From NCBI GenBank assembly GCA_019637075.1, contig JAHBWI010000003.1, positions 248,001-312,000 on the forward strand: 64,000 nt of DNA, given 5' to 3'. A program made the translations under genes and the position numbers. Origin of the DNA: Nitrospiraceae bacterium. Its GTDB lineage: Bacteria; Nitrospirota; Nitrospiria; Nitrospirales; Nitrospiraceae. Shown here piece after piece: positions 1-64,000 of the stretch. The notes under the pieces were generated by a model. The model saw nothing but the letters and a program-made list of their open reading frames with translations, was not told where the DNA came from and searched no databases. Each line of letters opens with the position of its first letter. Within the stretch, counting starts at the first letter, position 1.

Positions 1-2613
1 GCGAGCCTGAAAGCGCTCGCGGGATTCCGGCGGGATAAGAGAAAAAAAGTCCCGTTTCAGCAGTTGGGATTGGGTCGCAGCGCCGACGAGATGGAGACAG
101 GCGCGGTTGGCGTACACGATGCGGCCGTCGCAGGTGACCAGCACGGCGTTGGGAGACTGCTCAACGAGCGAGCGATAACGCGTCTCGCTGGCCCGCACCG
201 CTTCCTCCATCTGTTTCGCGGCGGTGATATCCTGAGCAATGCCTGCGAGACGGTAGGCCTGGCCGTGCTCATCCTTGATGGGAAAGCAGCGGTCGCGGAT
301 CCATCGGACGTCTCCATCGGGGCGCACGATTCGATATTCCTCGTCGTAGGGCAGTTCCGCTTGACAGGCGGCGGCAATTTCGACCCGCTCACGGTCATCC
401 GGATGTACGTATTGGAGCCAGAGCCCAGGGTTGGCATAGAGCTCAGTGCGGTTGCGACCCCAGATGGATTCGAAGGCGGGACTGAGGTAGATCAATTTCT
501 TCTTGTCCGCCGGTACGAGCCAAAAGGCGGCATCGATATGCTCGGCAAGTTGCCGGAATCGTTCCTCGCTCTGGAGAACCTCTTCTGTCATCCCCTGGCG
601 ATCGCTCACGTCGCTGACCATCGAGAGTACGTTGACGACGTTTCCCGCGGCATCACGCAGTGGAGTATTCGACCATTCGCAGATGATGCGTTTTCCGGAC
701 TTCGTGACATTCTCATTGGTGCTGTGAGCGGTCCTGTCGCCCGCCAGTAGCCGGGCCCAGATTGCATCGACAGGAGGCCGGACATCAGCAGGGATGAGAC
801 AGGCGGCGGAGCGCCCCATGATCTCCGCCGCGGTGTATCCGAAGATTCGTTCTGCGGCTGGGTTCCAGGAACGAACTCTGAAATCACGATCCCAGAGTAT
901 GTGCCCGAGGGGAAGTTCGACGATCTGTTGCCGGAGGAAATCCTCGTTGGCGCGGAGGGATTCCGAGGTTTCTTTCAGCGCCGCTTGGGTCGTCCTGTGT
1001 TCGGTGACGTCTTGGATGGTCCCGGTCACCCCGACGGGGGCGCCGCCGTCGTTCCGATGCACGATCCCTCGGCAGTGCACCTGCCGCACTTCCCCGGTGG
1101 GGCGGATGATTCGGCACTCGACGTCGTAGGGGGCGGTGCCGTCGAATGCCTGCTCGATCGCCTTCAGCACCCGGTCCTTGTCGTCTTCGTGGAGCGCGCT
1201 GATGAACAAGTCGTAGGTGGGCGTTACCGATTCAGATGAGAGGCCAAAGATTCGGAACTGTTCTTCCGACCATCGCAGGGCTCCGGTATCGATGTCCCAT
1301 TCCCATGATCCCACATGGGCCAGACCCTGGGCGTCCTCCAGTGCCTGCCGTTGCCGCCGGAGCTCGTCTTCGGTTCTGGCTTGCGCCTCTTCGAGACGCT
1401 TCCGCACGCTGATGTCCATGTGGATACCGGCCGCGCGCACGGGCGTGCCGGACTCATCACGAACCAGTACCCGACCGGTGTCGAGCACCCATTTCCATTC
1501 TCCCTGTTTCGTTCTGAGCCGGTGTTCCGTGGAATAGGATGTCGTGTGGCCTTCGAGGTGAGCAGTGAGGGCGGCCATGACCCGGTTTTTGTCATCGGGG
1601 TGTACAAGGAGCTCCCATGCTCGCACATGGGGTTCGATCTCCTCGACCCGATAGCCGAGCATTTCAGCCCATCGTTGGTTGAAGGAGACTTTTCCCGACG
1701 GAATGTCCCAATCCCAGGTTCCCAATCCTCCACCGGTCAGGGCGATCTGAAGGCGGTCGGCCTGTGATTCTGCCGTCTGCTCCTGCACGGTCAGAAGCTT
1801 CTCGAGCAAGGCGATCTGGTTCATGAGCGTCGCGGCGGTATTGCGCGGCTCGAGACCTTGCGACCCTGTCTGGAGGTTTGCCGAGGCCGGGAGTATCTGT
1901 TCCGGGTGATCGAACGGGAGCAGGGCAATTTTGGCGCAGAGGGCCAGGGTTCTGAAGAGTTCGGCGGTTTGGCTGGTCACGGCATCTCGGCTGAACAAGA
2001 TCACCGCGAACATCTCGCCGCTCGGGAGCGGGGCTCCGAACCCAAGGACTGATTTGATTCCGTAGCGACGGACGAATTCGTCCTGAGCAGGTACGAAGGG
2101 ACTGCCCTCGGCTTTCAGCACATGGAACACGCTATATGCGTGCTCGCTGGAATCCAGCAGGACGCCCGCATCGCCCATCGTGATTTCCGGAACCGACAGG
2201 CCGAATTGTCTGAAGAGGCGGCTGAACATGGGCAGCTTGTCGACGGCCTCGGGGTTCTCAAGCGGGATCACCCGAAACCGGCTGGACAAGGCCGGTTCAT
2301 TCCATCCCGACACGATGCCGGCGCTGCCCAGCAATGTGAGGCATTTCGTGTCGGGGCGGTCCGGCGCCTTTCCCAGACGTTTGGCGACCAGGGACTGCAA
2401 CTCAGACGAGAGATGACTGTGGGGATGGGTCTTGAATAGCCGCACCAGCGCGCAGGCTGGGTCTCGGCCCTCATCCCGGATGAGGGAATTGAATAAATAT
2501 TGAACGAGCCGTTGAGCGACTTGTTCGATTCCTGTGGCCCCCGCACCGAGTCGGCGAAGCGCGGCACCACAGGCGGTCATGTCCCGGAGCGAGAACGAGG
2601 TCAGTCGATACAT
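1..2613 (-). CDS. Multi-PAS sensor protein, C-terminus beyond the left edge
   Basis: An uninterrupted reading frame runs from an ATG at 2613 to base 1, giving 871 visible codons. The first roughly 280 residues look like a GAF-type sensory region. At least four PAS domains follow, each with the usual PAS core and a PAC tail ending in a D-I-T or D-V-T motif, and a fifth PAS begins at the window edge. No kinase domain is visible, so the output (histidine kinase or GGDEF) lies outside. The protein probably senses redox, ligand or energy state in the cytoplasm, as no membrane segment is seen. It follows the response regulator at 2716-3372 on the same strand after about 100 bp, so it may belong to the same signalling unit. 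The start is supported only by a weak AGGTG about 12 bases upstream. Confidence 0.85.
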   Translation of the reverse strand, partial: MYRLTSFSLRDMTACGAALRRLGAGATGIEQVAQRLVQYLFNSLIRDEGRDPACALVRLFKTHPHSHLSSELQSLVAKRLGKAPDRPDTKCLTLLGSAGIVSGWNEPALSSRFRVIPLENPEAVDKLPMFSRLFRQFGLSVPEITMGDAGVLLDSSEHAYSVFHVLKAEGSPFVPAQDEFVRRYGIKSVLGFGAPLPSGEMFAVILFSRDAVTSQTAELFRTLALCAKIALLPFDHPEQILPASANLQTGSQGLEPRNTAATLMNQIALLEKLLTVQEQTAESQADRLQIALTGGGLGTWDWDIPSGKVSFNQRWAEMLGYRVEEIEPHVRAWELLVHPDDKNRVMAALTAHLEGHTTSYSTEHRLRTKQGEWKWVLDTGRVLVRDESGTPVRAAGIHMDISVRKRLEEAQARTEDELRRQRQALEDAQGLAHVGSWEWDIDTGALRWSEEQFRIFGLSSESVTPTYDLFISALHEDDKDRVLKAIEQAFDGTAPYDVECRIIRPTGEVRQVHCRGIVHRNDGGAPVGVTGTIQDVTEHRTTQAALKETSESLRANEDFLRQQIVELPLGHILWDRDFRVRSWNPAAERIFGYTAAEIMGRSAACLIPADVRPPVDAIWARLLAGDRTAHSTNENVTKSGKRIICEWSNTPLRDAAGNVVNVLSMVSDVSDRQGMTEEVLQSEERFRQLAEHIDAAFWLVPADKKKLIYLSPAFESIWGRNRTELYANPGLWLQYVHPDDRERVEIAAACQAELPYDEEYRIVRPDGDVRWIRDRCFPIKDEHGQAYRLAGIAQDITAAKQMEEAVRASETRYRSLVEQSPNAVLVTCDGRIVYANRACLHLVGAATQSQLLKRDFFSLIPPESRERFQAR

Positions 2614-2715
2614 GGCGTAGACACACCTGCAGAGGTGAAGGGGGGAACCTGCCGGATGTTGTTTCGGGTGATTGCGGTGAAAACTTAAGGCGTACCGACC
2701 ATCCTGGAATGGAGG

Positions 2716-3372
2716 TCAGGAGAAGTGCTTGGAGTAGAAGGCCGCCGCTTGTGATCGCCTGCTGATGTGCAATTTTGTGTACACGCTCGCGAGGTAATTC
2801 TTGACCGTCTTGTCGCTCAACCCCAGTTCTGCGGCGATTTCCTTATTGGTTTTTCCCTGAGCAACCAGGGGGAGGAGCCGCTGCTCCTGAGGCGAGAGGG
2901 GGAGGTTCGTGCGTTCCGGCGGTCTAGTTGCCAGGCGTCGCAGGTAGGCGAAGGTATGGTGTGTGACACGGGGGTCGAGAAACGACTGGCCTCGCATGAT
3001 GGTCCGCAACGCTTGGAGTAAAGTCTCCGCGCCTGCATCGCGGAGCACGTAGCCGTGCGCGCCAGTGGCCACGGCCGACAGGAGCGTCTCATCGTCAAGC
3101 CTGTCCGAGAGGAAGAGGAGCCGGGACTTGGGGCATTGCTCCATGATCTCCCTGGCGGCCTCGATGCCGCTGCCGTCCTCCAATCGGAGGTCGAGAATGA
3201 CGATATCGGGACGCAGCCGCGCAATGCCCGAGAGCGCCTCGGACTTGGCGGTCGCTTCTCCGACAACCACAAAGTCTGGTTCGGGCTCGAGCAGCGTACG
3301 CAAGCCCACGCGTACGAGTTCCTCCGGATTGAGAATGTAGACCTCTGACTGCTTCTTTGACGTATGGCTCAT
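2716..3372 (-). CDS. NarL/FixJ-family response regulator with atypical receiver
   Basis: A receiver domain (about residues 11-125) is followed by a LuxR-type helix-turn-helix (about 150-215, with the K-T-N-K-E-I-A and S-D-K-T-V-K-N-Y blocks). The phosphoacceptor-like Asp61 is present. The acidic pair that binds magnesium is replaced by Asn15-Pro16 before Glu17-Glu18, and the conserved receiver Lys is Arg111, so normal phosphorylation is doubtful. The frame is open upstream to 3543, but that would overlap the neighbouring gene by 77 bases. The Met at 3372, giving 218 residues, fits the family length better. It lies downstream of the degenerate kinase-like gene at 3467-4285, and the two were probably transcribed together. 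DNA targets cannot be told from sequence. Confidence 0.85.
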   Translation of the reverse strand: MSHTSKKQSEVYILNPEELVRVGLRTLLEPEPDFVVVGEATAKSEALSGIARLRPDIVILDLRLEDGSGIEAAREIMEQCPKSRLLFLSDRLDDETLLSAVATGAHGYVLRDAGAETLLQALRTIMRGQSFLDPRVTHHTFAYLRRLATRPPERTNLPLSPQEQRLLPLVAQGKTNKEIAAELGLSDKTVKNYLASVYTKLHISRRSQAAAFYSKHFS

Positions 3373-3466
3373 GGATGAATTCCGCTCTCGAGAGTCTTCC
3401 CGGTTCAGTCGTATGATCCGCCCGCGCTCACCGTCGGGGTCGGTAAGACCTTCCCTTGGCGATCGA

Positions 3467-4285
3467 TCATGCATGGCGTGGTATTCCCGGTTGAGGATGC
3501 GTGGGGGATGCCTCTGGTTGCATGTCTGTGTCCTGAGTCCCATGGAGGTGAACCGGGGTCGCCGTACTCAAGACGACGGTCAACTCAAACCGGGGCCGCC
3601 GTCTGAGCATCACGCGTCCGCCGATCCCTGCCACATGAGCGTCGATTTCGTCGATGTTGATGCGAGGCCCGGCGGTTGTCCTGTGGGTGCCGTCTTCGAG
3701 CAAGACGAAGCGGATATGTTGCTTGGCTGAAATCAACATCATGTCCAAGTTGCGCATGCCCGAACAGCGCAACGTGCTGGCCAGCAAGGAGCGCGCGACG
3801 CACAGCAACCGCCGGCTTTCCTCTTGTGTGAGGAGCGCTACACTGCGGGGGTCGACCGAGATGGTGACTCCGAGATTACCGAAGTGCCGTGCTGCGGCCG
3901 CCAACTGGTGGAGTTCCGATTCAAATTCGAATCCCGTGATCACGTCCGCTTCCAGCGAAAGAATGCGTTCCCGGACGCCCTGAATGATTCTGCGCATCTG
4001 CTTGCCGGGGTGGCCGGCCGCCTGCCGATCCCTGGTCTTTCCCGGGGAGAAGGTCGCTTCCAGTTGGTACAAGGGCTCAAGCACCTCATTTTGCAGTACA
4101 TGGGTGAATCGGTCTCGATCCTGAAGCAGTTCCTGAAGCCGGGCATCCTTGGCACGCAATGCCTCGGTGAGCAGCCGATGCTGATCCTGCGCAAGCTCGG
4201 AGGCCGGCACAGGTTTGTGGCGTTGAGGAAGGCTCGGCAGCCGAACAACTGCGGCGAGTTTCTCCCGTGGTTCACGAGGCTTCAT
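3467..4285 (-). CDS. Degenerate NarX-like histidine kinase relative
   Basis: A 272-residue soluble protein begins with a coiled-coil-prone stretch (about 28-60). Around residues 60-80 a segment resembles the HisKA_3 dimerisation helix, but the His of the usual L-H-D is Gln65 (L-Q-N). The C-terminal third has the spacing of a HATPase region but no recognisable N-box or G-box. It therefore looks like a non-catalytic kinase relative, possibly a binding partner or anti-activator for the adjacent response regulator. The ATG at 4285 is preceded by AAGGG. Assignment to the kinase family is an inference from pattern and context; a completely different fold is possible. Confidence 0.6.
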   Translation of the reverse strand: MKPREPREKLAAVVRLPSLPQRHKPVPASELAQDQHRLLTEALRAKDARLQELLQDRDRFTHVLQNEVLEPLYQLEATFSPGKTRDRQAAGHPGKQMRRIIQGVRERILSLEADVITGFEFESELHQLAAAARHFGNLGVTISVDPRSVALLTQEESRRLLCVARSLLASTLRCSGMRNLDMMLISAKQHIRFVLLEDGTHRTTAGPRINIDEIDAHVAGIGGRVMLRRRPRFELTVVLSTATPVHLHGTQDTDMQPEASPTHPQPGIPRHA

Positions 4286-4414
4286 CAGAACCCTTCATAA
4301 CGGTGGTCTGGCATCTCGCTCACTCGTCCTACGGCACCTTGCGGCAGTCCATCTCGATTCATGCCCTAGCAGTAGCACCTAAGGTGATTGTCTCCGGTTC
4401 CGGTGTCGTCGCGC

Positions 4415-4434
4415 ACCTGGCGTAGCCGCCAGGT
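4415..4434. promoter_or_regulatory. lux-box-like operator upstream of luxI
   Basis: The 20-bp dyad ACCTGGCGTAGCCGCCAGGT has perfect 8-bp arms (9 bp if the flanking C/G pair is counted). It has the ACCTG...CAGGT ends and 20-bp length of the classical Vibrio fischeri lux box. It lies 60 bp upstream of the AHL synthase start and just before a candidate -35 hexamer, which is the position expected for LuxR activation and autoinduction. Confidence 0.75.
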
Positions 4435-4438
4435 GAAA

Positions 4439-4467
4439 TTGACCCTGTGTAGGGAGAACCATACGGT
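4439..4467 (+). promoter_or_regulatory. Candidate sigma70-type promoter of luxI
   Basis: TTGACC (4439-4444) and TACGGT (4462-4467) are separated by 17 bp. The -35 matches the consensus at five of six positions and the -10 poorly, as expected for an activator-dependent promoter. The lux-box-like dyad ends four bases upstream. Confidence 0.45.
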
Positions 4468-4494
4468 AGGCCCACGTATTCAAGGAGGTCTGTC

Positions 4495-5253
4495 ATGTAT
4501 GGGATCGATGCTGATGTGCCGCTGCCGTCCGGAGAACGTTACCGCGTGACTGTCTTGTCTTCTGCGGAAGAACTCGATGCTTCTTTCCGCCTGCGCCATC
4601 GGATCTACGTTGACTCATTGGGCTGGGTGCCGGCTTCGCCCGATGGGCGGGAAATTGATCAATACGACGGATGGGCGACGTCGCTCGGAGTCTTCGGGGA
4701 GGAAGATCGGTTGCTGGGTGTCGTGCGCCTGCTGCCGTCCTATGGCCCCATGATGATCGAACATGAATTCGCCGGGCTGTTCGAGGGAAGCTACAACTTG
4801 ATCCGGGAACCGATCGCGAACGAGATCACGAGGCTGGCGATTGATCCCGGCGAGCGGCGTCAAGGCGAGAAGTCGAAAATCTTGCTCGCGTTGCTTCGGG
4901 GAATGTATCGCTGGTTGACGGAACAGTCCGTACGCTATTCATACATGGTGGTGGAGAAACGAGTGCTTCGCATGCTGCGAACCATGGGATTCCCCGGTCG
5001 GCCGCTGGGGCCGGCGATCGCCTTTCCCCCTGCCCATGCATTGACGGTTGCGGCGGTCTTGGACTGGAACGAGTTTCGAGAGCAAAATGCGCGGCTGCGG
5101 CCGTGGTTCCTCGAGTGGATGTCTGAAGGGGCTGCGCCGATCGCGAGGCCGCTCAACGTGCGGTCCGGGGCGGGGCGACAGGCCCTTCATGTCGCCTGTC
5201 AGGCGACATCGGCGGAGTTGGTGGTATCAGCGTTAGGCGGCCCAATCGGATAG
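4495..5253 (+). CDS. luxI: LuxI-type acyl-homoserine-lactone synthase
   Basis: A 252-residue autoinducer synthase that would join an acyl chain to S-adenosylmethionine to give an N-acyl-homoserine lactone. The family residues are present in order: Arg34, Trp44, Glu53, Asp55, Asp58, Arg78, then the E-I-T-R-L block with Glu110 and Arg113. The C-terminus is about 30-50 residues longer than most LuxI proteins. The ATG follows a strong AAGGAGG. The gene is convergent with the AHL-binding LuxR (stop codons 24 bp apart) and has a lux-box-like dyad and promoter upstream, so positive feedback is likely. The acyl chain cannot be predicted from sequence. Confidence 0.92.
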   Translation: MYGIDADVPLPSGERYRVTVLSSAEELDASFRLRHRIYVDSLGWVPASPDGREIDQYDGWATSLGVFGEEDRLLGVVRLLPSYGPMMIEHEFAGLFEGSYNLIREPIANEITRLAIDPGERRQGEKSKILLALLRGMYRWLTEQSVRYSYMVVEKRVLRMLRTMGFPGRPLGPAIAFPPAHALTVAAVLDWNEFREQNARLRPWFLEWMSEGAAPIARPLNVRSGAGRQALHVACQATSAELVVSALGGPIG

Positions 5254-5276
5254 CTGGTCATCGGCACTCCGGCGGA

Positions 5277-6158
5277 TCAGCGTCTCGCCAGGAGGCCCTT
5301 CTCCACCGCATAGGCGACGGCCTGCGTCCTCGAACTGACGTCAAGCTTGTGAAAAATGCTTTCCGCGTGAAACCGAATCGTGCGTTCGCTCACCCCGAGG
5401 ATGCGGGAGATTTCCCAATTGGTCTTTCCGTGGCGCATCCAGTCGAGGACTGTCTGTTCACGCGGGGAAAGATCTGAGCCGGCTGGCGCGATCACGGGCG
5501 GCGTGATCCGCATGATGGCTCCGTGGAGATATCTCGACAAATAGGACAGGGCGGCGTGATACCGAGTCGGTACGGGTTCCTTGTCGTCCGCGAAGGAAAC
5601 GAAACTGGTAAGGCCCTGTGCGGAGTCGGCCTCTCCGATGGTCACGCCCGTGGATAGGCCGAACGCCCGTGCTTCCTCGACGAATTCTTGGCCTTTGAGC
5701 GAGGGGTTGCGTTGGTACGTATTGGTCCAGGCCTGGGTTTTCCCGCCTGAACGGATATGCTGGCGTAACACCGGATCCACGCCGGCATAGCGGTTTTTCA
5801 GGTATAGCATGATCCAGTCGGTGGGATAGCTCACATTGACGATCTTATGGAATCCAGGCGATGGCATGGCGGGATCGACCGTCAGGATTCCAGCGATCAT
5901 TGCTCTGCAGGGTATATGGCGCTGAGTGAGTTGCAGCAGCGTGGTGACTTCAGATTCCGTCTTCGCATGGAAGGCGTAGTGAAAGACCTCCATGAAATTC
6001 AGAAGCTCCGTCTTGGAAAAGTCGGTGAAGGCCTGCAGGGGAAACCGGGGCGCATCTGTTTCGTTCTGCGGCTCCGTCCAGGCGGAGTTGGCCTGCGGAA
6101 GTCGGGGTGCGTTTGGTGAGGAGCTCGATGATGTGGGTGTGGGCGACCCTTTTCGCAT
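5277..6158 (-). CDS. luxR: LuxR-type AHL-responsive transcriptional regulator
   Basis: A 293-residue regulator with an N-terminal autoinducer-binding domain and a C-terminal LuxR helix-turn-helix (about 225-285). All six classical ligand-pocket residues seem present: Trp115, Tyr119, Asp128, Pro129, Trp144 and Gly168 (TraR Trp57, Tyr61, Asp70, Pro71, Trp85, Gly113). This argues for real AHL binding. The frame is open upstream to 6347, but the ATG at 6158 has GGAGGG at good spacing and is chosen. The first 45 residues are Ser/Pro-rich and outside the domain. It is the likely receptor for the product of the convergent luxI gene and the likely reader of the two lux-box-like sites. Confidence 0.9.
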   Translation of the reverse strand: MRKGSPTPTSSSSSPNAPRLPQANSAWTEPQNETDAPRFPLQAFTDFSKTELLNFMEVFHYAFHAKTESEVTTLLQLTQRHIPCRAMIAGILTVDPAMPSPGFHKIVNVSYPTDWIMLYLKNRYAGVDPVLRQHIRSGGKTQAWTNTYQRNPSLKGQEFVEEARAFGLSTGVTIGEADSAQGLTSFVSFADDKEPVPTRYHAALSYLSRYLHGAIMRITPPVIAPAGSDLSPREQTVLDWMRHGKTNWEISRILGVSERTIRFHAESIFHKLDVSSRTQAVAYAVEKGLLARR

Positions 6159-6336
6159 GATTACCCTCCCGCCTCGGCGTCGTGCGCGTTCGAGGCAGCG
6201 ACATGTGTGACTGGAATGCGAGTTCGACGCAGAACCGTTCTCCGAATCGCTCTGCGGGCCCGATTTCGGCCGGCACCGGCCGCGGCGTACGCAACCGGCG
6301 CCGGGAGAAACAAGGCCCGTGGGTACAGGTGCATGG

Positions 6337-7665
6337 TTACGACACACCAGTCAGCTCACCGGACCGAGCGTCACCATACCGGTGCTCGCAGCGGTCGTGG
6401 GTTGCGACGGCGGTGTCGACGCGGGATAAGGCCAACACGATGTTCTTCCCGCCGAATCCGAAACTGTTCACGAGCGCGCGACGCAGATGCGCCGGACGGC
6501 CTTCACCGGCGACGTAGTCCAGATCGCAGGCCGGATCCGGTGTGCTCAAGTTCAATGTCGGTGGAATGAATTGGTGTTCCATCGCCTTGGCCGTGCCGAT
6601 GATCTGGAATGCGCCGCTGGCGGCAAAGGCGTGGCCCAAGGCCGCTTTGAAGGAACTGACCGGAATCTGGTAGGCGTGGCGACCGAGAACGGACTTGATC
6701 GTCTGGGTCTCCATCGCGTCCAACTCGACGGTGCCGAGCCCGCAGGCGTTGACGTAATCGACTTCTTCCGGGAACCAGTGCGCGTGGCTCAGCGCCAATT
6801 GCGCCGCACGTTGCTGATCCGATCCGGTAACGGCGGGTTTCACCATCGAATGCGCATCGCATGTGAACCCCCAACCTTCCAATTCCGCATACATCTTGGC
6901 CCCGCGCGCCCGCGCGTGTTCGTAGTCTTCCAGAATGAAGCTGCCGGCGCCCTCACCCAACACCATGCCGCATCGTGTTTTGTCGAACGGTCTGGGGAGA
7001 TTGCGGATGGAGCCCCGTTCATCCGGTGCGAGTGCGCGGCCGGCGTTCATCGCCGCATACACGCTCGGGTGCAGAGGTGCTTCGCTGCCTCCCGCTACGA
7101 CAATGGAGGACTGGCCGGACTTGATCCATTCATAGGCGCGACCGACGGCGTTGGCCGTGGAGGAGCAGCCGATGGAGTAGGTTTCGCAGGGACCGTGGAT
7201 GCCCAGCACGATCGCGACTTCAGAGGAAATGGCATTGGGAAAGGTCATGCTCATCGTGAATGGGTTGACCCGCTCGTAGGCCGTGCGTGTCGCGGCGTCG
7301 TGGTATTCGAACGCTTCCTTCATCCCTCCGATTGACGTGCCGAACGAGACGCCGATGCAAGCCCGATCCTCCTGTTCGAGGTCGAGGCCGGCATCGCGCG
7401 AGGCCATCATGGCCGAGGCGACAGCGAACTGGGTGGCGCGTCCCATGCGGCGCACTTGCTTGCGATGCAGGAAATCTTCGGGATCGAAGTCTTCCACTTC
7501 GGCCGCCAGACAGGCTTGAAACGGCGTGGTATCAAAGGATCGGAGCGGCTTCACGGCGGATTCGCCCCGGCTGAGGAGATGCCAAAACAAATCGACCGTG
7601 CTGCCTAAGGGGGAGATGACTCCCATACCGGTAATGACGACTCGACGTGCTGTGTGCTGTGCCAT
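6337..7665 (-). CDS. FabF-like beta-ketoacyl synthase with altered catalytic triad
   Basis: A 442-residue thiolase-fold condensing enzyme of the FabF/KAS II group. It has the nucleophile Cys167 in S-I-G-C-S-S-T, the second active-site His345 in K-A-A-L-G-H, and the N-S-F-G-F-G-G loop near the C-terminus. The first catalytic His, normally in N-A-H-G-T, is Cys308 (N-A-C-G-L-G-T, codon TGC). Decarboxylative condensation may be impaired or changed. The ATG at 7665 follows AGGAGGG; the frame itself is open to 7689. It lies 39 bp downstream of the nitroreductase-like gene on the same strand, apparently in one operon behind a lux-box-like dyad. This suggests a quorum-regulated secondary metabolite or acyl modification rather than bulk fatty-acid synthesis. 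Confidence 0.88.
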   Translation of the reverse strand: MAQHTARRVVITGMGVISPLGSTVDLFWHLLSRGESAVKPLRSFDTTPFQACLAAEVEDFDPEDFLHRKQVRRMGRATQFAVASAMMASRDAGLDLEQEDRACIGVSFGTSIGGMKEAFEYHDAATRTAYERVNPFTMSMTFPNAISSEVAIVLGIHGPCETYSIGCSSTANAVGRAYEWIKSGQSSIVVAGGSEAPLHPSVYAAMNAGRALAPDERGSIRNLPRPFDKTRCGMVLGEGAGSFILEDYEHARARGAKMYAELEGWGFTCDAHSMVKPAVTGSDQQRAAQLALSHAHWFPEEVDYVNACGLGTVELDAMETQTIKSVLGRHAYQIPVSSFKAALGHAFAASGAFQIIGTAKAMEHQFIPPTLNLSTPDPACDLDYVAGEGRPAHLRRALVNSFGFGGKNIVLALSRVDTAVATHDRCEHRYGDARSGELTGVS

Positions 7666-7704
7666 AGTGCCCTCCTGTTTCTGAGGCATTGTGAAAAATT
7701 ACCG

Positions 7705-8976
7705 TCAATGGCCATGCCACGTGTGCATATGGTCCCGATGGGCGTCCGTAAGGGCCGACTCGGGATAGAACGTCGCGTAGAAGTCCTCGTCCACATGGTG
7801 AGTTTGACAGGCGACGATCGACTTACAGGCATCCGCATGAGCCGGGAATCGTCCATAGGTGGCGAGGATGTACTCAGCAAAGGCGATGGTCGCCTCAACG
7901 GCGCGTTCGGAATGCCGGGGAACCTGAGTCTCCGATGCCGCCCGCCCCCAGGTGGCACTTCCATGCTTACGATAGACGCCCTCGGAGCCGAATTTGCTCG
8001 CGACCAGACCCTCCACCGCAGCCCGCATGGAAGGCACAAAGGGCGGAGTCGGCCCTTCCCAGACCTGCGGGAGTCCGACCGGGTTGGCGCGCAGCGGCTT
8101 GCCCGGCGGCACGACGAAATGGAAACCCAGCCCGGGATAGATGTGCGGTTCCATGCCGAGCAGGTGACGGCCGCTGCCGACGCTCTGGATACCGCCGCCG
8201 AGGCCGAGTGCTTGCTGCATGAGGGCGATGTGTTCGCAGATGATGCCTTGCTCTTGGATGGCGGTTTCGCAAATGCCGGCATCCAGCTCCCGCAGGCTGA
8301 ACATGCGCCGTTTTGCGAGGTCGTCATGGAGATGCCCGCCGCGGCTCTTGCGGAATGCGTCCAGGCCGCAGCCGGCGTTGCCGTTGTCGGTGTCGACGAC
8401 GAAGTAGCCGGTCTCCTCGCTGAACAGCATCAGCAGAAGATTCAGATACAGCTGGGCGATGTTGGTGACAGGAATGAACAGGGTCGTGCCGGGGCGGTTT
8501 GTGTACCATTGGTTGAACGGCAGCATGAACGGGGCTTCACGCGGGATCTCCATGCGCAAGTTCTGCAGTTGGACGACCTGAAGGTCCCACGGGTGTTCCG
8601 GCCCTGCCGCACCGCGGACGAAGAAGACGCCGTCATCGTTCGTATAGAAGAGATGCGTGGTGTGGGCTGCGCAAGGACTCGGGACAGTCCGGCTCTGGAA
8701 ATTCATGAGGGCTTGGCCTTGGCCGTCGCTGTGGCCGGGGTGGCTGACAAACTGCATGTCGCCGAGGTTGCGCCCCGATTGGCCGACGGCGGCATAGATC
8801 AAGTAGCGTTCTTCCTCGCGGCTCAGCGGGACCGGCTCGTGTCGGCTTTCATAGGTCAAGGGTCCGGTGGGCAGCGTCATGCCACGGCCGAAGCGACGCG
8901 TCTTCCGTTGTTGCAACAGGTCCAGTAGGGTGAACGTGGCCTCCATTGTCGCGGGATGAGCGGCAGTCTGTTTCAT
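7705..8976 (-). CDS. Nitroreductase-like protein of unknown function
   Basis: A 423-residue soluble protein with no signal peptide. Near the N-terminus an R-K-T-R-R-F block and a downstream P-L-S-x-E-E-E segment followed by a small-residue helix recall the FMN-binding start of nitroreductase-family oxidoreductases. A second lobe (about 190-330) contains a G-Y-F-V-V-D-T-D-N-G-N-A-G-C-G segment and a Gly-rich loop. The assignment is weak. The ATG at 8976 is preceded by GGAAGGAGG. It is the first gene of a probable operon with the ketosynthase and lies downstream of a lux-box-like dyad at 9096-9115, so its product likely acts with the ketosynthase in a quorum-controlled pathway. No substrate is proposed. 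Confidence 0.6.
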   Translation of the reverse strand: MKQTAAHPATMEATFTLLDLLQQRKTRRFGRGMTLPTGPLTYESRHEPVPLSREEERYLIYAAVGQSGRNLGDMQFVSHPGHSDGQGQALMNFQSRTVPSPCAAHTTHLFYTNDDGVFFVRGAAGPEHPWDLQVVQLQNLRMEIPREAPFMLPFNQWYTNRPGTTLFIPVTNIAQLYLNLLLMLFSEETGYFVVDTDNGNAGCGLDAFRKSRGGHLHDDLAKRRMFSLRELDAGICETAIQEQGIICEHIALMQQALGLGGGIQSVGSGRHLLGMEPHIYPGLGFHFVVPPGKPLRANPVGLPQVWEGPTPPFVPSMRAAVEGLVASKFGSEGVYRKHGSATWGRAASETQVPRHSERAVEATIAFAEYILATYGRFPAHADACKSIVACQTHHVDEDFYATFYPESALTDAHRDHMHTWHGH

Positions 8977-9068
8977 GGGGTCCTCCTTCCGGGGTTCGTC
9001 GGTCCTCGCGGCCGGCCCGGGCTTGCCGTGCTGTGATGGTACGGGTGTTACGGAAACAGCGTGAGGAG

Positions 9069-9097
9069 ACTCTACGGGAGCGTGGTGGTAGCGTCAC
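9069..9097 (-). promoter_or_regulatory. Candidate promoter of the nitroreductase-like/ketosynthase operon
   Basis: On the minus strand GTGACG (9097-9092) and TAGAGT (9074-9069) are 17 bp apart, each matching consensus at four of six positions. The -35 overlaps the outer edge of the lux-box-like core by two bases, the classical arrangement at LuxR-activated promoters. Confidence 0.4.
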
Positions 9098-9121
9098 CTA
9101 CCCACCGGGGTAGGTGACGCT
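9090..9121. promoter_or_regulatory. Perfect 14-bp-arm dyad containing a lux-box-like core
   Basis: This 32-bp inverted repeat has two perfect 14-bp arms around a 4-bp centre. Its inner 20 bp (9096-9115) begin ACCT and end AGGT, like the site upstream of luxI. It lies 114 bp upstream of the nitroreductase-like gene. The rest of the 308-bp gap (8977-9284) holds only a small 7-bp-arm hairpin at 9241-9257. Confidence 0.7.
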
Positions 9122-9284
9122 GCGTATTTCATTAGGTAGAAGGGGGGAATGCGTTGTGCTACGGCAGCGAAGGAATCGCTCCTCAACCGTCTTGCCAAGG
9201 GATGAGTGTGATGGTCTGCGGGCTTGGACGCGTGCCGCTGCGGCTCATGGTGAGCCGGCGTCACGGAAGCCCCTGACGCCGAGA

Positions 9285-10235
9285 TTACTTGGACTGGTCG
9301 TGCGGAGGGCGCGGCGAACGGTCATCGCTGGGTGGCGATGAGGGAATCAGTCGATGCTGCTCCCCATTTTGCCAGTAGGCAATCGCGCTCCAGCGGTTTT
9401 CGACTCCAATCTTTTGGAAGATGTTCTTGAGGTGAAACTTGATCGTGTTGAGGCTGACCTTCAGGATGACGGAAATTTCCCAGTTCGTTTTGCCCGCGGC
9501 GACCCAGCGGAGGATTTCTTCCTCACGTTTGCTCAGCAGCAATGAGGGCCCCGGCGGTTGCTGCGGTTGCCGTACTGTGTTGCAGCGCAGATAACTGAGG
9601 TGAAAATGGGGCGTCAGGATATCTAGGAGCAAGCGCAGCTTTTGGGTTTGCTTTGGGTCGAAATTGCTGAAGGCGAAATAGGAGCAGCTGCCGTTGGCGC
9701 CGCGGACTCCGGCAGATAGACAGGTCTTGATGTTGAAATCGAGCTTGAGGGAGGTCACTTCCTTGGGCTCGTAATGCTGCGGCACATCGGCGCTGGACGT
9801 TACGGTCTGTCCGGATGTCAGGAGCCGGTGGACCGCCGGGTCGCTGGCCAGACCTTGGCCCATGTACAGTTGGCAGAATTCCTGTGGGTATGTGGAATGT
9901 CCAATTGAGGGATCGACACCGCGGACCAGGTTGACGGCACCGCAGCCGGAGAATTCATACGGGACGACCCGTTGTACCGCTGAAACCAGTTGCCACACGC
10001 CATCCGGTCTAGCCAGTGCGCGCGCTTCGTACATGATCTCCCCGAGTCGCTGGAACTCTTTGGAGGAGAACTCGGGCCGATTCATGCCGATCCCTCGAGG
10101 TACTTGGGTGGCGTTGGCGAACGGAGACGCCTGTGCTCGATCGTCTGTGAGCGTAAATCGGATGGAGGAGAAGGCCGGTCGTGTACGGCGGCCTGTCCTC
10201 TCGGGCGACACATGGCCGATCTCCAGCGCTGTCAT
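9285..10235 (-). CDS. LuxR-family regulator, probable non-AHL 'solo'
   Basis: A 316-residue protein with an autoinducer-domain-like N-terminal half and a C-terminal LuxR helix-turn-helix containing the K-T-N-W-E-I block also seen in the luxR at 5277. In the ligand domain Tyr and Asp-Pro of the pocket are kept (Q-L-Y, S-D-P), but the first Trp is Phe and the second Trp is missing, so binding of a standard AHL is doubtful. Two starts are plausible. The ATG at 10235 has GGAGG, and the ATG at 10085 has GAGGGA and gives the usual family length. It may tune the neighbouring quorum genes or the envelope operon upstream; this is inferred from position only. Confidence 0.8.
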   Translation of the reverse strand: MTALEIGHVSPERTGRRTRPAFSSIRFTLTDDRAQASPFANATQVPRGIGMNRPEFSSKEFQRLGEIMYEARALARPDGVWQLVSAVQRVVPYEFSGCGAVNLVRGVDPSIGHSTYPQEFCQLYMGQGLASDPAVHRLLTSGQTVTSSADVPQHYEPKEVTSLKLDFNIKTCLSAGVRGANGSCSYFAFSNFDPKQTQKLRLLLDILTPHFHLSYLRCNTVRQPQQPPGPSLLLSKREEEILRWVAAGKTNWEISVILKVSLNTIKFHLKNIFQKIGVENRWSAIAYWQNGEQHRLIPSSPPSDDRSPRPPHDQSK

Positions 10236-10334
10236 TGTAGCCTCCGCAAAACTTCTGCATCTAGAGCCATTAGTCCCTAGTAGCGGTCGTGGCAGAGCGG
10301 CTCATGCAGGCCCACCGCAATACTCTGCCGATCG

Positions 10335-11312
10335 TTACCGTTGAATGCGAAGGATCGGTCCGAGCGTCAGCCACTTGGTGGGACCCAGGGCTGCCATGTG
10401 GGGCAGGTGACCGACGTACCAGAGGACTATGTCCTGCTCCTGAACGCTCTGATTGTCTTCGTCGTAGCCGAGTTGACCGCGCGCGCCGAAGATCCAAGGG
10501 CCGTCCTCTGCGGCGGTGGCCCGCCGGACGGCGATATCGTGATCGGCAAAACGGTCACGCTCTCCGTCCCCGGCCAGGGGTGGGTAGCCGGATCCCGGGA
10601 ATATCCAGACTCCGTGTCCGGTCGGATGGTCACGTACGAACCACACACGGTGCGTGGAGGGGTTCTTTACGTCGTTTCGCTCGTTCGTGTACTTGCGCCA
10701 GCCAGGCCCCCAGCCCTCATCCGGGCCGCCGTCGTCATGGAGGAACACCTGATCCATGCCGTTGCCGTCGATATCGAAATCAATACGCCAATAGGGATGG
10801 TGATGGTGGTTGGTATTGCAGGAGAGCCCCCGACTTTGCAGCACCGGCCGAATCTCCCCATCGTCGGAGAGGTGCCAGGATTGATAGAGATGGTATTCGC
10901 CGATGCGTGCATAGACACCCAACTCCAACCATTTGACGCCGCCTTGTTCGGTAGTCTCAATGCAAATCTTCTGATTCCCGCAGTTGACGATTGGGACGAG
11001 GTCCTGCCATCGCAAGCGGTCCTGGAAAGGCCCACAACGGCCGCTTTCAGCGCGAGAGCCGAACCAGGTGAACGGGTTCCACCAGACCCGTTCCTTCACA
11101 TACTTCACGCGAATGACCGGCAAACTGGCTTTGGACAGGACGAGTTCGCCGGCGTAGCGCACATCCCGCAACGCCAGACCGGTATTGTCTCGGACCTCCC
11201 AATCGAAACTCCATCGTCCCCAGTCGATGTGCTCGGATTGCGTATCAGCCAGTGCAGGCTGTCCATAGAAGAGCAGGAGGAGGAGAATGGCGGTACGTGC
11301 CAAGCGATACAT
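10335..11312 (-). CDS. Copper amine oxidase catalytic-domain homologue, secreted
   Basis: A signal peptide (residues 1 to about 22, cut after A-L-A) precedes a domain matching the catalytic beta-sandwich of copper amine oxidases. Markers are a W-x-F-x-W opening with G-L-A-L-R-D-V-R-Y, a His cluster at 169-172 followed by D-F-D-I-D-G (the H-x-H copper ligands), and a C-terminal D-I-V-L-W-Y with nearby His. The residue where the topaquinone Tyr is expected is Tyr140, but its usual N-Y-[DE] setting is E-Y-H. It is short for the family (325 against about 630-750) because the N2/N3 domains seem to be encoded by the preceding gene. The start at 11312 has GGAGG; an ATG at 11327 overlaps the upstream stop. 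Last gene of a five-gene operon. Confidence 0.7.
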   Translation of the reverse strand: MYRLARTAILLLLLFYGQPALADTQSEHIDWGRWSFDWEVRDNTGLALRDVRYAGELVLSKASLPVIRVKYVKERVWWNPFTWFGSRAESGRCGPFQDRLRWQDLVPIVNCGNQKICIETTEQGGVKWLELGVYARIGEYHLYQSWHLSDDGEIRPVLQSRGLSCNTNHHHHPYWRIDFDIDGNGMDQVFLHDDGGPDEGWGPGWRKYTNERNDVKNPSTHRVWFVRDHPTGHGVWIFPGSGYPPLAGDGERDRFADHDIAVRRATAAEDGPWIFGARGQLGYDEDNQSVQEQDIVLWYVGHLPHMAALGPTKWLTLGPILRIQR

Positions 11313-11323
11313 GAGACCTCCGT

Positions 11324-12115
11324 TCATGAGCGCGCCGGTTCTTCGCCTGCGTCCAGGACCCGGTCTTCGGTGAGGTCGACGACGGCCCAGTATTTTGGGT
11401 CGCCGTCCTGGCCCTGGGAAAATGTGATCCAGATCACGCGGTGGGCAAAGCCGGGATCGTTCCGGAAAAACCCGCGGTCCGGCTGCATCAGCAGCCCGTG
11501 CCCTTCAAGTTGCTGCACCTTACCCGCCAAGCGTGAATCGGTTCGTGCCAACTCAATCCCGCGTTGGATGTCTTGCGGGCCTTCCGGTGGAAGATAGCCG
11601 TCCGCCCGCTCGACGCTAAGAACGCCGCTCTCCGTCATGCGGACGTCCACGGCGGTATTGTGGCTATAGCTGTAGTAGAGCAGTCGAGTCACCGAGGCTT
11701 CCTTCCGACAGCAGCCGAAGGAAACTTTCCCGTCCGGCGGCACGCGGTACGCCTCGACAAATCCCCAGCGCGGGCCGAGCAACGCGGCCACACGCGGATC
11801 GGATTCCGCTGCCCGGCGCAGGGATTGAATCTGCTGCGTGCTGAGCACTACGCCGGTGTTCGGTGTTCGTACAGGAAGTCCCGCCGCGACGGTTCCGGCC
11901 ATGTTGGGTTTGACGTGACCGGCTGCATCGTCCGACACGAATTCGAGGCGGTGCGGCGTCGGGACCGTTGGCGGCAGCGTAGCTTTGGTAAGGGCGGTTT
12001 CAGGATCATTCGGGCCGAAGGGGCCGCGTGATGTGGCGTCCAGGCTGCACCCCGTCCAGATTGTCACTAAGGCCAGCAGAGCGACGGGGCTTGGCCGCAT
12101 GCCGATCGAACTCAT
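11324..12115 (-). CDS. Lipoprotein resembling copper amine oxidase N2/N3 domains
   Basis: A 263-residue protein with a signal sequence ending in a lipobox-like W-T-G-C (Cys about residue 23), so probably membrane-anchored. Residues about 90-140 (an S-T-Q-Q-I-x-x-L-R-R-A opening, then D-P-R-V-x-x-L-L-G) and about 165-260 (ending W-A-V-V-D-L-T-E-D-R-V) resemble the small N2 and N3 domains that precede the catalytic domain in copper amine oxidases. A G-C-C-R pair lies between them. Its stop almost abuts the catalytic-domain gene, so the two products likely form one complex. The assignment to N2/N3 rests on pattern and order, not on a search. Confidence 0.6.
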   Translation of the reverse strand: MSSIGMRPSPVALLALVTIWTGCSLDATSRGPFGPNDPETALTKATLPPTVPTPHRLEFVSDDAAGHVKPNMAGTVAAGLPVRTPNTGVVLSTQQIQSLRRAAESDPRVAALLGPRWGFVEAYRVPPDGKVSFGCCRKEASVTRLLYYSYSHNTAVDVRMTESGVLSVERADGYLPPEGPQDIQRGIELARTDSRLAGKVQQLEGHGLLMQPDRGFFRNDPGFAHRVIWITFSQGQDGDPKYWAVVDLTEDRVLDAGEEPARS

Positions 12116-12633
12116 ACCAGAGCCAACTTTCCGGCCACGCCGATGGCCAGTCGGGACAGTTGCGCGGCCGCCTTGATGACGGCCGCGCGTTTCTTCCGCG
12201 ACGCGGTGTCGAGGATCGCGTTCTTGAGCAGGTCCTTGTAGCCGGACAGCTCATCCGGATCGAATGGAACCACCTGCGCCACGGTGTCGTTGTTGAAGGT
12301 GTTTGAGATCTGCACGTAGAGATTGGAAATCTCCGCCGAGTAGATTCCGCGGCGGAGCGGATCGTTCTTGTAGGTTTCGAACTTCTTGCGCAGGGCCGCT
12401 ACGGCTTCGAGCAGTGCCTTTTGCCGCACCCTCGTCTCGTCCTGTTTGGCAATGGAAAATTGGACCGTTCCGAGCTGATCGATGAGGGTCGTCGCCTCAT
12501 CTCTGGCCAGGTCGACCTGGTTGGCCAACTGCGAGATGTCGTCGGTTGCGGTTTCGGCGGTCTCCATGAGCTGTTTGATGAGGGTGTCGTTGTCTTCCAG
12601 GTAGGTGACGACCCCTTCGATGCTCGTATCCAT
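12112..12633 (-). CDS. Hypothetical coiled-coil protein
   Basis: A 173-residue protein without a signal peptide. Residues about 10-90 are rich in Glu, Gln, Leu and Ala with heptad character and look like a coiled coil. The C-terminal 30 residues are Ala/Lys-rich and helical. The start is preceded by GGGAGG. It overlaps the next gene by four bases (ATGA), showing translational coupling within the five-gene operon. No family is recognised. It may bridge the neighbouring lipoproteins or act in the cytoplasm; sequence does not say. Confidence 0.75.
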   Translation of the reverse strand: MDTSIEGVVTYLEDNDTLIKQLMETAETATDDISQLANQVDLARDEATTLIDQLGTVQFSIAKQDETRVRQKALLEAVAALRKKFETYKNDPLRRGIYSAEISNLYVQISNTFNNDTVAQVVPFDPDELSGYKDLLKNAILDTASRKKRAAVIKAAAQLSRLAIGVAGKLALV

Positions 12634-12644
12634 CAGAGCCTCCC

Positions 12645-13379
12645 TTATGGTCCGTCTTCCTTCTTGAGCCGATCCAAGAGATCAACCAAGTCGGCCGTGA
12701 AAAGATGGGCACGGCCGACTGCCTGTGAACGCAGGATGCGGGCTCCGGAGACTTCTTCGAGGGCATCGTTCACGGTGCGCGAGTTGTTGAGAAGCTCCAA
12801 CATTCGCTCGGACTGCCTCGGCGCCTGAGCCAATAGCGCAGCGACGAAATCAGGGTCCACGGAAGCCAGCGCCGTCTTATTGGCGAAAGTTTTCAGCTGA
12901 GCATGCAGAGTCGCGGTCTGTTTCCACGACTGATTCAATGCGCTCGCGGTGTCACGAAGGCCGCAGAAATCCTCATCGAACTGGTTCCACACCGTCTTCT
13001 CGAGCCCTTGGTAGTCCGCCATGTAGATTTGGCCGACGAGATAGGCTGCCGCGTAAGCGGAGTCGCCCTTCTTGGTGGCGATGTTTCGGAAAGAGGACAG
13101 CACGAACTGATGTTTCGCCTCGATCATCTGAAGCGATTTGAGGCTCTCGTGGAGTTCGGCGCGGGCCTTTTCCAGGAAGGCGATCCGCGCTTCCGTTTCC
13201 TTTTGGAAGAGATCGATGTTCGTTTGCGCGGCGTCGATCTTGGTGCCCTCGAGCTGAATCAAATCGCGAACCGCGCTGCTGTGGATCGAATGGCACCCCA
13301 CCAGGGTGAGCAGGCAGATGCTCAGTAGGAGGGTCTGCGCAGTTCGCGCAAGCGGCCACATCTCCTTGGCGGTCTTCAT
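12645..13379 (-). CDS. Hypothetical lipoprotein, helical
   Basis: A protein of 244 residues with an N-terminal hydrophobic stretch ending in L-V-G-C, a standard lipobox (Cys at about residue 29). The mature part is mostly alpha-helical with long amphipathic segments (about 45-95), and no conserved domain is recognised. The ATG at 13379 follows GAGGAG; an in-frame ATG at 13391 overlaps the previous gene's stop. Second gene of the operon. It probably sits in the inner or outer membrane facing the periplasm with the other two lipoproteins of the set. Confidence 0.78.
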   Translation of the reverse strand: MKTAKEMWPLARTAQTLLLSICLLTLVGCHSIHSSAVRDLIQLEGTKIDAAQTNIDLFQKETEARIAFLEKARAELHESLKSLQMIEAKHQFVLSSFRNIATKKGDSAYAAAYLVGQIYMADYQGLEKTVWNQFDEDFCGLRDTASALNQSWKQTATLHAQLKTFANKTALASVDPDFVAALLAQAPRQSERMLELLNNSRTVNDALEEVSGARILRSQAVGRAHLFTADLVDLLDRLKKEDGP

Positions 13380-13387
13380 GAGTCTCC

Positions 13388-14017
13388 TCATCGGCGCACC
13401 GCCCGGAGGGCGTCGGCCAGGTCCTGAATGTCGCTGCGAGGCACCGTGACATCCACGTTCAGGTATTGTTGCACCACGCTGTTGATGCGGCGGAGGGCTT
13501 CGACATTGTTTCGATATTGATCGAATGCAGTCAGGTCGAGCGGAGAGGCGCTGCTCGGCTTCGATGCGATCTGCTGCTCAATGCGTGCTATCAACCCCGG
13601 GAGCTTCTGCAGGAGGTTGCTCATATCTCCTGTGCCGGCCTCGAACAGGGTTTTTCCGTCTGGTCCCTTTCGATCAGGAAGGTTCTTGAGCCGGATGTCG
13701 TTCACCACCGCCATGACATCGGGGCCGAGTAGTTCAGCGTCGTCGCGGGCGATATCCCCATCCGCAACGTCGGTCAGCTTGGGATCGGTCGTGGCCCATT
13801 GGAGGGCGAGGTTCAAGGTGAGGCGTGTTTGGACATATCGATACCAGAGTCGATGCCGGGCCGTGACGTTGGAGACCAGGTCCCTGTATTGCTGCATCAA
13901 TCGCTCGTTTTCCGTATAGGCTTGGTCCTTGGCGGCTAAGGCCTGCTTGACCTCGGGCGGGGTGGCACAACCGGGCGAGAGCAGAACGAGCAGGAGTACG
14001 ATGTGAACGCACTTCAT
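13388..14017 (-). CDS. Hypothetical lipoprotein, first gene of envelope operon
   Basis: A 209-residue protein with a short signal sequence ending in S-P-G-C (Cys17), hence probably lipid-anchored. The mature region is helical with a charged coiled-coil-like segment (about 25-50). No family is recognised. The ATG follows GAGGAGG. It leads a run of five same-strand genes with overlaps or gaps of at most about 11 bp. The upstream 221-bp gap (14018-14238) separates it from the response-regulator gene and holds a short CTGTAT...ATACAG dyad (about 14198-14216) that could be an operator. Confidence 0.78.
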   Translation of the reverse strand: MKCVHIVLLLVLLSPGCATPPEVKQALAAKDQAYTENERLMQQYRDLVSNVTARHRLWYRYVQTRLTLNLALQWATTDPKLTDVADGDIARDDAELLGPDVMAVVNDIRLKNLPDRKGPDGKTLFEAGTGDMSNLLQKLPGLIARIEQQIASKPSSASPLDLTAFDQYRNNVEALRRINSVVQQYLNVDVTVPRSDIQDLADALRAVRR

Positions 14018-14238
14018 GAGGAAGCCTCCTCGTCTTCAGCAGAGTTCCTGCTCCAGACTCAAGGCAAGCGGCGTACCTGATGATGGGTCGGAGGACGGAA
14101 TGGAGAATCGTTTGTCGAATTCAGATCAGATGAATGGAAGGTTGTGCTGTATCAGGATGCAACAGCGCGTAGGGAACGAACGAGCCGTACCCAATTCGAT
14201 ACGGCTGTATCCGGAGCAATACAGTCGGATCGAGCGGG

Positions 14239-14949
14239 TCAGTCTTGGTCGATAAAGTTTTCTGGTCCGGCGCCTGCGCCCGAGAGCGGATTGACGCTGG
14301 CGTAATAAGCGGCGGCTTGGGAGCGGCGGGTGATGCCTAATTTGGAGTAGATGTTTGCCAGGTAGTTCTTGACGGTCTTTTCACTGAGTCCCAACGCCTG
14401 GGCAATCTCTTTGTTGGTATGCCCTCTTGCAAGCAGCGGGAGCATCCGCTGTTCTTGGGCTGAGAGCAGATCGTGGTTCCGTGGACGGGAATGTTCGGAG
14501 AGATGCTTGATCCACCGCAGGGTGTGCTGGGTGACACGGGGATCCAACAGCGGCTCCCCGGCTGCGACGGTGCGGATGGCATTGACCAATGCGTCTGAGC
14601 CGATATCTTTCAACACATAGCCGCGTGCGCCTGATACGACGGCGTCGAGCACCGTATTGTGTTCCAGGTAGCTGGTCAGAAACAGCACCTGGGTTCGTGG
14701 GGACAGTTCCGAGACCTGCCGGGCCGCATCTACTCCGTTGCCATCGGGCATCCGGATATCCATGAGCACGATGTCCGGTTGCAGCCGCTGGATACCGGCC
14801 AAGGCTGCGGCGATGGTCGCGGCTTCGCCGACCACGCGGATTCCCTTGGTCAGGGAAAAGACCCGCTGTAAACCGACGCGGACGACCTCGTGGTCGTCGA
14901 CTAGGTATAAGTCTATGGTCGAAGGAAAATGTCCTACTGTAGCCGACAT
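14239..14949 (-). CDS. NarL/FixJ-type response regulator
   Basis: A 236-residue regulator with an intact receiver (V-D-D-H-E acidic pocket, phospho-Asp in L-M-D-I-R-M-P, switch Thr in L-T-S, Lys in V-L-K-D) and a C-terminal LuxR helix-turn-helix (K-E-I-A-Q-A-L-G, E-K-T-V-K-N-Y). The ATG at 14949 has GGGAGG and starts at the stop of the sensor kinase upstream, so the pair is translationally coupled. The frame is open to 15090 but that would overlap the kinase. It would bind DNA when phosphorylated by the 14951-16975 kinase. The divergence-free position just before the envelope operon makes that operon a natural target, though this is inference. Confidence 0.92.
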   Translation of the reverse strand: MSATVGHFPSTIDLYLVDDHEVVRVGLQRVFSLTKGIRVVGEAATIAAALAGIQRLQPDIVLMDIRMPDGNGVDAARQVSELSPRTQVLFLTSYLEHNTVLDAVVSGARGYVLKDIGSDALVNAIRTVAAGEPLLDPRVTQHTLRWIKHLSEHSRPRNHDLLSAQEQRMLPLLARGHTNKEIAQALGLSEKTVKNYLANIYSKLGITRRSQAAAYYASVNPLSGAGAGPENFIDQD

Positions 14950-14950
14950 A

Positions 14951-16975
14951 TCAGTCCTCCCTCGGTACCTGCAGTGAAATGACCGTTCCCTTACCCGGAG
15001 CGCTACGCAAGGCGTAACGGGCTCCCAATTTGGCTGCTCTCGCCTCCATATTGCCGAGCCCACACCCTTTGCGGAGCACCTCCGGATCAAATCCGATGCC
15101 GTTGTCGGCGATATCGATGCGGATCCCGTCGATGTCGCGCTTCACGGTGATCGACGCTTCCGTCGCGCGGGCATGCCGCACGCTATTGCTGACTCCCTCA
15201 CGGAGAATATTCAACACGTCGCTGTGGAACGCGACCGGAATCTGCTCAAGCGCGTCCGCGTCGCATTCCAGGTGAAAGAGGTTCGGGCGGCCTGCAGTAA
15301 AGGAGCCGATGAGATCCTGCAGCGCCTCCCTGAGCGTTTTGCTGGAGCCCAGATGGCTATTGAGTGATTGGATGAAGCCCCGCACCTCGTGCATGCACTC
15401 GTTCAGTCGGTCGATGCCGCGACTGAGCTGCCCGCCGGCGCGCTTGGCGGTTTTCGGCAACAGCAGTTTTGTGGCCTCGAATTCCATTCCGACGGCGTAG
15501 AGCGACTGCAACAGGCTGTCGTGCAGATCCTGGGAAATTCTGGTTCGGTCGTCGAAGGCTTGCCGTAACCGGTGCTCACTCTGGCGAAGCGCATCTTCTG
15601 CCTGTCGCCGCTCGATCTCACGGGCAACCCAACGCGCCATGAGAAGCAGAAAGTCCTGATCGGCCGGACTAAACGCATCCGCCCGCGGTTGGGTGTCGAT
15701 GAAGCAAAGTGTCCCGACCGGTTGGTGGTCTACGGAGATCGTCGTCCCGAGATAGGCCTCGATCCCGAGCTGTTGTCTGGCCGGATGCCGGTCGAACGGA
15801 GACAGTCCGAGATTCGGCAGGTTCAGCGGACCCTGCCGCAACAGGGTGACGGCGCACAGGCTGTCCTTGAGCGGAATCATGCGGAGGGCCGGAACGGCGC
15901 CTTCCGGGTTGCGGACGGCCGTGATTTCCAGTTTGTCGCTCCGTACGCTGGTGAGCATGCCGACGGGTAAGCCGAACCGGCGTCGACCCAGATCGAGCAA
16001 GGCGTGGAGCTGGTCCTCGAACGCTTGGTTCGGCACCGACGTGATCTCATAAAGGGCGCGAATGGCCTGTTCGCTTGCTGCGAGGGCTTCCTGCGCGGCC
16101 TTCTGTTCCGTGATGTCATCGATGACGGCAAAGAAGGATTCCGGACGACCGTCTCCGTCATGGAGAAGCGTGGCATTGAGTTGAACCCAGGCGATGCCGC
16201 CGTTCTTGCGAATGTATCGCTTTTCGAAGGAATAGGTCATGCGTGACCCGCCGATCGCTTCCTTGAGCAGGCGCAGATTGGTGCCGAGATCGTCGGGGTG
16301 GGTCACGTCGCGGATGTTCAGGCGAAGGAGTTCCGACTCCTCATAGCCCAGGATTTCGGAGAATCGGGGATTGACCCGCATGAAATATCCCTGCGGGTCG
16401 ACGTAGCAAATCCCGAGTTGTGTATTGAGGAAGCTGAGCTGGTATCGCTCTTCGCTTTGCCTGAGCGCGTCTTCGGTTCGCTTCTGCGTGCTGATATCTT
16501 CGCACACCACGAGCAGCAGCGGTGGCTCGTTCTCCCACCGGAGGACGCGGGTGTTTTCTTTGACCCAGAGGATTCCCCCGTCCTTTCTCCTTTTCCGCAA
16601 TTCCCAATGGCCGATGGTATCCGGCGCGCTCACACAGGATTCCAGCTGTGCCCGGAAAGCGGCACGATCTTCCTCATGGATGACGAGGAACACCGGCCGC
16701 CCGACCAAGTCCTCCACCGAGTAACCTAGAAAGGCGGCCCCATAGGGATTCACGGAAACGACCGTGCCGTCGGCATTCAACGTGAAATACATCGTAGGGC
16801 TTTCGTCGTAGAGACGGCGATAGCGGTCCTCGATGGCCGGGTGTGCGGGAAACGACGGCGGCAGAGGGTGAGTGAATTCGTTGCGGTTTACTCCGAGGCG
16901 ACGCTCAAGCTCCGCCACGTAGTGAAGCAATTCTTCGCGGGTAGGCGGAGGAGGGGATTCCGTGCTGGGAGACAT
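14951..16975 (-). CDS. PAS-PAS-GAF sensor histidine kinase, NarX/HisKA_3 class
   Basis: A cytoplasmic kinase of 674 residues. In order it has a short coiled lead (about 15-35), PAS (about 50-170), PAS with PAC (about 180-310), GAF (about 320-480), a HisKA_3 helix with the phospho-His in D-L-H-D-S-L-L-Q (about 500), and a HATPase domain with N-x-x-R-H-A, D-N-G-I-G-F and G-x-G-L boxes. No membrane segments are seen, so it detects an internal signal. The GTG at 16993 lacks a ribosome site; the ATG at 16975 is preceded by GGAAGG and is preferred. It passes phosphate to the coupled response regulator immediately downstream. Confidence 0.92.
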   Translation of the reverse strand: MSPSTESPPPPTREELLHYVAELERRLGVNRNEFTHPLPPSFPAHPAIEDRYRRLYDESPTMYFTLNADGTVVSVNPYGAAFLGYSVEDLVGRPVFLVIHEEDRAAFRAQLESCVSAPDTIGHWELRKRRKDGGILWVKENTRVLRWENEPPLLLVVCEDISTQKRTEDALRQSEERYQLSFLNTQLGICYVDPQGYFMRVNPRFSEILGYEESELLRLNIRDVTHPDDLGTNLRLLKEAIGGSRMTYSFEKRYIRKNGGIAWVQLNATLLHDGDGRPESFFAVIDDITEQKAAQEALAASEQAIRALYEITSVPNQAFEDQLHALLDLGRRRFGLPVGMLTSVRSDKLEITAVRNPEGAVPALRMIPLKDSLCAVTLLRQGPLNLPNLGLSPFDRHPARQQLGIEAYLGTTISVDHQPVGTLCFIDTQPRADAFSPADQDFLLLMARWVAREIERRQAEDALRQSEHRLRQAFDDRTRISQDLHDSLLQSLYAVGMEFEATKLLLPKTAKRAGGQLSRGIDRLNECMHEVRGFIQSLNSHLGSSKTLREALQDLIGSFTAGRPNLFHLECDADALEQIPVAFHSDVLNILREGVSNSVRHARATEASITVKRDIDGIRIDIADNGIGFDPEVLRKGCGLGNMEARAAKLGARYALRSAPGKGTVISLQVPRED

Positions 16976-17086
16976 AGGCGTGAGACCTTCCACGCGATGT
17001 ACGTGCAGCTACTGCGAAGCTGCCCTCGACGAGACGATAAACTTTCCCATACATAGAAGAGAAAAGTCCAGTGCGGGGACTGCGGA

Positions 17087-18916
17087 CTAAGGCATCACCG
17101 GATCTACTTGTGGCCCAGCCAAGGCCTGCCGGAGCGCTGAGACCGTGGATCCATCCAGGCCGGCCTCTCGAAGTTGTTCGTCTGTGGCCGCAGCGATGGC
17201 TTCGAGGCTTCCGAAGCGCTTGAGCAGTCGCTTGCGCCTGAGGGGGCCGACCCCCGCAATGCGGTCCAGTTCAGACGACAGAAGCGCTTTGCCTCGGAGT
17301 TTCCGATGGTAGGTGAGGGCAAAACGATGGGCTTCGTCCCTGACCCGTTGAACCAAATGGGTGGCCGGCGCATTGGCTCGCAACGGTATCGGGTTCTTGC
17401 GTCCCGGCAGGAAGATGCGTTCCTCCTTCTCGCCGCGTGCTTTGGCTAGACCGATGATCGGGATACGATCCGCTCCCACCTCTTTCAGGCCTTCCATCGC
17501 GGCGCTCAGTTGACCGAGGCCGCCGTCGATCAGAATCAGATCAGGCCGAGGCAGATTCTCCACGTGACCGTACCGCCGGATGACCGCCTCTTTCATGCTG
17601 GCGAAATCATTCGCACCCTCAACGGTTTGGATGCGGAATTTGCGATAGTCTGATTTCTTGGCCTGGCCATCTTCCCACACTACCATCGAGGCTACCGATT
17701 GATTGCCCTGAATGTTGGAAATGTCGAATCCTTCGATGCGGTTCGGCGCCGAGTCGAGTCGCAGCAATCGTTTGAGTTCCGCACCGGCTTGGCGGTCCAG
17801 TGCTTCGTTTCGCAAATGTTCCGCGGCCGCGGCCCCGGCGTTTTCCTCAGCCAGCAGGACTAGCTGGTGTTTGGCTCCCCGTTCGGGAGCGACGATCCGG
17901 ACCGCCTCCCCCTTTTTCTCGGACAGCCATTGCTCCATCACCGTCGCGTCGCTTAAAGGCGTCGGTACCAGCAACTCCTTGGGAGGTTGCCCCTCCTTGT
18001 TATAAAACTGCTCGACGGCGGCCCGGACCAATTCCTCGTCGGACGAATCTGCTGATTCCGGCCAGAAATAGTCCTTTCGCCCGATCAGCAGACCGCCGCG
18101 GACAAACAGCAGCTGAAGGTCGACGGCGCTGCCTTGGCGGGCGAGCCCGATCACGTCTTGGTCGCAATGGCTGACCTGGGTGATCCGTTGTTTTTCCAGC
18201 GTGCGCTCGATGTTGAAGAGCCGATCTCGTAGGCGCGCCGCTTCTTCATATTCTTCCCGTTCCGCCGCCGCCTCCATCTCGCTCCTGAGGCTGTCCACTA
18301 GTTCGTTGTCCCGCCCTTCCAGGAATTGGCGGACCTGTTTGACGATCTGATGGTATTCCTCGCGGCTTTGGTTCCCGATGCAGGGGGCCATGCAGCGCTT
18401 GATTTCGAATTCCAGGCAAGCTCGATCGGCGGTGCCGTCGATGTCGATTTCGCAGGTCGCCAGCGGAAACACTTTGCGGATGACCTTCAGCGTGTCACGC
18501 AACGCGCCGGCCGGCGTATAGGGACCGTAATACAGGGCTCCATCCTTTTGTACGCGGCGGACGATGGAGAGCCGGGGAAAGTTTTCTTTGATGGGCAACC
18601 GGAGATAGGGATATTGCTTGTCGTCCCGCAGCACGACGTTGAATCGCGGGCGATGACGTTTGATCAGGTTGCTTTCGAGAATCAGGGCTTCCAGTTCGGA
18701 GCGGGTGACGATGGTTTCGAGGTCATGGATGTGGGTAACGAGCAATGCCGTCTTCGGACTGTGGTCGGCGCCCCGTTGAAAATAGGAGCGGACGCGGTCC
18801 GACAGCGACGCGGCCTTGCCGACGTACAGGATGTGATGGTCCCCGTCTTTGAATAGGTAGACGCCCGGTTGAGCCGGGAGGTGCTCGAGTTTGGACTGGA
18901 GTGTGTCGTTCGTCAT
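17087..18916 (-). CDS. uvrC: Excinuclease ABC subunit C
   Basis: A full-length UvrC (609 residues) for nucleotide-excision repair, making the 3' and 5' incisions around a lesion held by UvrA/UvrB. Visible parts are the N-terminal GIY-YIG nuclease (G-V-Y-L-F and L-Y-V-G-K-A, residues about 15-95), a cluster of four Cys around 150-180 (A-C-L-E-F, C-M-A-P-C), the UVR helical motif (about 200-235), the RNase H-like second nuclease with D-I-S-N-I-Q-G and I-D-G-G-L-G-Q-L, and two helix-hairpin-helix motifs at the C-terminus. The gene stands alone between the sensor kinase and the dapF-like gene, all reading leftward. Confidence 0.96.
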   Translation of the reverse strand: MTNDTLQSKLEHLPAQPGVYLFKDGDHHILYVGKAASLSDRVRSYFQRGADHSPKTALLVTHIHDLETIVTRSELEALILESNLIKRHRPRFNVVLRDDKQYPYLRLPIKENFPRLSIVRRVQKDGALYYGPYTPAGALRDTLKVIRKVFPLATCEIDIDGTADRACLEFEIKRCMAPCIGNQSREEYHQIVKQVRQFLEGRDNELVDSLRSEMEAAAEREEYEEAARLRDRLFNIERTLEKQRITQVSHCDQDVIGLARQGSAVDLQLLFVRGGLLIGRKDYFWPESADSSDEELVRAAVEQFYNKEGQPPKELLVPTPLSDATVMEQWLSEKKGEAVRIVAPERGAKHQLVLLAEENAGAAAAEHLRNEALDRQAGAELKRLLRLDSAPNRIEGFDISNIQGNQSVASMVVWEDGQAKKSDYRKFRIQTVEGANDFASMKEAVIRRYGHVENLPRPDLILIDGGLGQLSAAMEGLKEVGADRIPIIGLAKARGEKEERIFLPGRKNPIPLRANAPATHLVQRVRDEAHRFALTYHRKLRGKALLSSELDRIAGVGPLRRKRLLKRFGSLEAIAAATDEQLREAGLDGSTVSALRQALAGPQVDPVMP

Positions 18917-18999
18917 GGGTCACACGAGAATCGAGACACAGGATACCAAGAACGGCATTCCCGTTTCTCCACGCGAGACCTTCGCCGGGACGGAGCGAG

Positions 19000-19869
19000 T
19001 TATTTGATCGAACGCAGGAACGGAGGGCTCAAGGTGCCACGGGCCACTTCCGCCACGGGCCCTTTCATCGTAAGGGCGAAGTCGTCGGCGACCTTGATCG
19101 TCAACGTCCCGCCCGGCATCTTGACCGTGACAGGGCTGGTGACCAGGCCGAGCCGTACGGCGGCGCTCGCTGCCGCGCAGGAGGATGAGCCGGAGGCCTG
19201 CGTTTCGCCCGCGCCCCGCTCCCAAATCAGAATATAAATCTCTTTGGGGCCGGTAGGGACGGCGAGTTGCACGTTGGTGCGTTTGGGGAACAGTGGATGA
19301 TTTTCCAACTCCGGGCCGAGGAGGCGGAGCTCTTCCTTACTCCAGCCCGAGCCTTTGGGCTTAAAGACGACGCAGTGGGGATTCCCGACGCTCACGCCGG
19401 TGAACCGCAGTTCCTGCCCGGCGACCTGAATCGGTTGCTCGATCAACTCCTCTACGGCCAACGTGCAAGGAAGCGCCGCCGGCTGGAAGGTGGCCCGCCC
19501 CATTTCGACCGTGGCCGCGGCGGCGTCGCCGTGGCGATCGACCTGCAGCGAAATCGACACCAAGCCGCCTTTCGTATCGACCGTGAATTGCTTTTTCTTG
19601 GTTTTTCCGGTCGCGTGCAGATAGCGGGCGAAGATGCGAAGCCCGTTGCCGGACTTCTCCGCCTCGCTTCCGTCCGGATTGTAGATGCGCAAGCCGAAGT
19701 CGGCTTTCTTGGAGGGGACCAAGGCCAGAATCCCATCGCTGCCCACGCCCCAGTTTCGGTCGCAGATGGCCCGAATGGCTTTGGGCGTGAGTTTGAAGCT
19801 CAGCTCCTTCGGATCCATGACGAGATAATCGTTGCCCAGTCCATGCCCGCGAAAGAAGCCGTTCTTCAT
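19000..19869 (-). CDS. DapF-superfamily epimerase homologue lacking both catalytic Cys
   Basis: A 289-residue two-lobed protein matching diaminopimelate epimerase along its length. It keeps the N-P-D-G-S-E segment, G-N-P-H (His165) and E-R-G-A-G-E-T (Glu222). The two cysteines that serve as acid and base in DapF are both Ser: Ser73 in K-S-G-N-G and Ser226 in A-S-G-S-S-S. Both codons are TCC, one base from TGC. Racemase activity by the known two-thiol mechanism would not be expected, so it may be inactive, use another chemistry, or have a different substrate. The ATG at 19869 has AAAGGA. Calling it dapF without comment would be misleading; a canonical copy may lie elsewhere. Confidence 0.85.
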   Translation of the reverse strand: MKNGFFRGHGLGNDYLVMDPKELSFKLTPKAIRAICDRNWGVGSDGILALVPSKKADFGLRIYNPDGSEAEKSGNGLRIFARYLHATGKTKKKQFTVDTKGGLVSISLQVDRHGDAAAATVEMGRATFQPAALPCTLAVEELIEQPIQVAGQELRFTGVSVGNPHCVVFKPKGSGWSKEELRLLGPELENHPLFPKRTNVQLAVPTGPKEIYILIWERGAGETQASGSSSCAAASAAVRLGLVTSPVTVKMPGGTLTIKVADDFALTMKGPVAEVARGTLSPPFLRSIK

Positions 19870-20047
19870 CCTGTCGTTTCCTTTCGTCGCTCGTCGTTCG
19901 TAACGCGTGAAGCGCCGGAACAATACTTGGATTCACGCGGAGCCGTCAATATGCGCCGGAGCCGCCGGGTCGCAGCGGGGCGAGGTGCGGTGCAGGGCAG
20001 GCAGGGACTGCAGACGTCGGATGCCTCACAAGAGACGAATGACGCCC

Positions 20048-20446
20048 CTAGACCAGCGCCGTTCCCGGAGGCCGTTCGATCAGTTCGATTTCATAGCCGT
20101 CCGGGGCGTCGATAAAAATGAAGCGGCTTCCGGACGAGGTTTGGGTGGGGCCATCCGTCACCTTGACCCCCTTGGCGGCCAAGGCCTGCAGGGTTTGGTC
20201 AAGATTCTCGACTTCGAAGGCCAGGTGCACGAGGTCTTCCTGGACTTTCACTGGACCGCTCGGGGGAAAGCTGGCGAGCTCGATCAACTCTTCGCTGTTT
20301 GGAACCTTGAGGAATGCCAGGTGGGATCCCCTCGGAGAGACCTTGCGCTCGAGCACTTCGAGGCCGAGGACCTGGGTGTAGAATCGGACGGTCTCATCCA
20401 TGTTGCTGACCCGCATGCGGGTATGGAGTAGTTTGGTTACGCGCAT
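20048..20446 (-). CDS. gloA: Glyoxalase I-like VOC-family protein
   Basis: A single-domain VOC protein (132 residues, typical for bacterial GloA). It keeps four metal-ligand positions, His8 near the N-terminus, Glu in E-E-L-I-E-L, His in D-L-V-H-L and Glu in Y-E-I-E-L near the C-terminus. It would isomerise the hemithioacetal of methylglyoxal and a thiol to the lactoyl thioester. The ATG follows AGGTGAG. Other VOC lyases with similar ligands exist, and the true thiol cofactor is uncertain. It stands about 180 bp from the dapF-like gene on the same strand. Confidence 0.8.
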   Translation of the reverse strand: MRVTKLLHTRMRVSNMDETVRFYTQVLGLEVLERKVSPRGSHLAFLKVPNSEELIELASFPPSGPVKVQEDLVHLAFEVENLDQTLQALAAKGVKVTDGPTQTSSGSRFIFIDAPDGYEIELIERPPGTALV

Positions 20447-20482
20447 GATGCACTCACCTGTATTGGCTTCCGACGATGACGC

Positions 20483-21001
20483 TCAATCTTGCTTGGCTCT
20501 ATGGGTTTGTGAGATGTCACCTGCCCGGGCCGGACCGATCGTCTTGCGCAAGAGAATCTCCGCCGAGCCGCCTATGAGCAGATTGTCCAGACGGCCAACC
20601 TCCAGAAAGCCATGCTTGGCATAGAACACGCGGGCTGCTTGATTGAAGTCGGTCACACAGGCGAAGAGGTTTTTCCCCCGTGCGAAGGCGACCTGTTCGA
20701 TATGGGCCAGGAGTTGCCGCCCCAGTCCTTGCCCCTTCCGGTCCGGCGCAATGCCGAGTAGTTCCAGGTAGTCTCCGAACAGAAACTTCGGCCGTACGAT
20801 CCCCACGCCCGCGATTCGTCCACGGCAGGTCACGACGAAACAATCGCGGCTTTGGGGAATCGGCGCGAAGATTTTCTCCCAATCCGAGGAGGAAAATCCC
20901 AACGTGGTCCAGGGTTCCGATCCGGCGAGCAGACCGATGACGGCGTCGCGGTCGTCCGACTGCATAGGGCGGATTAGGGTGTCGCCGGGGTGAGATTGCA
21001 T
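20483..21001 (-). CDS. GNAT-family N-acetyltransferase
   Basis: A 172-residue acetyltransferase with the acetyl-CoA loop R-K-G-Q-G-L-G in G-I-A-P-D-R-K-G-Q-G and the C-terminal F-Y-A-K-H-G-F motif. It resembles RimI-type enzymes that acetylate protein N-termini or small amines; the substrate cannot be told. The longer open frame (to 21208) overlaps the deacetylase gene; the ATG at 21001 with GGAG upstream is chosen and leaves a 28-base overlap with the deacetylase stop, so the two are probably coupled. Confidence 0.85.
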   Translation of the reverse strand: MQSHPGDTLIRPMQSDDRDAVIGLLAGSEPWTTLGFSSSDWEKIFAPIPQSRDCFVVTCRGRIAGVGIVRPKFLFGDYLELLGIAPDRKGQGLGRQLLAHIEQVAFARGKNLFACVTDFNQAARVFYAKHGFLEVGRLDNLLIGGSAEILLRKTIGPARAGDISQTHRAKQD

Positions 21002-21690
21002 GAGAGGAGCTCCGACACGGTCGCGGGCCGAAGCCCCTTCGCCGGCATGATGGTGGTGACCAAGGCCTCCGTGACTTCGCGGGTGTGTTTGCCCTTTCCA
21101 TTGGCGTGAAGCACGATCACGCTCGCCGGCTTGAGCCGCTTCTGGACTCGCCCGAGGATGGCCTCCGCGCTGAGGGTAGGGTCCGGATCGCCGGACTCGA
21201 TGTTCCATAGGATGAACCGAAGCCCCAACTGGTTCACGACGTCCACTGTGACGTCATTGAATTCCCCATAAGGCGGTCGAAACAGGGTGGCCTCATGGCG
21301 GTACGTGCCTTTCAGTATTCGGACCGGACCGAGGATTTCCTGCCGCTGTTCCTCAGCCTCATGCATCGGCAGGTGGGCATGCACGTCGCCATGCGTGCCG
21401 ATTTCGAAAAAAGGCACGGCCAGGAGTTTGCGGACTTCGGCTTCATGTTTGGCCATCCACCGGCCCGACATGAAGAAGGTCGCCGGGATTTTGTGTTCGA
21501 TGAGGAAGTCGATCAACTCGACGTCGAATCCCGAGGCCGTTCGCACCGGGCAAAGATCATAAGTGAGGGCGACCGCGGGACAACCGGGGGAACCGGTCTT
21601 GATGACTTGCGCACGAAGGGGAATGGTGTCGACGGCAAGGACGATCACCGAGAGCAAGAGCAGTCTGACGAGCAACGGACGAACGGGCAT
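20974..21690 (-). CDS. Secreted polysaccharide deacetylase (NodB domain)
   Basis: A 238-residue protein with a signal peptide (about 1-27) and a NodB homology domain. The first motif reads L-T-Y-D-L-C-P, so the catalytic base Asp is kept but the second, metal-binding Asp of T-F-D-D is Leu, as in the known T-F-D-L-C subgroup. Later motifs are G-T-H-G-D-V-H (metal His pair), R-P-P-Y-G, and I-V-L-H-A near the C-terminus. It would remove N- or O-acetyl groups from an envelope glycan. The Met at 21690 begins a clear signal peptide, which decides the start. Divergent from the M50 protease (72 bp between starts). Confidence 0.85.
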   Translation of the reverse strand: MPVRPLLVRLLLLSVIVLAVDTIPLRAQVIKTGSPGCPAVALTYDLCPVRTASGFDVELIDFLIEHKIPATFFMSGRWMAKHEAEVRKLLAVPFFEIGTHGDVHAHLPMHEAEEQRQEILGPVRILKGTYRHEATLFRPPYGEFNDVTVDVVNQLGLRFILWNIESGDPDPTLSAEAILGRVQKRLKPASVIVLHANGKGKHTREVTEALVTTIMPAKGLRPATVSELLSCNLTPATP

Positions 21691-21762
21691 GCAGGCAGTA
21701 TACCCGATGGGCGCGGGCGGCGATAGTTGACGCTTCCGCGGATCGCCTGCTACGGTGGAATC

Positions 21763-22920
21763 ATGCAAGGCCCAGACTGGGAAATCGGCAAGGTCTTTGG
21801 GATCCCGATTCGTGTCCATGCCTCCTGGCTTCTGGTCTTCACATTCGTGACCTGGTCCTTGGCGACCGGGTATCTTCCAGACATGCTGCCGGGTCTTTCC
21901 CAACCCCGCTATTGGGCCATGGGCGGCGTTGCCGCCATCCTTTTATTTGCTTCGGTCCTACTCCATGAGCTCGGTCATTCTTACGTGGCGTTGCAATATC
22001 GGATTCCGATCGGCCAGATCACGCTGTTCATCTTCGGTGGTGTGGCGCAGATGCGCAGGGAACCTCCCAGCCCTCGGGCGGAGTTTTTGATCGCGATCGC
22101 GGGCCCGGTCGTCAGCTTTGTGCTGGCCGGCTTCTGCTTGGGATTCGTGGCGCTGGTGGAGGCCTATCCATCCGGAGGCGTGTTTCGCGGACTGGCGGCA
22201 TTGGGCGCCTTGCTCGGCATGGTCAATACGCAACTGGGCCTCTTCAACTTGATTCCGGGTTTTCCGCTGGATGGCGGCCGCGCCTTGCGGGCGGGCCTCT
22301 GGGCCTGGACGAAGGACTTCTATCGGGCCACGAGCCACGCGGCGCTCATCGGTCTCCTCTTCGGTCTCAGCTTCGGGCTCTTCGGCGCCCTGCTGCTGGT
22401 CGGCGCCCTGTCGGGAACCGTGCCCAGTTCTGTCGCCGGAAGCGGCGGTTGGATCGTGTTGCTCGGGGCCTTTCTCTTTGCGGCAGCGCGGGGCAGCCGG
22501 AAGCAGGCCGCGCTGCGGGCGTCCCTCGCCGTCGTCCCTGTGCGGGACCTGATGGCGAAGAACGTCATCGCTCTGTCACCCGCACTGACCCTCGACGAGG
22601 CGGTGAACCAATTTTTTCTGCCCTATGGCTATGGCGGGTTTCCGGTCGTGGAGGATGGGCGGCTCGTGGGGATTGTGACGGTGCGGGAGGTTCAGTCCGT
22701 GCCCAACATCCAGTGGTTCTCCCATCGAGTGGCCGACGTCATGCAGCGCGGGGTGGATAACCTGATCGTGTCTCCGGACGCGTCGGCCATGCAGGCGATG
22801 GAACAAATGGTTCTGCAGGGAGCGGAACGATTGGTGGTCGTCCAGGACGGGCTCGTGCTCGGACTCTTAACCCGCGCCTCCATCGGGCAATTCATCGAAC
22901 TCCATCAATCGGGGCGGTGA
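21763..22920 (+). CDS. Site-2-type M50 membrane metalloprotease with two CBS domains
   Basis: A 385-residue polytopic membrane protein of the SpoIVFB/S2P class. The zinc motif H68-E-L-G-H72 lies in the second or third membrane helix and the third ligand sits in the N-L-I-P-G-F-P-L-D-G-G motif at about 170. Two CBS domains (about 260-380) follow and may bind adenine nucleotides to gate the protease. Such enzymes cut membrane-embedded substrates, for example anti-sigma factors. The ATG at 21763 is preferred over an in-frame TTG at 21727. The substrate is not evident from neighbours. Confidence 0.9.
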   Translation: MQGPDWEIGKVFGIPIRVHASWLLVFTFVTWSLATGYLPDMLPGLSQPRYWAMGGVAAILLFASVLLHELGHSYVALQYRIPIGQITLFIFGGVAQMRREPPSPRAEFLIAIAGPVVSFVLAGFCLGFVALVEAYPSGGVFRGLAALGALLGMVNTQLGLFNLIPGFPLDGGRALRAGLWAWTKDFYRATSHAALIGLLFGLSFGLFGALLLVGALSGTVPSSVAGSGGWIVLLGAFLFAAARGSRKQAALRASLAVVPVRDLMAKNVIALSPALTLDEAVNQFFLPYGYGGFPVVEDGRLVGIVTVREVQSVPNIQWFSHRVADVMQRGVDNLIVSPDASAMQAMEQMVLQGAERLVVVQDGLVLGLLTRASIGQFIELHQSGR

Positions 22921-23022
22921 TTGACGCGTCGTCGTGAAGCGTCCTCGATTTCGACAAAATCACACTCGACCCCTTGCGAACAGCGCATCACGAACCACGA
23001 GATACGCGAGCGGCTTGCTCGG

Positions 23023-24381
23023 CTAGTCGTCCGCCCTGGCGACGGAGAGGTTTTGAAGGATCGCGATGCGCACGAGGTGCACGGCGAGCAGGAACCCATA
23101 GACGACGCAGAAGAAATTGAAGGCGACCCGGTAGAAGTCTGCCAGGATGATGGGTAGGGAGAGGGCGAAGATCAAGCTCGCAATCAGCGTCACAAACGTC
23201 AGTCTCCGGCAAAACTCGTACGACGGTTCCCGCCCGGCAATCTTCAAGGCCTTGGCATAACGCGCGGCGCGATGGGCACGGAGTTCCTGGAGGATCGACG
23301 CGCCGGCTCCCCATCGATGCAGGGCGAAATAGCCCAGGACAATCGCGATCCACGGAGCGGCCCACAGCGGCCAGTATGAGCTTCCCGCATATTGTTCCGA
23401 GAAGACCAGCGTGCCGAACGACGGCGCATAGAGCAGCCCCAACACCAACGGCACTACGCGCTCATCACGCGGGAATTCTCCATCCGGACCACCGTGGATC
23501 AGTTCGCGCTCAAAGAGCGGATAGGCGTATTTCAGCACCACGAGCGCGATCGCGGCACTGAAAGTTTTATCCGGAATATAACGAATGCAGTTCTGGAACC
23601 AATTGACGAGACTCCATCCCAGATTTTCGCTCCATGTGAGACCCACGATCGACTCGAGGTACAGCCGGACTGCATCTTCCCACTGGCCGACGGTCATTCG
23701 TAGCGTCGCCGCCACTTCCGGATTCAACGCCAGCACCGATTTCTCCCCCAGGGCCGCCTGCACCACCGTGCCGGGCACGCTCATGACGACGGCGCCGAGG
23801 ACGCCGAATGAGAAGAGGAACCAGGCGTGGGTGAAGAGGGAGTTTCGGCCGCTGCGAAGGTATTTGCGAAAGCCGCTGCGTCGCGCCATCAGGCCCCAGA
23901 AGAATCCGCCGGTAATGTTGACCAACGACCAGGGAAAAATCACGACGTCCGCACCGGTTTCCGGATACAGCAGCCAGTTCACCACGGAGTTGGAAAGCAG
24001 GGCTACGATGGCTCCCCACCAAGGACCGAGGAGGAAGGCGGCGAGGGCAGTTCCGGTCATATCGAGAAAGAGGATGCTCTGAAGGTGTCGGCTCAGGGTC
24101 AGGCCCAGGTAGTTCAGTAGAAGGCCGGCCGCTACGATCACGCCGGTCTCATACAGCAGGAGATATGAGGTCTTTTGAAAGACTTTCGTGTCGAAGAGGT
24201 CGGTGCTGCGGGGGCTTGCGGATACGGTCCGCTCCTCGACCGCGGCCTGTTTACGGTCCTTGTCCGGCACCAGCCGCTTGTGGAGGTCGAGTACCTTCTC
24301 AAGGATCGAGAGAATGGCGGCCAGGAAGCCCGCAATGGTGCCGCCCAGCATGAGCAGGTCTTTTTCTGATCCGTCGGACAT
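23023..24381 (-). CDS. Polytopic membrane protein resembling ECF transporter S components
   Basis: A 452-residue protein with one N-terminal helix (about 12-30), a charged linker (about 35-65) and around nine further membrane helices. The segment F-L-D-M-T-G-T-A followed by L-L-G-P-W-W-G-A and S-N-S-V-V-N is typical of substrate-binding (S) subunits of energy-coupling-factor vitamin or metal transporters. It is much longer than a usual S component (about 180-200 residues), and no ATPase or T component is adjacent. It may be a distant relative with another job. It is convergent with the M50 gene; the 102-bp gap holds a small CGAGC...GCTCG hairpin near 23011-23024. Confidence 0.6.
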   Translation of the reverse strand: MSDGSEKDLLMLGGTIAGFLAAILSILEKVLDLHKRLVPDKDRKQAAVEERTVSASPRSTDLFDTKVFQKTSYLLLYETGVIVAAGLLLNYLGLTLSRHLQSILFLDMTGTALAAFLLGPWWGAIVALLSNSVVNWLLYPETGADVVIFPWSLVNITGGFFWGLMARRSGFRKYLRSGRNSLFTHAWFLFSFGVLGAVVMSVPGTVVQAALGEKSVLALNPEVAATLRMTVGQWEDAVRLYLESIVGLTWSENLGWSLVNWFQNCIRYIPDKTFSAAIALVVLKYAYPLFERELIHGGPDGEFPRDERVVPLVLGLLYAPSFGTLVFSEQYAGSSYWPLWAAPWIAIVLGYFALHRWGAGASILQELRAHRAARYAKALKIAGREPSYEFCRRLTFVTLIASLIFALSLPIILADFYRVAFNFFCVVYGFLLAVHLVRIAILQNLSVARADD

Positions 24382-24505
24382 GGCAGGTCCGTGGTTTGAG
24401 GCTTTGGGATTCCACGATTGTATCCGGGAAGGGCCAGTGGGGCGAGGAAAAGGCGGAAAACGGGCAAGCTCGGCTCAGGGGGCCGCGAGCGATCCGAAGG
24501 TGTGC

Positions 24506-25357
24506 CTAGACCGGCTCTGGTTCCGGCTCAGCCACCGATTGGCTCTGGAACTCATGCACCTCGTGTGTCACCACGGCTCCGATCAAAAATAGCGTCGAGG
24601 AGTAATAAACCCAGAGCAGAAGGAGCACCACTTCCAGCAGGGAGCCGTAAAGCCGGCTATAGACGGCGGCGTCTTCCAGATAGGTAACGAAGACCGCCTT
24701 CGCTGCCACCCACAGAATGCTGAAGACGGCTCCTCCGATGGTGGCCTCACGCCAAGTTGGCCGGCGATGCGGCAGGTAGCGGTAGAGGCAGGTGACGGCA
24801 ATGAAGGCAAGGATCAAGGGGAGCGTAAAGGTCAAAAGAAAATCATGTGCGGCTATGGCCAGCAGGTCCCTCCCCCAAAGTCGCGGCATGCTTTTCGTGA
24901 CCAACTCGATGGCCTGGGTCGCCACGAAGGAAACGATCAGGAGCAGTCCGGTCAGCCATAGCAAGGCGACCGCGACCAGGGTGGAGATCAGCGGATGCCG
25001 ATGCGCGGTGGTCCCAAACACGGCATTCATGGCGTAGTCGAGTTCATAGAAGACCAGGGCCCCAAACCAGCCGAAGCTCATCCACACGATCCAACGGACT
25101 TCGTCCAATTCCGCAACCCGCCGAATGTCCACGGCTAGTCGCTCGCCCATGCTGGGCAAAAAACCTTTCAGGAAGCCGAGCAGAAACTGATAGCCGAGCA
25201 CGTCTTGGCTGACGATGAAACTCACGCCGTACAGAAGCAGAAAAACCATCGGGAACAGGGACAGGAGGGAATAAAACGCGAGCGATGCGGCGAGACTGGG
25301 GCAGCCGCGCTGCCTGAAGGTATGAAGGACCTTTGAGAGAAAATACCAGGCGCTCAT
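24506..25357 (-). CDS. YihY/BrkB-family inner-membrane protein
   Basis: A 283-residue membrane protein of the YihY family (formerly misnamed ribonuclease BN), with an amphipathic N-terminus, six predicted membrane helices and an acidic C-terminal tail of repeated Glu-Pro. The A-x-S-L-A-F-Y-x-L-L-S-L-F-P opening is characteristic. Its biochemical role is not established. The start is uncertain: ATGs at 25423 and 25384 are in frame but lack good ribosome sites, and the one at 25357 begins the conserved region. It lies just downstream of nuoN but its link to complex I is only positional. Confidence 0.85.
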   Translation of the reverse strand: MSAWYFLSKVLHTFRQRGCPSLAASLAFYSLLSLFPMVFLLLYGVSFIVSQDVLGYQFLLGFLKGFLPSMGERLAVDIRRVAELDEVRWIVWMSFGWFGALVFYELDYAMNAVFGTTAHRHPLISTLVAVALLWLTGLLLIVSFVATQAIELVTKSMPRLWGRDLLAIAAHDFLLTFTLPLILAFIAVTCLYRYLPHRRPTWREATIGGAVFSILWVAAKAVFVTYLEDAAVYSRLYGSLLEVVLLLLWVYYSSTLFLIGAVVTHEVHEFQSQSVAEPEPEPV

Positions 25358-25454
25358 GCACCACCGGCTCCCAACGCGGCCCATTCCGACCCTGCCTGAT
25401 CGGCAGCCCTGCGTCAAGCTCATTTTCGGCTGAACGGGAGGGAGAAGAGGCTCG

Positions 25455-26930
25455 TTACTTCAACAGCGGGATCGCCTGCGTGGCCAACGAGACGAGCGAG
25501 TTGGGGAACAGGCCCAGCAGCACGACGCCCGCGAGGGCACAGGCCAGCACGAACGACAGTGCCGGCGAGGTTTCCAAATGCGCGGCGTCCTCGGCCGGTC
25601 CCTCGGCATCCCGCATGTACATCACCATCACCACGCGCAGGTAGTAGAACGCCGAGATCGCGGCAAAGATGACTGCAATGACGGCCAGCCAGGCCATGCC
25701 GGCCTTAACTGCCGCCATGAAGACGTAAAACTTGCCGATGAATCCCGCCGTCGGCGGAATGCCCGCCAGGGACACGAGAAAGACGAGCATGAAGAACGCA
25801 GCGAGCGGCTCCCGTTTGGCAAGCCCCGCGAAGTCTTCGATGTTGTCGCTTTCCTGGCCGCTCTTCCGCAGCATGCCGACCAGGGCGAAGGCCCCGATAG
25901 TCATGAACGCATAGATGGCGATGTAAAGCAGCACGCTGGCCAGGCCGGAGTTCCCGGCTGTTCCGCCCTGCTGCCCCGCCACGACGACGCCGATCAAGGC
26001 GTATCCCGCGTGGGCGATGCTGGAGTAGGCGAGCATGCGCTTGATATTGGTTTGGACGATGGCCACCAGATTGCCGAGCGCAAGGGTGACGATACAAATG
26101 ATCAGAAACAGCATCGACCAATTGGCCGCGGTGCCGCCGAGGCCTTCGACGAAGACCCGGAGAAATGCACCGAAGCTTGCGGCCTTGGAGGCCACCGCCA
26201 TGAAGGCAGTCACGGAGGTTGGGGCTCCTTGATAGACATCCGGCGTCCACATATGGAACGGGACTGCGGCCAGTTTGAAGCCGAATCCCACGGCCAGCAG
26301 GACGACCGCCACGCTCAGAAGAAGGTTGCCCGATCCCTGGGCGGCGACCGCGCCGGCGATGACCGAGAGTTTGGTGCTCCCGGCTAATCCATAGAGCAAC
26401 GAAATGCCGTACAGGAGGATGCCTGAGGAGAAGGCCCCCAAGACGAAGTATTTGGCTGAGGCTTCGAGAGATCGAGGCTCGGTCCGTTTCAAACCTGCCA
26501 TGACGTAGAGTGACAGGGACATCAGTTCCGTCCCCAGATAAATGGTCAGGAGATCGGCGCCCGAGACCATCACCATCATGCCGGCCAAGGCCAGCAGCAC
26601 GAAGCCGTAATATTCTCCGTAGTTGAGCCGTTCCGCCTTGAGATAGGCCAACGAGAGCAAGACCGTCAGCCCCGTTACCAGATACAAGAGCAGCTTCCAG
26701 AATGAAGCGTAAGGATCGATGACGACCAACCCGCTAAAGGCCGTGATTCGATCAGTCATGTGCGATGCGGTCAGGCCCAGGCAAATGGCCAGAGATCCCA
26801 GCGTCAGCCACCCCAACAATTCCTTCTTGGCCGCCGAGAGGACCGGGTCGAGGGCCAATACGATACAGGCCGCCGTAATGACGACCAATTCAGGAAGGAT
26901 GGCCAGCAAATCGTTCAGTGGAATCGTCAT
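25455..26930 (-). CDS. nuoN: NADH-quinone oxidoreductase subunit N
   Basis: The last gene of the operon encodes a 491-residue antiporter-like proton-pumping subunit of complex I with about 14 membrane helices. Conserved Lys residues lie in the middle helices, and the E-L-M-S-L-S-L-Y block holds the family Glu. Its ATG overlaps the nuoM stop by four bases (ATGA), so the two are translationally coupled. Subunit order and length are normal. Confidence 0.96.
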   Translation of the reverse strand: MTIPLNDLLAILPELVVITAACIVLALDPVLSAAKKELLGWLTLGSLAICLGLTASHMTDRITAFSGLVVIDPYASFWKLLLYLVTGLTVLLSLAYLKAERLNYGEYYGFVLLALAGMMVMVSGADLLTIYLGTELMSLSLYVMAGLKRTEPRSLEASAKYFVLGAFSSGILLYGISLLYGLAGSTKLSVIAGAVAAQGSGNLLLSVAVVLLAVGFGFKLAAVPFHMWTPDVYQGAPTSVTAFMAVASKAASFGAFLRVFVEGLGGTAANWSMLFLIICIVTLALGNLVAIVQTNIKRMLAYSSIAHAGYALIGVVVAGQQGGTAGNSGLASVLLYIAIYAFMTIGAFALVGMLRKSGQESDNIEDFAGLAKREPLAAFFMLVFLVSLAGIPPTAGFIGKFYVFMAAVKAGMAWLAVIAVIFAAISAFYYLRVVMVMYMRDAEGPAEDAAHLETSPALSFVLACALAGVVLLGLFPNSLVSLATQAIPLLK

Positions 26931-28486
26931 GGGTTTGAGCGCTCCGCCATCAACGGTGCAGGGGCTTGGTCAGGATGCGCTGCGGCCTGTGCCGCCGGCT
27001 TCTTGTCGTGCGTCGTGGCCGATGCCTTTGCCGCGGGTGTTTCAAGAAGATATGCCACGCTGGCATGCATGCGGGTCAACAACGGATTCGGGAATATGCC
27101 GATCGCGAAGACGAGCACCAACAAGGGAATGAGGGTCGCGTATTCGCGAGGATTGAGATCGAGCAAGTGAGACCGATGTGCCTCGGCCGGCTTGCCGAAG
27201 GCCACCCGTTGCATGAGCCAAAGGATATAGGCCGCGGCCAAAATCACGCCGAGCGCCGCCAAGGCCGTTGCGACCTTGCTCCACAGGAACGTTCCGGCCA
27301 GAACGAGAAATTCTCCGACGAAGCTGTTGGTGCCGGGCAGACCCAATGAGGACAGGGCAAAGATCATCAAGAATGTGGCGTAGCGGGGCATGGGACCGGC
27401 CAGGCCCGTGTTGTCGGCGATCTGCCGGCTATGTGTCCGTTCGTAGATGATGCCGACGCAGAGGAACAGGCCTCCCGTCGTGATTCCGTGGTTGACCATC
27501 TGCATGATGGCCCCTTCGATGCCCTGGACATTGAGCACGAAGATTCCCAGCGTCACGAATCCCATATGGCTGACGCTCGAATAGGCGATCAGTTTCTTGA
27601 TGTCGGACTGCGCCAGGGCCATATAGGCCCCATAGATGATCGCAATCACGGACAGCGCGATCATGGGTTTGGTAAAGGCGACCGACGCGTCGGGAAGCAT
27701 CGGCAGGGAAAATCTCAGAAAGCCGTAGGTCCCCATTTTCAACAAGACGCTGGCCAGGATGACGCTGCCTGCCGTCGGGGCTTCCACGTGAGCGTCCGGT
27801 AACCAGGTGTGGAATGGGAACATCGGGACCTTGACGGCGAAGGCCGCGAAGAACGCCAGGAACAGCCACATCTGAAGCGTGGGGCTGTAGGTCGCCTTGG
27901 CGAGCGCCAGGATGTCGAACGTCTGTCCGCCCTGGAAGTACAGGACGAGGATCGCGACCAGCAGCAGCACGCTGCCGGCCAGGGTATAGAGGAAGAACTT
28001 GATGGCTGCATACAGCCGGTTGGGTCCGCCCCACACCCCGATGAGCAAGTACATCGGGATCAGCATTGCTTCCCAGAACACGTAAAACAGGACGAAATCC
28101 AAGGCGGCAAAGACACCCAACATGGCCGTTTCCATGACCAACAACATCGCCATGAAGGTCTGCACTCGTTTGTCGACGGCGGTCCAGGAGACGGTGACGC
28201 AGAGCGGCATCAGGAACGTGGTCATGATGACCAACGGGAGGCTGATTCCGTCTAAGCCGAGGCTGTAGTAAATCGGCGGAGAAACGATCCAGGTCGCGCG
28301 CTCTACGAACTGCATCTGCCCGTTGCTCGAATCAAACAGCCACCAAAGCGGCAATGAGAGCAAGAAATCAGCGACCGTGACTCCCAACGCCACCCAGCGG
28401 GCGGACTGCTCCTTCACCGCGAAGCAGAGGGCCGCTCCGACGAGCGGGAGAAAGATCACGAATGTCAGCCAGGGAAACGAACTCAC
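26927..28486 (-). CDS. nuoM: NADH-quinone oxidoreductase subunit M
   Basis: A 519-residue antiporter-like subunit of the membrane arm, with the E-A-M-L-I-P-M-Y-L helix carrying the essential Glu and a conserved H-T-W-L-P-D-A-H-V-E-A-P-T loop. It starts with GTG after GGAG. The C-terminal 30 residues are a charged Ala/Pro-rich tail (K-K-P-A-A-Q-A-A) not usual for NuoM. It overlaps nuoN. Confidence 0.96.
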   Translation of the reverse strand: MSSFPWLTFVIFLPLVGAALCFAVKEQSARWVALGVTVADFLLSLPLWWLFDSSNGQMQFVERATWIVSPPIYYSLGLDGISLPLVIMTTFLMPLCVTVSWTAVDKRVQTFMAMLLVMETAMLGVFAALDFVLFYVFWEAMLIPMYLLIGVWGGPNRLYAAIKFFLYTLAGSVLLLVAILVLYFQGGQTFDILALAKATYSPTLQMWLFLAFFAAFAVKVPMFPFHTWLPDAHVEAPTAGSVILASVLLKMGTYGFLRFSLPMLPDASVAFTKPMIALSVIAIIYGAYMALAQSDIKKLIAYSSVSHMGFVTLGIFVLNVQGIEGAIMQMVNHGITTGGLFLCVGIIYERTHSRQIADNTGLAGPMPRYATFLMIFALSSLGLPGTNSFVGEFLVLAGTFLWSKVATALAALGVILAAAYILWLMQRVAFGKPAEAHRSHLLDLNPREYATLIPLLVLVFAIGIFPNPLLTRMHASVAYLLETPAAKASATTHDKKPAAQAAAHPDQAPAPLMAERSNP

Positions 28487-28521
28487 GTTGCTATGCTCCG
28501 CCCTTTACTGCTGCTTCTTAC

Positions 28522-30420
28522 TCACAGCAGCAGATATACGGTTAAGATGACCACCGCGCCCAAGGCCATGCCCATGGCATAGTGCTGAGTTTCACCGCTC
28601 TGGGTCAGCCGCATGAACCAACCGCCCCAGGCAATCGCCCGTGCGATCCCATTGACGGCGCCATCGATGACCTTCACGTCGACATGTCTCCAGAGGCCGT
28701 GTGCTGCAGACATTGTGGGCTGGACAAACGAACGATCGTAGGCCTCGTCCACGTACCATTTGTTCAGCGACAACTCGTAGGCCGCTCGCCACCGTTGGGC
28801 CAACCGGTCGGGCAACCCTGGGTTCAAGACGTACACATAGTAGGCGGCTCCGATGCCCAACAGCCCCACAAGGGTTGCGGCGGTCATGATGACATAGGCG
28901 GAGCCCCCTTCGTGGTGTCCTCCGCTCCCTTCGCCGTGGAACACCGGTTCGAGGAAACCGGGGATGCCGATGTACCCGGAAAGAATGCTGAGCACTGCCA
29001 GCACGAGCAGCGGCGTCGTGATCGTGGCGGATGGCTCGTGAATGTGTCCCGCATGGTGCGGGTCGATGCGGGAAGGGCCCCAAAAAGTCACGAACACCAG
29101 CCGGAAGCTATAGAAGGCTGTGAGACCCGCGGTGATCAGGCCGCAGATCGTGAGCACCTGTCCAAGCGGACCCGAGGACCAGGCGGACACGAGGAGGTCG
29201 TCTTTGCTGAAGAAGCCCGCCGTCAGCGGAAAGCCTGCCAGGGCCAGAGAGCCGATGACGAAGGTCCAATAGGTGATCGGCAGCTTGTTTTTGAGTCCAC
29301 CCATCCGGCGCATATCCTGTTCGTGGTGAAGGGCCACGATCACGGAGCCGCAACCGAGGAAGAGCAGGGCTTTGAAGGCGCCGTGGGTCAACAGATGGTA
29401 CATGCCGGCCGTATAGGCCCCGAGGCCGCAGGCCATGACCATGTAGCCCAGCTGGCTCATGGTGGAGTAGGCGACGACTCGTTTAATGTCCGTTTGGGTC
29501 AAGGCGATCGTGGCGCCCATCATCATGGTGATGCCACCGACCAGCGCGACCACCGTCATGGCTGTGGGACTGGCGTTATAAAGAGGAGCCAGCCGCGCAA
29601 CCATGAAAACGCCGGCCGTGACCATCGTGGCCGCATGGATGAGGGCGGAAATCGGGGTCGGACCTTCCATCGCGTCGGGCAGCCAGACATGCAACGGCAC
29701 CTGCGCCGATTTTCCGACGGCGCCGGTGAACAGGAGCAGGCACAGCAGCGTCATCACGGAGACATTCCAGGTCCCGCCGAATGGGCCGAGCACGTTCATC
29801 GTTTCCTGGGCTACGTCTGCGACTTTCGGGAAGATCAGCGCGAAGTCGAGCGAACCGAAGTAGTACCAGACCATGAACAGGCCGAGGATGAAGCCGAAGT
29901 CGCCGACTCGGTTGACGATGAAGGCTTTCGTCGCCGCGTTGCAGGCGCTGGGCCGTTCATACCAGTGGCTGATCAGCAGATAGGAGCACAGGCCGACCGC
30001 CTCCCAGAAGACGAAAAGCTGCAGGAGGTTGTCCGAGAGGACGAGCATGAGCATGGAGAAGGTGAACAGGGCGATATAGGAGAAGAACCGCGCGTAGCCG
30101 GGTTCCCCATGCATGTAGCCGATCGTATAGATGTGAACCAGGGAACTGACGGTCGTTACCAGCACCAGCATGACCGCGGTCAGACGATCGATGGAGATGC
30201 CGATGTGGATGTCGAGCTGTCCCGAGGTCAGCCACGTATAGAGCACGATGGAGATGGGCTGGCCCGAGGCCACTTCCGTGAGGGCCATGAGCGACAACAC
30301 GAAGGAACCGATCACGGCCGGGACCGCGATGAGGTGTGCCCGATCCTTGATCCACTGTTCGCCGATGCCGACGATCAGGAATGCCAGAAGCGGGAGAAAT
30401 GGGATGAGGGAATAAATCAT
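28522..30420 (-). CDS. nuoL: NADH-quinone oxidoreductase subunit L
   Basis: A 632-residue subunit forming the distal end of the membrane arm, with antiporter-like helices (E-A-V-G-L-C-S-Y, H-V-W-L-P-D-A-M-E-G-P-T-P) and the long lateral helix region at the C-terminus. It lies 36 bp upstream of nuoM. The 622-codon open frame on the opposite strand is a codon-bias shadow. Confidence 0.96.
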   Translation of the reverse strand: MIYSLIPFLPLLAFLIVGIGEQWIKDRAHLIAVPAVIGSFVLSLMALTEVASGQPISIVLYTWLTSGQLDIHIGISIDRLTAVMLVLVTTVSSLVHIYTIGYMHGEPGYARFFSYIALFTFSMLMLVLSDNLLQLFVFWEAVGLCSYLLISHWYERPSACNAATKAFIVNRVGDFGFILGLFMVWYYFGSLDFALIFPKVADVAQETMNVLGPFGGTWNVSVMTLLCLLLFTGAVGKSAQVPLHVWLPDAMEGPTPISALIHAATMVTAGVFMVARLAPLYNASPTAMTVVALVGGITMMMGATIALTQTDIKRVVAYSTMSQLGYMVMACGLGAYTAGMYHLLTHGAFKALLFLGCGSVIVALHHEQDMRRMGGLKNKLPITYWTFVIGSLALAGFPLTAGFFSKDDLLVSAWSSGPLGQVLTICGLITAGLTAFYSFRLVFVTFWGPSRIDPHHAGHIHEPSATITTPLLVLAVLSILSGYIGIPGFLEPVFHGEGSGGHHEGGSAYVIMTAATLVGLLGIGAAYYVYVLNPGLPDRLAQRWRAAYELSLNKWYVDEAYDRSFVQPTMSAAHGLWRHVDVKVIDGAVNGIARAIAWGGWFMRLTQSGETQHYAMGMALGAVVILTVYLLL

Positions 30421-30513
30421 AAAGTCAACGAGCGTACAGCAGGCGGCTGACGGCAGAGAACACGGGGTCGGCCGGTCTTCCGTGCCCTACTCTATGCGCC
30501 ATGTGCCGATCCT

Positions 30514-30819
30514 CTACCATTTCAACAGACTGAACTCGTCCACGTTGATCGTGGACCTCGATCGATGGAGCGCGATGATAATGGCCAACCCCACCGCGAC
30601 CTCCGCCGCCGCCACCGTCAGCGCAAAGAACACGAACACCTGACCCGCGACGTGGTGGTAATACTCGGAGAAGGCCACGAAGTTGATGTTGGTGGCATTC
30701 AGCATCAGCTCGACCGACAGCAAAATAATGATGATGTTGCGGCGGATCAGTACCCCCACCACGCCGGTGAGAAATACAAACCCGCTCAGGATCAAATAGT
30801 AGGACAAGGGAACGCTCAT
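30514..30819 (-). CDS. nuoK: NADH-quinone oxidoreductase subunit K
   Basis: A 101-residue, three-helix subunit with the conserved helix-2 Glu in [10 protein letters not shown], part of the proton path between the quinone site and the antiporter subunits. Length and motif are typical. It lies between nuoJ and nuoL with gaps of 25 and 93 bp. Confidence 0.96.
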
Positions 30820-30844
30820 GATCTCGCCAAGTCTCCCTGCACGG

Positions 30845-31357
30845 CTAATTCTGCTCCTCTAGAATGTCCTTCTTTGCGAGAATGATCGCGCCGATCATCG
30901 CCACCAGGAGGATCAGCGAGGCCACCTCGAACGGAAACAGATAGATCGAGTAGAGCACTTCGCCCAAGAGCTCGGTGTTGCCCGTAGCGGCCGCGGCATC
31001 GGCGGTTGCTGCGGACGGGGCTTCAACCGTGTGCTGCCGAATGGCGAGGAGAATCATCTCGGTCACGAGGGTGACGCCGAGCAATCCGGCCACGGGCAGC
31101 TGGGAATGATAGCGCTCTTCGCGCTTCACATTGAGCAACATGACCACGAACAAATACAGCACCAGAATGGCGCCCGCATAGACGATGACTTGGACTGCCG
31201 CCAGGAACTCGGCGTGCAAGGTCACGTAGAGGCCGGCGACGTGAAAGAACATGATGAGCAGGGAAAGGGCGCTGTAGACCGGATTGCGCAGGGCCACGAC
31301 CAGGACGGACGTGGCCATGATGACGATGGCGAAATATCCGAAAAACAGTTGCGACAC
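30845..31357 (-). CDS. nuoJ: NADH-quinone oxidoreductase subunit J
   Basis: A 170-residue five-helix membrane subunit with the [13 protein letters not shown] helix 3 that carries the pi-bulge in complex I. It starts with GTG after GAGGG. An Ala-rich loop (about 118-130) near the C-terminus is somewhat long. It follows nuoI by 95 bp. Confidence 0.96.
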
Positions 31358-31452
31358 GGTGATGCCCTCTTTGTACCCTCAGTTGCTACACGTCGCAGGT
31401 CCGGGCGTTTCGGTGGCCCGGGAATCAGGTCGGCCGTCCTGCAGCCGCCGAC

Positions 31453-32028
31453 CTAGCTCTCCTTTTGCGGGAGATGCTTGAACGTGACGTTGAAAAAGGC
31501 CACGTTCGGGTGTTGGAGCTCAAGCCGCTTTTCCCGGACGGGAAACGACCGGTCGCCGATGGCGAGCAGCTGCTGCTTGTTGAGATGGAGCTGGCGCTTG
31601 TCGTACACGGACCACTCGAACTCTCGAGTCATGGCAAGGGCATCGACGGGGCAGGCGTCCACGCAGAGCCCGCAGAACAGACAGCGGGTCATGTCCATGT
31701 AATATTCTTTGGAGTACCGCTTGGTGGGTTCTCCCGGAACTTCGGCGCTGAATACTCGAATCACGCGGGACGGGCAGGCGGCTTCGCACAGGTCGCAGCC
31801 GACGCACTTTTCCGTACCGTCGTCGTAGCGCAGCAAGGCGAGCATGCCGCGGTAATTGTCGGGCAGCGTGCGCTTTTCATGCGGATACTGCAGCGTGATC
31901 GGCTTGTAGTTAAGCAAGTGTTTCAGCGTGGCCTTCATGCCCACGAGGAGCTCGTAGAAGGTCAGCGTCTTCAGCCACTCGCTGAACGACATTTTCCGCT
32001 TGGCTGGTGTGGCGACGGCCGTGCTCAT
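31453..32028 (-). CDS. nuoI: NADH-quinone oxidoreductase subunit I
   Basis: A 191-residue peripheral-arm subunit holding two 4Fe-4S clusters (N6a and N6b) in the paired motifs C-V-G-C-D-L-C-E-A-A-C-P and C-L-F-C-G-L-C-V-D-A-C-P. It links NuoG electrons to NuoB. It starts nine bases after the nuoH stop. Confidence 0.97.
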   Translation of the reverse strand: MSTAVATPAKRKMSFSEWLKTLTFYELLVGMKATLKHLLNYKPITLQYPHEKRTLPDNYRGMLALLRYDDGTEKCVGCDLCEAACPSRVIRVFSAEVPGEPTKRYSKEYYMDMTRCLFCGLCVDACPVDALAMTREFEWSVYDKRQLHLNKQQLLAIGDRSFPVREKRLELQHPNVAFFNVTFKHLPQKES

Positions 32029-32037
32029 ACCGTTTCG

Positions 32038-33105
32038 TTACCGCGGAAAGAGATAGGCGGCGATCGAGGTCAACACGATGTTGCCCAACGCGATCGGGAG
32101 CATCACTTTCCATCCGAACCGCATCAATTGGTCGTACCGCAACCGGGGCAGCGTGGCACGCAGCCAGAAGAACAAGAATAGGAAGAAGTAGACCTTGGCG
32201 GCGAACCAGAAGACGTTCTCGACCCAGGCCACACTCCCCAAACCGACCATACCCAGCAACGTCCCGGGGTAGGGCGCGTTCCAGCCCCCAAGAAACAGCG
32301 CCGCGGCGACGCAGGAGACCAGGATCATGTTCGCGTATTCCGCGATGAAGAAGAATGCGAAGCGCATGCCGCTGTACTCGGTAAAGAAGCCGGCCACCAG
32401 TTCGCTTTCCGCTTCCGGCAAGTCGAAAGGCACGCGATTCGTTTCCGCGACGGACGAAATCACATAGACGACGAAGGCGAAAATTTGCGGGAACGGCAAG
32501 GCCAGCGCGTACCAGTTCCAAAATCCTCCGGCTTGCGCCTCCGTGATTTTCACCAGGCTCAGCGAGCCGGACAGGAGTAGGACGCCGACGATGGCCAATC
32601 CCACGCACAGTTCGTAGCTGATGACCTGGGCCGCCGATCTCAGGCCACCGAGCAGCGAGTATTTGCTGTTGGAAGCCCAACCGCCCAAGATGATGCCGTA
32701 GGCGCCGATCGAGGCGAACGCCAGGATATAGAGGATGCCGATGTTGATATCGCTGATCACGAAGGGCTTGATCTGCATCCCGAACAGTTCGATCGTTTCG
32801 CTCGGTCCGAAGGGGATGACCGCGAATCCGATCATGGCCGGGACGAGCGCCAGGATCGGCGCCAGCGTGAACAGGAATTTATTGGCGCCGGCAGGAACGA
32901 TGTCTTCTTTGAAGAAGAGCTTCAGGCCGTCGGCGATCGGCTGCAGCACCCCGTAGGGGCCGACTTCCATCGGGCCCATGCGATCTTGCATCCAGCCGAG
33001 CACTTTCCGTTCGGCTAGGGTCAGGAGCATGACGGTCAACATCACCACGCCCATGACCGCAGCGATTTGAGCCAGTGAGACGGCCAGTCGCAATCCGATT
33101 TCCAT
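32038..33105 (-). CDS. nuoH: NADH-quinone oxidoreductase subunit H
   Basis: A 355-residue membrane subunit forming the quinone entry channel, with L-A-E-R-K-V-L-G-W-M-Q-D-R in the first loop and the P-F-D-L-P-E-A-E-S-E-L loop carrying conserved acids. The ATG has AGGAGT eight bases upstream. It sits 24 bp after nuoG. Confidence 0.97.
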   Translation of the reverse strand: MEIGLRLAVSLAQIAAVMGVVMLTVMLLTLAERKVLGWMQDRMGPMEVGPYGVLQPIADGLKLFFKEDIVPAGANKFLFTLAPILALVPAMIGFAVIPFGPSETIELFGMQIKPFVISDINIGILYILAFASIGAYGIILGGWASNSKYSLLGGLRSAAQVISYELCVGLAIVGVLLLSGSLSLVKITEAQAGGFWNWYALALPFPQIFAFVVYVISSVAETNRVPFDLPEAESELVAGFFTEYSGMRFAFFFIAEYANMILVSCVAAALFLGGWNAPYPGTLLGMVGLGSVAWVENVFWFAAKVYFFLFLFFWLRATLPRLRYDQLMRFGWKVMLPIALGNIVLTSIAAYLFPR

Positions 33106-33129
33106 GACGACAATACTCCTCGTCTCGTC

Positions 33130-35796
33130 CTACGAGACCTTCGCGAGGGTCACCTGCGCGAGCTTAAAATAGGGGATTTGAGTCCGGGGATCAATCGCCC
33201 ATTCCGCCAATTGTTTGGCTTCCCCGTCGAAATGCTCCGGGAACCAGACCACCCCCTGGGGAACCCGGTCGCGGATCTTGACCACGGTGGTCACGGCGCC
33301 GCGGCTGTTGGAAATCTTGACCCGGTCCGACTCGGCTAGACCAAGGCGGGTTGCGTCGGCCGAGTTGAGGGTCACAAACGAGTCCTGTTGCATCTGCAGC
33401 AGCCCCTTCGAGCGCGTGGACAGTTTGCCGGAGTGGAAGAGGGTCTGTCCGAAGTACATCGTGAGGGTGCCGGACGCCGCGGGCGCAGGCGGGGCCGGGT
33501 TGTACCGTTCGGATAGATCTTCGGCAAACCCTTCCTTCAGATACTGGCCGAGGACTGTCTGGTCGATCTTCGGCGGCATCGGTGTCGGGCCAAGCAGGCC
33601 ATAGCCGGGAATCAGGCTGCGGATTTCCTTGAGAATCTCCCGCGCATCGCCGTACTCGATCGGGGCGCCCATCAGTACCGAGAGGGCCGAGAGGATTTCC
33701 CAATCCGGGCGGCTGTCGCCGACCGGGTTGACGGCCTGGCGCACCGCCTGAACGTGCCCCTCGGAATTCGTGAACGTGCCGTCCTTTTCCACATACGCGG
33801 CGGCCGGCAACACTACATGGGCCATGGCCGCGGTGTCCGTGAGGAACAATTCCTGACAGACGAGCAAATCGAGCTTGGCCAAGGCTTCGCGCGCTTGGGC
33901 CTGCGCCGGCAGCGTGCCGACCGGATTCTCGCCGACTACGAACAGGGCCTTCAGTTGCCCCTTGCCCGCTGCAGCCAGCAGTTCGGTGAGTGACGCGCCT
34001 GCATGACGCGGCAACTCTTCACGCCAGACTCCAGCGATCCGTTCACGCGCGGCCTGATCGTTGAGCGGGGCCGGGCCTGGGAGGAACTCCGCTACCGCAC
34101 CCATCTCGACTGCGCCTTGATCGTTGTTTTCTTCCGCCAACGGTCCCACTCCGCAGCCCGGCTTGTTCAGCTTGCCGAGAAGAATGAGCAGGTCCAATAA
34201 ACTGGCGATCATGCCGCTGCCGCCTGCGTGACGCAGCACCCCGGGGCCTGCCAGGACGACGAGCCGGGGGGCGCGGGCAAGGGCTTGGGCTGCCGCCGTC
34301 CAGTCTGCCTTCGTCCGGCCTGTGGCAGCTTCCAATCGTTCCCATGGCTGAGCCTGCAAAGCGGTCGTGATGGCCGTCACGTAGGCGGCAGACTGCTGAG
34401 CCACGTCCTGATCCACGAGGTTGGCGTCCATCACAGCCTTGAGCAGGGCAACAATCGCGTGAACGAATCCGTTGGGATGGGTCGTAAAGTGGTGCGCGGC
34501 CAGATTGGTGATATTGCTCTGCTTATCGATCGCCGGCTGAAGCGTCTCGATGGTCACCAACTCCGCCTGCTTCTTCTTCACGGCCTCTTTCACCTTCAAC
34601 CCGGTAATCGGGCTGGTCTCGTTGAGGTTCGTGCCGACCAGCAGGACGGCATTGGCTGCGACGATGTCCTCGAAGGCGATCGTCCAGCGGTGCGTACCCT
34701 GAACCCGTCGAAGTGCCTGCACGCCGTTGAGATGCCCATAACGGGCGCTGCTGTCGAGGCGATTGCTGCCCAACACCTGACGCATAAACTTCTGAAAGAC
34801 ATAGAGGTCTTCGTTGGTGCAGCGGGATGAAATGAGACCACCGAAGGCGTCCGGGCCGTGGGCCTGTTTGAGGCGGATCGTCTGTTCCGCGACATATTCC
34901 AGGGCGTCTTCCCAGGTGGCCGGGACCAGGGCACCGTCGCGTCTGATAAGGGGTTGGGTCAGGCGATCGGCGTGACTCGTGGCATGGAAGCCGAAAAAGC
35001 CGCGGGCGCAAAGATCGCCGTTGTTACGGCCGGCTCCGTGCGAGGAGTTCACCTCGATCAGTTGGTTGTTCTTGGTCTGGACCGTGATCCGACACCCGTC
35101 CCCGCAGAAGGTACAAATCGTATCGGCCCGCTTGAGCATCCAGGGGCGGAATTCATACATCGACAACCGGCTGGTGATCGCCCCGACCGGGCAAATCTGC
35201 ACGCAACCGCCGCAGAACTCGCAGTCCAATTCGTGAGGACCGAAATGTTTGATCTCGGTCATGGTGCCTCGCCCGACTGGGGCCAGGGCCTTCACGTCCA
35301 TGACCTCGTCGCAATAGCGCACGCAGCGCAGGCATTGGACGCAGCGGTTCATCTGCGTTTCGATCAGCGGACTGAAGTATTCCTTCTGGAAGATGCGCTT
35401 GGTCTCGATAAAGCGACTGGTGGTCGGCGTGTACTCGTGGGAGAAATCCTGCAGGTCGCAGCGGCCGCCTTGGTCGCAGACCGGACAATCGAGCGGATGG
35501 TTTGCCAGAATGAATTCCAAGACCGACTTGTGGGCATCGTTGACGACGGTCGTCGCGGTGCGCACGGCCATGCCTTCCGCCACGGGGGTGCTGCAGGCGG
35601 TCTGGAGTTTCGGCATCTTCTCCACTTCCACCAAGCACATCCGGCAGTTGGCGTCCGGCTTCAGCTTGGGGTGGTAGCAGAAATGCGGAATCATGACGCC
35701 GACGCGGCGGGCCGCCTCGATGACGAGCGTTCCCTTCGGAACCGTTACCGGCACTCCGTCGATGGTCAGGCGTACGTTTTGTGTCGAATCAGGCAT
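33130..35796 (-). CDS. nuoG: NADH-quinone oxidoreductase subunit G
   Basis: A 888-residue subunit with an N-terminal 2Fe-2S domain (Cys in C-R-M-C and C-S-T-P), the H-x3-C-x2-C-x5-C motif (H-P-L-D-C-P-V-C-D-Q-G-G-R-C), ferredoxin-like cluster motifs (C-V-Q-C-L-R-C and C-E-F-C-G-G-C), a C-T-F-C-G-D-G-C motif for cluster N7 at about 225, and a molybdopterin-oxidoreductase-like domain. No clear ribosome site precedes the ATG; the start codon lies ten bases from an imperfect inverted repeat (35806-35888). Confidence 0.96.
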   Translation of the reverse strand: MPDSTQNVRLTIDGVPVTVPKGTLVIEAARRVGVMIPHFCYHPKLKPDANCRMCLVEVEKMPKLQTACSTPVAEGMAVRTATTVVNDAHKSVLEFILANHPLDCPVCDQGGRCDLQDFSHEYTPTTSRFIETKRIFQKEYFSPLIETQMNRCVQCLRCVRYCDEVMDVKALAPVGRGTMTEIKHFGPHELDCEFCGGCVQICPVGAITSRLSMYEFRPWMLKRADTICTFCGDGCRITVQTKNNQLIEVNSSHGAGRNNGDLCARGFFGFHATSHADRLTQPLIRRDGALVPATWEDALEYVAEQTIRLKQAHGPDAFGGLISSRCTNEDLYVFQKFMRQVLGSNRLDSSARYGHLNGVQALRRVQGTHRWTIAFEDIVAANAVLLVGTNLNETSPITGLKVKEAVKKKQAELVTIETLQPAIDKQSNITNLAAHHFTTHPNGFVHAIVALLKAVMDANLVDQDVAQQSAAYVTAITTALQAQPWERLEAATGRTKADWTAAAQALARAPRLVVLAGPGVLRHAGGSGMIASLLDLLILLGKLNKPGCGVGPLAEENNDQGAVEMGAVAEFLPGPAPLNDQAARERIAGVWREELPRHAGASLTELLAAAGKGQLKALFVVGENPVGTLPAQAQAREALAKLDLLVCQELFLTDTAAMAHVVLPAAAYVEKDGTFTNSEGHVQAVRQAVNPVGDSRPDWEILSALSVLMGAPIEYGDAREILKEIRSLIPGYGLLGPTPMPPKIDQTVLGQYLKEGFAEDLSERYNPAPPAPAASGTLTMYFGQTLFHSGKLSTRSKGLLQMQQDSFVTLNSADATRLGLAESDRVKISNSRGAVTTVVKIRDRVPQGVVWFPEHFDGEAKQLAEWAIDPRTQIPYFKLAQVTLAKVS

Positions 35797-35805
35797 TATT
35801 TAACC

Positions 35806-35888
35806 ATCTGGTGATTTTGTGATTTGGTGAATGAACAGACCGCCGTCAGGGGGGCTGCCAAATTCATCAACTCACCAACTCGCCAGAT
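35806..35888. repeat. Imperfect inverted repeat between nuoF and nuoG
   Basis: Arms at 35806-35833 and 35862-35888 pair at about 22 of 28 positions around a GC-rich loop. Each arm is itself built from short GTGATTTG-like direct repeats. It fills the 93-bp gap and reaches to within ten bases of the nuoG start, so it could act as a REP-like hairpin affecting relative expression or transcript ends. Confidence 0.6.
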
Positions 35889-35889
35889 C

Positions 35890-37197
35890 CTACTTTCTTC
35901 CGCCTACCGGTTCCGGCCGCAGGAGATTCGCCGATTCGGCGGCGCGGATCAATTCCTCGTACTCGTGCCGCCAATGCTTCAACGTGCTCATGATCGGCGA
36001 CACTTCGGCGTCGCCGAACGCGCAGACCGTGCGCCCCGCGATGTTCTTGCAAAGGTCGGTCAGGTTATCGAGGTCCGACATCTGGCCGCGGTTGTTCATG
36101 ATCCGTCGGAGCGTTTGGACCAGCCACGAACTGCCCTCTCGGCAGGGACTGCACTTGCCGCAGGACTCGTGGTAAAAAAATTCCATCAGCCGCAAGGCGG
36201 CCCATACCATATTGGTGCCTTCTTCCATCACCGTCACGCCGCCCGACCCCAACATCGATCCCGCCTGGGCCACCGATTCAAAGTCCATTTTCACGTCAAG
36301 AGAGTCGGCGGTCAGGAACGGCGCCGATGCGCCGCCGGGAATGAAAGCCTTCAGCTTTTTATTGCCTCGCATGCCCCCCGCGTGTTCGTAGATGAGCTCG
36401 CGGAAGGTAATACCCATGGGGACTTCATAGTTGCCCGGTCGCTGGACATGGCCGCTGACGCAGAAGACTCGGGTTCCGGTGCTTTTGGGCGGGGAGCCGA
36501 TTGACGCAAACCATTCAGGTCCGCGCGTCATGATATGCGGCAGGTTGGCCAGCGTTTCGACGTTGTTGACGACCGTCGGCTTGTTGTACAGGCCGTGGGT
36601 CGCCGGGAACGGCGGCTTCACGCGCGGCAGGCCGCGTTTGCCTTCGAGCGACTCGAGCAACGCGGTTTCTTCTCCGCAGATGTATGCGCCGGCCCCGCGG
36701 TGAACCCAGACATCGATCGTCGTGCCGGTCCCGAAAATGTTTTTGCCCACATAGCCGGCGGCTCGTGCCTCGGCAATGGCCTTCTCCAGAACCTTCGCTC
36801 CGAGCGTGAACTCACCTCGAATATAAATGTAGGAGCTGGCTGCGCCGATCGCGTAACAGGCGATCAAGATGCCTTCGATCAACTGATGCGGATCGCGTTC
36901 GATCAACTGACGATCTTTGAAGGTGCCCGGTTCGCTCTCGTCGGCATTGCAGCAGAGATACTTGGGCCCCTGATAGTCCTTGGGCAAGAAGCCCCACTTC
37001 ACGCCGGTTGGGAATCCCGCCCCGCCGCGTCCGCGGAGGCCCGACTTCATCACGGTGGCCGTCACGTCGGCCGGGGAGATTTTCCCCAGGGCTTTGCGGA
37101 TCGCTTGGTAACCGCCGGCCTGTTCATAGTCGGCGAGCGAGCCGCCATACCCTGGCTGCAGCATGTTCTTCAACAGAACTGGTTCGTAATTAGGCAT
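35890..37197 (-). CDS. nuoF: NADH-quinone oxidoreductase subunit F
   Basis: A 435-residue NADH-binding flavoprotein of complex I. It has the FMN/NADH-site G-R-G-G-A-G-F-P-T-G at about 55, the N-A-D-E-S-E-P-G-T segment and the 4Fe-4S (N3) ligands S-C-G-K-C-S-P-C-R-E-G near 350. It takes hydride from NADH and passes electrons through N3. Confidence 0.97.
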   Translation of the reverse strand: MPNYEPVLLKNMLQPGYGGSLADYEQAGGYQAIRKALGKISPADVTATVMKSGLRGRGGAGFPTGVKWGFLPKDYQGPKYLCCNADESEPGTFKDRQLIERDPHQLIEGILIACYAIGAASSYIYIRGEFTLGAKVLEKAIAEARAAGYVGKNIFGTGTTIDVWVHRGAGAYICGEETALLESLEGKRGLPRVKPPFPATHGLYNKPTVVNNVETLANLPHIMTRGPEWFASIGSPPKSTGTRVFCVSGHVQRPGNYEVPMGITFRELIYEHAGGMRGNKKLKAFIPGGASAPFLTADSLDVKMDFESVAQAGSMLGSGGVTVMEEGTNMVWAALRLMEFFYHESCGKCSPCREGSSWLVQTLRRIMNNRGQMSDLDNLTDLCKNIAGRTVCAFGDAEVSPIMSTLKHWRHEYEELIRAAESANLLRPEPVGGRK

Positions 37198-37288
37198 AGT
37201 ATTCTTCTAACGGCGCATGGCTGATAACGTATCGCTTATGGTATGAGCTCAAGCAGAAGTCGGCTCTCCGGCCATAGGCTATAAGCCA
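37198..37288. repeat. AT-richer spacer with short GGCTTAT/AGCCAT-type repeats
   Basis: The 91-bp spacer between nuoE and nuoF is full of short direct and inverted copies related to AGCCAT and TATAAGCC. It looks like a small repetitive extragenic sequence rather than coding DNA. No promoter or terminator is clear. Confidence 0.4.
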
Positions 37289-37819
37289 TTAGCCATTGGC
37301 TCTGTTGGGTTCAGGCCACATAAATGGGCCGGTCTTGAGCGAGGACGTGCCCGTTTGTCTCAAGTCCGCCAGAATCCGATCGACTTTTTCTTCCGTCAGT
37401 TGCTCGTAGTAATCGTCGTTGATCTGCATCATCGGCCCGGTGCCGCAGGCGGCCAAACATTCCACGGCACTCAACGTAAAGAGCCTGTCCGCAGTGGTCT
37501 CACCTGGCTTGATCCCCAATTTTTGCCCCAACCAGCCGATCAGGGTATCCGAGCCCACCAGTGCGCACATGAGCGACTTGCAGACCTGAATGTGGAATTT
37601 CCCCACCGGCTTCAGGTTCAGCATCGTATAGAACGTGACCGTCTCGTACACCTGCGGCGGGGTCAGGCGCAGGATGCCGGCGATTTCTCGCATGGCCGCT
37701 TCCGTTATGTATCCTTCCTCGCGCTGCGCCAGGTAGAGGAGCGGCAGCAGCGCCGACCGCTTCACCGGATAGCGGCTCAGAATCTCGTCGATTTCAGCCC
37801 GATGCTGTTCCCTCAACAT
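37289..37819 (-). CDS. nuoE: NADH-quinone oxidoreductase subunit E
   Basis: A 176-residue thioredoxin-fold subunit binding the 2Fe-2S cluster N1a through Cys pairs in V-C-K-S-L-M-C and E-C-L-A-A-C. It partners NuoF. The ATG is preceded by GGAG at some distance. It follows nuoCD by 26 bp. Confidence 0.96.
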   Translation of the reverse strand: MLREQHRAEIDEILSRYPVKRSALLPLLYLAQREEGYITEAAMREIAGILRLTPPQVYETVTFYTMLNLKPVGKFHIQVCKSLMCALVGSDTLIGWLGQKLGIKPGETTADRLFTLSAVECLAACGTGPMMQINDDYYEQLTEEKVDRILADLRQTGTSSLKTGPFMWPEPNRANG

Positions 37820-37845
37820 CTCTTCAACTCCGCCCTTTCAGCGAC

Positions 37846-39597
37846 TCACCTATCACACTCTCCCATCACGATGTCATAGGTTCCGAAGATCGTGATGATA
37901 TCCGAAATCAGGTAGCCTCGCGCCATGTGATCGAAGGCGCCCATATGAATGAACGACGGGGCACGGATTTTCAAGCGATAAGGTCTTGGACTGCCGTCGC
38001 TGACCAGAAAAAATCCCAACTCTCCTTTCGGCGCCTCCGTGCCACAGTAGGTCTCGGCTTTCGGCGGCTTGAATCCCTGGGTGAAGATGATGAAGTGGTG
38101 GATCAAGCTCTCCATGTCACGCATAACCTTCGCCTTCGGGGGCGGGATCACTTGCGGGACGTCGGCCATGATCGGACCTTCGGGAAGCTGATCCAGACAC
38201 TGGCGGATAATACGGGCGCTCTGCCGCATTTCCTCCATCCGCACCCAGTACCGGTCATAGGTGTCGCCGCGCTTGCCGACCGGGACTTCCCAGTCCACCT
38301 TGTCATAGACACCGTAGGGTTCGTACTTGCGAACGTCGTAGTCCACACCCGAACCGCGCAGAGTTGGGCCGGTCAAGCCGAAGTTGATGGCGTCTTCGGC
38401 GGAGATCACCGCTACGTCTTTGGTGCGTCCCACCCAGATGCGGTTGGACATGAGCAACTGGTCGTACTCGCATACCTTGTCCGGGAACGTCTGGAGAAAC
38501 GCTTTCAGGCGCGCAACTAAGTCGGGCGTGAAATCGCTGTCGACGCCGCCGATGCGGTAATAGTTCAGGGTGAGGCGGGCGCCGCAGAGTTTCTCGAACA
38601 TGTCGAGCAAGATCTCCCGTTCGCGGAAGGTCCAGAAGAAGACCGTCATGGCGCCGATATCGAGCGCCTGGGTGCCCAGCCAGAACAGGTGTCCGATGAT
38701 GCGCTGCATCTCGGCGACGATCGTTCTCACGTACTCCGCCCGCTCCGGGACCTTGATATCGAGCAGCTTTTCGACCGCCCGCACATAGGCGTAGTTGTTG
38801 GCCATCGCGCAGACGTAGTCGAGCCGGTCGGTGTGGGGGATGACCTGCATGTAGTGGAGGCCTTCGGCGAGCTTTTCGACGCCGCGATGCAGATAGCCCA
38901 GGTCAGGCGTCGCCTTCACGATCCGTTCGCCGTCCAGTTCGAGGACCACGCGCAAGACGCCGTGCGTGCTCGGATGTTGCGGCCCCATGTTCAGCAGCAA
39001 TTCTTCCCGCCGACGGTTTTCGCCGGTCGTGGGGGCTAAGAATGCCTGCTTGTCCTTGTCGGAGATCTCGCCTTCTTCCGCGTGCTCGGCCGGCGGCTCG
39101 TCCAGCCGGGGAATGAAGGGGAATGTACTTCGCCAGCCTCGACCTTCGGTGGGAAAGTCCTTCCGGAGCGGATGGCCCTCTTCGTAGTCTTCCGGCAACA
39201 GAATCCGGCGGAGGTCCGGGTGGCCGGTGAAGGTGATGCCCATGAGGTCGTAAACCTCGCGCTCCATGAACTCGGCGCCCTTCCAGATGCCGGTGACTGA
39301 GGCGATTGCGGGGGCATCCTCGGTGACGCGGGCCTTCAGGCGGATCCGCCGGCGGTGAGGAAGTGACAGAAGTTGATAGACCACTTCAAACCGTTCCGGA
39401 TGATCCGGGTAGTCGACCGAGCAGATGTCCGTGATGTGATCGAAGGCCGCCTCCGGCGTATCGTGCAGCCACCGCGCAATCTCGACGATCCGTGGGGCCG
39501 CAACACGCACCGATACCTCGTTGCGCGCCGCATCCACCTCGGCGTCTCGAATCGCGTCGGGGAAGGTGGTCATCAATCGTTCGATCAGGGACTTCAT
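37846..39597 (-). CDS. nuoCD: NADH-quinone oxidoreductase fused subunit C/D
   Basis: One 583-residue polypeptide joins NuoC (residues about 1-150, ending in the E-R-E-V-Y-D-L-M-G-I and D-Y-E-E-G-H-P-L-R-K-D-F-P motifs) and NuoD (about 190-583), linked by an acidic stretch. NuoD has the quinone-site block G-P-Q-H-P-S-T-H-G-V-L-R at about 200-211 and a normal C-terminal M-G-E-C-D-R. The Arg in H-G-V-L-R corresponds to the region dimethylated in mitochondrial NDUFS2, relevant because a MidA/NDUFAF7-type methyltransferase gene heads this operon. Confidence 0.97.
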   Translation of the reverse strand: MKSLIERLMTTFPDAIRDAEVDAARNEVSVRVAAPRIVEIARWLHDTPEAAFDHITDICSVDYPDHPERFEVVYQLLSLPHRRRIRLKARVTEDAPAIASVTGIWKGAEFMEREVYDLMGITFTGHPDLRRILLPEDYEEGHPLRKDFPTEGRGWRSTFPFIPRLDEPPAEHAEEGEISDKDKQAFLAPTTGENRRREELLLNMGPQHPSTHGVLRVVLELDGERIVKATPDLGYLHRGVEKLAEGLHYMQVIPHTDRLDYVCAMANNYAYVRAVEKLLDIKVPERAEYVRTIVAEMQRIIGHLFWLGTQALDIGAMTVFFWTFREREILLDMFEKLCGARLTLNYYRIGGVDSDFTPDLVARLKAFLQTFPDKVCEYDQLLMSNRIWVGRTKDVAVISAEDAINFGLTGPTLRGSGVDYDVRKYEPYGVYDKVDWEVPVGKRGDTYDRYWVRMEEMRQSARIIRQCLDQLPEGPIMADVPQVIPPPKAKVMRDMESLIHHFIIFTQGFKPPKAETYCGTEAPKGELGFFLVSDGSPRPYRLKIRAPSFIHMGAFDHMARGYLISDIITIFGTYDIVMGECDR

Positions 39598-39630
39598 TGT
39601 CAGCGGTGAATCTCGTGACCCGTCACGGTG

Positions 39631-40110
39631 TTACCGGACGAAAACCTTTTCGCGCTGGATCTTTTCCTGCAACTTCAACAGCCCGTCCAGCAGAGCCTCC
39701 GGCCGCGGCGGACAACCGGGGATGTACACATCTACCGGCACGATCTGATCGACGCCCTGGACCACCGCATAACTGTTGTAGTGGTTGCCGGAGGTCGCGC
39801 AGGATCCCATCGAAATCACGTAGCGCGGCTCCGCCATCTGGTCGTAAATGCGACGGATGACCGGCGCCATCTTGCGGGTCACGGTGCCGGCGACGATCAT
39901 CAAATCGGATTGCCGGGGTGAGGCGCGAAACACGCCGGCGCCGAAGCGGTCGATGTCGTACCGGGACGACACGCTGGCGATCATTTCGATGGCGCAGCAG
40001 GCGAGTCCGAACGTCATCGGCCACAAGGACGATTTGCGAGCCCAGCAGACGAACGCATCCAAGTTCGTCGTCAACACATTCGCGTCAAGCTGTCTTTCCA
40101 AAAAGCTCAT
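39631..40110 (-). CDS. nuoB: NADH-quinone oxidoreductase subunit B
   Basis: A 159-residue subunit holding the terminal 4Fe-4S cluster N2, with tandem Cys in G-L-A-C-C-A-I-E-M and further ligands in M-G-S-C-A-T-S-G and P-G-C-P-P-R-P-E. Together with the NuoD part it forms the quinone-reduction site. Confidence 0.97.
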
Positions 40111-40214
40111 AGGGCATATCTCGTCGTTCGTGAAGTATCGTCCGCTACAAGCGGGGGTAGACCTCCACGTTTCTTATCTTTCAGGTGCCACAGGAGACAC
40201 TGGTGGATTGTTGG

Positions 40215-40586
40215 TCAATCCCATTCCAACGCTCCCTTTTTCCATGCGTACCAGAATCCCACCACCAAAATGGCGATGAACAGGGCCATCTCAACCAAGC
40301 CCACTAACCCCAGTTTCTTGAAGGCAACGGCCCAGGGAAACATGAATACGATCTCGATGTCGAAAATCACAAAGAGCATCGCGATGATGTAGTAGCGCAT
40401 CGGAAACTGCACGCGGGCGTCGGAGAACAGCGGGCTGCCGCTTTCATACGGCGCGAGCTTGGCTCGATACGGACGGCTGGGCCGTACGATACGCCCGATC
40501 AGCAACTGAACCGCGCCGAATGCAAACGCGATCACGATGAAGATCAGGATCGGAATGTAATTCAGCGGCGCAGCTTCGTTACCCAT
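40215..40586 (-). CDS. nuoA: NADH-quinone oxidoreductase subunit A
   Basis: A 123-residue three-helix membrane subunit with the conserved Y-E-S-G loop and the F-D-I-E-I-V-F-M-F-P-W segment. The ATG at 40586 is chosen over an in-frame TTG at 40592. First nuo subunit in the operon, 65 bp after the methyltransferase gene. Confidence 0.96.
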   Translation of the reverse strand: MGNEAAPLNYIPILIFIVIAFAFGAVQLLIGRIVRPSRPYRAKLAPYESGSPLFSDARVQFPMRYYIIAMLFVIFDIEIVFMFPWAVAFKKLGLVGLVEMALFIAILVVGFWYAWKKGALEWD

Positions 40587-40651
40587 GCACAACCTGTGAA
40601 GCGTAAGGCGTGAGACATGAATCGTTGACGAGCATTGGTCGTTCGTTCCTG

Positions 40652-41866
40652 TTAAGCGGCAGAGCGTGCGGCCAAAATCGAACCGAAAAACGGCTGGAAC
40701 TTCAGCCCATCCAACTCGGGCTTCGGCATGCCCGTGTGCTGGACGAGGATCTTGAACGTGCGCCCCATGCCGTCAGGTCGCAGCAGCTGAATGGCGGCAA
40801 AAAATTCCGGTGATTCCGGTGGCAGCGATTCGAGCATCTGTTCCATGCCCAAGCCGATCAGGAAGCTCATCTGGTTCGTAAAACCGGTGACCTCCAAGCC
40901 GGCGCGAGCGCCGATGCGGGCCAAGGCCGTGAAATCCACGTGTGCGGTCATGTCCTGGTACCCGACGCGGTCGAAGGCATCCTCCGTGGTCGTCTGGCTG
41001 TAGTAGCAGAGGAATGTGCCTTGTTTACGCTCCGGGCCATAGAGGTCGTCGGCGGTGTGGCCATAGTCGATGGTCAGGACGACCCCCCGATCCATGACCT
41101 GCGCAACTTGCGTCATCCAGTCGAGCGCCGCCAGATTAATTTCGGTCCGATAGCCATCGGGCAAACTGATCTGTCCGTCCCGCAAATAGGCCGACAATGC
41201 ATCCGACATGGGGCGATAGGTCTCGACGAATCGTCCGTCCCGGTAGTCAACCCACAGTTCCTGTGGGCGCCCGTCGAGCACTGCCAAGCGGTGAACCGGG
41301 AACGCATCCACAAGCTCGTTCGAGAAGAACAGTCCGGTCACGCTCTGCTGCGGTAGGTCCGCAAGGCGGTCGATCCATGCCACTTGACCGGCTTCGCCAA
41401 GCCAAGGGGCCAGGTTCTGCTGTTGTTGGGTGCGCATGGATGCGCTGCGTTCGATCAGCACATACCGTAGACGATCCCTGAAACCGGCCGGCGCGTGGGC
41501 ACAGGCCGCCAGGAAATCGCGGGCAAGCAACCCCTTGCCTGGTCCCATTTCCACGACCGTGAACGGATTCGGATGGCCAAGGGCTTCGTCGAGTTGCCAG
41601 GCCTGTTTGGCCAGAGCCTGACCGAGAATCGGATGCACATCAGAACTCGTATAGAAATCGCCGGACCAGCCTATGCGTTCTTTCGATGCTTCGACAGGGC
41701 GAACATAGTACCCGAACTGTGGATGGTAGAGGGCGAGCTCCATGAATCTGGCGAACGGAATGGGGCCGTTCGCGGCGATTTCCGCGGTGATTTCAGTCAA
41801 TAACTGCGGATGCCCAGCGCTCAAAGTGACACCACCCTTGTCGGAATTCGAGCTGTGTCTTGGCAT
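40652..41866 (-). CDS. MidA/NDUFAF7-type SAM-dependent methyltransferase
   Basis: A 404-residue member of the DUF185/COG1565 family. Marks are the N-terminal F-M-E-L-A-L-Y-H-P-x-F-G-Y-Y block, the G-D-F-Y-T-S-S-D-V-H-P segment, the SAM-binding V-V-E-M-G-P-G-K-G loop at about 93-101, and F-S-N-E-L-V-D-A-F-P-V-H. In mitochondria the homologue NDUFAF7 symmetrically dimethylates an Arg of NDUFS2 (NuoD) and is needed for complex I assembly. Here the gene directly precedes nuoA on the same strand, and the target region is present in NuoCD, so a complex I maturation role is a strong inference. The ATG at 41866 follows GGAG; an in-frame TTG lies at 41875. Confidence 0.88.
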   Translation of the reverse strand: MPRHSSNSDKGGVTLSAGHPQLLTEITAEIAANGPIPFARFMELALYHPQFGYYVRPVEASKERIGWSGDFYTSSDVHPILGQALAKQAWQLDEALGHPNPFTVVEMGPGKGLLARDFLAACAHAPAGFRDRLRYVLIERSASMRTQQQQNLAPWLGEAGQVAWIDRLADLPQQSVTGLFFSNELVDAFPVHRLAVLDGRPQELWVDYRDGRFVETYRPMSDALSAYLRDGQISLPDGYRTEINLAALDWMTQVAQVMDRGVVLTIDYGHTADDLYGPERKQGTFLCYYSQTTTEDAFDRVGYQDMTAHVDFTALARIGARAGLEVTGFTNQMSFLIGLGMEQMLESLPPESPEFFAAIQLLRPDGMGRTFKILVQHTGMPKPELDGLKFQPFFGSILAARSAA

Positions 41867-42322
41867 GCTCTCCAAGAAGCCGCTCTCCTACCGTATTCTC
41901 TAGGGAAAAGAGGGGGTTAGATTAGCCGCTGGGTTGCGGGCAAGTCAAGGCGAAAAGACCCGGATGGGGAGGTGGTGGAGGCAACTCCGTGCTCGCAGGC
42001 TCCCCGACAAGATCAATAGAATCCTAAGGTAGTCGTCGGCGGTCGGCCGATGCGTGCACCGGAGTGTTCCCACCCCCACCCGCTAAGAAAAAATGAAGAA
42101 AATGGCGCCCGGTCGCCACCCCACGAGCATCATTCTTTGTTTGAAAGGGAACAGTTTTATTGGGGGTGGTGGGATGATGCGCGCACGAGGAGTCTTCCAT
42201 CACCCACCATCCCGTGAGGAGTCCGATCAGACGAGGTGAGTGAGAAGAGGGGGAAGTAAGAGCCGGTTGCGGGAGGCGGCGGAGGGGGGCGACTTGTTCG
42301 CCGTTGCACCGACAGCCTTCTC
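41867..42322. other. Gene-free gap upstream of the methyltransferase-nuo operon
   Basis: No convincing gene is seen in 456 bp. The open frames here lack family features and ribosome sites. The gap should contain the nuo operon promoter, but no clear hexamers were found. An imperfect inverted repeat lies at 42163-42179 and 42198-42213. Confidence 0.6.
42163..42213. repeat. Imperfect inverted repeat downstream of membrane-protein gene
   Basis: Arms 42163-42179 and 42198-42213 pair at about 15 of 16 positions with one bulged base and an 18-nt loop. It lies 110 bp beyond the stop of the 42323-43102 gene. No U-run follows on either strand, so it is not a standard terminator. Confidence 0.45.
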
Positions 42323-43102
42323 TCAGCAAGGCTTTGTCAAAGCTAAAGGAAGGGCCAGACCACTCAACAGCCAGCTAGCACTTCCAAGGGCGATGTGGAT
42401 CAGCGGTCGGTTGGCCAGATGAATCATCGTTGTTGAGTTTTGATTCGAGGCCGACCGTCTGGTCCGATAGAGCGAGAGTAGATAGGTCAGCGGATAGGTG
42501 AGGCTGAGTAAGAAGTAGAGTAGGGTAAAAATTCGTTCGATGCTCCCCAGATGCCCTAGCCCGATGACGGCGATGAAGGCGGTTGTCTGAAAATGGGAGA
42601 TCCAAAAGAGAAGAGCGATGGCTCCCAAGATTCGCCACCCCCATATCAATGGGCGGATATTCGTGATCGTTGTCACAGGTGGAGGTGTTTGGGTGGTGAG
42701 CGCGAATACCATGTAGCTGAGGACGCCAAAACCCAAGGCCATTCCCAAGCCTCGGAAGAAACCGGCAGCCGGGGACGGCACCAGAATCCAGGAATGAACA
42801 TCTGCTGCAGCGGGCCAAAATGGGGAGCAATCTTTGATCCACATGGAGAAAACTACTGCTGTGAGCAGGTAGATCGGATACTGAAACCAGTTTCTATCGG
42901 TGAATGCACCGATGGTTGCAGCGGTGGCAAGTGCGATCGACACAACCGGAACGAACAGCAAGTTCAATAGGTAGTGAGTGAATGAGAGCCCATGAGTTAT
43001 CGAGAACAGGATTTCGGATCGCAGGATGACTTCTATGGTCATGCAATAGAGCCCATAGGCTCCAATCCATACCGCGATATATTTACTGCTCAATGGCGCC
43101 AA
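42323..43102 (-). CDS. Hypothetical polytopic membrane protein
   Basis: A protein of up to 259 residues with about seven hydrophobic helices and a short charged loop (about 222-230). No family is recognised. The first codon of the frame is TTG; an ATG at 43042 would remove the first helix, and no good ribosome site is visible for either, so the start is unsure. Its base composition is visibly less GC-rich than the nuo and secA genes around it, and gene-free gaps of over 400 bp flank it on both sides, which hints at later acquisition. Confidence 0.6.
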   Translation of the reverse strand: MAPLSSKYIAVWIGAYGLYCMTIEVILRSEILFSITHGLSFTHYLLNLLFVPVVSIALATAATIGAFTDRNWFQYPIYLLTAVVFSMWIKDCSPFWPAAADVHSWILVPSPAAGFFRGLGMALGFGVLSYMVFALTTQTPPPVTTITNIRPLIWGWRILGAIALLFWISHFQTTAFIAVIGLGHLGSIERIFTLLYFLLSLTYPLTYLLSLYRTRRSASNQNSTTMIHLANRPLIHIALGSASWLLSGLALPLALTKPC

Positions 43103-43537
43103 CGAAAGCCAGCCTAAGAATGGGGGAGCGTCTTCACGTGATGCGTTCGGCCAACCGCACGGATTGTTGTGTTCTACTCCGCCATTCTAAATTGATATTC
43201 GACGGTGTCACGCGTTTCCGGTGAACTCGCTCCTTTGGAAGGCGTTGCCGCCGATGCTTGTCGCACCGTGCGGCACACCGGAGCACTTGTTCGACGTGGT
43301 GGTCCAGCTGAATCGCGGTGAGGTGAACGAGATATCACCATGAATCATGTCGGCGTCTTGCGGGGAGAAGATCGTCGCCGACGGCTCTCGCATGAGATGA
43401 GAAGAGTCCGGGACAGTGAGTCCTGTACCCCGACGAGGGTAGAAGTCCCGCCCTTTGTCGCCAGCGTCCTAGCTAAAAAGCGGAACGTTTTTCACTGAAC
43501 AGAAATGCTCAGGCGGGAGGCGTTTGTCGGCTAGTGG
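43103..43537. other. Gene-free gap between membrane protein and secA
   Basis: No supported gene in 435 bp. A 61-codon frame at 43208-43393 (minus) has no ribosome site or recognisable motif. No repeat, terminator with U-run or RNA gene was recognised. Confidence 0.55.
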
Positions 43538-46243
<2,706 letters not shown>

Positions 46244-46390
46244 AGCGACACACCGTAACCCAGCCGGCGCATGACTCGGCAGGGCATCAAACGTTTAGCG
46301 GCGAAGTATACAGGAATCATTGCGGGAATCCTACCGAAGATACGCCAGGACTCTCAACCGCTTTAGTCCAGTCTTGAGATTTGGTCTGCG

Positions 46391-46419
46391 TTGATTTCAT
46401 CTCACTCCCATCATATAGT
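46391..46419 (+). promoter_or_regulatory. Candidate sigma70 promoter of the 46.5-kb locus
   Basis: TTGATT (46391-46396) and TATAGT (46414-46419) are separated by 17 bp and match the consensus hexamers at four and five of six positions. They lie about 54 bp upstream of the TPR-protein start. Confidence 0.55.
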
Positions 46420-46472
46420 GCGGGCACTCACGCGCGCATGGTTCGATAATTTCGAAGGAGTGATGGAGGTCC

Positions 46473-47552
46473 ATGCGGAGCCGCTTCCCGAACTCCACCA
46501 TTGTTTTCTTGGCCCTTACGCTGGCCGGACTCGGTTCGTTCACACTTCTCCCTATGGCCCACGCTGCGCAGACCGCGGCGGTGGACCAGGCTAGGCGCAG
46601 TTACGATAAGGCGGTGGCGCTGTTTCGCGAAGGCGATGCCGACGGCGCGATCGACGCCCTGAAGAAATCTCTCGGGCAGAACCCCCGCCAAGCGGATGCC
46701 TATCATCTCCTTGGGCTGGTCTATTTCAAAGGGAAGCGCAATCCCGACGAGGCCGTCCAGGCCTTCAAACAATCGCTGAAATTGAATGCCCGGTCGGCGG
46801 AGGTGCTGAACGACCTCGCAGACGTCTACCTTGCGGAGGGGAAGTCGGCCGATGCGGAAGCGGTGCTGAACAAGGTATTGGAGGTGGCGCCGGGTAACGA
46901 GGAAGCCTATCTCGATCTGGCGCGGTTGTATGAAGACCGCCATGATCGCGAACATGCCATTAATATGTATCTGTCGCTGCTGCGGGTCCACCCCGACCAC
47001 AGCGACGCGCTCTATCACTTGGCCAATCTCTACGACAACCAAGGTGATGCCAAGCGGGCCCGCGAACAGCTCTCGCGGCTTACCCAAGCCAACCCCCGCC
47101 ATGCCGATGCGTGGTATCTGCTTGGTCGGTTCGCCGAGCGAGGGAATGATTTGAACGGGGCTGCGGCGGCATTCAAACAGGCCATTGCCGTCAAGCCGGA
47201 CTTTGTGGATGCGCACTACAATCTCGCGTTTGTATTAAGGAGCCAAGGGTTGTTGCCGGAAGCGGAACGGGAATTGTTGGAAGTAGTCCGCTACCGTCCG
47301 GAATACGCCGAGGCGCATCTGAATCTGGGCATGGTTTACACGATATTGAACCGGCTCGACGAGGCTGAGCGGGAGTACGAACGGGCCGTGTCCCTGAAGC
47401 CGAACTCCCTCGAAGCCCATTACAACCTCGGTGTGTTCTATGAGCTGCACCGGAAGGATCAGGTCAAGGCGTTGGCCCAGTACCGGCGGTATCGCGACCT
47501 GGGCGGCAAGGATGAGCGAGTTGAGCGGATCGTGGGGCTAGGCGGGCCATAG
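46473..47552 (+). CDS. Secreted tetratricopeptide-repeat protein
   Basis: A 359-residue protein with a signal peptide (about 1-32, A-H-A-A) followed by about nine TPR units with the usual W/L-G-Y-A-F-A-P spacing, for example Y-H-L-L-G-L-V-Y and Y-N-L-G-V-F-Y. TPR superhelices bind peptides or proteins, so it likely acts as a periplasmic scaffold. The ATG has GGAGG three bases upstream. It opens the plus-strand run that leads into the TonB locus, with a good promoter upstream. Confidence 0.88.
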   Translation: MRSRFPNSTIVFLALTLAGLGSFTLLPMAHAAQTAAVDQARRSYDKAVALFREGDADGAIDALKKSLGQNPRQADAYHLLGLVYFKGKRNPDEAVQAFKQSLKLNARSAEVLNDLADVYLAEGKSADAEAVLNKVLEVAPGNEEAYLDLARLYEDRHDREHAINMYLSLLRVHPDHSDALYHLANLYDNQGDAKRAREQLSRLTQANPRHADAWYLLGRFAERGNDLNGAAAAFKQAIAVKPDFVDAHYNLAFVLRSQGLLPEAERELLEVVRYRPEYAEAHLNLGMVYTILNRLDEAEREYERAVSLKPNSLEAHYNLGVFYELHRKDQVKALAQYRRYRDLGGKDERVERIVGLGGP

Positions 47553-47626
47553 GGCATCAATCGCATTGACCCTGCCGGCCGCCGTTTGGTACTATTCCGA
47601 CCCTGATCCCGGAAGTTGAGAATGGC

Positions 47627-47929
47627 ATGGCCCTCTCCCTGAAATCGGTCGCTTGTGCGGTGCTCGGCGCAGTCATCATCCTGATCGCCGCGACCACCGG
47701 TTCGGCTGTCGCCCACGAATTACAGCATGCCACGCACCATACCGCCGGTATGCACGGGTCGGGACTCTGTGCCTGGATGTGCGCGACGACCGCCGCGGAT
47801 ACCGCAGGGCCCGCGCACCACTTCCAGATCTTCGCCATCCTTGAGCAGCTGTCCATGCTCACGGACCTTGCTGCATCCGATCAGATCTTTACCTCCAGCG
47901 CACCCCGCGCGCCGCCAGTCTCCCGCTAA
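47627..47929 (+). CDS. Small His/Cys periplasmic protein, paralogue 1 (DUF2946-like)
   Basis: A 100-residue protein with an N-terminal hydrophobic signal or anchor (about 8-29). Next come a His-rich stretch (H-E-L-Q-H-A-T-H-H-x4-H), a C-A-W-M-C pair at about 48-52 and a C-terminal A-P-R-A-P-P. Three paralogues with the same plan lie at 50388, 53855 and 60403. The layout recalls DUF2946 proteins, often found near copper genes. The residues suit binding of copper or another soft metal in the periplasm. Function is not proven. Confidence 0.72.
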   Translation: MALSLKSVACAVLGAVIILIAATTGSAVAHELQHATHHTAGMHGSGLCAWMCATTAADTAGPAHHFQIFAILEQLSMLTDLAASDQIFTSSAPRAPPVSR

Positions 47930-48004
47930 TCTCGTCATCCGCAGCGAGTGCATTGTCAGCCGTCCTTTCATGAAGGGCTGCTGAGGTCCATACAGGCCTC
48001 GACC

Positions 48005-48019
48005 ACCCTCTTAGAGGGT
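48005..48019. promoter_or_regulatory. 15-bp palindrome, possible operator
   Basis: ACCCTCTTAGAGGGT has two perfect 7-bp arms around a central T. It lies about 100 bp upstream of the 48120 gene and could be a repressor site; there is no U-run to suggest a terminator. Confidence 0.35.
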
Positions 48020-48119
48020 ATCGCGAGGCGAGAGCTCCATCAGATACACCAGCGATATCGGGCCTGGGACCAGGGTGCACCTCTACTTTATTTTCGAGGG
48101 ACTGATTAGGGCGAGGATC

Positions 48120-48599
48120 ATGCGGAACCAGATGGATACCAATAATCGTGTCGTCCGGAGGTGCCTCCGGTTTGTGGCCTGTTTCGGAGCGGCACTTAGC
48201 TTTTTGTCGACGATGGCAGGCCCAAGCGTGGCCGCAGAGTCGAAAGGCGACAAATCATTCCAGGCCATCGTGACGGATGCGCAGGGGGTGGAAACAGAAT
48301 TGAAGAACGTCATCTTCTATTGGGAAGAGAAGATGAGCGAAACGTCATTTGTTCCCCACGAACTGCGGCACCTCCCTGCCAAGCGCGGGACGGCCACGGT
48401 CAATATTAAATTCGAGCAGATCAAGCAGATCGACGTGAAAAGCGGTGCCGACAAGAATACGCCGGCGATGACCGTGACCCTGGCCAATGGCAAGAATGGC
48501 GAATTCACACCGGCCGTTGCCGGCAGCCTCAAGGGCGAGTCCGATTTCGGCCAATTTGAGGTGCCGGTCGGAACCGTGTCGAAGATCGTTTTCAAGTAG
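48120..48599 (+). CDS. Hypothetical periplasmic protein upstream of tonB
   Basis: A 159-residue protein with a signal peptide (about 1-38, cut after V-A-A). The mature part is predicted to be mostly beta-strand, with alternating hydrophobic residues and a C-terminal V-P-V-G-T-V-S-K-I-V-F. No family is recognised. The ATG at 48120 (GAGGATC upstream) is chosen over a GTG at 48075. It lies 32 bp upstream of tonB and is probably co-transcribed, so a role at the TonB-dependent envelope step is plausible. Confidence 0.75.
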   Translation: MRNQMDTNNRVVRRCLRFVACFGAALSFLSTMAGPSVAAESKGDKSFQAIVTDAQGVETELKNVIFYWEEKMSETSFVPHELRHLPAKRGTATVNIKFEQIKQIDVKSGADKNTPAMTVTLANGKNGEFTPAVAGSLKGESDFGQFEVPVGTVSKIVFK

Positions 48600-48631
48600 C
48601 GGCGTGTAAGGAAGTGGAAGGTAGCACGGAC

Positions 48632-49801
48632 GTGAATCACGCGACGATGCAGGACCGGTGGCAGTCTAGGCAAAGTGCCACAGGCTGGGGCGCTTCCCTT
48701 GCGTTCCACGCCTGTTTGGTTCTGTCTGCCCTGGCGCTCACGCCGCGTATGACCGTGGTGCCGCAGGAACCCTTCAAATGGGACGTGGCCCTGGTTGAGC
48801 CGCCCCGCGAGGTGGCTCGTGAGGAACCACCGCCTCCGCCGCAGGTTCAGCCGCCGACACCCCCGACACCGCCTAAGCCAAAGAAGGCAGCGCCAGTGCA
48901 GGCCGTCGAGCCTCCTCCTCAAGTCGTGACCAGACAGGTCGAGACTAGGGAGGTCGCGCAGCCCGTGCAACGCGTGGCTGAACCGATGCAGCGGGCCGTC
49001 GAACCTGTTCAGCGCGTGGAGCCGGTGAAGGAAGTCATTCAGGCTGAGATCAAGCCGGTCGAACCTCAGGAAATCAAGAGGCCGGAGCCGGTCGTGCAGG
49101 CCGTCGTGCCTGCTCCCGTAGAGCGTGAGGCTACTCCGGTGGTGGAACAAGCCGTTGCGTATCAGGCGGCACCGGCGGTTGAGACTCATGAGGCGCCGGC
49201 AATCGTGACGAGCGAGCCGGTTGTAGAAACCCGTGAAGCTCCGACGGTCGTGGCGGCTCCACCAGTGGTCGAAACTCACGCCGAGCCTGTCGCAGTGGCG
49301 CAATCTCCGGCGCCTTCCGCCGAGCAGGCACCCGAAGCGCCTCCCGTGGTGGCGAGTGTCACGGCTTCGGCCGAGCCGGTCGCAGCCCCGCCTGTTGCCG
49401 CCGAACCGGTGGCGGCTCAGTCCCCGGCCATGCACGAACCGGCACCGGCGCAACAGCAGGAGCACCAAGTCGTCGCGCGCGCGGTACCGCCCAAGTCTAC
49501 GCCGTCCAAGTCAGATTATGCCTGGCTGGCAGAATCGCTCCATCGGCGCATCATTGAGCTGCGGCACTATCCCAAGACCGCCCGACTGAACGGATGGGAA
49601 GGGAAAGTCGTGCTCCGGGTCACGCTGAAGCGTGACGGACATCTCGAGGACGTGCAGGTCGTGAAGAGTTCCGGGTACGAGGCGTTGGACAGCGCCGCTA
49701 TAGAAGCCGTGCGGCGGGCTTGCCCGTTGCACATGAAGCAGGACGTCGTGACCCCGACGGTCGTGGTGCAAGTGCCGATCAGCTACAACTTGGGGAATTG
49801 A
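48632..49801 (+). CDS. tonB: TonB energy-transducing protein
   Basis: An N-terminal membrane anchor (about 20-40) is followed by a very long Pro/Val/Glu/Ala-rich periplasmic spacer (about 50-290) and a C-terminal TonB domain (about 305-389, with L-R-V-T-L-K-R-D-G and V-P-I-S-Y-N). It transmits proton-motive force to outer-membrane receptors, of which two lie downstream (54278 and 62321). It is longer than E. coli TonB (239). No exbB or exbD is in the window. The GTG at 48632, with GGAAGG upstream, is chosen; a GTG at 48614 and ATG at 48647 are alternatives. Confidence 0.9.
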   Translation: MNHATMQDRWQSRQSATGWGASLAFHACLVLSALALTPRMTVVPQEPFKWDVALVEPPREVAREEPPPPPQVQPPTPPTPPKPKKAAPVQAVEPPPQVVTRQVETREVAQPVQRVAEPMQRAVEPVQRVEPVKEVIQAEIKPVEPQEIKRPEPVVQAVVPAPVEREATPVVEQAVAYQAAPAVETHEAPAIVTSEPVVETREAPTVVAAPPVVETHAEPVAVAQSPAPSAEQAPEAPPVVASVTASAEPVAAPPVAAEPVAAQSPAMHEPAPAQQQEHQVVARAVPPKSTPSKSDYAWLAESLHRRIIELRHYPKTARLNGWEGKVVLRVTLKRDGHLEDVQVVKSSGYEALDSAAIEAVRRACPLHMKQDVVTPTVVVQVPISYNLGN

Positions 49802-49829
49802 TCGTAACCGTCACAATCGGGAGCCTGCG

Positions 49830-50381
49830 ATGAACACATCGGTTGCCAGTCGATACAGCGGCAAGCTCTTGCTGGTCACTCTTTTTGCTCTGGCGCTCGC
49901 CGGCACGGCGTGGGCCATGGGGACTCGTCCCCCGGCGGCAGGCATGCCGGCAACCGGATTTTCTCTGACGGATCTTAACGGCAAGGCCCATAGTCTGGAG
50001 CAATACAAGGGCAAGGTCGTGTTGCTGAATTTTTGGGCGACATGGTGCAAGCCCTGCACGACCGAGATGCCTGCGATGCAGGCTGCCTACGATCAACTGC
50101 GCGACAAGGGATTTGTCGTGTTGGCGGTGAACGAACTCGAAGATGAGGCGAAGGTGCGCGAGCACATCGCCACCTACAAGCACACGTTCCCGGTGTTGTT
50201 GGATCGCCAGAACCAAGTGGCCAATCAGTACGGCGTATTTGGTCTTCCCGTCAGTGTGTTCATCGATCAGCAAGGTGTGGTGCAGGAATACATCAAAGGC
50301 GGGCTGCTGACGGAGCGCAAGATCCAGGAGATTGTTGCTCGCATCCAGTCCGAAACCCTTAAGACGGCGGCACTTCGCTGA
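49830..50381 (+). CDS. TlpA-type periplasmic thioredoxin, copy 1
   Basis: A 183-residue thioredoxin-fold protein with a signal peptide (about 1-29). It has the redox motif W-C-K-P-C at about 71-75 and the cis-Pro loop G-L-P-V-S. It would reduce or shuffle disulphides in the periplasm, as TlpA/ResA-type proteins do for haem and copper sites. It lies between tonB and a small His/Cys protein, and a second copy at 53286 again precedes one, which suggests it maintains Cys metal sites of this locus. Confidence 0.9.
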   Translation: MNTSVASRYSGKLLLVTLFALALAGTAWAMGTRPPAAGMPATGFSLTDLNGKAHSLEQYKGKVVLLNFWATWCKPCTTEMPAMQAAYDQLRDKGFVVLAVNELEDEAKVREHIATYKHTFPVLLDRQNQVANQYGVFGLPVSVFIDQQGVVQEYIKGGLLTERKIQEIVARIQSETLKTAALR

Positions 50382-50387
50382 ACTAGG

Positions 50388-50696
50388 ATGTCCGGTCCGA
50401 TTCGCATCATAACGGGTATTGCGGTAGTGCTGCTTTTTCTGGCGCTCCAAGTCGGTGCGCCGCTGCATGCGATGGAGCATGCTGCTCAGCATACCCACCA
50501 CGAAGCCGCTTCCCACTCTACGACCGAGTGCTCCGTGATGTGCGCGGCAGGTCAGGTGCTGAACGGCTCTGAAGAGCCGGTGCTCGAGCCGCTACGCGCC
50601 GTGACGTCGGCCGATCAAGTCGCCCAGTCGGTTGCGACCCGTCTCTTGCCCTCAAGACTCTCTTCGCGCGGCCCTCCCGCGATGCAATTCAATTAA
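50388..50696 (+). CDS. Small His/Cys periplasmic protein, paralogue 2
   Basis: A 102-residue protein starting six bases after the TlpA stop. It has an N-terminal hydrophobic segment (about 5-27), a His cluster (M-E-H-A-A-Q-H-T-H-H-E), a C-S-V-M-C pair at about 46-50 and the C-terminal R-G-P-P. It has the same plan as the genes at 47627, 53855 and 60403. It probably binds a soft metal ion in the periplasm or at the inner membrane. Confidence 0.72.
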   Translation: MSGPIRIITGIAVVLLFLALQVGAPLHAMEHAAQHTHHEAASHSTTECSVMCAAGQVLNGSEEPVLEPLRAVTSADQVAQSVATRLLPSRLSSRGPPAMQFN

Positions 50697-50861
50697 GCGC
50701 CTCATTGTGCGGATCGCAGGCACGTATTCTCGTCGCCCTTTCATGCGCGGCAGGGTGCGGTGCATGCACGATTGGCCCGACGTGGTGATTCCATAGAACA
50801 ATCCAAGGCAGTGGGCCGGTTGGTCTTTCACGAAGACGGCGCAGGAAAAAGGAGTCGGTCA

Positions 50862-51983
50862 ATGGCGTACGGTTGGAGAAAAAGTGCAGCGGCAGTCGTG
50901 CTTGGGGCAGTGACGGTATTGGCTGGCAACCAGCCTCAGGCGGAGGCGTCCTGCGGAGCGGTCTCCTGTTTTGTCGTGATCGGGTCGCAGCAGCAGGTCC
51001 CGCAGGCCGGTGTGCTCACGGTGAACGGGATCTACAACTATACGCCGATGCGAGTGTTGAACGGCACGTCCGGTATCATTCCCGGTGTGGACCAGGCCAA
51101 TCGCCAAATGATCCTCGATCACCATCAGGAAACGCGCACGATCACGCAGCAGGCGACCTTGGATGTGAACTACGGCATCACCGAGCGATTGGGATTGCAG
51201 ATCACGTTGCCTTACGTGTGGCGGACGCACCAACACATCGACGGGATCGGCGAGGATGGGCTCAACGGCGAGGGCGCGCCGACCAAGTTTTCAACGGACG
51301 GGATCGGCGACATTCGGGTCGGCCTCAAGTACAACGTGCTCCCGACCCTGCGCAGCATGGTGGTCTTCGGCTTCGGGGTGTATCTGCCGACCGGCGCGAC
51401 AGGCGCGCATGACGATGCCGGAACCCGTATGGAATCCCCGGCTCAGCTGGGACGCGGGCAAGTCGGGATCAACCCGACAATTTATCAGTCGTACGAACTC
51501 ATTCCTCACCGACTCAACCAGTTCCTTTCCGCGAGCTATCGGCACACCTTTCGGAACAACGACGGCTATCAATTCGGCGACGAGTACATACTCAATGCCG
51601 GGTTGAATGTGGTCACCACGCCGTGGCTGGTGCTGACCGGTCAGGTCAATTACCGCTATTTGGTGCATGACAACTTCAGTTCCTCGCTGCTTCGCTCGGC
51701 GACACCGGCGGATGCTCCGGATTTCCCCGGTGAACCGGTGCTGCTGGATCCGACGATCCGCAGTCGGGCAGTGCCGACGACCGGCTCCACCTACCATGCG
51801 TTCTCGCCCGGATTTCAGATCGACCTGGGGCAGCTCGTGCAGTCGAGTGTGACCAACATGGCTTCGGTGTATTTTTACGCGCAAATTCCCTTTGCTCGGG
51901 ATTCCAACAACAGTTTGGCGCAGGGGACCAGTTTCGTGTTCGGCTTGACGAAGTCGTTCCAGCTGATTTCCGCGGGAAGCTAG
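50862..51983 (+). CDS. Outer-membrane beta-barrel protein
   Basis: A 373-residue protein with a signal peptide (about 1-29) and alternating amphipathic strands ending in an aromatic residue, as in a barrel of about 12-14 strands. It resembles the 'meta-pathway phenol degradation' (COG4313-type) outer-membrane family. The mature start carries a Cys pair (S-C-G-A-V-S-C). The ATG at 50862 follows AAAGGAG. It lies seven bases before the first propeller gene, so it may be the pore or anchor that works with it. Confidence 0.75.
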   Translation: MAYGWRKSAAAVVLGAVTVLAGNQPQAEASCGAVSCFVVIGSQQQVPQAGVLTVNGIYNYTPMRVLNGTSGIIPGVDQANRQMILDHHQETRTITQQATLDVNYGITERLGLQITLPYVWRTHQHIDGIGEDGLNGEGAPTKFSTDGIGDIRVGLKYNVLPTLRSMVVFGFGVYLPTGATGAHDDAGTRMESPAQLGRGQVGINPTIYQSYELIPHRLNQFLSASYRHTFRNNDGYQFGDEYILNAGLNVVTTPWLVLTGQVNYRYLVHDNFSSSLLRSATPADAPDFPGEPVLLDPTIRSRAVPTTGSTYHAFSPGFQIDLGQLVQSSVTNMASVYFYAQIPFARDSNNSLAQGTSFVFGLTKSFQLISAGS

Positions 51984-51990
51984 AGGCGAG

Positions 51991-53289
51991 ATGATGACGT
52001 ACGGGACTCGGCTCCGTTCGATCGGGTGGGGCTCCATTGCAGTCACGGCCATGCTCGGCGCGGCCGAGGCGACGCTTGCGGCTGCCGATCCGCCGGCCGG
52101 CATGCAGTTGGCGCCGAAACAGGTGACCGAGCATAAGGTCAAGGTCGTGGCCGGCCCGTCCGTCCAGATCGACGAGCGCGGCGTCGTGTCGCTTGCTTGG
52201 ATGGAAGACGACAAGGATGTGCGGACCCTGATGTATGCCCGGGGCAACGAGCCCGGGGGCACGGTCGGTTCACCGGTGCGGATCAACCGGCCGGATGAAA
52301 CGCCATATTGGCGTCAAGAGGCGCCGGCCATGGTCGTGTCCGGTGATGAGGTGTTCGTCACCTGGGGGTTGATGCATCCGAAGGCGGGACCACAGCAGCC
52401 GCTCGCGACCGAATTGCGTCTCAGCCGGTCGACCGACGGAGGCCGCACGTTCGAACCTTCCGTGCTCGTCAACGATGATTCCGGCGTGATTCAACACACA
52501 TTCGATTCGCTGCATCGCGGGCCCGACGGCCGTCTGTACATGGCGTGGATCGACGGTCGGGACGGAAAGAAGGAACCGGGAACGTATGCAGCCAGGTCGT
52601 TGGATCGAGGCGCCACCGTGACCAAGAACCTCAAGGTGGATGAAGGAACCTGCGTCTGCTGCCGGACCGCGCTCGCCACCGGCCCGGACGGCACGCTGTA
52701 CGTCGCATGGCGAAAGATTTTTGAGGGCAACGTTCGCGAGACGGTCGTGGCCCGCAGCCTTGACGGCGGCGAGACGTTCGAGGCGCCCGTCATCGTCGGG
52801 CATGATCAATGGGTGTTCCCGGCCTGCCCGCATCGTCCGGCCTCCATGGGAGTGGACCGAGAGGGTCGTCTGTACGTCGTCTGGTACACCGAAGGCACAG
52901 ACGAAATCCCATCCGTCTACTTGGCCTATTCAGACGATCGGGGGAAAACCTTCTCGGAGAAGCGCAAGCTCAATACGGCCAGGAACACATTCCCCGATCA
53001 TCCGCAATTGGCGGTGGATCCGGCCGGCAGAGTGGTGGTCATCTGGGAAGAACAGGCGCCGGTCAAACGCGACGTGGTCGTGAGCGTCTCCACCGACCGC
53101 GGCCAATCCTTCACGGCGCCGTTCAAGGTGAACGAACGGAAGAGTCAGACGCCGGTCGTGGCGGTGAACGGGCGCGGGGAATTCGCGATGGCTTGGATCG
53201 AGCACGGCATGCCCGGTCATAAGATGGTCGTGCAGACGTTACGGTTGCCGGAGGTCAAGGTGGCGTCGGAAGAGGGCGTCAAGCCGTGA
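51991..53289 (+). CDS. Secreted BNR/Asp-box beta-propeller protein, copy 1
   Basis: A 432-residue protein with a signal peptide (about 1-32) and at least four Asp-box (S-x-D-x-G-x-T-F) repeats, as in sialidase-type six-bladed propellers. The sialidase Arg triad is not evident, so glycan hydrolysis is unlikely. It has Cys221-x-Cys223-Cys224 and Cys279-Pro-His281, both conserved in the second copy at 59144. This suggests a metal site. It overlaps the TlpA gene downstream by four bases (GTGA), so redox upkeep of these Cys is plausible. Confidence 0.85.
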   Translation: MMTYGTRLRSIGWGSIAVTAMLGAAEATLAAADPPAGMQLAPKQVTEHKVKVVAGPSVQIDERGVVSLAWMEDDKDVRTLMYARGNEPGGTVGSPVRINRPDETPYWRQEAPAMVVSGDEVFVTWGLMHPKAGPQQPLATELRLSRSTDGGRTFEPSVLVNDDSGVIQHTFDSLHRGPDGRLYMAWIDGRDGKKEPGTYAARSLDRGATVTKNLKVDEGTCVCCRTALATGPDGTLYVAWRKIFEGNVRETVVARSLDGGETFEAPVIVGHDQWVFPACPHRPASMGVDREGRLYVVWYTEGTDEIPSVYLAYSDDRGKTFSEKRKLNTARNTFPDHPQLAVDPAGRVVVIWEEQAPVKRDVVVSVSTDRGQSFTAPFKVNERKSQTPVVAVNGRGEFAMAWIEHGMPGHKMVVQTLRLPEVKVASEEGVKP

Positions 53290-53858
53290 ACGACATGCCG
53301 TTTCAGGGGCGTCCCGCAATCGGTCTTGGAAGCGTGGCCGGCTGGATGATGGGTTGGGTATTGAGCCTAGCCACCGTTGCGTTCGGTGCCGACGACCCCT
53401 TGGCGGCGATGAAGATCGGCCGTGCGCCGGCCGGAACGGCTGCGGCGCCGTTCGAGCTGCGAGCGCTCGATGGTCGCACGGTTCAATGGCACGAGCTGGC
53501 CGGCAAGGTCGTCATCTTGAATTTTTGGGCGACTTGGTGCGGCCCCTGTAAGGATGAAATGCCGGCGTTGGAGCGGCTACGGCAACAACTCGACCCGTCG
53601 CGAGCGATGCTGTTGACCGTAACGACCGATCTGCAGCGCGAAGGCATCAAGCAATTTTTGGCCGCCATGGACGTGCGACTTCCGGTGTTGTTCGATGAGG
53701 ATCAAGATGTCTCGCGCGCCTACATGGTGCGGGCTTTGCCTACGACCGTCATCATCGATCGCCGGGGTTCCCTGGTCGGGCGAGCGGTCGGTCCCCGCGA
53801 ATGGGATGCGCCGGCGTCGTTGAAGCTGATACAGCAATTGGCGGAGGTACGCGAGTGA
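53286..53858 (+). CDS. TlpA-type periplasmic thioredoxin, copy 2
   Basis: A 190-residue protein with a signal peptide (about 12-35), the W-C-G-P-C redox motif at about 86-90 and the cis-Pro loop A-L-P-T-T. It starts with GTG overlapping the propeller stop and its own stop overlaps the next GTG start, giving a tightly coupled propeller-thioredoxin-small protein trio. It probably keeps the Cys sites of its partners reduced. Confidence 0.9.
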   Translation: MNDMPFQGRPAIGLGSVAGWMMGWVLSLATVAFGADDPLAAMKIGRAPAGTAAAPFELRALDGRTVQWHELAGKVVILNFWATWCGPCKDEMPALERLRQQLDPSRAMLLTVTTDLQREGIKQFLAAMDVRLPVLFDEDQDVSRAYMVRALPTTVIIDRRGSLVGRAVGPREWDAPASLKLIQQLAEVRE

Positions 53859-54172
53859 GACGTCACGCGCCGATTCTCGCCGTCATCCTGGCGGTCGCCT
53901 ATCTCGCCCTGGCCCTCCTGGCCACGGCCTGCGTGACGGACCATGCCGAGGCCGCGGTGCCGCAGCACCATTCGCAGCATGGTAGCAATCTTTCCCATTC
54001 GTCTTTTTGCGCCTGGGCCTGTCAGGCGAATCCGACTTCCGGCGGGGCTGTTCAGACCCCTGTCTCGGAACCCATCGCGGTCGCAAGGGCCGTGCTGCGA
54101 CCGGAGTTGCCGGGCGAAGCCGGGCCCATTCAGTCTCTTCGTGCCTCACGGGCGCCTCCCGTCCGTTTCTAA
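53855..54172 (+). CDS. Small His/Cys periplasmic protein, paralogue 3
   Basis: A 105-residue protein beginning with GTG inside the TlpA stop (GGAGG upstream). It has a hydrophobic N-terminus (about 7-27) and a His-rich part (Q-H-H-S-Q-H-x6-H). A C-A-W-A-C pair lies at about 52-56 and the C-terminus reads S-R-A-P-P. It directly precedes the TonB-dependent receptor at 54278. Fourth-paralogue comparison supports metal binding. Confidence 0.72.
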   Translation: MRRHAPILAVILAVAYLALALLATACVTDHAEAAVPQHHSQHGSNLSHSSFCAWACQANPTSGGAVQTPVSEPIAVARAVLRPELPGEAGPIQSLRASRAPPVRF

Positions 54173-54277
54173 GCCATTCATCCCTACATATGTGTGAGGT
54201 CCGCTTGTGCCCGAGACGAGGGCGCAAGGGGTTTGTCTGATTTCGTCGCGGCAAGTCATTGTCAGAAGGAGCGCGTG

Positions 54278-56629
54278 ATGTGGGCCATTGGTGATTGGAG
54301 AACAGTCGGATTATTCGTCTCTATTGCCTCGGTAATGTCGATCTCATGGTGTGCAAACGGTTCGTGGGCGCAAGAGTCCGGTGCCGGAGCCGTAGACTCC
54401 GTTCAGCGGGAAAAGCAGCTACGCGACCAGATGCAAACCATCCTAAACGAACTGGAGGAACTGCAGAAGGCCAAGCCGGCTACTCCGGCCGCTGAGATTC
54501 CAGCCGCTCCCGTCGTGAAGGAGAGGGAGACGACGGCGCAGGTGCAGGAAGACGGGAAGGGGGGCGAGGCGCTGGAGTATGAGTTGGCCGATATCAGCAT
54601 CGTCAGTAAACGGGTGCAGCGACGTCCTGAAGGTCTTTCCCTTTCCTCGACGCTCCCGTCGGAAACCGATTCCCAGCCGACCAGAACCATGAAGGAGTCG
54701 ATGGAGTCATTGCCGGGCGTAGTCATGCGGCAAGCGAACGGACCGCGCGATTTCAGCATGATGATCCGCGGCCAGGGTGCCAAAACGACGTTCGCGGTGC
54801 GGGATATCAAAATATACGAAGACGGGTTCATCCAGACTCAGTCGGATGGTTTGTCTCGCCTGGATATTCATGATCCGTGGTTCATGCGGAGCGTGGAAGT
54901 GACGCGCGGCGCGTCATCCTCCCTCTACGACAACTATGCCTTGGGCGGCATGGTGCATTTCAGGACGCGCCGGGGCAGCGACATCAACGGCTTTGAGACG
55001 TTCGTGTCGGGCGGTTCCTTCGGCTATCACAAGGAGGCCTTCGCCGTCGGTGAGCAATACGAGAACCTCGATATCTCCCTCTTTGCCAGCAACGTCGGAG
55101 AAGACGGGTTCATTCGCAACAGCGACTATAAAACCCAGACGCTCAATTTCAATCTGCGGTTCAAGATCGACGACAAGCAGAATTTCTACTTCAAGGCCAT
55201 TACCAACTGGCTGGATTCCCGTGTTCCGACCCGGTTGACCCAGGCGCAGTTCCATGCCGACGAGCGCCAGGCGGGCGGCGCTCAAACGACCTGTACGCCG
55301 GGCGTCTACAACGCCGGCTGCGCCAATGCGACCTTGCTGCACCAGCAGCGCGTCGACCGCCGCACCATCATCGGCGGTATGTACGAGCGGCAGATCAATG
55401 CGAATACGGTGCTGACGGTGGAGGCGGACTACGACGTCAAGGACATCAATCAGTACTTCTCGCAAATCACCGACAACGTCAATCCCAACTATCACCACTA
55501 TACGGATCTGCGGCATGACGGCAGGCTCGGCGACATGCCGCTCCGCAGTTACGTCGGCTTCTTCGCCAATCAAATGGAGCAAGAAGGCCAGACGTTCCAG
55601 AATCTGGCGACGGGCTTCGGGACGCGCGGATCGTTGTTGCAAAACAACCGGGGCACCATCCGCAACATCGGCGGTCGCATCCGCGAGGAGTTGGAATTCG
55701 TGCCGAAGTGGACTCTGGCGGCAGGCTTGGGCTTTGAACAGTCGATGGTGAGCGTCCAGCAAATCAACTACACCGGCGCGACACCCTCGCCGAGCAGTGC
55801 GGATCGGACGTTTTACAACTGGGCGCCGGAAATGTCCCTGACCTGGAAGCCGGCCGAAGGCTATCGCCACTGGGTGCGTGGTTCCACGGGCTATGGTATT
55901 CCGGGCTTCGGTAATTTGCTGCGGGATCCGATCACAGGCCTCCCGGGATCCAATTTCGACCTGAAGCCGCAGAAGAACCTCAACACGGAAATCGGCACCG
56001 AGTCGAAGCTCACCAAGGACCTGTTGATCCAGTTGGTCGGGTTCTGGACCTTCTTCAAGAACGAAATCATCACGCAGACGATTTCGGGCGCCAATACGGC
56101 TTCGGTCAATGCGGACTCATCTCAGTACCGCGGGATCGAAATGTTCTACGACTACCGTCCGGTGACCGGCTTACGCTTGTCGGGCGCCTACACCCACATC
56201 GATGCCAAGTACATCAACTTCTCCGACCGCTTGGCGACGGGGTTTCTGGCTCGGGACGGCAACAAGGTCCCCAATGTGCCCACCGACGTGTTCTTCACCA
56301 AAGCGGAATACGATCACTGGCAGAGCGGTTGGGGCGCTTGGGTCGAGGGTAATTACTACAACAGTTACTTCCTCAACAACAGCAATACATTCGGGATCCC
56401 GTCGTATTTCATCGCGAACGTCAACGTGCACAAGACATTCGAAGTCAAGAATTCGTGGTTCCGATTCGCGAAGCTCTATGTCGAAGTGGACAACATCGCC
56501 GATAAGAAGTACGCCGCGTCCGGCCAGGTGATCGGCGGAGAGACCGCCGGCGCCGCCGCGTTGAACCAGATCTTCTTTGCCGGCTACGGCAGAGCGATCT
56601 ATGGAGGCATCACGCTGGGCCTGTTCTAA
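54278..56629 (+). CDS. TonB-dependent outer-membrane receptor, copy 1
   Basis: A 783-residue receptor with a signal peptide (about 1-29) and an unusual coiled-coil-like extension (about 35-60, rich in Gln, Glu and Leu). A possible TonB box (A-D-I-S-I-V) follows, then a plug domain (about 125-230, with L-P-G-V and V-E-V-T-R-G) and a 22-strand barrel ending in a C-terminal Phe. It should import a chelate or small ligand using TonB energy. The ligand is unknown; context suggests a metal complex. The ATG at 54278 follows AAGGAG. Confidence 0.93.
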   Translation: MWAIGDWRTVGLFVSIASVMSISWCANGSWAQESGAGAVDSVQREKQLRDQMQTILNELEELQKAKPATPAAEIPAAPVVKERETTAQVQEDGKGGEALEYELADISIVSKRVQRRPEGLSLSSTLPSETDSQPTRTMKESMESLPGVVMRQANGPRDFSMMIRGQGAKTTFAVRDIKIYEDGFIQTQSDGLSRLDIHDPWFMRSVEVTRGASSSLYDNYALGGMVHFRTRRGSDINGFETFVSGGSFGYHKEAFAVGEQYENLDISLFASNVGEDGFIRNSDYKTQTLNFNLRFKIDDKQNFYFKAITNWLDSRVPTRLTQAQFHADERQAGGAQTTCTPGVYNAGCANATLLHQQRVDRRTIIGGMYERQINANTVLTVEADYDVKDINQYFSQITDNVNPNYHHYTDLRHDGRLGDMPLRSYVGFFANQMEQEGQTFQNLATGFGTRGSLLQNNRGTIRNIGGRIREELEFVPKWTLAAGLGFEQSMVSVQQINYTGATPSPSSADRTFYNWAPEMSLTWKPAEGYRHWVRGSTGYGIPGFGNLLRDPITGLPGSNFDLKPQKNLNTEIGTESKLTKDLLIQLVGFWTFFKNEIITQTISGANTASVNADSSQYRGIEMFYDYRPVTGLRLSGAYTHIDAKYINFSDRLATGFLARDGNKVPNVPTDVFFTKAEYDHWQSGWGAWVEGNYYNSYFLNNSNTFGIPSYFIANVNVHKTFEVKNSWFRFAKLYVEVDNIADKKYAASGQVIGGETAGAAALNQIFFAGYGRAIYGGITLGLF

Positions 56630-56631
56630 CA

Positions 56632-56751
56632 GGATGTTGAAAATGGCTGCCAGCCTCGTCCTTACATCACGCAGAGGTGCAACGTGCGACATCGCGTACG
56701 ATTCGCCTCTGCGTTCGCTGAGGACTCGCCGGTCAGCCATTTTGAACTTCC
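56632..56751. mobile_element. 120-bp MITE/REP-like hairpin element
   Basis: The ends GGATGTTGAAAATGGCTG (56632-56649) and its near-complement at 56734-56751 match at 16 of 18 positions. The interior also pairs (GTCCT with AGGAC, CGCAGAGG with CCTCTGCG), so the whole folds into one long hairpin. It has no coding capacity and fits a non-autonomous mobile repeat. It lies between the receptor and the HTH gene. Confidence 0.6.
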
Positions 56752-56794
56752 TTTGCCTGGACGGCGCTCACAATCACGTTGAGGGGAGGGAGCC

Positions 56795-56989
56795 ATGATG
56801 AAACAGCTGTTGCGCGTCGAGGAAGCCGCGGATGCATTAGCCGTGAGCCGCTGGACCATCTACCGATGGGTGGAGCAGGGGCGACTCGAGGGGACCAAGA
56901 TCGGGCGCGGAAGCCTGCGGGTGTTCCGGACTTCGATCGAGAAACTGGTCCAGCAAAATAGGGTAGACGACTGCCGACTCACTGTGTGA
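56795..56989 (+). CDS. Small HTH_17 (excisionase/MerR-like) DNA-binding protein
   Basis: A 64-residue protein with a single winged-helix HTH of the excisionase family (L-L-R-V-E-E-A-A-D-A-L-A-V-S-R-W-T-I-Y-R-W-V and K-I-G-R-G-S-L-R). It starts at an ATG-ATG pair after GGGAGGGAG. Such proteins bind DNA in phage, plasmid and toxin settings or act as local regulators. It lies 43 bp after the hairpin element, and no integrase is nearby, so its target is unknown; regulation of the genes following it is possible. Confidence 0.8.
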   Translation: MMKQLLRVEEAADALAVSRWTIYRWVEQGRLEGTKIGRGSLRVFRTSIEKLVQQNRVDDCRLTV

Positions 56990-57070
56990 TAACCGGACAG
57001 GGCCCGTCATCAACCGGAGGCTTCGTAGCACTCGTGCGTCGCCCGTCGGCGCACGGGCGGGTGAAGTGGT

Positions 57071-59026
57071 ATGTTCCGCTGGCTCGTTATTTTGTTCCTG
57101 CTCTGTGCGATCCCGGCCCAGGCCGCAACGGCGGCCGATACGACCAGTCTAGAAGCCTTCGCCTCCCTCCCACGCATCGTCTCCGTTCAGCTCTCGCCGT
57201 CAGGACAACAGCTGGCCCTGCTTCGCAACCAGGACGGCAAGTCGATGCTCGTCACGCAGACCGTCGCTGGGCAAGACTCCCGCGTGGTGGTGACCACCGA
57301 CAATGGGGAACACGTCATCAACTGGTTCACCTGGGTCAATGACGAGCGGATGGTGGTGAGTCTCCAGGTTGCCGCCGTCAGCGGCAAGGCCGAGCAGCAA
57401 GACACGCGATTGTTGGCCGTCAATCGCGACGGGAGCCAACAGAAGTCCGATTTGCTCAAAAGTTCTTCGTTCCTGTTCGCTCCTAAACACGTTCCCCAGT
57501 TCCAGGATCGGATCATCGGGGATCTGCCCGACGATTCCCGGCATGTCCTCATGCAACTGGATTTCGAGCGGCCGCTGTCTCCCGACGTGTACAAGGTGGA
57601 TGTATATAGCGGTGAGCGGACGATCGTCGAAACCAATCCGGGACTGCACACCGGTGTCCGCAATGTGTCGAATTGGGTCGTTGACCGCGAAGGGAAGGTG
57701 CGGGCAGGCGTCGGGCAGGATCGGACCACTGTTCGAGTGATCGCGAAAGCTCCGGGGAGCGATTCCTGGCGTGAGTTTGCCGAATACGACCTGACGAAGG
57801 AAACAGGACCCTATCCGTTGGGGTTCGACGAAGACCCACGCTGGCTGTATGTGCGGGACATGCATCGTGGACGGACGTCGATCTTCAAGATCGATACGGC
57901 CGATCCCGGTGCGGACCGGATCCTCGTCGCGACCGATCCCAAGTGCGATTTGCTGGGGGATCTCGTCTATTCTCGCTGGCGACGCAAGGTCGTGGGGGTC
58001 CGCTATGGCGCGGAGGACCAACGTGTGCTGTTCTGGGATTTCGACGCGCAACGTCTGCAAGCCCGAGTCGATCGGGCGTTGCCGGGCCGGACCAATATCG
58101 TCCACAGCACCAACGGGGACGGTCATCTGCACATCGTGAAATCCGGAGGTGTCGCGCATCCCCCCGAATGGTACCTATTCGATGAACGGGACAGCCACGT
58201 GGCCAAATTGGGCGATGCCTATGAAGGCTTCGCCGCGCTGCGTCCCGTCGTGCCGGAACCGGTCAGGGTGTTGGCTCGGGACGGGAAAGAGGTGCCGGTG
58301 CAGTTGGTGAAGCCAAGAGGGCTTGATGGGCGGCGCATGCCTATGGTCGTTTATCCCCACGGCAATCTGTCCTCGCGTGACTCGACCGGGTTCGATCCCT
58401 GGACCCAGTGGTTCGTCAGTCAGGGGTGGATGGTCCTGCAAGTCAGTTTTCGCGGCGTCGGTGCGTTCGGCGATGATTTTCTGCGGGGGGGATTTCAGCG
58501 CTGGGGGCTCGAGATGCAGAACGACCTGACCGATAGCGTGCGCTGGGCGGTTCAGGAAGGATTCGCGGATCCGAACAGGGTCTGCATCGTCGGGGCCAAC
58601 TATGGCGGGTATGCGGCTTTGATGGGAGTCGTGCGCACGCCGGAGTTGTACCGTTGCGCCGTCAGTTTGGGCGGCATCACGGATTTACCGCAATTGGTTT
58701 CCGACAGCCGTTGGTATTTGAACCGCAAGGATGTGTCCGAGGCTCGGATCGGTTCTTGGTGGGGCGATCCCGAACGCCTGCAGGAGACATCACCGACTAC
58801 CCATGCCAAGGAACTCAAAGCGCCTCTCCTATTGTTGCATGGGGCTGCCGATCGGCTGATTCCGGTCGCCCATTCGCGAGAGCTGGCCGCCGCACTCAAG
58901 GCGGCCGGGATCGGAACCATTCGGTATGTCGAACTACCCCAAGCCGACTATCAACTCAACGCGGACGAAGACCGTCTGCAGGTGTTTCAAGAACTCGACC
59001 GCTTCCTTCACCAGTATCTCGACTGA
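57071..59026 (+). CDS. S9-family (prolyl-oligopeptidase) homologue lacking catalytic Ser and His
   Basis: A 651-residue secreted protein (signal peptide about 1-20) with an N-terminal propeller and a C-terminal alpha/beta-hydrolase domain like acylaminoacyl-peptidases. The nucleophile motif G-x-S-Y-G-G-Y reads G-A-Asn510-Y-G-G-Y. The catalytic Asp594 is kept (A-A-D-R-L-I-P), but the His expected near residues 625-627 (normally G-H) is A-D-Y. Two of three catalytic residues are therefore missing and it should be a pseudoenzyme. It may serve as a peptide or chelate-binding protein. It lies between the HTH gene and the second propeller gene. Confidence 0.87.
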   Translation: MFRWLVILFLLCAIPAQAATAADTTSLEAFASLPRIVSVQLSPSGQQLALLRNQDGKSMLVTQTVAGQDSRVVVTTDNGEHVINWFTWVNDERMVVSLQVAAVSGKAEQQDTRLLAVNRDGSQQKSDLLKSSSFLFAPKHVPQFQDRIIGDLPDDSRHVLMQLDFERPLSPDVYKVDVYSGERTIVETNPGLHTGVRNVSNWVVDREGKVRAGVGQDRTTVRVIAKAPGSDSWREFAEYDLTKETGPYPLGFDEDPRWLYVRDMHRGRTSIFKIDTADPGADRILVATDPKCDLLGDLVYSRWRRKVVGVRYGAEDQRVLFWDFDAQRLQARVDRALPGRTNIVHSTNGDGHLHIVKSGGVAHPPEWYLFDERDSHVAKLGDAYEGFAALRPVVPEPVRVLARDGKEVPVQLVKPRGLDGRRMPMVVYPHGNLSSRDSTGFDPWTQWFVSQGWMVLQVSFRGVGAFGDDFLRGGFQRWGLEMQNDLTDSVRWAVQEGFADPNRVCIVGANYGGYAALMGVVRTPELYRCAVSLGGITDLPQLVSDSRWYLNRKDVSEARIGSWWGDPERLQETSPTTHAKELKAPLLLLHGAADRLIPVAHSRELAAALKAAGIGTIRYVELPQADYQLNADEDRLQVFQELDRFLHQYLD

Positions 59027-59143
59027 ACGTAGAGTCCCGCCCATACGCTTGTAGCAACAGTGAGCACGCGTCGGTAGACAGTCAGGAATCACGCCGCGTA
59101 GCATGCGACCCCTGCCGTGTGTTTCGGTCTTTCGGGAGAGGTC

Positions 59144-60406
59144 ATGTTTGCCGCCTGGCTGTGCTTGCTGTTCCTACTCTGGTTGAGTCCCGGTCCCGCT
59201 CAAGCGGAGTCCCCTTCGATTCCAGACGTCACGCTGGCTCCGGCCCAGGTCGTGGCTGCTGGGCCAATCGCCTTCTCGCCTCCGTCCCTTCAGTATGACG
59301 CGGCAGGAACGTTGCACGTCGTCTGGCAAGAAAAGCCGGACAGTCAAGGGCTGGTGAAATCCCTGCGGCTGGCCGGCGCATCGCGGCGTCCCGACGATCC
59401 GGTTCAAGTGAGTTCCGTCGGCCTGGGACCGGACGCTCTTCACCAGGCGCCTGCGGTGACGGTGGGAGGAGAGGACCAGGTCTTCGTGAGCTGGTCTACG
59501 GCGAATCGGGCTGCGGGTGCCATGTTTGCCTCGGATCTCCGAGTCGCCTCGTCGAGGGACGGAGGAAGGAGTTTCTCACCGCCGGTCCTGGTCAACGACG
59601 ACGGCTTGCCCATTGCCCATACATTCGACGACATCCTGCGCGGTCCCGAACAGGACCTCTACGTCATGTGGTTGGACGGGCGCGGCAAGGATCGCAGCGG
59701 TGCCGCGGTCCAGTTCGCCTGTTCCCGAGATGGCGGTGCGACATTTTCTCCCAACCTCACGGTCGATGGCATGGCCTGTCCCTGTTGCCGGCCGATGCTG
59801 GCAGCGGCGCCGGACGGCAGTCTCTGGGCTGCCTGGCGAAAAACCTTCGACGGTCATGTCCGCGATATTGTGGTCGCCCAATCCACCGATCGGGGCCGGA
59901 CGTTCGGTTCACCGCGGCTCGTGCATGAAGACCATTGGGTCTTTTCCGCCTGCCCCCACCGAGGTCCTTCCCTGGGATTCGATCGACGGGGAAGACTCTA
60001 CGTCGCCTGGTATACGGAGGGCACCGACGAGCAGGCCAGGATCTATTTGGCGGTGTCCGATGACCAGGCGAAGAGCTTCACGGAGCCTATCCTGCTGCAT
60101 ACCTCGACCAATTCCTTGCCGGACAACCTGCGTATGGCGGTCCATCCTGAGGGCATGGTCGCGGCGGTGTGGGAAGAAGTCACCGGCGTGCGCAAACGCG
60201 TGGTGTTACGGCTCTCGCTCGATCGAGGCAAAACGTTCGGGGCGGTGCTGCCCTTGAGCGCCGGCACGAAGGCGGAACACCCAACCGTTGCTATTCATCC
60301 ATCGGGAACATTCGCCTTGGCCTGGACCGAGCACGTCTTTCCCACGAACAAGATCGTCGTGCAAGAAGGCCGAATCGATCCTCCGCAACCGGAGAGGACA
60401 CCGTGA
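59144..60406 (+). CDS. Secreted BNR/Asp-box beta-propeller protein, copy 2
   Basis: A 420-residue paralogue of the 51991 protein with a signal peptide (about 1-21) and Asp-box repeats. The Cys212-x-Cys214-Cys215 and Cys270-Pro-His272 signature is kept along with the surrounding A-W-R-K and W-Y-T-E-G-T-D-E blocks, which points to a shared metal or redox site rather than general sialidase function. The ATG at 59144 follows GGGAGAGG; a GTG at 59117 is less likely. It overlaps the next small gene by four bases (GTGA). Confidence 0.85.
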   Translation: MFAAWLCLLFLLWLSPGPAQAESPSIPDVTLAPAQVVAAGPIAFSPPSLQYDAAGTLHVVWQEKPDSQGLVKSLRLAGASRRPDDPVQVSSVGLGPDALHQAPAVTVGGEDQVFVSWSTANRAAGAMFASDLRVASSRDGGRSFSPPVLVNDDGLPIAHTFDDILRGPEQDLYVMWLDGRGKDRSGAAVQFACSRDGGATFSPNLTVDGMACPCCRPMLAAAPDGSLWAAWRKTFDGHVRDIVVAQSTDRGRTFGSPRLVHEDHWVFSACPHRGPSLGFDRRGRLYVAWYTEGTDEQARIYLAVSDDQAKSFTEPILLHTSTNSLPDNLRMAVHPEGMVAAVWEEVTGVRKRVVLRLSLDRGKTFGAVLPLSAGTKAEHPTVAIHPSGTFALAWTEHVFPTNKIVVQEGRIDPPQPERTP

Positions 60407-60789
60407 GCCGGCAGCATCATGCCCGGATGGTTCGGGGAAGGGACAGGGCCTTCTCTTTCATCAGGTGGCGAGCAGCGTTGGTCCTGCTTGGGATCGCCGT
60501 CTACCTTGCCGCTGGTGTGATGGCAGGAGTGTGTTCCGAGGCGGCCGGTCCAGGCACGACGCACCCAGCCTCTGCGCACCATTCGTCTTCCAAATCAGCC
60601 GATCATCACCTGTTCTGTGAATGGGGCTGCCAGGCCGGAGTCGGGGTGTGGTTGGTTGCGGCGCCCGTCACTGCTCCTATGTTAATGGCCGGTGCGTGTG
60701 CTCTTCCTCGAGCAGCGCAATCCTGGCAGCCCAGTCTGTCTCTCTGTGCCGCCGTCCGTGGTCCGCCATCCATTCCTGCGCTCACATAA
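60403..60789 (+). CDS. Small His/Cys periplasmic protein, paralogue 4
   Basis: A 128-residue protein with GTG start inside the propeller stop codon. It has a hydrophobic N-terminal segment (about 22-45) and a His-rich part (H-H-S-S-S-K-S-A-D-H-H). A C-E-W-G-C pair lies at about 72-76, and the protein ends with V-R-G-P-P. It is the longest of the four paralogues, with a second hydrophobic segment (about 80-95). Coupling to a propeller gene repeats the arrangement at 51991-53855. Confidence 0.7.
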   Translation: MSRQHHARMVRGRDRAFSFIRWRAALVLLGIAVYLAAGVMAGVCSEAAGPGTTHPASAHHSSSKSADHHLFCEWGCQAGVGVWLVAAPVTAPMLMAGACALPRAAQSWQPSLSLCAAVRGPPSIPALT

Positions 60790-60893
60790 CCATCCAATCA
60801 GTCGAGTCTATTGGTTGAGGCCGAGGTGGGCCTGTCTGGCTCCGCTGCGACGGCCTGTGGCCCGGTCCGGCCCAACGCGAAGGAACGTTTCTC

Positions 60894-62303
60894 ATGACTG
60901 CCCATACGCAATTGGTTCCTGTATCCCGCACGCTCTGCCTGCTCACCTGCTGCCTGCTGTGGACTGTGCTCCTCTCTTCTTGCACCGGTCCGGGGGTTGG
61001 GTCTCATGGGAGGCAGGAAACGACCGGCTACGCCTTCACGAATGGTCGATGGTTCGACGGGGAGGGCTTTCGCGAAGGGACTTGGTATGCAGCGCAAGGG
61101 AAGCTGACACGCAGCAAGCCGGACATTCCCATCGAGATCGTCGATCTGCAGGGCGGTTACGTCGTGCCGCCATTTGCCGAGGCGCACAACCACAACGTGG
61201 AAGGTCCGTGGAATCTGGAGCAGGTTGTCTCGCGATACCTGGCCGACGGCGTCTTTTACGTGAAGATTCCCGGCAACATCGCGGAGTTCACCAAGCAGAT
61301 TCGTTCGAGGGTGAACCGCCCGGACAGCATCGACGTGCTGTTCTCCAACGGTGGACTGACGGCAACCGGCGGACACCCGGCACCCTTGTACGAAGAGGTG
61401 TTGGCCGGCACCCGCTATGCGGCGATTGTTGGAACCCTGCCGAAAGACTGGTTCAACCGTCGCGCATACTTTTTCATCGATCAGCCCGGCGATGTGGAAG
61501 CGGTCTGGCCTGCGATCCAAGCGGACCGACCGGATTTCATCAAGGCCTACCTCGCCCATAGCGAGAACTTCGCCGCAGGACCGGCGCACTCGAGTCCCGC
61601 GCGCCATGTGGGACTGAATCCGGACCTGTTGCCGCAGATCGTCGCCAAGGCACACACACAGGGACTGCGGGTCAGCGTGCATGTCGAGACGGCGGCCGAT
61701 TTTCGCGCTGCGATTCGGGCCGGGGCGGACGAACTCACCCATGTGCCGGGTTGGTGGGTGGCGGAGCCTGGCGATGTCGCCGCGGCGCAATTGACCGAGC
61801 AAGACGCAGAGCTGGCGGCGTCGGTCGGTGTCACCGTGGTGACGACCACCGTGGCGGCAGCACTCATGCCGGGGCACGGAACAGGCTCGTCCCACGAGCC
61901 GCACCATCGACCCTCACCTGACCCGCACGGGCACCATGCTTCGCCGATCGATTCCGCCACGGTGCGGGCGCTCCAGCGGGACAACCTTCGTTTGCTCCAC
62001 CGGCATCACGTGCATCTGGCTGTCGGCAGCGACCATGCCGACACATCCCTCTCCGAGGTTTTTAATCTGCAACAGCTGGGACTGTTCGATAACCGAACGC
62101 TTCTGACCCTTTGGTGCCGGGACACGCCGCGCGCACTCTATCCGGGAAGACAGATCGGGCGTCTGGAAGAAGGCTACGAGGCCAGCTTTCTCGTGCTCGC
62201 CGGCGATCCCATCGCGGAATTCTCGGAAGTTCGCGCCATTCGCAGTCGCTTCAAACAGGGACGGCCGCTGGCCGTTCCGAATCCAGGACACGTTACGCAT
62301 TGA
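60894..62303 (+). CDS. Amidohydrolase-superfamily lipoprotein with His-rich insertion
   Basis: A 469-residue TIM-barrel metalloenzyme with a lipobox (L-S-S-C30). Metal ligands are visible: His98-x-His100 (A-H-N-H), Lys217 as the possible carboxylated bridge, His263, His283 and Asp380 (G-S-D-H). Between about 328 and 348 an insertion carries seven or more His (G-H-G-T, E-P-H-H, D-P-H-G-H-H), a likely metal-sequestering loop. It would hydrolyse a cyclic or amide substrate in the periplasm. The ATG follows AAGGA. It lies between small protein 4 and the second receptor, so the substrate may be a ligand brought in by that receptor. Confidence 0.85.
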   Translation: MTAHTQLVPVSRTLCLLTCCLLWTVLLSSCTGPGVGSHGRQETTGYAFTNGRWFDGEGFREGTWYAAQGKLTRSKPDIPIEIVDLQGGYVVPPFAEAHNHNVEGPWNLEQVVSRYLADGVFYVKIPGNIAEFTKQIRSRVNRPDSIDVLFSNGGLTATGGHPAPLYEEVLAGTRYAAIVGTLPKDWFNRRAYFFIDQPGDVEAVWPAIQADRPDFIKAYLAHSENFAAGPAHSSPARHVGLNPDLLPQIVAKAHTQGLRVSVHVETAADFRAAIRAGADELTHVPGWWVAEPGDVAAAQLTEQDAELAASVGVTVVTTTVAAALMPGHGTGSSHEPHHRPSPDPHGHHASPIDSATVRALQRDNLRLLHRHHVHLAVGSDHADTSLSEVFNLQQLGLFDNRTLLTLWCRDTPRALYPGRQIGRLEEGYEASFLVLAGDPIAEFSEVRAIRSRFKQGRPLAVPNPGHVTH

Positions 62304-62320
62304 TGTGAAAGGAGTCGTCC

Positions 62321-64000
62321 ATGCATCGTCACCGTAGACATTTCATTCATGTGGTTCACTGTGGCCTGCTTGCAGGCTTGGTTTGGGGAGCCGGCCCGGC
62401 AGGGGCCTTGGCTCAGGACGCGCCGCCGGGGGGAGAGGTTCCGGTGGTCGAAATGGAAACCGTCAAGGTCGAGGGGCAGCGAATCGAAAACATCGAGGAT
62501 GTGAAGCAGGAGTTTGCGCGCAGGCCCGGCAGCAACATCCTGATCCAAGAGAAGGAGATCACCGAGTCGCGGGCGCTCAATTTGCAGGACGTGCTCCAGT
62601 TTGCGCCGGGCGTCCGTTTCCAATCACGGTTCGGCGCCGACGAAGGCCAGTTCCAGATTCGCGGTACGTCGCTGCGGAATAACTTTCACCATCGCGGGAT
62701 CAATATCCTCATCAACGGCATTTTCTTCGGCGACGCGGACGGCTTCTCTGATTTCGAGTCGATCGATCTGCTGGCCTACGAGCGGATCGAGGTCTACAAA
62801 GGGGCGAACGCGCTCCGATACGGCGCGAACAGTATCGGCGGCGCCATCAACTTCGTGCCGCGCACGGGCTACAGCGCCTCGATGTTGCAGATGCGAATGA
62901 TCGGCGGCAGTTTCGGCATGATCAGCGGTCAGGTCTCGAGCGGCAAGGTCACGCAACCGTTCAAGGTCGGCAGCATGAACGCCACGATGGATTATTACAT
63001 CAGCGTGTCGGGCAACCGTCAGGACGGGTTTCAGGACAACAGCCAGCAGGCGCGCGAGCGCATCAACGCCAACATCGGATTGCAGTTGGGCAACCACCAA
63101 GAGATTCGGGCGTACTTCCTCCAAGCCAACGTCGCCGAGCGGATTCCCGGGTCGCTTACCAACGAACAGCTGTTTTCCAATCGGCAGCAAACCGGCGGGC
63201 AGAGTCCTCCGGGGACGCCGCCGTTCTTTGCCTGTGTCACGAGCAATCAGGCGTGCAATTGGGGCCGGTACTACACCCTGCAGCGGATCGGTATCGCCTA
63301 CCACAACGAATTTGCGCCCAATCAGTTCTTTGAAATCATTCCCTACTTCTCCAATCAGTTTGTCGACCATCCGATCTTCCAGACGATCCGGCAGGAAAAC
63401 AACAACGTCGGCGGCGAGTTCCGCTACGTCAACTCGAACGCGCTGTTCGGAAAGAACAACTCCTTCGTCGCCGGGTTCCAGCCGCGGTACGGCAATCAAC
63501 GGCAGCAGCGCTTCGTGAACATCAACGGCAACATCGGGGCGCTGACGCAAAGCTACAACGCGAAGACCACCTACTTCGGCGCCTATGCGGAAGATGCCTT
63601 CGACGCCACCAAGGACTTCACGATCGTGATCGGAGGCCGGTGGGATTACACGGGACGCCAGGCCACGGTCGATAACTTCGGACCGGCCGGGAACCCGTTC
63701 AACCCCAACACCCCCTCGGTGCAGACCGGTACGCAGAAACCGCTGCAGCATTTCGGCGCCATCAGTCCGAAGGTCGGTTTTGTCTATCGCACGACGCCGA
63801 CCTCGCAGTTGTATTTCAACGCCAGCCGGGCCTATGAGGCACCGCTCAATGTGGAGCTCTTGTCCTCCGTCAATGCCAACGGTTCGGCCAATACGGGTTT
63901 CCTCAATCTCGACGCGCAACGGGCTTGGCAGTTGGAGCTCGGTCACCGCGGAACCACGGCGGACAAGCGATACAGCTGGGACGTGACCGTCTATAACCTG
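62321..64000 (+). CDS. TonB-dependent outer-membrane receptor, copy 2, C-terminus beyond right edge
   Basis: An open frame from an ATG at 62321 (AAAGGAG upstream) to the last base gives 560 visible residues. The His-rich signal region (M-H-R-H-R-R-H) is followed by a signal peptide (to about 32), a TonB box-like M-E-T-V-K-V (about 48-53), a plug (about 80-195, with F-A-P-G-V, I-R-G-T and V-Y-K-G-A-N-A) and the first part of a barrel. It starts 17 bp after the amidohydrolase stop, probably co-transcribed. Ligand unknown; context again suggests a metal complex or siderophore-like compound. Confidence 0.92.
   Translation, partial: MHRHRRHFIHVVHCGLLAGLVWGAGPAGALAQDAPPGGEVPVVEMETVKVEGQRIENIEDVKQEFARRPGSNILIQEKEITESRALNLQDVLQFAPGVRFQSRFGADEGQFQIRGTSLRNNFHHRGINILINGIFFGDADGFSDFESIDLLAYERIEVYKGANALRYGANSIGGAINFVPRTGYSASMLQMRMIGGSFGMISGQVSSGKVTQPFKVGSMNATMDYYISVSGNRQDGFQDNSQQARERINANIGLQLGNHQEIRAYFLQANVAERIPGSLTNEQLFSNRQQTGGQSPPGTPPFFACVTSNQACNWGRYYTLQRIGIAYHNEFAPNQFFEIIPYFSNQFVDHPIFQTIRQENNNVGGEFRYVNSNALFGKNNSFVAGFQPRYGNQRQQRFVNINGNIGALTQSYNAKTTYFGAYAEDAFDATKDFTIVIGGRWDYTGRQATVDNFGPAGNPFNPNTPSVQTGTQKPLQHFGAISPKVGFVYRTTPTSQLYFNASRAYEAPLNVELLSSVNANGSANTGFLNLDAQRAWQLELGHRGTTADKRYSWDVTVYNL

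Follow-up and report, generated by a model that had tools for sequence, protein, structure and literature searches.

Two inverted repeats with the outline of a lux box lie in the window, a stretch of 64,000 nucleotides from a nitrite-oxidising Nitrospiraceae bacterium, one ahead of a luxI gene and the other ahead of an operon coding for a nitroreductase-like protein and a ketosynthase. The locus raises the question of whether these repeats belong to one regulon, in which a LuxR protein bound to acyl-homoserine lactone (AHL) activates luxI and the operon together, as an earlier note on this DNA had predicted, or whether they serve different regulators. The features concerned are listed with their window coordinates.

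2716-3543, minus strand: NarL-type response regulator (family match)
3467-4285, minus strand: divergent gene across Box A, probably a degenerate NarX-type histidine kinase
4414-4435, no strand: Box A, lux box of luxI, ACCTGGCG-N4-CGCCAGGT, 18/20 to the proven NspR1 box
4439-4467, plus strand: putative luxI promoter, TTGACC (4439-4444), 17 bp, TACGGT (4462-4467)
4495-5253, plus strand: luxI, AHL synthase (Pfam PF00765, 1e-18)
5277-6158, minus strand: LuxR-A, canonical AHL receptor, with PF03472 (autoinducer-binding) and PF00196 (GerE helix-turn-helix, HTH)
6337-7689, minus strand: KS, ketosynthase of the Box B operon (NCBIfam FabF-like)
7705-8976, minus strand: NTR, nitroreductase-like, first gene of the operon, with orthologues in 45 of 175 genomes
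9069-9097, minus strand: predicted operon promoter, TAGAGT -10 (9074-9069) and GTGACG -35-like hexamer (9097-9092)
9090-9121, no strand: Box B, predicted operator of the NTR-KS operon, core CCTACCC-N4-GGGTAGG at 9097-9114
9285-10235, minus strand: LuxR-B, LuxR-family regulator and candidate for Box B, with PF03472 (1.2e-08) and PF00196

Two dyads with shared ends and different arms

The first dyad, ACCTGGCGTAGCCGCCAGGT at 4415-4434, has the form ACCT-N12-AGGT and lies ahead of luxI; its full perfect extent is 4414-4435, organized as CACCTGGCG-TAGC-CGCCAGGTG with 9-bp arms and a 4-bp spacer. The second spans 32 bp at 9090-9121 (AGCGTCACCTACCC-ACCG-GGGTAGGTGACGCT, with 14-bp perfect arms), and its inner 20 bp (9096-9115) start with ACCT and end with AGGT. 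The window sequence thus bears out the presence of both elements, each with a 20-bp stretch ending in ACCT and AGGT. No other ACCT-N12-AGGT match occurs in the window, where 0.42 would be expected and where 9 of 100 shuffles have two or more, and no other dyad there combines a 4-bp spacer with arms of 8 bp or longer; for arms of 9 bp or longer, two are observed vs 0.3 in shuffles.

At the scale of the 4.06-Mb genome the loose pattern is not enriched (34 sites vs 46 for the reversed control), so the dyads are better judged by their arms and conservation; the genome search with ACCT(N12)AGGT that had been proposed was accordingly dropped as a regulon finder. The same search with the full arms is informative, as each dyad has one perfect copy in the genome and the next best site has two mismatches. 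The dyads are therefore not the common genomic repeats that would have spoken against the prediction. Near-matches to Box A and Box B elsewhere in this genome are no commoner than in the reversed control. Other palindromes are also present: a perfect dyad with 10-bp arms, ATGTCGCCTG-T-CAGGCGACAT, lies at 5189-5209 in the 3' end of luxI, and ACGTACCC-N4-GGGTACGC has at least five copies in the genome of the window (G000: C1:76685, C2:333740, C2:505639, C2:534206 and C4:28749).

Dyad 2 and Box A differ at 8 of the 16 arm positions: the outer CCT/AGG are common to both, and the changes fall in the inner four positions of either arm, as would fit paralogous regulators of different specificity. Dyad 2 is nonetheless fairly called lux-box-like, as it keeps the outer CCT/AGG and a class-II spacing. 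Judged by sequence, we take the two dyads to be real, yet different, operators.

Pairs of -35 and -10 hexamers with 17-bp spacing are found at both dyads, in agreement with the earlier description, and both are weak enough that a sigma-70 consensus scan reports neither the luxI nor the operon promoter. The promoter element that relatives keep at luxI is (G)AACCAT (window 4457-4462). At the operon, GTGACG overlaps the edge of Box B with 17-bp spacing to TAGAGT, and T41, A42 and T46 of a TAnnnT -10, counted from the start of the Box B core, are invariant in 29 thinned sequences. With this fixed register the centre of the box falls ~43 bp ahead of the start site, which is where LuxR-type activators of class II act, and both boxes have the class-II distance to a -10. 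On its divergent side, Box A of relatives mostly has TA at the same positions 41 and 42; in the window TAnnnT was not found on that side, so activation of the kinase gene from Box A is doubtful in this organism.

Box A and the quorum-sensing genes

The synthase and receptor genes have the features of a complete AHL circuit. The luxI product scores 68 bits against PF00765 (cut-off 24), and LuxR-A, encoded convergently with luxI in an open frame that runs on to 6347, has CviR as its nearest protein of solved structure. AHL-responsive LuxR proteins have nine invariant residues, of which six are in the ligand-binding domain (TraR W57, Y61, D70, P71, W85 and G113; PMC4338825). LuxR-A has the corresponding W, Y, D, P, W and G in 32 of 32 sequences, and thus the intact AHL pocket, as well as the HTH, of a cognate LuxR. 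Box A is placed as a lux box upstream of luxI, starting 80 bp ahead of the start codon, and on the better strand it is identical to the NspR1 lux box at 18 of 20 positions, with both differences in the spacer. The protein encoded at 3467-4285, across Box A, has no family match in the window, and positional homologues of its gene score as HisKA_3/HATPase_c.

Co-occurrence was counted in 175 genomes of the family; kinship is not modelled in the counts, and the Fisher p-values are only indicative and overstate independence because orthologues share descent. Relatives of luxI are present in 93 genomes (a single-sequence search of the named genome collection found none), and the Box A core, CCTGGCG-N4-CGCCAGG, in 90, of which 84 have luxI. 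The exact core is thus present in 84 of 93 luxI genomes, and also in 82 of 92 LuxR-A genomes; Box A of N. moscoviensis has one mismatch. In G084 (L258:5211-5228) and G008 (L254:5855-5872) there is a Box A just upstream of mtnB, the gene for methylthioribulose-1-phosphate dehydratase. As 5'-methylthioadenosine is a by-product of AHL synthesis, quorum sensing may induce by-product recycling in these two genomes.

Box B, LuxR-B and the NTR-KS operon

The Box B core is found in 45 of the 175 genomes vs three for its reversed control, and occurs once per genome except in G158, where NTR is duplicated and both copies have the core. It is present in 44 of 45 NTR genomes and 44 of 46 LuxR-B carriers, an association that is unable to tell LuxR-B from another regulator travelling with the operon. 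G070 has NTR and LuxR-B and no recognisable Box B. One Box B genome is without NTR. The exact Box B in G165 lies away from NTR and was set aside as chance or unrelated. Box B is upstream of NTR in every relative examined; its core, CCTACCC...GGGTAGG, is kept together with the -10, TAnnnT, whereas the outer arms, the leading A of ACCT and the other promoter bases have diverged. All named relatives in which the operon was found belong to Nitrospira and include N. defluvii and N. moscoviensis.

The operator is not gained and lost with luxI or LuxR-A. Box B and luxI are negatively associated (both in 8 genomes, Box B alone in 37, luxI alone in 85), and the 37 of 45 Box B genomes without luxI, which include every one of the 27 from the N. 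defluvii genus, mostly lack LuxR-A too; Box A is in none of 29 N. defluvii-genus genomes. The gene order in N. moscoviensis is that of the window (response regulator, kinase, luxI, LuxR-A, KS, NTR, Box B, LuxR-B), and in the 27 NTR genomes of the N. defluvii genus it is response regulator, KS, NTR, Box B, LuxR-B and the next genes; it is the same order minus the divergent kinase, luxI and LuxR-A, so that the NarL-type response regulator directly adjoins the KS gene. No credible luxI or LuxR-A remnants were found between these two genes in the N. defluvii group. Because N. moscoviensis shares the window order, loss of the quorum-sensing genes in this group appears the simpler reading. In a second group (G074, G090, G102 and G119), luxI is gone, Box A and Box B are both kept, and LuxR-A is reduced to an HTH-containing remnant or a short protein, e.g. 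a 184-residue protein with a LuxR-A-type recognition helix in G074. Box B thus persists where quorum sensing is absent, and so is independent of the AHL circuit. We note that LuxR-A-type HTH proteins seemingly lacking an autoinducer-binding domain are encoded at L231:7778-8332 and L232:10617-11450 in luxI-less genomes, the former adjoining the retained Box A; these are possible signal-independent descendants of the quorum receptor.

The regulator gene that adjoins Box B, LuxR-B, was absent from the earlier note. Its conserved part starts near 10085, and it has both PF03472 and PF00196 and occurs without luxI in 37 NTR genomes, as is characteristic of a LuxR solo. Among 46 LuxR-B sequences Y, D and P are kept, and three of the six pocket positions are altered (W57 to F, L or H; W85 to S, once to T; G113 to C), a departure from the invariant residues as in the non-AHL subgroup of LuxR solos, with the proviso that pocket changes alone do not prove AHL unbound. 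The recognition helices are invariant within each group and differ between them, ERT[VI]RFH in LuxR-A vs LNT[VI]KFHLKN in LuxR-B.

These observations bear unequally on the ways in which the two dyads could be read. That AHL-bound LuxR-A binds both, activating luxI and the NTR-KS operon together, draws on the CCT-N14-AGG ends and the common promoter register of the two 20-bp dyads, and on the quorum-sensing genes being neighbours of the operon in N. moscoviensis, the window and a few further cases. We nevertheless regard it as improbable: half of the arm bases differ, the operon has the separately conserved Box B core and not Box A even in luxI genomes, and Box B is present in 37 luxI-less genomes, with the 27 carriers of the N. 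defluvii genus having neither LuxR-A nor Box A. The quorum-sensing genes are no more than a few kb from the operon in a number of luxI genomes, the window and N. moscoviensis among them, and this proximity does suggest some functional link. Their recurrent closeness would be accounted for by a cascade, in which AHL-bound LuxR-A controls LuxR-B and, by way of LuxR-B acting at Box B, the operon. Such an arrangement is compatible with LuxR-B as the Box B regulator and has a counterpart in the order (luxI)-Box A-kinase-LuxR-B-Box B-NTR of G159, also seen in G158 and G138, whose contigs end early; in this order LuxR-B and the kinase gene beside Box A have a common orientation. A cascade is unlikely all the same, as LuxR-B of the window and of the N. 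defluvii group follows the gene at 10335-11327 and has no Box A close to it, and the genome of the window has a single Box A.

The nature of dyad 2 could also be questioned. A pattern scan calls it terminator-like on the plus strand, and its arms outside the core are symmetric with differing letters in some genomes, as in an RNA hairpin; yet the transcribed minus strand has no T run, the T run of the plus strand is weak and missing from the relatives examined, no listed plus-strand gene reads into the dyad, and the core has an invariant sequence at a fixed distance from the -10 in the manner of an operator, all of which make a terminator or hairpin highly improbable. Within-genome arm symmetry beyond the cores of Box A and Box B exceeds that of permuted pairing (p ~0.003 and ~0.001), with relatedness uncontrolled, and could come from palindrome-correcting mutation or extended protein contacts. 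Arm covariation was not used as evidence for an RNA hairpin, since relatedness is uncontrolled and palindrome-correcting mutation could cause the symmetry. Lastly, another regulator could act at Box B, for example the NarL-type response regulator (2716-3543), which is of the same HTH superfamily and adjoins the KS gene in the N. defluvii group; outside that group it is no constant close neighbour of Box B, unlike LuxR-B, and we consider this role quite improbable for it.

The arrangement that we favour, and consider very probable, is that of two separate LuxR-family circuits, one comprising LuxR-A, Box A and luxI and the other LuxR-B, Box B and the NTR-KS operon. What the computation shows is the sites, how they are conserved and co-occur with the genes, the constant register of the -10 and the altered residues. 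LuxR-A and the AHL made by LuxI would bind Box A and activate luxI in an autoinduction loop, and Box A in relatives also faces the divergent histidine-kinase gene. LuxR-B, a solo with an altered pocket, would bind Box B, centred ~43 bp ahead of the start site, and, as a class-II activator, turn on the NTR-KS operon in response to something besides local AHL, or with no ligand. We infer from sequence each of its three attributes: binding to Box B, activation rather than repression, and unresponsiveness to AHL. The prediction that AHL-bound LuxR activates both targets accordingly divides. For luxI it stands, with a near-identical box proven in a relative, and by that analogy appears right and essentially known already in kind; for the operon it is not upheld, because Box B has another core, tracks LuxR-B and survives without luxI in 37 genomes, and the operon is most likely the target of a LuxR solo.

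The operon itself has unusual coding content. NTR of the window has no Pfam match; an orthologue with 54% identity matches Nitroreductase at E 0.0043, below the cut-off, and a solved-structure search with NTR gave nothing credible. Its AlphaFold model, built with 21 sequences, has a mean pLDDT of 49.9 and is therefore unfit for a fold search. KS keeps the active-site Cys, and one catalytic His is replaced by Cys within a NACGLGT or NACGLGS motif, of which CGLG is invariant in 16 of 16 orthologues; FabF-type enzymes have NAHGT-like residues at the NACGLG position. Without one catalytic His, KS may perhaps be no ordinary condensing enzyme. LuxR-A is on the same strand as KS in the window, about 180 bp away, and could be co-transcribed behind it. 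In N. moscoviensis a cytochrome P450-like gene (L226:9912-11531) is divergent from NTR with Box B between them, and in G074 a P450-like gene (L231:6469-7737) follows KS; both P450-like labels come from sequence, with no family search behind them. Such neighbours suggest that the operon would make a tailored small molecule.

Comparison with known systems

A 2025 comparison of Nitrospirales described as unclear whether the LuxR of luxI-less lineage I answers the AHLs of others (PMC12342949). That question is now testable, with a candidate protein, a conserved operator and a single target operon, and LuxR-B offers residue-level reasons to expect a non-AHL signal. We tentatively put forward, as a reading that may well not hold, that the LuxR solo of luxI-less lineage I Nitrospira regulates without AHL, through an operator of its own that derives from the lux box (CCTACCC-N4-GGGTAGG), and has a single target in each genome, the NTR-KS operon, which makes an uncharacterised product, and that it forms a second tier below the AHL circuit in some luxI relatives. 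Counting ACCT-N12-AGGT as one regulon merges two circuits, and is a trap for pattern-matched lux-box predictions. The pairing of Box B with LuxR-B seems undescribed in the searchable papers, among which many subscription journals are missing.

The closest counterpart of the luxI circuit is NspR1/NspI of an activated-sludge Nitrospira, where EMSA, in which NspR1 required RNA polymerase, and a GFP reporter identified ACCTGGCGGTTCCGCCAGGT, 81 bp ahead of nspI, as the site at which NspR1 and C8-HSL activate that gene (PMC8553950). AHL-dependent activation of a luxI-type gene was thus shown for a relative, in an E. coli host, and NspR1 activates a divergent gene too (PMC8553950). In the screen described there, the response came from the perfect box alone, and other candidates, with at least two differences, gave none, except for one weak responder that needed the co-expressed native sigma factor (PMC8553950). 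Box A differs from that box at two bases, in the spacer on the better strand, and lies at 80 rather than 81 bp; both loci have a divergent gene, which codes for a GGDEF/EAL protein beside nspI and probably for a degenerate NarX-type kinase here. Neither Box B nor a LuxR-B circuit is described in the available portion of that paper (PMC8553950).

For LuxR-B, the best NCBIfam match is EpsA, the XrtB/PEP-CTERM-associated regulator (TIGR03020), at 95.5 bits against a 170-bit cut-off, which does not assign it to that family. Another likeness is to the N. defluvii LuxR solo D8PAV3, whose residues are published as F Y D P gap C E L G (PMC4338825). The AHL positions of LuxR-B are mostly F Y D P S C, and from this residue pattern, rather than an accession match, D8PAV3 is probably the LuxR-B protein; the available text on D8PAV3 gives no DNA target for it (PMC4338825), whereas an operator and an operon are proposed here. 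LuxR-B is also reminiscent of the OryR and PsoR solos, which similarly have altered pocket residues and a 20-bp dyad as target, and whose type responds to plant-derived compounds (PMC4338825).
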